Source: Saccoglossus kowalevskii (taxonomy: Eukaryota > Hemichordata > Enteropneusta > Harrimaniidae). From it: 24,797 bases of DNA. The notes beneath the pieces are model-generated. The model worked only from the letters and a program-made list of their open reading frames with translations, searched no databases and had not been told where the DNA came from. The stretch spans positions 118,461-143,257 of the forward strand of contig NW_003154742.1 in the NCBI RefSeq assembly GCF_000003605.2. Reading direction: 5' to 3'. This document shows, piece after piece, positions 1-24,797 of the stretch. Position 1 is the stretch's first letter; every line of letters starts with the position of its first letter. The position numbers and the translations under genes are program-made.

Positions 1-68
1 TTTTATTTTATTTTATTTATTTATTTTTTTTTTTATTTTTTTTTTTTTATTTTATTTTATTATATATT
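1..68. repeat. T-rich low-complexity tract
   Basis: The window opens with almost pure T broken by single A residues (TTTTA units), merging into a short TATATTA run. It is simple-sequence DNA and could be the decayed tail of a minus-strand retroelement, but no element body is recognisable next to it. Confidence 0.8.
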
Positions 69-1018
69 ATTTACAGACATACTCTTTCATCGCTTCCATG
101 GCGCTGTCCTATTCTCTGGCATTTGTGTTTTCAATAATGGCGGAGGCACCTATGATGAGGCTGGAGAAAATCGTACTGAATAAAATAAAACGAGAATAAT
201 GACGTTAAAAAAGGCGATTCACGCCCTCAGTGAAATCTCTGATTGATAATACGAACTTAATTACTCGATCATCCAGCAATGCATGAACGTCAAGAAAATC
301 AATCCACTGTAGTATTGTGTCCGTCGACAATTTAACAGCGCCACCACATGGGTAATATTGTAACATGATCCTAATATTTTTCTTGAAGCACATGCGCAAA
401 TGTTACATGTAAGTAATAATGACTAAGAGGTAGCCATGGATGAATAAAATTTACATTTTTCTATGCTGAAATGGGGATCGAAATACCAATGTTACTAAAT
501 ATCGATAACTAAACAGCTTATTTGAAAAGTTTTAGTTCGTGTGGTGCGTGCGATTTGTGTAAATATACTACGCACATGCGTTAGTATGTGTAGTATAAAA
601 CTATATCAAACGCATACAGTCTTGACGAGCACCATCCGGTCCCTCTTAGTTTTCTTTAGTAAGATTTCTCTAGAATAATATTCTCAGTGCGATGCACCTT
701 CCTTTGATCAGTACGATCATATAGTATTTACAACTACCAAATGAGAATGATTAGTCGAAGGGTTAACTGATCATGATCTGTATATGGTACAGAGTCTATT
801 TACATTGTATTGCTAATGACACGGAAACTTTAAACATGATATTTCGTGATTGTATCAACGGCTTACCAGTGCAAATTGAGCCCTCTAGTGACAAAAAGTC
901 GGAAAATATCCGTTTTTTATTGACGTGCGACAGTTTACAAAATATATTGACGATGTGGGGTGGAAATCTTCCAGCCATTTACGTCACAAATGTATTTATA
1001 CATATCGTGGCTACTGAG

Positions 1019-1040
1019 GTTTAATGATTAATCATTAAAC
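1019..1040. repeat. Perfect 22-base palindrome
   Basis: GTTTAATGATT is followed immediately by its exact reverse complement AATCATTAAAC, with no spacer. It could bind a dimeric homeodomain-type factor (it contains ATGATTAATCAT) or be chance in AT-rich DNA. No gene is adjacent. Confidence 0.6.
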
Positions 1041-2129
1041 TGAGATGGCGCTATGTCGGGATGCCCGTCATGTTGGAAGCGTTTTTATGTTAGATTAAAG
1101 TATGTGTCAAATCCCACTCATGGTATAGATGTGAATGTTTCCCTGCGATAAAATACGCTATCTACGAGTATCTTCTGGTTCCTACCTTCGAAGCAAGGGG
1201 GAAACCCCGTACCCAAGGGCAGATTTAGAATGGTGCCGACAGGACAGCTTTGGTCTTGTTACCCAAACACAATCTCCATAACGCATACGTCATTGTAATG
1301 ATGTGGCCCTTGTACGGGCATCATTCATATACCTCTGATAACGATTATCTACAGACCACTGACACGTGATGTTATCATGGCGGTACGTTTGTTGTCAGCG
1401 ATAAATATGGCCTTTTTTGAAGTTTTTAGATGTTTATCAGAACACGTCGATGGATAGGGCACCGTCTGTGACATAGGCTCACGTGTTTTACTTGACACAC
1501 AGATAGTTATAATTAATTATCTGTCGTAATATCGTATTTCACGAAATGACCCAAGAAATTTTGAAATTTCGGATAATTTTATGTAACATGTTTCAGTTCC
1601 CGGACGATTCCATGTACAAGATGTATTTTATGTGCATACAAGCTAAAGGTTAGGCCATTGTTATGTTAAAGTTGTGGGACATATGTAATTTTGCGCAAAC
1701 ATGGGGAAATTCAATTATTTTTTTTAGAAGAGTCAGGTAGATAGAATCTTTCACGTGAGCAGATATGTATAAATAAATTTATAATTATATTTTCCATTCT
1801 ATGTCAAAATATCAGTGATTTTAAACCATGATGACTATATATATCAATCGATTATTCACACTGTTGATATCTCACACTTGGGTACAGTACGTACAAACTG
1901 CTGAGATCATCAGACAAAGCAGGGATAGAAATAAAAAACGTAATTTTATGTGCAAAGTGTCGTTATAGATGCAATGAAAACAAATCTAACTGGATTTATT
2001 AAAACTAAATAATCTTTGGTGCGACAGGGAGAAATCACTTTTGCTTTCTTGACACCGAAACCCGTTTCACTCTGACGCTTGGCCTAACACCATAACTACT
2101 ATTCTATCACGCTGTTATTACGCCATATT

Positions 2130-2256
2130 AACATCGAAATAATATGAAGTTATTACAAGGAAACCTCAATGTATGTACGAAGACAGTACAGCGGGAGTAT
2201 CGTATTATCTGGGTGCAAACTTTGAGTTATCCTTGTAATAACCTTATTATTATTCA
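2130..2256. mobile_element. Possible small inverted-repeat (MITE-like) element
   Basis: GTTATTACAAGGA at 2149-2161 is repeated exactly as its reverse complement at 2230-2242. The match continues imperfectly on both sides: the AATAAT-rich flank outside, and AACCTCAA against AACTCAAA inside. This gives imperfect inverted arms around a unique centre of roughly 60-70 bases. There is no coding capacity. The size and structure suit a non-autonomous DNA transposon remnant. I could not define clean termini or a target-site duplication, so the outer limits are approximate. Confidence 0.4.
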
Positions 2257-4258
2257 TCTTTTTCTTGCAAGGATACACCCTGAGAATGTCGAAATTCAAA
2301 ATGTTTAGAACAGAATCAGCGAACTTCTTTGTGTGGAGTCAGGTGAACGCCTGGTGGCAGCCATGTTTCAGAAGCGGAGGCATGACATTTTGCCTGGGAG
2401 TGAGATCTGCTCACCAACATTGCGCCGAAACGGAATGGCATTTCATTTGGGAGTAGGGTAGTGTAGTTACATCAAAAAGCATCATTGAAATCTAATGATT
2501 GGTTCGTGAAATATTGATGTAAGATACACACATATAAATACATCTATAATTACAGATACTTACACAGATGAACTCTCACTGTGTGCCTCGCATATAGCAA
2601 TCAAATCCACATCTTGTCATATGTTACTGCACTCACCTCAGGTAAGAACAAACAAATAAAAGACTAGATGACCAAACTAACCACAATAATTCAGCTAATA
2701 GATTTCCGGAATTAGATTTTGTGGATTTCTATTCATTAGTTTAGCGGTTCTTGCGATATATGTAGTTAAGTGCCACGTATAAACGCACACTCAAAACTAG
2801 GTGAAACGAAGAATAATTTGCCAAGTAGTTTTACCCATTAGAGCTTTAATGATTTACTCTTTACTAAAACAGCTAGCTCCACTGTTTTGTGGAGTGTTTT
2901 CCACAATTTCATGTTATATCTGGTGATATATCAGTGAGTTTCCATGTTTATTGTTATCACAAAGTTTTAAATGAGAGCCATGGTGGTTTGTGTGTTTGTT
3001 GTTATGGCAATAGCATTAACTATACCAGTTTTCAAGAAAACTGCATTTTATACCAAAAATATTCGCTAAAACAAGAGAATTGAAGATATCGTTACGAAAT
3101 GAACAAATCTGACATAGGTGTACCCAAGGTACCAACATATCAAAGTATGAAAGCCATTGACTTCTCGTGAACAAATTTGTATCTACACCCATCCAGGAAG
3201 CTATACATCAAAAATCAAGCCAATGGTTCAGTGGTTTTGGCAAGAAGTCGCCCACATCCATCCTTCATCCAATCATTCATCGAATCAAGACACTAGGCGC
3301 GGGACACAGCATCATGGTATACGGCCCCTTAAGCTAAAAGTCACCCATTGTCAAATTAAATCCTATACTTGGTCATCCGTCCTCTAATAACCCAATAGGA
3401 ATTATTATCTTCTTCAACAGTAGCTTAGTGATTACCTGAACTTCGACACTTTACACTATCACGCAAACATTATCTAGAGGAATGGGTGAGTGTAACACAT
3501 ATTCTGACTAAGATTAAACTCTTTTTAAAATCTTCAGTCCAATTTAATTACAAATCTTTGATGACTCATGTTAATGTATTTAGTACTATGCAATGATTAT
3601 AGTTAGACAGATCACACAAATAGTGTTGCGTAATTAAAGCATGCGACGTCTACAGGGTGTTTAATATACATGAAATTCGCTACACGATGAAGGTGAATAA
3701 GTACTGTGAAATAATTGTAAACTCATATCAAGAATGTGGTGGCGCTATAAATAACTACCCTAAGCTAATATTTAACAAATACCGCTGGATCCAGTTGTCG
3801 GGTATGAGCATATTTCAATCACCCATCATTCACATACAGTTTTTTTCTTGGTTACTTTGATGCGTGTGGATGATAGCAATATGCCGTGCACCTTTTTGAC
3901 TTGGTACGTTATAAGAAAAACAGGATCGTAAATGTTCGCGACCCTTACTATAATCCTAGCAGCGCGTGTAAACATTCAGCGAAAGATTCAAAAAAAGTTA
4001 ATGTATCTGTGAATAATAGCAACATCATCAGTTTTTGCAATGCTAACATCAGAACTGATTAAATTGTTATTCAGGCAGAGTGTAAAGCTCATCTGAACAC
4101 ACATACAGGTCAATACTGAGTTCATATGTCATATAGTTAACTATTGCCACAACGTCGAGTTCAAGTTATAGTGTGATGTACGATTCTTGCCAATGAGAAG
4201 CTCATACCACTAACCTTCGGGAGGCTTATGTTAATAAACTACTGTAAAATGACTAATT

Positions 4259-4424
4259 TTCACTGGGTTTAAATTTCGCTGATTTACCATTTCAGGCATA
4301 TTCAGTGGGTTTTAAATTCACGGTTTGATCATTTAGATAATGTGTTCTATGCTAAATTTTACATATTCGCTGGGTTTTAATTTAGCGCATTTTCCAATCA
4401 GCGAAAAAAAAATTAAAACCCAAG
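4259..4424. repeat. Cluster of TTCGCTGGGTTTTAA-type repeats ending in a hairpin
   Basis: Three degenerate direct copies of a TTC(G/A)CTGGGTTTTAAATT-like motif start near 4259, 4301 and 4366. The third is then mirrored: TGGGTTTTAATT (4371-4382) matches AATTAAAACCCA (4411-4422) as a perfect 12-base inverted repeat, and TCGCTG (4367-4372) is mirrored by CAGCGA (4399-4404). This looks like part of a dispersed repeat family rather than coding sequence. The open frame on the minus strand through it is a by-product. Confidence 0.5.
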
Positions 4425-6028
4425 TAATAATTAACCCCTTTACAGTACCAGCAAGGTTTGCCGTGGCACGCACCACATAAAACAATAGCCGGTGATAGTC
4501 TGTCTTTACAGTGGTCTTGATGAGAATTAACTCGAACTGTATTCTTTTGTTGTTTTTTCTGATTATTAAGAGAAGCACGCCTGAAATAGGGGAAGGAAAC
4601 GCGTTGGCGGGAAGGAAGGTGTCGCCTTACACGTGAAATACATTGAGCATTATTATTAGTTCGATGATTCAGTTTATACATAGACCATCTGTTAGAGGGT
4701 CTATGGTTTATACTAGTACCCCAGTCTATAGAGTAAATATGGCGTCATAATGCATAATTATATGTACAGATCATCGAGAATATAGTAGACATATCGAGAC
4801 GAAATACTAAATGTATGTTCTTAGTATGAGGCTTACCCGCACAGCATGGTTATTTACACAGTCCCGGGAATGAGTGGATGTTCTAAATGGTCAATGCCAG
4901 ACGGTTATTAACTTAAAATACAAATCAATTGTACCAAATACTATACATGTTGGCCAAGGCATGTCGGACCTGGTTAATAAATAATGGAGATGCCCCATAG
5001 GAGTGAATCGACGCTGGAGCGGGTAGCAGATCTCTCACACATAACAACGATAATTTACAACTATTGCTCCCCGTAGCTAAAAAATGTATAATGGCGTACA
5101 CATTGCATACCTTGCTATGATTTCCTAAAACACCTTAGCAACATTTATAACATTAGCTTAATTGAAATAGGAGAAGTAAAATTGAAAACATTTAATGCCA
5201 GGGTAGAACTTCATGTCGACACTTTCTTTGGGAAAGGAATGAGAACAAAAAATATGATTCACAAAAACGATGTCATTAAGTACAACCTGGTGAAAGTAGT
5301 GGAATTATCACTGTATGAACAAACGTATGAACAGACAGTGCAGTCTGTGATAGTTCGTTCACCCGGCCATTCGACTGTTCATTTGACCGTCCTTGATCCA
5401 CTTTTAACTGGTTTATCTTTATTGCACCTTAATATCTGATGGACTCATCACTGCTGCGTATTTGATGAAAGGCAGAGGCTGATGTTCGTCAACAGAGTTT
5501 GAAAAAGTGGGCAAGAAAATAAATTTACCCTTGGGTTTTGGCAATTTCCCTGAGATCTGTTCTCAGGCGAATCGCGGTGACAATCTAACCCCTTCTGTGT
5601 AAATAAAAATGGCATGACTGACACATGTCGTTAATATTTAATGTCGATGATGGTCTTTTCAATCGCTTATCTCTTGCATGATAAAATTTAACTTATGATC
5701 ACCCTATCCCCTCCTCATTACTCATACATCGTTGTTGTCCGTGCCATTGGTTGTGTAGACCAACAGACTTGATCCGTTGATGAGAACCATAAACATTGTA
5801 TTAATTTGATGTAGACAGATGTGTAAATGTTCCTGATGCATATTTCTGCGAGTATTTGCTGAGAGTACATTATACTGTTGATGTGTCCTGTGTGTATAAC
5901 TAACTCAGGTTGTTTACATCCTCATCTCTCTTGTCAACTAGCAACTTGTATACACTGCCAGGTGAGGCACTGCTTTTTTTGAATGTCAACAATAGCGTGC
6001 TGACGATCAGAGTATACTGTCTCACAGG

Positions 6029-6749
6029 ATGAACATCCGAGTACAATTGCAGATTTTGGTATGGGCTGTGATTTTTTGTACCTCTGCTGGTTTGTCTCGA
6101 AGGATCTCAGACGAGGACATTCGGGATTTGGAACTGGATTATTTCGTGCAGTCGAATGCCCAGAGTATGCAGACCATATTGGACCATTACAACGAGGTCG
6201 TAATACAATACTATTACCAGGACCTAGCTAACATTGCAACAGCTCTGGCCAATAGTGACGATTTTTTGAATAACATTAATAGCAACGGTACTGCGTATGC
6301 TAAGAAGACTGACACGGCGGAAGACGATGACGATCTACTATGTTTACCTACAGAATTTCCATACCCTGATCCAATAACCGATATATGCCTCGATTTGCCA
6401 GCACGAAATATATGTGTGATAGTAAAAATTGGTTTTATATCTATTGGTCCTATTTGCATACCGCTCAGCACTTTACTGCCCTTGCTATTGCCCAATCTAT
6501 TACCGCTAATACTTCCCCGGTTACTGCCTATGCTGCTGCCCAGAGACTGTCCATTTGATCTACCGTTCCCACTCAGTGAAAGTATAGCTGGAAAGATGAA
6601 CCCTTTCGAAGACTTACCTTTCGATTTACCGATAGAGCTCCCAGAAATACCGGACACAGTTGCAAACATCTCCGCCGACTGTTTCTTCACAGAGATAAAA
6701 TTTCTATTAGATCTTGTATGTACACCACGACAATTTTATGCGTTTGAAA
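6029..6749 (+). other. Gene 1 exon 1: signal peptide and long N-terminal extension
   Basis: This exon encodes residues 1-240, against 92 in the matching exon of gene 2. It starts with a hydrophobic leader (LVWAVIFCTSAG), then an acidic helical-looking stretch with one NGT glycosylation site and a DDDD run. A cysteine-containing segment follows (Cys near PTEFPY, DICLDLP, NICVIVK, GPICIPL), then the Leu-Leu-Pro repeat and a stretch rich in D/E-L-P units (PFDLP, EDLPFDLP, IELPEIP). It should lie outside the cytosol, as expected for NRF N-termini. It ends phase 1 at GAAA|GTAAGT, exactly like gene 2. I recognise no known domain in residues 25-240. Confidence 0.8.
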
Positions 6750-9700
6750 GTAAGTGAATTCTTTTGTTTATTCTTAGTGATCTCATTTATCCGAATGCAT
6801 AATTGTATCTACATTTCCCGGATGATTAAACCTGGGATATATTGCTCGATAATATATTTGTACAGTCAAAGCGAATGGGAGTTTTAATTTGCATAAAATA
6901 AACACACGAAAAGCTCTCAAAACTGAAGCGTTAAATTCATAATGTGTCACTTCAATTATCACAGATTTGATTTGAAAACATTAGCTTCTGAAGCTAAGCA
7001 TGGTTGTTTACGCACGCAATCACGTGATAAGATCTTTAAACTCTCCGTTAACGAGCAACAACCTCCCTGAATGGTTTTCTGATTGAAACAAGTTGACCAA
7101 TTGGAAAGAGTGTTGTGTATATTTATGAATATTCACACTATAATATAATTATATCATTTGATAATATTCTATACATGTACTCACAAGAGTTTACTTTTTT
7201 AGTTTGTTTTTGAATTTTAAACAATCGAAGTTCAAACAAATAGAGGCTGGCTCTGATTGGACAATAAGTAGCATATGAAATTAACATATACAGTGTTTAG
7301 AGGTAGCCGTATGTTTGACGCTGTCTCAAAATTTAATGTAACCCTGGTTAAAAAAATATGCCGCGAAAACTGTTACATATTATTACGATCACGCGATGTG
7401 CTATAATATCGTGATTGAAAACTTGAACTGTAGTTTACAGCAATTAAAGTAAAAATAGACTACTTATTAATACCACGTGACCCTTTTAATTGGACCATTG
7501 GTAAATAGAACCATGTCATACTAATGTAAACAGCTGTATGCAATGAAAATTTAAATTGCCTAAGTAGTCGGTAGTTGCCCGACAATACCCAAGGTCATAA
7601 TAACAAAAATTATGACCGTGATATTTAAAAAACCTTTCTCTCATATCGATTGTATTTTTTTTTTAAAAACAGGTTCTTGTTGGCGTTCATTCTTTCACAG
7701 ACTTTGATTGTATGATAAAAAACAACATACTCAAATTTGCCTTTGATTTATTTCCAGAATAAAATTAAAAAAAACATTAGTGCAATACATGCAATTGTAT
7801 GCAAATTGCCTTTTCTTCTGCATTATATTTTACCATTCCCTTTTTCTTCAACGGGGGACAATTTTGCACAAGTCGCATGTGCTGATTTATTTTGGTTGAC
7901 ACGCACTATATAATTTTGTTTTCGACAGTGTTCGACGCCATGGGAAAATTGCCAAGTGGACTTCTCAAAGGAGACCTCCGATGGTTGGGATCGTTTCTAG
8001 AATGCCGAGAGGTATTGAATGTGAACGCCAGTAGGTTATCATCTGTTGACACCTTCGACGGAAAATACTGTCTAACCAAATGGACCATTGCAAGTGTGAG
8101 TTCATATCCCGATATTTAAATGTCAAATACATACTTAATCAGGAGTGAGTTTCGGGTATAATTCTGAACATTTTATATGTGTCATGTATATTATTGTTTA
8201 ATTTATACCCACAGTAACTGGCACAATACCACCATTATAATCTTCACTAGTAACACTGTTAACATTATTCCGTTATTTATATAATTACACCAACACAAAA
8301 ACACGGTACTCTTTTATCGAAATCAAAGATGGCCGCCGCAAAGTTACCAAGACGGATTCATCATTATGGTAATTACCAGTGACTTAAAAATTAAAAATTA
8401 AATCAACTTTACTTTGCAGGATGACGATGATGGAGTGAATTTGCCACTGCAAATTGGAGTATGTATGCCGAGTGTATGTAGTGACCAAGATGTAAGCAAC
8501 ATGATGGAACTAGGTAGTGTACCACACATATAATAGCATTAACCAACAATCTATATAAGCCGCAATGTGAAAACTACAGGTAATGAAATAATCAAAAATT
8601 TAATTATTTTAATCTATTATCGTTATAGGTATTGGCCTGCTCTTCAGCGATGGTCTCAATTTGGACTGGGTGTACTGTAACTATGACGACCCGCTTGATG
8701 CAGGTGCTATAACAACGTTGTAAGTAGTATACACCGCAAGACTAGAATAGTCAACATACACACAGACATATTAGCATGATCTCTGTTTATTAACAATATG
8801 CTCCCCTCCACAGGGTCATTATTTTTGTTATCATAGCACTGTGCATTATCGGGGCTATTGTCGATTACTTTGTCAAGAGACGTTACGAAAAGCTTATGCC
8901 AAGACCTAACCAAATATCAACCATGGATCCGTCGCTATCATTCCATAATTATGGGAATGACATCGAGATGTCGGATGCCGTCAAGGACGTCGGAACAGAT
9001 ACATCAGTCGACAAGCAAGACGAAAACAAGAAAGCAGATGTTATACATGAAAAAAAGATAGAGGCTGCAGACGATCTTACCTACGTAAACGTAATAGAGG
9101 AATATACAACTACAGAAGTCGAAAAAACTAAAAAAATGGGTATTTATTTAGTTTTCTGTTCGTCTATTGTCAGCAGTGTTTTGTTTGTTGATTTATTTTA
9201 TTTAGTTGAAGTGAAACAAGCACATGCAAATCTTTTCAAAGATAATTCAATTTCTTGTGTGCAACGCGGGTTATAACGCCAGTACAGGTATTGATGCCTA
9301 TAACTGAAATAAGCAGTTTTAGTTGTTATCTTTTTTACCTAGTTTTATATATATTCGATAAGTTATGCTTTGTCAATATTCGCTATCCCATATTGGTTCT
9401 AAATATTATCAGAAATCCACTTGTACTGACGATACAATGTTTGACAGGTCATTGTTTTCTTCAGGGCAGTTTTGTTTCCCGTTCCTGTTTTCATATTAGA
9501 AGTAAAACTCTTACCATTGTAATTTTTAGTTTAACTTGTATCAATGCAATTATCTATTCAGTTTTAATGAATGTAATTATACAGATTCAATTCTTATCAC
9601 AAAGTAGGCTTATTTTGTGTAGTTACATCCTTGCAGTCATATTGACTGATGTAACAGGGCAAAATATCATTGGTGTTGACATAAACTTGTTGTCACCCCT

Positions 9701-12700
9701 CCAAGATGTGAATTACCTAAGGGATTATAACTGTGGTTACATGAAAGGAATGCCCAAAGTTCCATGTCCCTGTTTTTCAATGTCTAAGGTTCTTCTCGCC
9801 AGAAAATGATTGTTAGTCTCAATATACAAAAATGGTGTATCATAAAATAACCACAGTAACTTACACTATCTATTGCTTGACTATAATTATTCGATGTGTT
9901 TAACAGCTTTAGGAACCACCCAACGACGTCTCTATATAGATCACGCCACTGAATTTTAGGCCGCCCCTGTATTTATTTCATGACTATGTACACTGTGTGA
10001 CAGTGCTCCTACGCGTACGTCGGTTCTCTAACTAATTATCGTTCTCTTTGTAGCTCGCAAGTTGAACCCGATCCGAGCGTTTTCAGGTTTTATCAATGGA
10101 TCCAAGTTGCTTAGCACAGAGTACAACGGAGGTGAAAAGACTATCAGTGCTATACATGGCATGCGGGTCTTAACGTTATGGTGGGTCATCTACCAAATGG
10201 CGTACGAAACGTCATACGAAGTATTACGTAAGTTGGGCATGTCAATAGCGAATTTTGATTTGTCATTCGTCGTAGAGCACGTGATTGAATTTTGCGTAAA
10301 CAAACAACTTATTTTACACGCTTCGGTATAAGTCACACGGGACCCATAACGCTTTGTGGTGACTGTGTACGGCTCTGTGTGGGAATGTTTTTTACAGAGT
10401 CGGGATTAAACTCTGCCACGTCTACGGCATATAGCGCGAAATTTATCGATTTCGATTTTCACGGACATGGAATCTTCTAAAAAAAAAAACTTCCGCGAAA
10501 TGCTGAATGCTCATGTGTATCCTTTGATTTGCCAAGTGAACATTTCAAAATTATTTTAGCGACCTGACCTATTATTAGGTGATCGTGGTACACGTGGTAA
10601 ATTCAAGTAATTTAAAAAATAGACACATTTTTGTGTTCGATTGAAATACGTTTACTTCAGCATATGATACAGGTGCTTGTAATTAATACAGTATTTTTTT
10701 AAGCGTTTTTCTGTGTTGCAGTGCGGTGAATGCATGTAGTGAGCACTTAACTAAAGCTGTGTCAGGCTGTTTATTATATATAATAAACAGTTCGGCTGGC
10801 GGTGATCCTCTGTTATCTATGTACAGTGAACCGACCTATTTAGTGTGGGCACGTAACAGATTAGTGGTTGAACAAACTCTATTGATATAAACATTTACGC
10901 GACAAATAGACAATGACATTTTTTTAGTGGATTACGTATCGTTGCACGATAGGATGGGCCGCCAAATAACTAACTTTACTGACCTCAAAACTCTTTCAGT
11001 GAATTGTCTGTGCGTGCCTCGAAAAAAACCGCAGTTACAAACCGACAATAGCAGCAATACGTTAGACCTGAAGCAGGGATAGCATTGCTCACCAATTCAA
11101 TGTTTCGCTGCTAACTATATTATGGAAACATCCTTTTACCCTTATTTCACGTGTTATTTGTTTACCAACATTTGTATTCATTACCCTGGCCTAAAACATA
11201 CACAAAGAGCACACAAATATAGTATTTCTATATATTATTATAATTAATAATATATTGCACTTTGACCTCTCATAGAAAACCCATTAGACCTGTTGTGGAT
11301 TGCAGAGAGGCTCTTCTCCCAGGCGTTAGGTAACGGCTCGTTTGCCACTGACACGTTTTTTGTTATCAGGTAAGCATTTTACATGGCGTTGTTATCCCCC
11401 AATACAGTAGCAATGACCTCGATTTACTCTTGTCCTATCCATCACGATGTCTGTCCGTAGGTTGAGCTAAATGATTCCGTCAACTTGGCGAATTTGCTAT
11501 GATAGTAAATCAATATGAACATTCATTTGACAATGAAACACGTGTTCAGTGTGTACCCAGCCTAACGTTAGACGTACTAATCCTCTAGTCATATTAACCT
11601 TTGTTTTATATTCATTGGCAGCGGGTTTCTAATTACATACCTAGCGCTAAAGGAAATCGATGAAAATGGCCGCGTAAATTGGTTAAAATATTATTTTCAC
11701 CGTGTTTGGAGGTAAGTATGTTCTTTCAATCTCATAAAGTGACCAATGTCAATTCTACAATGCTGGTTCCGTTCAACCATCCACTATTCAATGCATCTTA
11801 CATTTCTGTGACAGATTCTGGCCGGCGTACATAGTCATTTTGCTGCAATACATGTTTCTATTGCCGTACATGTGCGGCGGACCTATGCAGTACATCGCTA
11901 AGGATTATGCTGAACCGTGTTATTCTTACTGGTGGACCAACGTGTTATTCATCAACAATCTGTACCCATACAACGACAGTCTTCGGTCGAGGTGCATGCC
12001 TTGGACTTGGTATATCGCCTGCGTCATGCAATTTTATATTATTAGTCCACTCATCATTCTAGTGTTGAAGTGGTAAGTTATTATTTTTGAAAACAAAACA
12101 GCATGATAATACTTTCCAATAAACCAATTTCCAGCTCTGTCAACAAAAAGTGGGAGAAAACATTTTAGGACGAAGGGAACAACGATTGATGGAAAGATAG
12201 TGTCACTCAGTGTCCTAATCCATTTTTTTTGAATAATAATGTGACGTTATTCACTGTCATTTACAAATGTGTATGTTTTTTTTTATAACAGGAGAGAATC
12301 TATCGGATTGGTTGTAATGGGATTATTGTGTGCTATGGATTTCACTTGTACCGCCCTTATATCTACGTATTACGGCCTAACTGCTAGCCCAGGCCAATCG
12401 TGAGTGCGCTTATAATGATGATCGATCGTTTGATATTTTCAACAACGTTGCACGTTACTCTTATTTTGTATGTAAAAAAATCTGAAAGTGATGATTTTTT
12501 TTTGAATTCATATCGTTACAGTCGATTCAACGACAAAGCCGATGACAACCCGTTCGGTGATTATATTGTAGCCAAGCCACATACGAGAATTGCCACGTAC
12601 ATACTCGGGATGTTTCTAGCGTATGTTTTGATTAAACATGAAGAGGGGAAATTCAGAATCAATAAGGTGTGTTGCCATTTGTGGGATGAATGACATTTCC

Positions 12701-14954
12701 ACAGTTTTTATTTCGAGAATGTACCTGCAAAGTAATTGGCATTCAAAGACAAAATTAAATCCTCCGTCCTTTAACATACAAAGCCGGATTGAGTGCATAT
12801 TCTGCAGTAATTTTTCCCCATCTCAATATTTTATGTAATATATGTATCAGGAGTCAGGTGCCAATTGTAGTGTAGATGTAATTCAACTTTGGGTGTGCAA
12901 CAAACGAGAAAGTTTGCATAAATAACTGATATATAAGGTCATTCACCGTAATTAACTTCATAAATATAAATATGGCAATAATCGGCGCCCACTTTCCTAA
13001 ATTATGAATTTAGGGTATTGCTTGCTTGCTATATTATGAGCTCTTTATCACTGCAATGTACACGGTTGCAAGATGCTGAACTAATCAAACGAATTACGAC
13101 ACACCGAGAAGCTTACGTGAACATTTCGTCGATTTGGAGCAACATGTCTACATTAGGTTAATGCACACAGTCGACTTACCAATAAATTAACACTGTTATC
13201 AATAAAACCCAACTGTGTTAACCCGATAATCAAGCCTATGTTCATGATGCTGCGCTGATTTGAACCAATTGAAAAGACGAATATTACGCATATTTACTAG
13301 TTGTCCGTATCAAAACCATCAGCGTAATTGCCTATTAGAGAAAGTAATTGTTCCATTGAGCAAATAATCAGATATGTTCTAGCTATGTTTTTAGTTCAAG
13401 ACCAACCACAATCCTATATACTCACCAACATCCTGAAATATTAAAATTTAACACATTGTCTTTCATATTGCAGCTATAAATAAGTTATGACAGCGTAATC
13501 AAAGTATGTGTTACTGAATTTTAATCTTTTTTTCAGCCTATCAGTATAACGTGCTGGATCATATCAACGTTCTTTGGTTTTGCTATTGTGTATTGCACCT
13601 ACAGTAGTTACCATGAGCCAGAGTGGTCGCAGGCACTGACGGTGTTTTATTTAACAGTGAGCCGATTTACATTCGGCATAGCCATAGCGTGGGTTATATT
13701 TGCTTGCGCCACCGAACATGGAGGTGAGTAGAGAAACAAGGAAGGATCGGATGAAGTATCGAGTAATATAGAATGAATAGTCTCGTCAAAATACCGTGAA
13801 AGCAATGTCGTCCAATGGGAGAACTGTGTTTGTTTGTGAAATTGTTCGTCATTTATAAAAAAAAAACTCTCAAAAATATCATTTTTACTGACTGACGGAC
13901 GGACAGATCGAAACGCAAGTGACGCTATGAACGGTTTTTACTTTCACAATTGCGTCACTGAAGTAAAACTTTAAACAAACGTCACACAGCTGGAAGTTTC
14001 CTTGCACGACACTCACGCCTATATTTATGATTGCAGGTTTGGCAAATAAGTTCTTATCATGGAATTTTTGGGTTTCACTTAGTCGGATGTCATTCTGTAC
14101 GTATTTAGTGTTTCCCATCTGGATGGCTTTCTTATTACTCAATAATCACGTACAGCCGTACGTGTCGGACTTGAATATGGTGAGTAAATATTCAACAAAC
14201 AAACATGCATATATATATGTGTATTTTGAGCTATAAAAACTTTAGACACCAGAGACAATTTTGCACAAAATAAATTGGTGTATTTTGTTCATAAATCGAA
14301 ACCAGTAGCCGACAGAAAATTAAGCCCATTGGAACCAAAATTTACAAATAGTATATAGAAGTGATAAAAATGTACTGAATGTTACAGCAACATTTTGGCG
14401 AGTATTTGTTTAAAATATGAGTACAAACTGATTAGCACCCATATTGAATGCAGTGACAGTATTGTGAAATGTAAACACAAACTATCATTCAGTTTAATGC
14501 TCTTTCAACATTTGTTTTTCTGTCTCCTTGTCCGTACACACGCGTGTGTGCATAGTTGTTGCTAACAACGGAATTAAGACCAATTCTGCAAAGGAATTGA
14601 TTCGTTATTGTTTCGTTTATGTTAGTTTCTTTATACCGAACGATTAAAGCGGGAGGGTCGTCACCTGCGCACGCGCGGGAATTGAGTCCCAAGCGATGAT
14701 AACAACACAAGCTAAGAACGGAAGGGCTCATGGGCAGACGCTTGTTTGTAAATAATGACACGCTATGACCACCTGACGCATGCGTAGGCTTTAAATAACT
14801 CGCTTTCATTCACTTTCAGATGTACATGTTTGTGGCTTATCTCGGCGTCAGCTTCGCTATCGGATTCTTTTTAGCCATGCTTGTTGAGCGTCCAGCCATA
14901 CAAATAGAAAGACTTATGTTCAGGAAGGGACTGGATGAAGACTACCCGTTTTAA
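6029..14954 (+). CDS. NRF-6-like acyltransferase-3 family membrane protein (gene 1, complete)
   Basis: Fourteen coding exons: 6029-6749, 7929-8095, 8420-8513, 8629-8719, 8814-9139, 10054-10227, 11276-11369, 11622-11711, 11815-12072, 12292-12399, 12522-12666, 13537-13723, 14037-14179, 14820-14954. All introns are GT-AG; the joined frame is 910 codons and a TAA stop. Seen: signal peptide (residues 1-20), long extension, cysteine-containing NRF domain (about 241-350), one membrane helix, a long loop, then an acyltransferase-3 domain with about ten helices and the family motifs DTFFVISGFLITY, WWTNVLFINN, SPLI, KPHTR and SLSRMSFCTYL. Family knowledge: C. elegans nrf-6 and ndg-4 affect fluoxetine response and lipid/yolk transport; acyltransferase-3 proteins move acyl groups across membranes. 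Odd: the motif His is Met515, so catalysis is doubtful. The frame is open, so I do not call it a pseudogene. Exon borders are inferred from splice sites, frame and paralogue agreement; the start is the first in-frame ATG before a good signal peptide. Confidence 0.9.
6473..6544 (+). repeat. Six-fold Leu-Leu-Pro-X tetrapeptide repeat (residues 149-172)
   Basis: Six consecutive 12-base units encode LLPL, LLPN, LLPL, ILPR, LLPM and LLPR without interruption. Leu codons differ between units (TTA, CTG, CTA, TTG, CTT) and Pro codons vary between CCC, CCG and CCT. The periodicity is therefore clearer in protein than in DNA, pointing to an old repeat kept at the protein level rather than a fresh microsatellite expansion. 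Gene 2 has nothing like it. Confidence 0.85.
6750..7928 (+). other. Gene 1 intron 1
   Basis: AT-rich intron of 1179 bases with GTAAGT donor and a TTTCGACAG acceptor. I see no exon, RNA gene or clear mobile element inside it. Its length (gene 2's equivalent is 615 bases) leaves room for enhancers that cannot be read from the sequence. Confidence 0.75.
7929..8719 (+). other. Gene 1 exons 2-4: NRF domain
   Basis: Exons 7929-8095, 8420-8513 and 8629-8719 encode residues 241-357, the extracytosolic NRF domain. Diagnostic pieces are FDAMGKLPSGLLKGDLRWLG with Cys266, the FDGKYC stretch with Cys288, GVCMPSVCS with Cys311 and Cys316, and DWVYC with Cys344 just before the first internal membrane helix. 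Gene 2 aligns through all of these, with cysteines at 118, 136, 161, 166 and 200. In this family the cysteines are expected to form disulfides. NVNAS and FDGK sit in the variable loop between the first two cysteines. Confidence 0.88.
8814..9139 (+). other. Gene 1 exon 5: first internal membrane helix and long charged cytosolic loop
   Basis: The exon opens with a hydrophobic helix (VIIFVIIALCIIGAIVDYF, ending at residue 377) followed by the positive stretch VKRRYEK, which fits a cytosolic exit. About 90 residues of polar, Lys/Glu/Asp/Thr-rich sequence follow (for example DVGTDTSVDKQDENKK) up to KKM. The matching exon of gene 2 is 173 bases against 326 here, so the loop is roughly 50 residues longer in gene 1. 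The many Ser/Thr residues beside acidic ones would suit phosphorylation, which is inference. Confidence 0.82.
9140..10053 (+). other. Gene 1 intron 5 with an unexplained long open frame
   Basis: The intron runs from donor GTATTT to acceptor CTCTTTGTAG. Two frames inside it are notable. Reading straight through the exon 5 donor adds about 45 codons with a hydrophobic stretch (YLVFCSSIVSSVLFVDLFYL) before a stop at 9274. A separate plus-strand frame is open from 9246 to 9806; its first ATG is at 9294 and it would encode 171 mostly hydrophobic residues. I recognise no family in it. T-rich DNA favours hydrophobic codons and fewer stops, so it may be accidental. Confidence 0.45.
10054..10227 (+). 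other. Gene 1 exon 6: start of acyltransferase-3 domain with altered R-X10-H motif
   Basis: Encodes residues 468-524. The pre-domain linker leads into ISAIHGMRVLTLWWVIYQMA. Family proteins here read like G-(I/L)-R-V-L-S-x-x-W-V-x-x-G-H-T, so Arg504 (10164-10166) is the conserved Arg and the residue 11 positions later should be His. In this gene it is Met515, codon ATG at 10197-10199, and the preceding Gly is Gln514. The exon ends phase 1 at TTAC|GTAAGT, the same position and phase as in gene 2. Confidence 0.85.
10228..11275 (+). other. Gene 1 intron 6 with two AT-rich palindromes
   Basis: An intron of 1048 bases. It holds a perfect 24-base palindrome at 10767-10790 (CTGTTTATTATA and its complement) and a hairpin at 11231-11254 (TATATTATTA, loop TAAT, TAATAATATA), the latter only about 20 bases before the acceptor. 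A run of ten A residues lies near 10481. Short open frames just after exon 6 look accidental. I see no gene or clear transposon here. Confidence 0.6.
11276..12072 (+). other. Gene 1 exons 7-9: acyltransferase-3 core with RXXR and WWxN motifs
   Basis: Exons 11276-11369, 11622-11711 and 11815-12072 encode residues 525-671. In order: GNGSFATDTFFVISGFLITY (membrane helix), FHRVWRFWPAY carrying the RXXR motif (Arg583, Arg586), a helix ending LLPYMCGGP, CYSYWWTNVLFINNLYPY, then CMPWTWYIACVMQFYIISP entering the next helix. RXXR and WWxN are family hallmarks and are kept. The residue before MQF, usually Asp or another polar residue in this family, is Val656 (GTC at 12023-12025). In gene 2 the CMPW part lies beyond an extra intron outside the window. 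Confidence 0.87.
12667..13536 (+). other. Gene 1 intron 11
   Basis: An 870-base intron with donor GTGTGT and acceptor CTTTTTTTCAG. It contains a small perfect hairpin, CCTAAATT-ATG-AATTTAGG, at 12996-13014. I see nothing else of note. Confidence 0.65.
14180..14819 (+). other. Gene 1 intron 13
   Basis: A 640-base intron with donor GTGAGT and acceptor CACTTTCAG. It holds a short alternating purine-pyrimidine palindrome (CACACGCGTGTG near 14537) within an otherwise unremarkable sequence. The minus-strand open frame across 14489-14809 has no recognisable product. Confidence 0.6.
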
Positions 14955-15050
14955 AGTGCAATTCGGATGCTATGATTTTGTGATGTTGTTATAATGTGTA
15001 CGAACACGTCTTATATACTTACAACAGTGCTCGACTATTATGACTGTAAT

Positions 15051-15072
15051 AACAACAACAACAACAACAACA
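15051..15072 (+). repeat. (AAC)n microsatellite
   Basis: Seven consecutive AAC units start about 97 bases after the gene 1 stop codon, so they probably lie in its 3' UTR. Confidence 0.9.
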
Positions 15073-15155
15073 CATACAGAATAAGTGTAGATACAGGGGC
15101 ACTGCATGGGATCTGAATGTAATTATTAAGTATTGAAGTAAATAATTACATATTT

Positions 15156-15161
15156 AATAAA
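15156..15161 (+). terminator. Putative polyadenylation signal of gene 1
   Basis: An AATAAA hexamer lies about 200 bases downstream of the TAA stop, on the coding strand, at a normal 3' UTR distance. A second candidate (AATAAAA near 16420) is much farther away. The cleavage site and GT-rich downstream element are not evident. Confidence 0.5.
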
Positions 15162-16605
15162 GAGAAAAACACAAACGGCCCGGGATATATTGTGGCACAG
15201 GTTCAAAGATTTACTTTTTAAAATACATCGTACCCTTCAATAATTGGTGCATAATAAATGAGCTAAATGCATAAAATTTAAATATTTTGATCGGGCACTC
15301 ATGACCTTTTATTTTATTTTATATATAAACTTATCGTACTCTTGTATATATATTTTTGACACAAATTTTGTATAATTGACATTTGCAATCCGAGACTGGT
15401 TTTATTTTTACTGTTGAACATATCTACATTTGTTTTTACGTTGTTTTTATTATTTTTAGATATTGCATCCTGATAAAACACAAAGTGTTTAACTATGATC
15501 ATACCATCATTTTATCAAGTTGCAATATAAAACAAATGATTTAAATTTGCTTAAAACATACCTGCATTTATCTACATCATTTGTTTAATTAATTCACCGT
15601 GTTCAACAATAAACTGCGAAATAGCTGATAAAAATACCACTGTTGTAAATAGCACTTATTTTGCTCGTGTTTATTTTTCATATACTTAGTATTCTTAAGT
15701 TGGAGCAACACAATCTGCAATGCTATTAAATCAGACGCGCTTTATTACCATATTCCTTTGTCATGGATGAGTAATACAGTTTAACATCAAGCCTGGATTA
15801 GTGTCAACTGTTAAGGTCTCATATCACAATTGAATTTCTCATAGACGACAATGTGAAACATATTTGACGTATAGAGATAGGTTCTGGGTCAAGTACCAAC
15901 ATTTTACAGAATTTAAGCGATTTGTCTAGCTTTTTTCAAATCCAATGGTAAACATCGTCAATACAAATACTTCATCAATATACTAGTATTGCACAAGTTT
16001 ACCCAGATGTTATTTACGCTACATCAATCCACCATTTCAAAACCTGCCGGGTTTCGCTAAAATTCCAATCACAACCCTATGGCTAGCTTACTCTACTGAG
16101 TAGTATCATATGAAATAGAACAGTTGGAATTTGAGTATGTCACCCCGTGCAAAAACTTGAACTGTTGACATCTGCGTTCATCATAGAGTTAGAACCCTTG
16201 TTTACAGTGCAAAATTGATCTTGATCGATGTTTGGTATTGCATTCAAAGTTTGTTTTGTAACCTTTAAATTTATTCATGATACAATCGTTGTAAATTTGC
16301 GATTTATTTTGTGTTCTATACTTTATGTCGGCCCGTTGATAGAATTTATAGTTCATCATGAACCATATTACCTGTTTCAATTGTTTTAAGTTTTGTGTTT
16401 AGAACGTTTTGCGTAACAATAAAATATGTTTCTGTGAACTTGTATATTCGTTACTATTTACACTATCTAGTAGTGAGTGTTGTCTAGAAATACGTCCCAC
16501 ATACACGGGAACACGTCATGTTCGATGAAGACTTAGTCACATTTATATAGCGTGGGATCCAGTCAGAGTCTAAAATGTGACGTTGCAAAAGTGTGTGATA
16601 CTTGA

Positions 16606-16633
16606 TTTTCTAATTATGATGCTAATTAGAAAA
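16606..16633. repeat. Perfect 11-bp stem hairpin
   Basis: TTTTCTAATTA and TAATTAGAAAA flank a six-base loop, TGATGC. The position is intergenic and the function unknown. It is short enough to be chance in AT-rich DNA, though the stem is perfect. Confidence 0.55.
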
Positions 16634-17938
16634 CAATAATAAGAACACGGCGTCGCTCGTCGAACACATGTTATTGAAAATACTTATCTACGTTCCATCA
16701 GGCTCTGGTACACACAGTTAGGTCGATAGACAGTGTGGAACTAATACAAAGATGGCAAAACTCTTACCTATGATGTGTTACCTGGGTGAAAATTACAAAC
16801 ATAAAGAAATCGTGAAGTTACAATATGAGCATAGATATTACATCATTTGTCGTAGACAATGGTCTGGCATATTATTCACATATCACCGACAAACCACCCA
16901 TCATGTATATGTAGGGGCCTGATCTTTCTTGTAACACATGTGTAACACCTGACACACCTAAGTATTAATTTGCCAGATTGGCTTTGATAACATAAACCTT
17001 ATTAGATTTGAGTAACTGTTTATATTAAGTTGATTGATACAACATAGTTCCTCCTCGACATAATCTTGGTCAAAATCTTGGCATTGATGTTGAAAAATGT
17101 AGCTTCAATGAAAAGATCTTAATTGAAACTGTATTTGAAGAAAAGACAAAGCAACAATTATTGATCATCTTACAATTATAACGAGACGAAGTTCGCAAAC
17201 CATCCATTGATTCAAACTACCTGAATAACTCACAAGTGCTCTGCCGAGATCGCCGAAACATTTTTGGATTGGATTTGGTTAAAACTAGAAATAAACACAG
17301 ACAAACCATAATAGAGGGAGGCAAGGGGGGGTAGCTGGTACAGTTTTACGGGAAATAAAAAGGGCTTTTTACAATTTACAAGGGAAAAAAATACGTTTTT
17401 ACAGTTTACAGTGTTAAAAATGGAACATTGAATGGTCCGAAGAGCTCTCCGACTCAAATTCTCTGCCATTACTGTGCCGTGTGTATAGACGCATGCGCAT
17501 ACTCCGGCTAATGTAACTTAAAATAGTTTCCATACACTAATTTGCCAAACCAAACAATTCCAATATATGGCCTTGCCTCTTCGGCTCATACCATCTTCCG
17601 TAAACGTCTTGCATCACCGAGTCACTACTACACTTGTGTGGATTGGCCTATTGTTTAGGCCGTACGTTAGATTCACGAAAATAACGTTCACTGTTTTCTC
17701 GTTTCAAACCAGTCATTTGTATTCATATTGAAATCTACAACCTCACACTTGTGGTCATATTCAAGTAAGAACGATTCTTTAATATGCCAGTGGTTAGGAA
17801 AACAAGTGCGAGGAATCACTATTGAAAATGAGGGCAAATGGTCGTAATCCTCCCCACTCTGTTATCACATACATCACGAACGCTGACTGTTATTAACAAC
17901 GCCATATTCTCATTTGTCGACCGGTAGCACGCACAGCC

Positions 17939-17958
17939 CTGTTATCAGACGATAACAG
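17939..17958. repeat. Short perfect stem-loop
   Basis: CTGTTATC and GATAACAG flank the four-base loop AGAC. It contains paired GATAA sites in opposite orientation, the core recognised by GATA-type factors, so it could be regulatory. It lies about 1.5 kb upstream of gene 2. Confidence 0.45.
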
Positions 17959-18772
17959 AGCAAACATACTAACAAGATTGTGTGAGTCATCAACATTCAA
18001 AGTTTCCTTACATTTGTATGGATCGTTCAAACAACAAATCTACCATTATTCTTTCAGGTTAAGAAATACTGCTCGCTGTTACGTGAAAAGTGACTTATGT
18101 GCAAGTGCTCGCATATCGTTTGCATTGAGTTTCTATAGGAAACTAAAATTAACATAGGCGACTACGATGCGCTACTCATTCTGTATATTTCTTTTTTTCT
18201 CAAAGCCCGTATATTCATTTTTTTCGACAGTTGCGTGTTCCATCCAGCGGTAATGCAGCGGTACAATTTACATCATACAGGTGGTGAAACTAATGTCGAG
18301 GTAAAGGTTACATAGCTCAGTGGATGTGTTTCGCGGGAGAAAATAGAACACGAGTAGCGCAGCACAAAAACAAGTCTCGTGGTTCTGTCGCTTTGAACGA
18401 GATCTCGGCGGAAATTTGCGTTTAATGTAAATTGGTTGTTGTGTTCAATTCTTGTGAATGTTTGGCACAGCACACACTGGCACATGTGTAAAACAACTCT
18501 CATATGCAATGTAGGTGTCTTATGGTGTAAATTTATTTTAAGAAAAACAAAGAAATGTAACTAAATTTAATTTGTTTAATTCTGATGGTGATTAATATAA
18601 CACCAATAACGAATCTCCCAAAGCGGCATAATATATTCGGAGAAGGGCCTAGCTGCGATAATGTGTTCGGTTCGGTTCTCATTGTTTCACCATAGACCAC
18701 TTCTAGTCATTCAATTTGTCGGTGCGGGAATTCATTGTTGTTTACATAATATGGTCATTATTGAGCACCGGC

Positions 18773-18817
18773 TCGTTCTTGCCCTAATAGCAAACAGGGC
18801 ATTCGGATAAAGAACGA
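18773..18817. repeat. Nested inverted repeat upstream of gene 2
   Basis: TCGTTCTT directly followed by GCCCT pairs with AGGGC and, after a nine-base bulge, AAGAACGA. The result is a 13-bp stem with one bulge and a ten-base loop. It lies about 680 bases before the gene 2 ATG. It may be a structured transcript or a small element remnant. Confidence 0.4.
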
Positions 18818-19494
18818 ACAATGGGGCGACGATCTATTGCAATGTAATATACAATATAGCATTGCATTCATTATCACAATTCCTGAACTTTGATTAATTA
18901 GGTCGGGTTAGGTCTGCCGGATCAGATTCAGGTCAGATAAATTGTCAGATGTCAAATAGACCACCCTTTCAAGTTTACCGCTGTTGTATTTGCTTAACTG
19001 TACTTAAATACTAAAGTGCATGTTTTGGTATGGGGTGGATCATGATGCAGCAATATACCACGAGATTTTTTGATTTCACTGGTATTGGATTTGATCAGGT
19101 GATTATGTCAAATATTGCCCATAAACAATATTTGTTTACCATGATAAATGCATGTTTATCGGGGATATAACTATCGGAGTCGATCTCTCCTTACCATCAC
19201 CAATCTTGAATAAACAGATAATATTGCACAGTTGTCGTATCGAGTATTGGTACACGTCAGTACACACGCAGTCGTTAAGGATCCGTTTAAAACATTGCTA
19301 CCTCTAAATGTACTTTTTCAATCTTCTGGTCAGGTCACGCACCATTGCATCATTCATGCATGATCCGTTAAATTATCAAATTTGGGTCACTGCCAGTCGC
19401 TGAATCTTTATTCATTTGGTACTCAGTAAATTCTGCAATTGTTACATGAGGCACTTCACAAGGCAAAGCACGAAGCAACAAAAATCATATTGCG

Positions 19495-19771
19495 ATGATG
19501 GTCTGTTATATATTACTGCTGTTCTTGGTCAGTGCTTGTACCGCATTAGCCTCTGTAAATGGACGACAAGCACGGGAGAGCCAGATAAGAAACACACTGT
19601 TGGCAACATTTGGAAGTTCAGATTTGTACAACCACAGACGATTAGAAGATCTATCGCGTTGTCAAGAAAATTGTGAAAATAACGAGACCAGCGGGATCTC
19701 ACCGAAGTGTTATTGTGACGTTTGCCAGTACGAACGGGGTCTGGGCAATAAGGAGTCCTATGCGATGGAAA
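19495..19771 (+). other. Gene 2 exon 1: signal peptide and Cys-rich N-terminus
   Basis: Encodes residues 1-92. After the leader, a polar region contains five cysteines in 22 residues (56, 60, 72, 74, 77; CQENC and CYCDVC) and an NET glycosylation site. Gene 1 has no equivalent CxC/CxxC cluster, so the two genes differ completely before the NRF domain. The exon ends phase 1 at GAAA|GTAAGT. Confidence 0.8.
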
Positions 19772-22700
19772 GTAAGTGTTGGCAACTTTTAATTTATACT
19801 CCTTAGGGTCGATTAGAGAAACATTACGTAAAATTGAAACTATGTATTTACCATGACAATGTTTTAATCACTTATTTTACACCCAACTATCTTATAATGC
19901 CGCAACTTTGAAAACTGAAATACACTAAATCTCCTCCTTGACAAACAACAATCGTTTAAGTTCAAACCATTGCCAAATCAAGGACACGCATGGCGATAAG
20001 GTTTGCTTGTATAATCTCACACGTGGCTGGCGTTTATATTTTAGTTGCTCTTCCTCCCCGGTCACTGACCTCTCGTTATCATTTGGATTGAAATAAGATT
20101 CCTGCATTGCTAAGAGTACGCGTCCTTATTTAGTCTCTGAATAGGTGCATATTTGTCGCAATGATTACTTTAGAATATGGGGCCTTGTGGTGCTGGTGGA
20201 ACACTCATATCAAGGGTTGCCCCCTGAAAAGGTATCCAGAAACACGATAGTAACAATCGCATACGTACGACAGTTGTACATAATGTATGTGTTCATTCTT
20301 ATATACACGATTTTCTGAGGGCGTTACTTGAATCGTGAGCATTCATTATTTCACCATCATGAATATTCTTTGCATTACTTTGCAAGTGTTTGATGCAATG
20401 GGAAGATTTCCTAGTGGACTACTCAAGGCTAATTTCAAATGGATCGGTACCCATACAGAATGTATACGTGCCACAGATAGGGAGCTGAATATAACTAATT
20501 TCAAAGCTAAGTACTGCTTAGCGTTATATACAATCCCAGTTAAGGTATGACAAAATATTTGCCGGCTGTCTAAGTTGATCTTAAATTAATTTAAACTTGT
20601 GTTATTGTTGTTTTGTTTTGTTTTCGTAACTGTCAAACATTTATTTTCTCTAGAACGCGACTATTACCTTATTAGAAGAAGCATTATCGATGGCTCTCTG
20701 CGTACCTAACACGTGCAGTAAAGACGACGTACGACTATTGATCCAAAAAGGTAAACGATACGCCAACATTTCGATTTTTTAACCAATGCGGAAATCTACG
20801 AAAAAAACAATAATCTCAAAGCAGAAAATAAGTACATTAGATAAGACGTCTTCAATATAATACTAGTGTTTATATATGACTGGTATGATGCACAGAAATT
20901 ATTGATTTTTCAGACTTGTTATCCCGTCCACGTATTCATAGCATCATGCACAATGCGTTTGATTTTTCGCTTGTACATTGTAATGAAAGTAAAGATCTTT
21001 CAGTTGGAGCGATTATAATGATGTGAGTAAATAATTATTTTTTCTAACATGATTTTAAAATTCCCCCACCACCTCTCATATATGTATACAACTAATAGTC
21101 GTAAGTTCATTGTAGATGCATATCTGCGGTACTGGGTGTACTGGTATTGTCAGCGTCAGGATTCGAATATTACAACTTGCAAAGGACAACAAAAACACTC
21201 ACAGATTTAAGTAATACTGGAATTGAAGAGACAGCTTACAATGTATCGGGTGATCAAAATACGGGGCTAAAAGTAGAGAACGTCGCCAGTAAGTAAGAAA
21301 TACACACATTCTGTATAATAATTGCAAAAAAAAAAAACTAACAAGTTTGCATAAGTATTCATGCAATTCAAAAGCATTTCTGGTCCCAAAACATGTTTCT
21401 GAGAAGAAATCACCGAGTGTTCAGACTGAAGTCCTCCCATTCTCTGTCAGGGAAATTGATCCTATACTATTTAAACGTTGATTTCCTCTTTCAGATGTGT
21501 GGAAGCAGCTTCTGTCATGTTTTTCCGTGGTATCTAACGGTCCTTATATCCTGTCAGTCAATATAAAAGACCCCGGCGAAGACTCAATGTCGGTACTATA
21601 CGGTCTACGTGTACTCTCACTGTGGTGGATGCTTTTAGGACAAACGTTTTTTTTTCATTATAAATTCATGTGTGAGGATAGTTTGTATTCAAAATTAAGC
21701 CTTTTTCACTTAAATTATTTTTACTCTTACACGATGAGATTTGTTCTGCTGGTGTTCATTTTTATTCCATTTCGATATATTTGGGTTTTTTTTTCATTTT
21801 TTTTTACAAATGGTTGACCCTCTTTCTGAAGAATAACCTGCCAAGTTGTTTTCTTAATCGATGTAGGGTTTGCTTGGCAATTGTAACTTCTCTTTATAAA
21901 AACTGATAAATGAAAAGTGCACAATTAATATTGTTTGAATTGAAACCATCGACCAGTATACCATATATGCCATATAATATATTCATTAATGTAACATGTT
22001 TGAGTGATGAATGTATTGATCTAACTTCCAATAATATAATTCGTGTCTATTTGCAGATAATTTCTTTGACATCAGGGTTATCTTAGATCGGATAATCTCA
22101 CAAGCTATGGTAAATTATCGCTACGCCGAGGACACATTCTTCATATTAAGGTTGGTTTTTGATTCTGAATATGGTAAGCATAAATAAAGTTCGAGGACTT
22201 TTCTGAGATATAACGACATTTTATTGCAAATAGATGGGGGAAAGAGTCCAGGAAAGCAGGTCACCTCTGACTCGAAATTAACCACTAAAACCGTAGATAG
22301 ACATTCTTAGAAAAGTATATTTTTATGAAATTCAGTGAGTCATTGTCAAAAATTCTGCACAAATTTCGTCCCTGAAAATTTAGGCCATGCCAGATCGTAT
22401 TTCACATCGCCCGTGGAGTTGTAACTCTGAGACCGAATTCAGCATTTGTGTCTTTTTAAAGAAATTCGATTTGATACTTGTTGTGATCTTACTAAGGACA
22501 CTTGTCGGAAACAGCACATTACTTTTATTTGCTAACACTTTCGTATAAAAGATTGTTACACTGACACACTCATTTTACTACGTTACGCCATACAAATAGT
22601 ATACTAAATCAATACAGATATTCATTGAACTCCTGAGCATTATTCGACCTTATTTTCAAATTCGGAAACTATAATAATTTTTAATAACCGGACACAGATA

Positions 22701-24530
22701 TGTAAAATGTAGTCCGCACTGCTTCCTCTTAAGACAACTCAACCAAAATGACAAAATTAATTATGTAAAATATTTAAAGATAAGTTAAGGATCACAATCA
22801 AAGCTATTTTCAAAGATGACTGGACGTTCATTATCATCGACATATGGTTTATTTCCGTACTAGGGAAATACTAAGATTCAGTTTGCCAACGAACCACATC
22901 ATTGCGCCTGCTGGCAGATTTGCTAAAGGAGAATGTGATGCTACAGATAGTTAGAGAATTTTTGTTTGGCAAAAGCGGCGATCTCTAAAATGAGAGACAA
23001 CCAATCCGCTTTTTACTCAAAAATTTGTGTCAGCGGGAGGAAGATATTCCAGATACTGTGCACCGCTGCGTACATGTAGACAATGTCCTATCGTCACTAG
23101 TTGAAAGACTGATTTCCCCTGCAGGGTTAAACATTCAGCTGATAAACATTTAGACATACATTTTTTTTATTGATGACTGGTACAAAATCAGCTATTAGTT
23201 CATGTAAGAAACTCAATAACTTTTTACGTTTTATAGTAAGCCAATAATTTTGTAATCCCATACACAGGAGCTAGAATTCCTGGTTATGAGGTTAAACTCA
23301 CACCCATATCCAGTTAGAGACCTGGCTAGTGTACTATGCTCCAGTAAAGTTGAAGACCAGTTCACCCTCTACATATGCCTTTTTCGTACTATAGTACTGG
23401 TCGCTGCTTTTTATACAAGCAGCGTCTGCAAAAACGCCTCATTAGGGTGTTTATTGACTAGAGCATCAGTCTAGTACTATATATCAGCTGAAATATCCAA
23501 CCGCCAAAAGTTGTATAGAAGCTTCCTGCTTTCTAGAAAGAGTATTCGTCCACTCAAAACAGAATTCTAAGCAGATTCAAGAAAAAATATTTGCTACTTG
23601 TAATTTTGTCAGAATTTGTATAGAAGGACTTAGTACAGGCTACCTGCCGCTGTGGTGATTTAATTCACTTTAAACATTTCTTTTATTACGAGTATTGTAA
23701 TTCCAAATCTGAACCAAGATTAAGTAATACCCAAAGGCTTCAATCGACATCTCATTATTGATTGACTGCAGATAAAATGGCAGAACCTTGACCTTGAAAA
23801 TGATCTTGGTGAGTCTGATCTTTTCCCTAACACGAACGAGATGATATTTTGGTAAATTCAGAAATTGAAATGTGTTCTTGGTTTTACATACAGTGGATTA
23901 CTGATCACATACTATCCATTATCGAGACTTCACGCCAATGGTAAGGAAAACTGGGTATATTTCTATCTTCATCGGTTATGGAGGTAAGATCACCACGTTG
24001 CTTTGACGTATCTAGATTGGGACAATATTTAGTTGAGTTACATATTTCTATACAATGAACATATAAATATAGTGAAATTTAGAATATTCAAACATATAGT
24101 AGAACATTATTTGTGTGAGATATCCACAATCTTACGTGGTAACGAGTACGAATCTATATATACTCACAGTGAGATGATGATGTGTGGACTGCAATGCACA
24201 CAGCCTATTATCTGTGATATAAGAGTCAAAATATAGAAACTTCGGATAAACTTACCATATTTAGCTGTAATCCCATTATATGTATGGCTTTGGGTGAATA
24301 CAAAGCTGATATTTTATCTTATTTAACTCATGTACGTGTTTATCACTTACAGAATTTCAATTCCATACTTTCTGGCATTCTTTGCTTATGTGTGCCTTAT
24401 AGAGTACATGTGTACTGGAGCACTGTCTTACTACATTGAAGAGAACCTAAGTGCATGTCATGACACGTGGTGGAGCTATGTGTTATATATAAATAATTTA
24501 TATCCGTACCCAGGGTCTGTTAGAGGAGGG
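19495..24530 (+). CDS. NRF-6-like acyltransferase-3 family membrane protein (gene 2, 3' end outside window)
   Basis: Nine exons: 19495-19771, 20387-20544, 20654-20750, 20914-21022, 21116-21288, 21495-21671, 22057-22150, 23894-23983, 24353-24530, giving 451 codons in one open frame before an intron that runs off the window. All introns are GT-AG; the intron 7 donor, GTTGGT, is weaker than the rest. Seen: signal peptide (LLLFLVSACTALA), Cys-rich N-terminus, NRF domain (MFDAMGRFPSGLLK onward), one helix, a short loop and the first part of the acyltransferase-3 domain (GLRVLSLWWMLLGQT, AEDTFFILSGLLITY, HRLWR, WWSYVLYINNLYPY). It is a tandem paralogue of gene 1, with shared intron positions but low identity outside motifs. 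The motif His is Gln321. ATG codons at 19495 and 19498 are both possible starts. The missing part should encode the remaining C-terminal helices. Confidence 0.88.
20387..21022 (+). other. Gene 2 exons 2-4: NRF domain
   Basis: Exons 20387-20544, 20654-20750 and 20914-21022 encode residues 93-213. Key pieces are FDAMGRFPSGLLKANFKWIG with Cys118, FKAKYC with Cys136, ALCVPNTCS with Cys161 and Cys166, and FSLVHC with Cys200. NIT and NAT are potential glycosylation sites. Exon lengths (158, 97, 109) are close to gene 1's (167, 94, 91) and intron phases match. Confidence 0.87.
21116..21671 (+). other. Gene 2 exons 5-6: membrane helix, short loop and altered R-X10-H motif
   Basis: Exon 21116-21288 encodes a helix (ICISAVLGVLVLSASG) and a short polar loop. 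Exon 21495-21671 encodes VWKQLLSCFSVVSNG and the first acyltransferase-3 helix. Arg310 (21608-21610) is the conserved Arg, and the position 11 residues on, normally His, is Gln321 (CAA, 21641-21643) within LLGQT. The neighbouring Gly and Thr of the usual GHT are kept, so the alignment is unambiguous. The exon must end at ATGT|GTGAGG because the reading frame continues only as AT-rich, Phe-rich sequence. Confidence 0.85.
22057..24530 (+). other. Gene 2 exons 7-9: acyltransferase-3 core, RXXR kept
   Basis: Exons 22057-22150 (94 nt) and 23894-23983 (90 nt) have exactly the same lengths as their gene 1 counterparts. They encode AEDTFFILSGLLITY and YLHRLWR with Arg389 and Arg392. Exon 24353-24530 encodes the following helix, CHDTWWSYVLYINNLYPY and SVRGG, then meets a GTAAGT donor at 24531 with no matching intron in gene 1. 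Exon 8 is separated from exon 7 by 1743 bases. Confidence 0.82.
22151..23893 (+). other. Gene 2 intron 7
   Basis: At 1743 bases this is the longest complete intron in the window; the gene 1 equivalent is 252 bases. It is AT-rich with short accidental frames. A compact hairpin-rich patch lies around 23380-23480, including CGCTGCT and AGCAGCG flanking TTTTATACA, the palindromic GTACTATAGTAC, and GACTAGA paired with TCTAGT. This may be an inserted element responsible for part of the extra length, but no clear termini were found. Confidence 0.5.
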
Positions 24531-24686
24531 GTAAGTTACAAAAATAAATCAAGGGTACACTAGTATAATAGGTAGAAATAGTCTTTATATTATGTTATAT
24601 TGAATACATGCGTTCCAAGTTGACCACACATTTTGAATGCTGTTGTAATTCGAATTGGCAGTTTTAAAATTATTACATAATTACAT

Positions 24687-24796
<110 letters not shown>

Positions 24797-24797
24797 A

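Follow-up and report, generated by a model that had tools for sequence, protein, structure and literature searches.

Proteins of the acyltransferase-3 (AT3) class carry in TMH1 an R-X10-H motif that is described as absolutely conserved (PMC9833829). The stretch of Saccoglossus kowalevskii DNA analysed here in full (24,797 nucleotides, hereafter the window) contains a gene, gene 1, in which the Arg of this motif is present and the His is replaced by Met. The locus raises the question of whether the His is truly missing, whether the gene has been maintained since its loss, and what such a protein may do. A first-pass annotation had proposed a maintained pseudo-acyltransferase or an enzyme with altered chemistry, and not a dead gene.

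Gene 1 lacks the TMH1 histidine

The model of gene 1 was built by hand and computed from the DNA, not from RNA. Its features are as follows:

6029..14954, plus strand: gene 1, NRF and acyltransferase-3-domain membrane protein (14 exons, 910 aa)
6029-6749, 7929-8095, 8420-8513, 8629-8719, 8814-9139, 10054-10227, 11276-11369, plus strand: exons 1-7 of gene 1
11622-11711, 11815-12072, 12292-12399, 12522-12666, 13537-13723, 14037-14179, 14820-14954, plus strand: exons 8-14 of gene 1
10054..10227, plus strand: exon 6 of gene 1, encoding TMH1, with Arg504, Gln514 and Met515 where alignments place R-X10-H

All 13 introns are bounded by GT-AG and the 910 codons contain no stop. Spliced alignment returned an identical protein, the query being gene 1 itself, so that this agreement tests the aligner more than the model. 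Two Pfam domains were recovered, NRF (PF20146) at residues 234-325 (69.7 bits against a cut-off of 27) and Acyl_transf_3 (PF01757) at residues 499-885 (62.2 bits against a cut-off of 31). The latter score is close to those of two relatives described below, gene 3 (61.4 bits) and H2 (63.2 bits). There is no Pfam match in the first 233 residues, and it is in this part, upstream of the NRF domain, that exon 1 encodes a Leu/Pro-rich repeat (LLPLLLPNLLPLILPRLLPMLLPRD, about 6470-6550). Where gene 1 has the single exon 9 (11815-12072, 258 nt), gene 3, H1 and H2 have two exons (172-181 + 80 nt), and gene 1 seems to have lost one intron here.

A closer inspection of exon 6 reveals Arg504 (CGG, 10164-10166) followed at exactly R+11 by Met515 (ATG, 10197-10199), so that R-X10-H is absent from TMH1. 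The preceding residue is Gln514 (CAA, 10194-10196); in the other aligned paralogue rows it is Gly (7/8) or Phe (1/8). The alignment with four paralogues is gapless from R504 through M515, and no His occurs between residues 516 and 551. The gene model and alignment thus bear out what had been noticed from the letters alone, namely the Arg, the Met at exactly +11 and a Gln for the preceding Gly. They also agree with the earlier reading of 14 exons in an open frame with RXXR (R583-V-W-R586) and WWxN kept.

The histidine is missing from three tandem neighbours

The window lies on contig C4410 of a 572-Mb genome, which was searched with TM1 protein queries. The query returning most gave 23 matches, of which 15 were kept as TM1 exons of the family: five each on C4410 and C3087, and one each on C2919, C4241, C962, C3900 and C2442. 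Matches to the other queries all fell within the same 15 (5 for the gene 1 query, 11 for the C2919-type query, which represents the most distant type), and this census is a lower bound because the search scores the best candidates only. His was found at R+11 in 12 of the 15 exons. The exceptions are Met in gene 1 and Gln in both gene 2 and gene 3, and these are exactly the three plus-strand tandem neighbours on C4410. The remaining two copies on this contig, H1 (near 86 kb) and H2 (near 97 kb), are on the minus strand and both have the His. A Pfam family search of the same genome, which ignores introns, gave no match. A first scan of a set of genome contigs with the animal alignment found no relative.

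The other eight TM1-like matches (L058-L065) belong to one dispersed repeat and were excluded as chance (20-24 residues, E 0.39-0.89). Copies of this repeat were seen on eight contigs and are 90-99% alike to L060. One frame reads RVLSSWWAIIAHTYSS, and its resemblance to a His-bearing TM1 exon is probably due to chance, a captured exon piece being the alternative. Among the family exons, those at C2919:284410-284547 and C4241:11679-11816 are near-identical copies (96% identity over the TM1 exon), consistent with a recent duplicate or uncollapsed alleles.

The rest of the tandem array could be read in part:

19495..24530, plus strand: gene 2, 5′ part only, as the window ends here and the continuation reads N
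19495-19771, 20387-20544, 20654-20750, 20914-21022, 21116-21288, 21495-21671, 22057-22150, 23894-23983, 24353-24530, plus strand: exons of gene 2

In gene 2 the Arg is encoded at 21608-21610 and the Gln in place of His at 21641-21643. Straight after the window the genome reads N (143258-151335 of the contig), and the second half of gene 2 is unreadable. The end of the window itself (24690-24795) is a long AT dinucleotide run, next to the N stretch. Gene 3 lies beyond the window, on the plus strand. Genes 2 and 3 (22057-22150 and L012, respectively) also have a Glu right before the conserved Asp of DxFF at the start of TMH2 (AED/VED). This position is Val in nearly all bacterial rows and His-bearing paralogues, and Thr in gene 1.

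Bacterial relatives were also compared, using the best 80 of 421 AT3 loci found with a Sagittula AT3 query (search letters EEQFYLFF). The TMH1 His is present in 80/80 of these and in 6/6 of the other aligned paralogues; the search letters exclude this site. It is likewise present in all four plasmid relatives that the gene 1 query retrieved.

A maximum-likelihood tree of nine paralogues, from which five trait columns had been dropped, placed genes 1-3 in one clade (support 97/99), with genes 2 and 3 as sisters. When six bacterial rows were added and the trait columns included, the clade was retained (support 95/99). At the level of sequence, a three-gene tandem NRF-type clade without the TMH1 His is thus confirmed, which goes beyond the single gene originally noted. 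Most simply, the His would have been lost once in the common ancestor of genes 1-3 and replaced by Gln or Met. Genes 1 and 3 are 35% identical over the AT3 part, and pairs including genes 1-3 range from 31 to 47%. Since the split, gene 1 has a branch length of 1.05 changes per column and gene 3 one of 0.63 + 0.61. The end branches of His-bearing copies are 0.13 (H1), 0.31 (H2) and 0.93 (C2919).

Alternative exons and gene decay

The wrong exon may have been chosen, or the His may sit on an alternative exon; a model that is computed rather than RNA-derived is open to such an artefact. An alternative exon supplying the His had been named at the outset as one finding that would overturn the observation, and gene 1 was searched for such an exon in introns 5 and 6. 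Nine TM1 queries (tblastn) against these introns and 14955-19494 gave short chance matches, the best with E 1.4. When introns 5 and 6 were scanned with a splice-phase regular expression, 260 AG...GT cassettes of compatible phase emerged; 39 of these are open and none contains R-X10-H. Together with the gapless fit of exon 6 to four paralogues, these searches, in which no His-bearing exon was found, make an artefact of this kind very hard to credit.

Another explanation is that genes 1-3 are recently relaxed or dying copies, whose function was lost lately and whose stops have yet to accumulate. The long end branches of gene 1 (1.05) and gene 3 (0.61), set against those of H1 and H2, would fit such decay, although that of the His-bearing C2919 copy is long as well; the unreadable end of gene 2 also leaves room for it. 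However, gene 1 is open over all its codons, and the AT3 exons of gene 3 are free of stops, with lengths similar to those in H1 and H2. The linker and ends of gene 3 are unresolved in its model, and because the aligner penalises stops, openness of this model outside the AT3 exons means little. When random substitution of the gene 1 CDS was simulated (1000 runs each), levels of 1, 2, 5 and 10% left 29, 12, 0.3 and 0% of copies free of stops, a lenient estimate since substitutions but no indels were introduced. Neutral substitution of 5% would thus leave hardly any copy intact. Moreover, since the His loss is common to the clade, it most simply predates the split of genes 1 and 3. Decay is therefore improbable. 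It is most likely that the frame of gene 1 has been kept by selection since the His was lost. The exception would be separate, very recent losses, which are unlikely because genes 1 and 3 share the loss of a second residue, the TMH4 acid. The earlier statement that this is not a dead gene holds on four counts: the intact frame and splice sites, the loss common to the clade, the open AT3 part of gene 3 and the decay simulation.

Other changed and retained sites

Three further positions in gene 1 bear on its chemistry:

12023..12025, plus strand: Val656 (GTC) of gene 1, replacing the acid (Asp/Glu) that is conserved in the DMQ / VEEQ motif, where TMH4 begins
14111..14113, plus strand: Phe844 (TTT) of gene 1, replacing the His of the YLxH ('SYH') motif in TMH9
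12580..12582, plus strand: His728 (CAT) of gene 1, candidate relocated His in KPHTR, where TMH6 begins and an invariant Arg follows two residues later

The TMH4 acid is Asp in 10/10 DMQ exons read outside genes 1-3 (including those on C2919 and C4241) and Glu in 4/4 plasmid relatives. The position is occupied by V656 in gene 1 and by Leu in gene 3, and is not visible in gene 2. The bacterial count (Glu in 79/79) holds by construction, because 78/80 loci were fetched by EEQFYLFF, and was withdrawn as evidence; E141, Q143 and the residues around them are conserved in the bacterial set for the same reason. This check for search bias left the odds given here unchanged because the paralogues support the TMH4 acid on their own.

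The TMH9 His is present in gene 3, in 4/4 other paralogues reaching the column and in 79/79 bacterial rows reaching it. It was also found in 3/4 plasmid relatives, the motif not being found in the fourth (L068). In gene 1, S837 is kept but F838 and F844 replace the Tyr and His of the SYH motif, so that the motif with its conserved His is absent. His728 occurs in gene 1 only among the paralogues read, the others having Trp or Tyr.

To place these changes in context, sites that are at least 95% identical in bacteria and kept in the other His-bearing paralogues were tested, with the tested row left out, conservative exchange allowed and at least three paralogue rows readable. Departures from these sites, in the numbering of bacterial L085, are as follows:

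Gene 1: 5/28 (H23 to M, V36 to T, E141 to V, G257 to A, H294 to F)
Gene 2: 3/14 (H23Q, V36E, P94A)
Gene 3: 4/28 (L11F, H23Q, V36E, E141L)
His-bearing H1, H2 and C3087a: 0/28 each
His-bearing C962: 0/22
His-bearing C2442: 1/20
His-bearing C2919: 4/32 (F40L, N113H, F144L, S287N)

The C2919 row shows that near-invariant sites vary even where the His is present.

Other residues of the fold are unchanged in gene 1, including R504, F552 and G557 (FFVISG 552-557), R583 and R586 (RVWR), W651, Q658, R730, G737, S837 and Y841 (SxxxY) and E889. Both the RXXR of TMH3 and the FFxISG of TMH2 are thus present. In the TmAT superfamily the conserved residues reported around the acyl-CoA site are an Arg in TMH1, a Phe in TMH2, an Arg in TMH3, a Gly in TMH6 and a Tyr in TMH9 (PMC12423673), and the conserved residues at the acyl-CoA site of OafB are given likewise (PMC9833829).

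Pseudoenzyme or altered chemistry

How far the missing His compromises catalysis can be judged from studied enzymes. In OafA, H25A retains 0.33% activity and H25 is among four residues reported as invariant in 31/31 proteins (PMC7448272); in OacB, H58 is needed (PMC8952252). The earlier assertion that the Arg/His pair is needed for acyl transfer therefore stands for OafA and OacB. It does not extend to the whole fold superfamily, as the catalytic His is reportedly missing from GWT1 (PMC12423673), and the residues given for HGSNAT (D244, R247, N258, H269; PMC11357348) place Asn258 at R+11 and the catalytic His eleven residues later. E188 of OacB tolerates Ala (PMC8952252), and its spacing from W183 and F191-Y192 matches that of Val656 from W651 and F659-Y660 (W+5), so that loss of the TMH4 acid alone need not kill the enzyme. 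H320 in TM X of OacB also tolerates Ala, its equivalence to the TMH9 His not being established (PMC8952252).

Gene 1 combines loss of catalytic residue(s) from a recognisable enzyme domain with an intact gene, the sequence features of a pseudoenzyme, and is treated here as an AT3-domain homologue without the His rather than as a demonstrated AT3 acyltransferase. We consider it somewhat more probable than its opposite (roughly 0.55) that the gene encodes a maintained protein in which the acyl-CoA channel is kept and canonical transfer lost, that is, a pseudo-acyltransferase that would bind, gate or act as a partner. Genes 1-3 would then represent an NRF-6-type lineage without the extracytoplasmic catalytic site of the AT3 fold, which their common ancestor would most simply have lost in a single event. 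In the sequences, R-X10-H has become R-X10-M/Q, the TMH4 acid has gone from the two genes in which it can be read and the TMH9 His from gene 1. The residues lining the acyl-CoA channel have remained, as has the NRF domain in gene 1, and the proteins would have been maintained after the loss. The gene 1 protein may still form a pore of 10 TMHs to which a CoA thioester or lipid binds, while His-assisted transfer of the acyl group would be gone. Its most likely role would be that of a non-catalytic partner, binder or regulator, perhaps of the His-bearing tandem paralogues. A more specific version, in which the AT3 fold of genes 1-3 would sense, gate or carry acyl-CoA or lipid and in this way control or supply those paralogues, is put forward tentatively.

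Against this reading stand HGSNAT and GWT1, which suggest that the fold does not depend on a His exactly there, and on their precedent the main rival is that the enzyme is active and its chemistry altered. The Gln of genes 2 and 3 might hold the thioester as has been proposed for Asn258 of HGSNAT, with the transfer step falling to another residue or to direct attack by an acceptor held by the conserved TMH2 Asp, in a GWT1-like manner. We regard this as a real but less likely alternative, since gene 1 has Met and no amide at the position, has no His in the interval where HGSNAT carries H269 and has lost the TMH4 acid too, and since OafA and OacB depend on the His. The two halves of the original proposal, maintained pseudo-acyltransferase or altered chemistry, are supported as a pair and are not separable by this evidence. 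A relocated His is a far slimmer prospect. His728 is peculiar to gene 1, stands beside an invariant Arg and, by helix order, would be on the membrane side of the TMH1 His, and might replace the residue lost there. However, gene 3 has suffered the same loss and has Tyr at this position, and gene 1 is also without the TMH4 acid and the TMH9 His.

The TMH1 His, absolutely conserved among AT3 proteins according to PMC9833829 and needed in OafA and OacB, has been lost naturally in this clade. Such a loss, with the CoA-site residues kept, would uncouple the binding of acyl-CoA from acyl transfer in the AT3 fold. It would also help in working out the role of NRF-6/Drop-dead proteins in animals, their targets being unknown according to a 2022 review (PMC9558356). 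Annotation of such genes as acyltransferases by Pfam domain alone is unsafe. No AT3 pseudoenzyme was among the matches listed when the literature was searched for that word, which is not a claim of absence in print.

Comparison with known systems

The AT3 part of gene 1 had no match among PDB sequences up to E 10, and neither did a profile of 56 bacterial AT3 proteins up to E 1. Foldseek, run with a structure predicted for a bacterial relative only, gave a first list with nothing at E 0.001 or better (TM about 0.1-0.2); a second look gave HGSNAT and GWT1.

With proteins of the NRF-6 / NDG-4 / Drop-dead type, represented by the C. elegans OAC family, gene 1 shares the order of NRF and AT3 domains, a tandem multigene family, RXXR and FFxISG. 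In C. elegans, 59/59 OAC proteins are reported to keep the catalytic His and the SYH motif, and 15 have NRF domains (PMC12799122); from the flanking letters quoted there, we read this SYH motif as that of TMH9. Gene 1, in contrast, is without both the TMH1 and the TMH9 His. Relatives of the bacterial AT3 O-acetyltransferase class (OafA, OafB, OacB, OatA) align across the AT3 domain of gene 1 and have in common with it the TMH1 Arg, RXXR, FFxISG, SxxxY and the Glu after TMH10. They differ in having R-X10-H (PMC9833829, PMC7448272, PMC8952252) where gene 1 has R-X10-M. HGSNAT and GWT1/PIGW, within the TmAT superfamily, are other sequence families, the Pfam matches of gene 1 being to NRF and Acyl_transf_3 only. 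The HGSNAT-type arrangement, with Asn at R+11 and a His in the next loop (H269), also differs from that of gene 1, which has Met515 and no His through residue 551.
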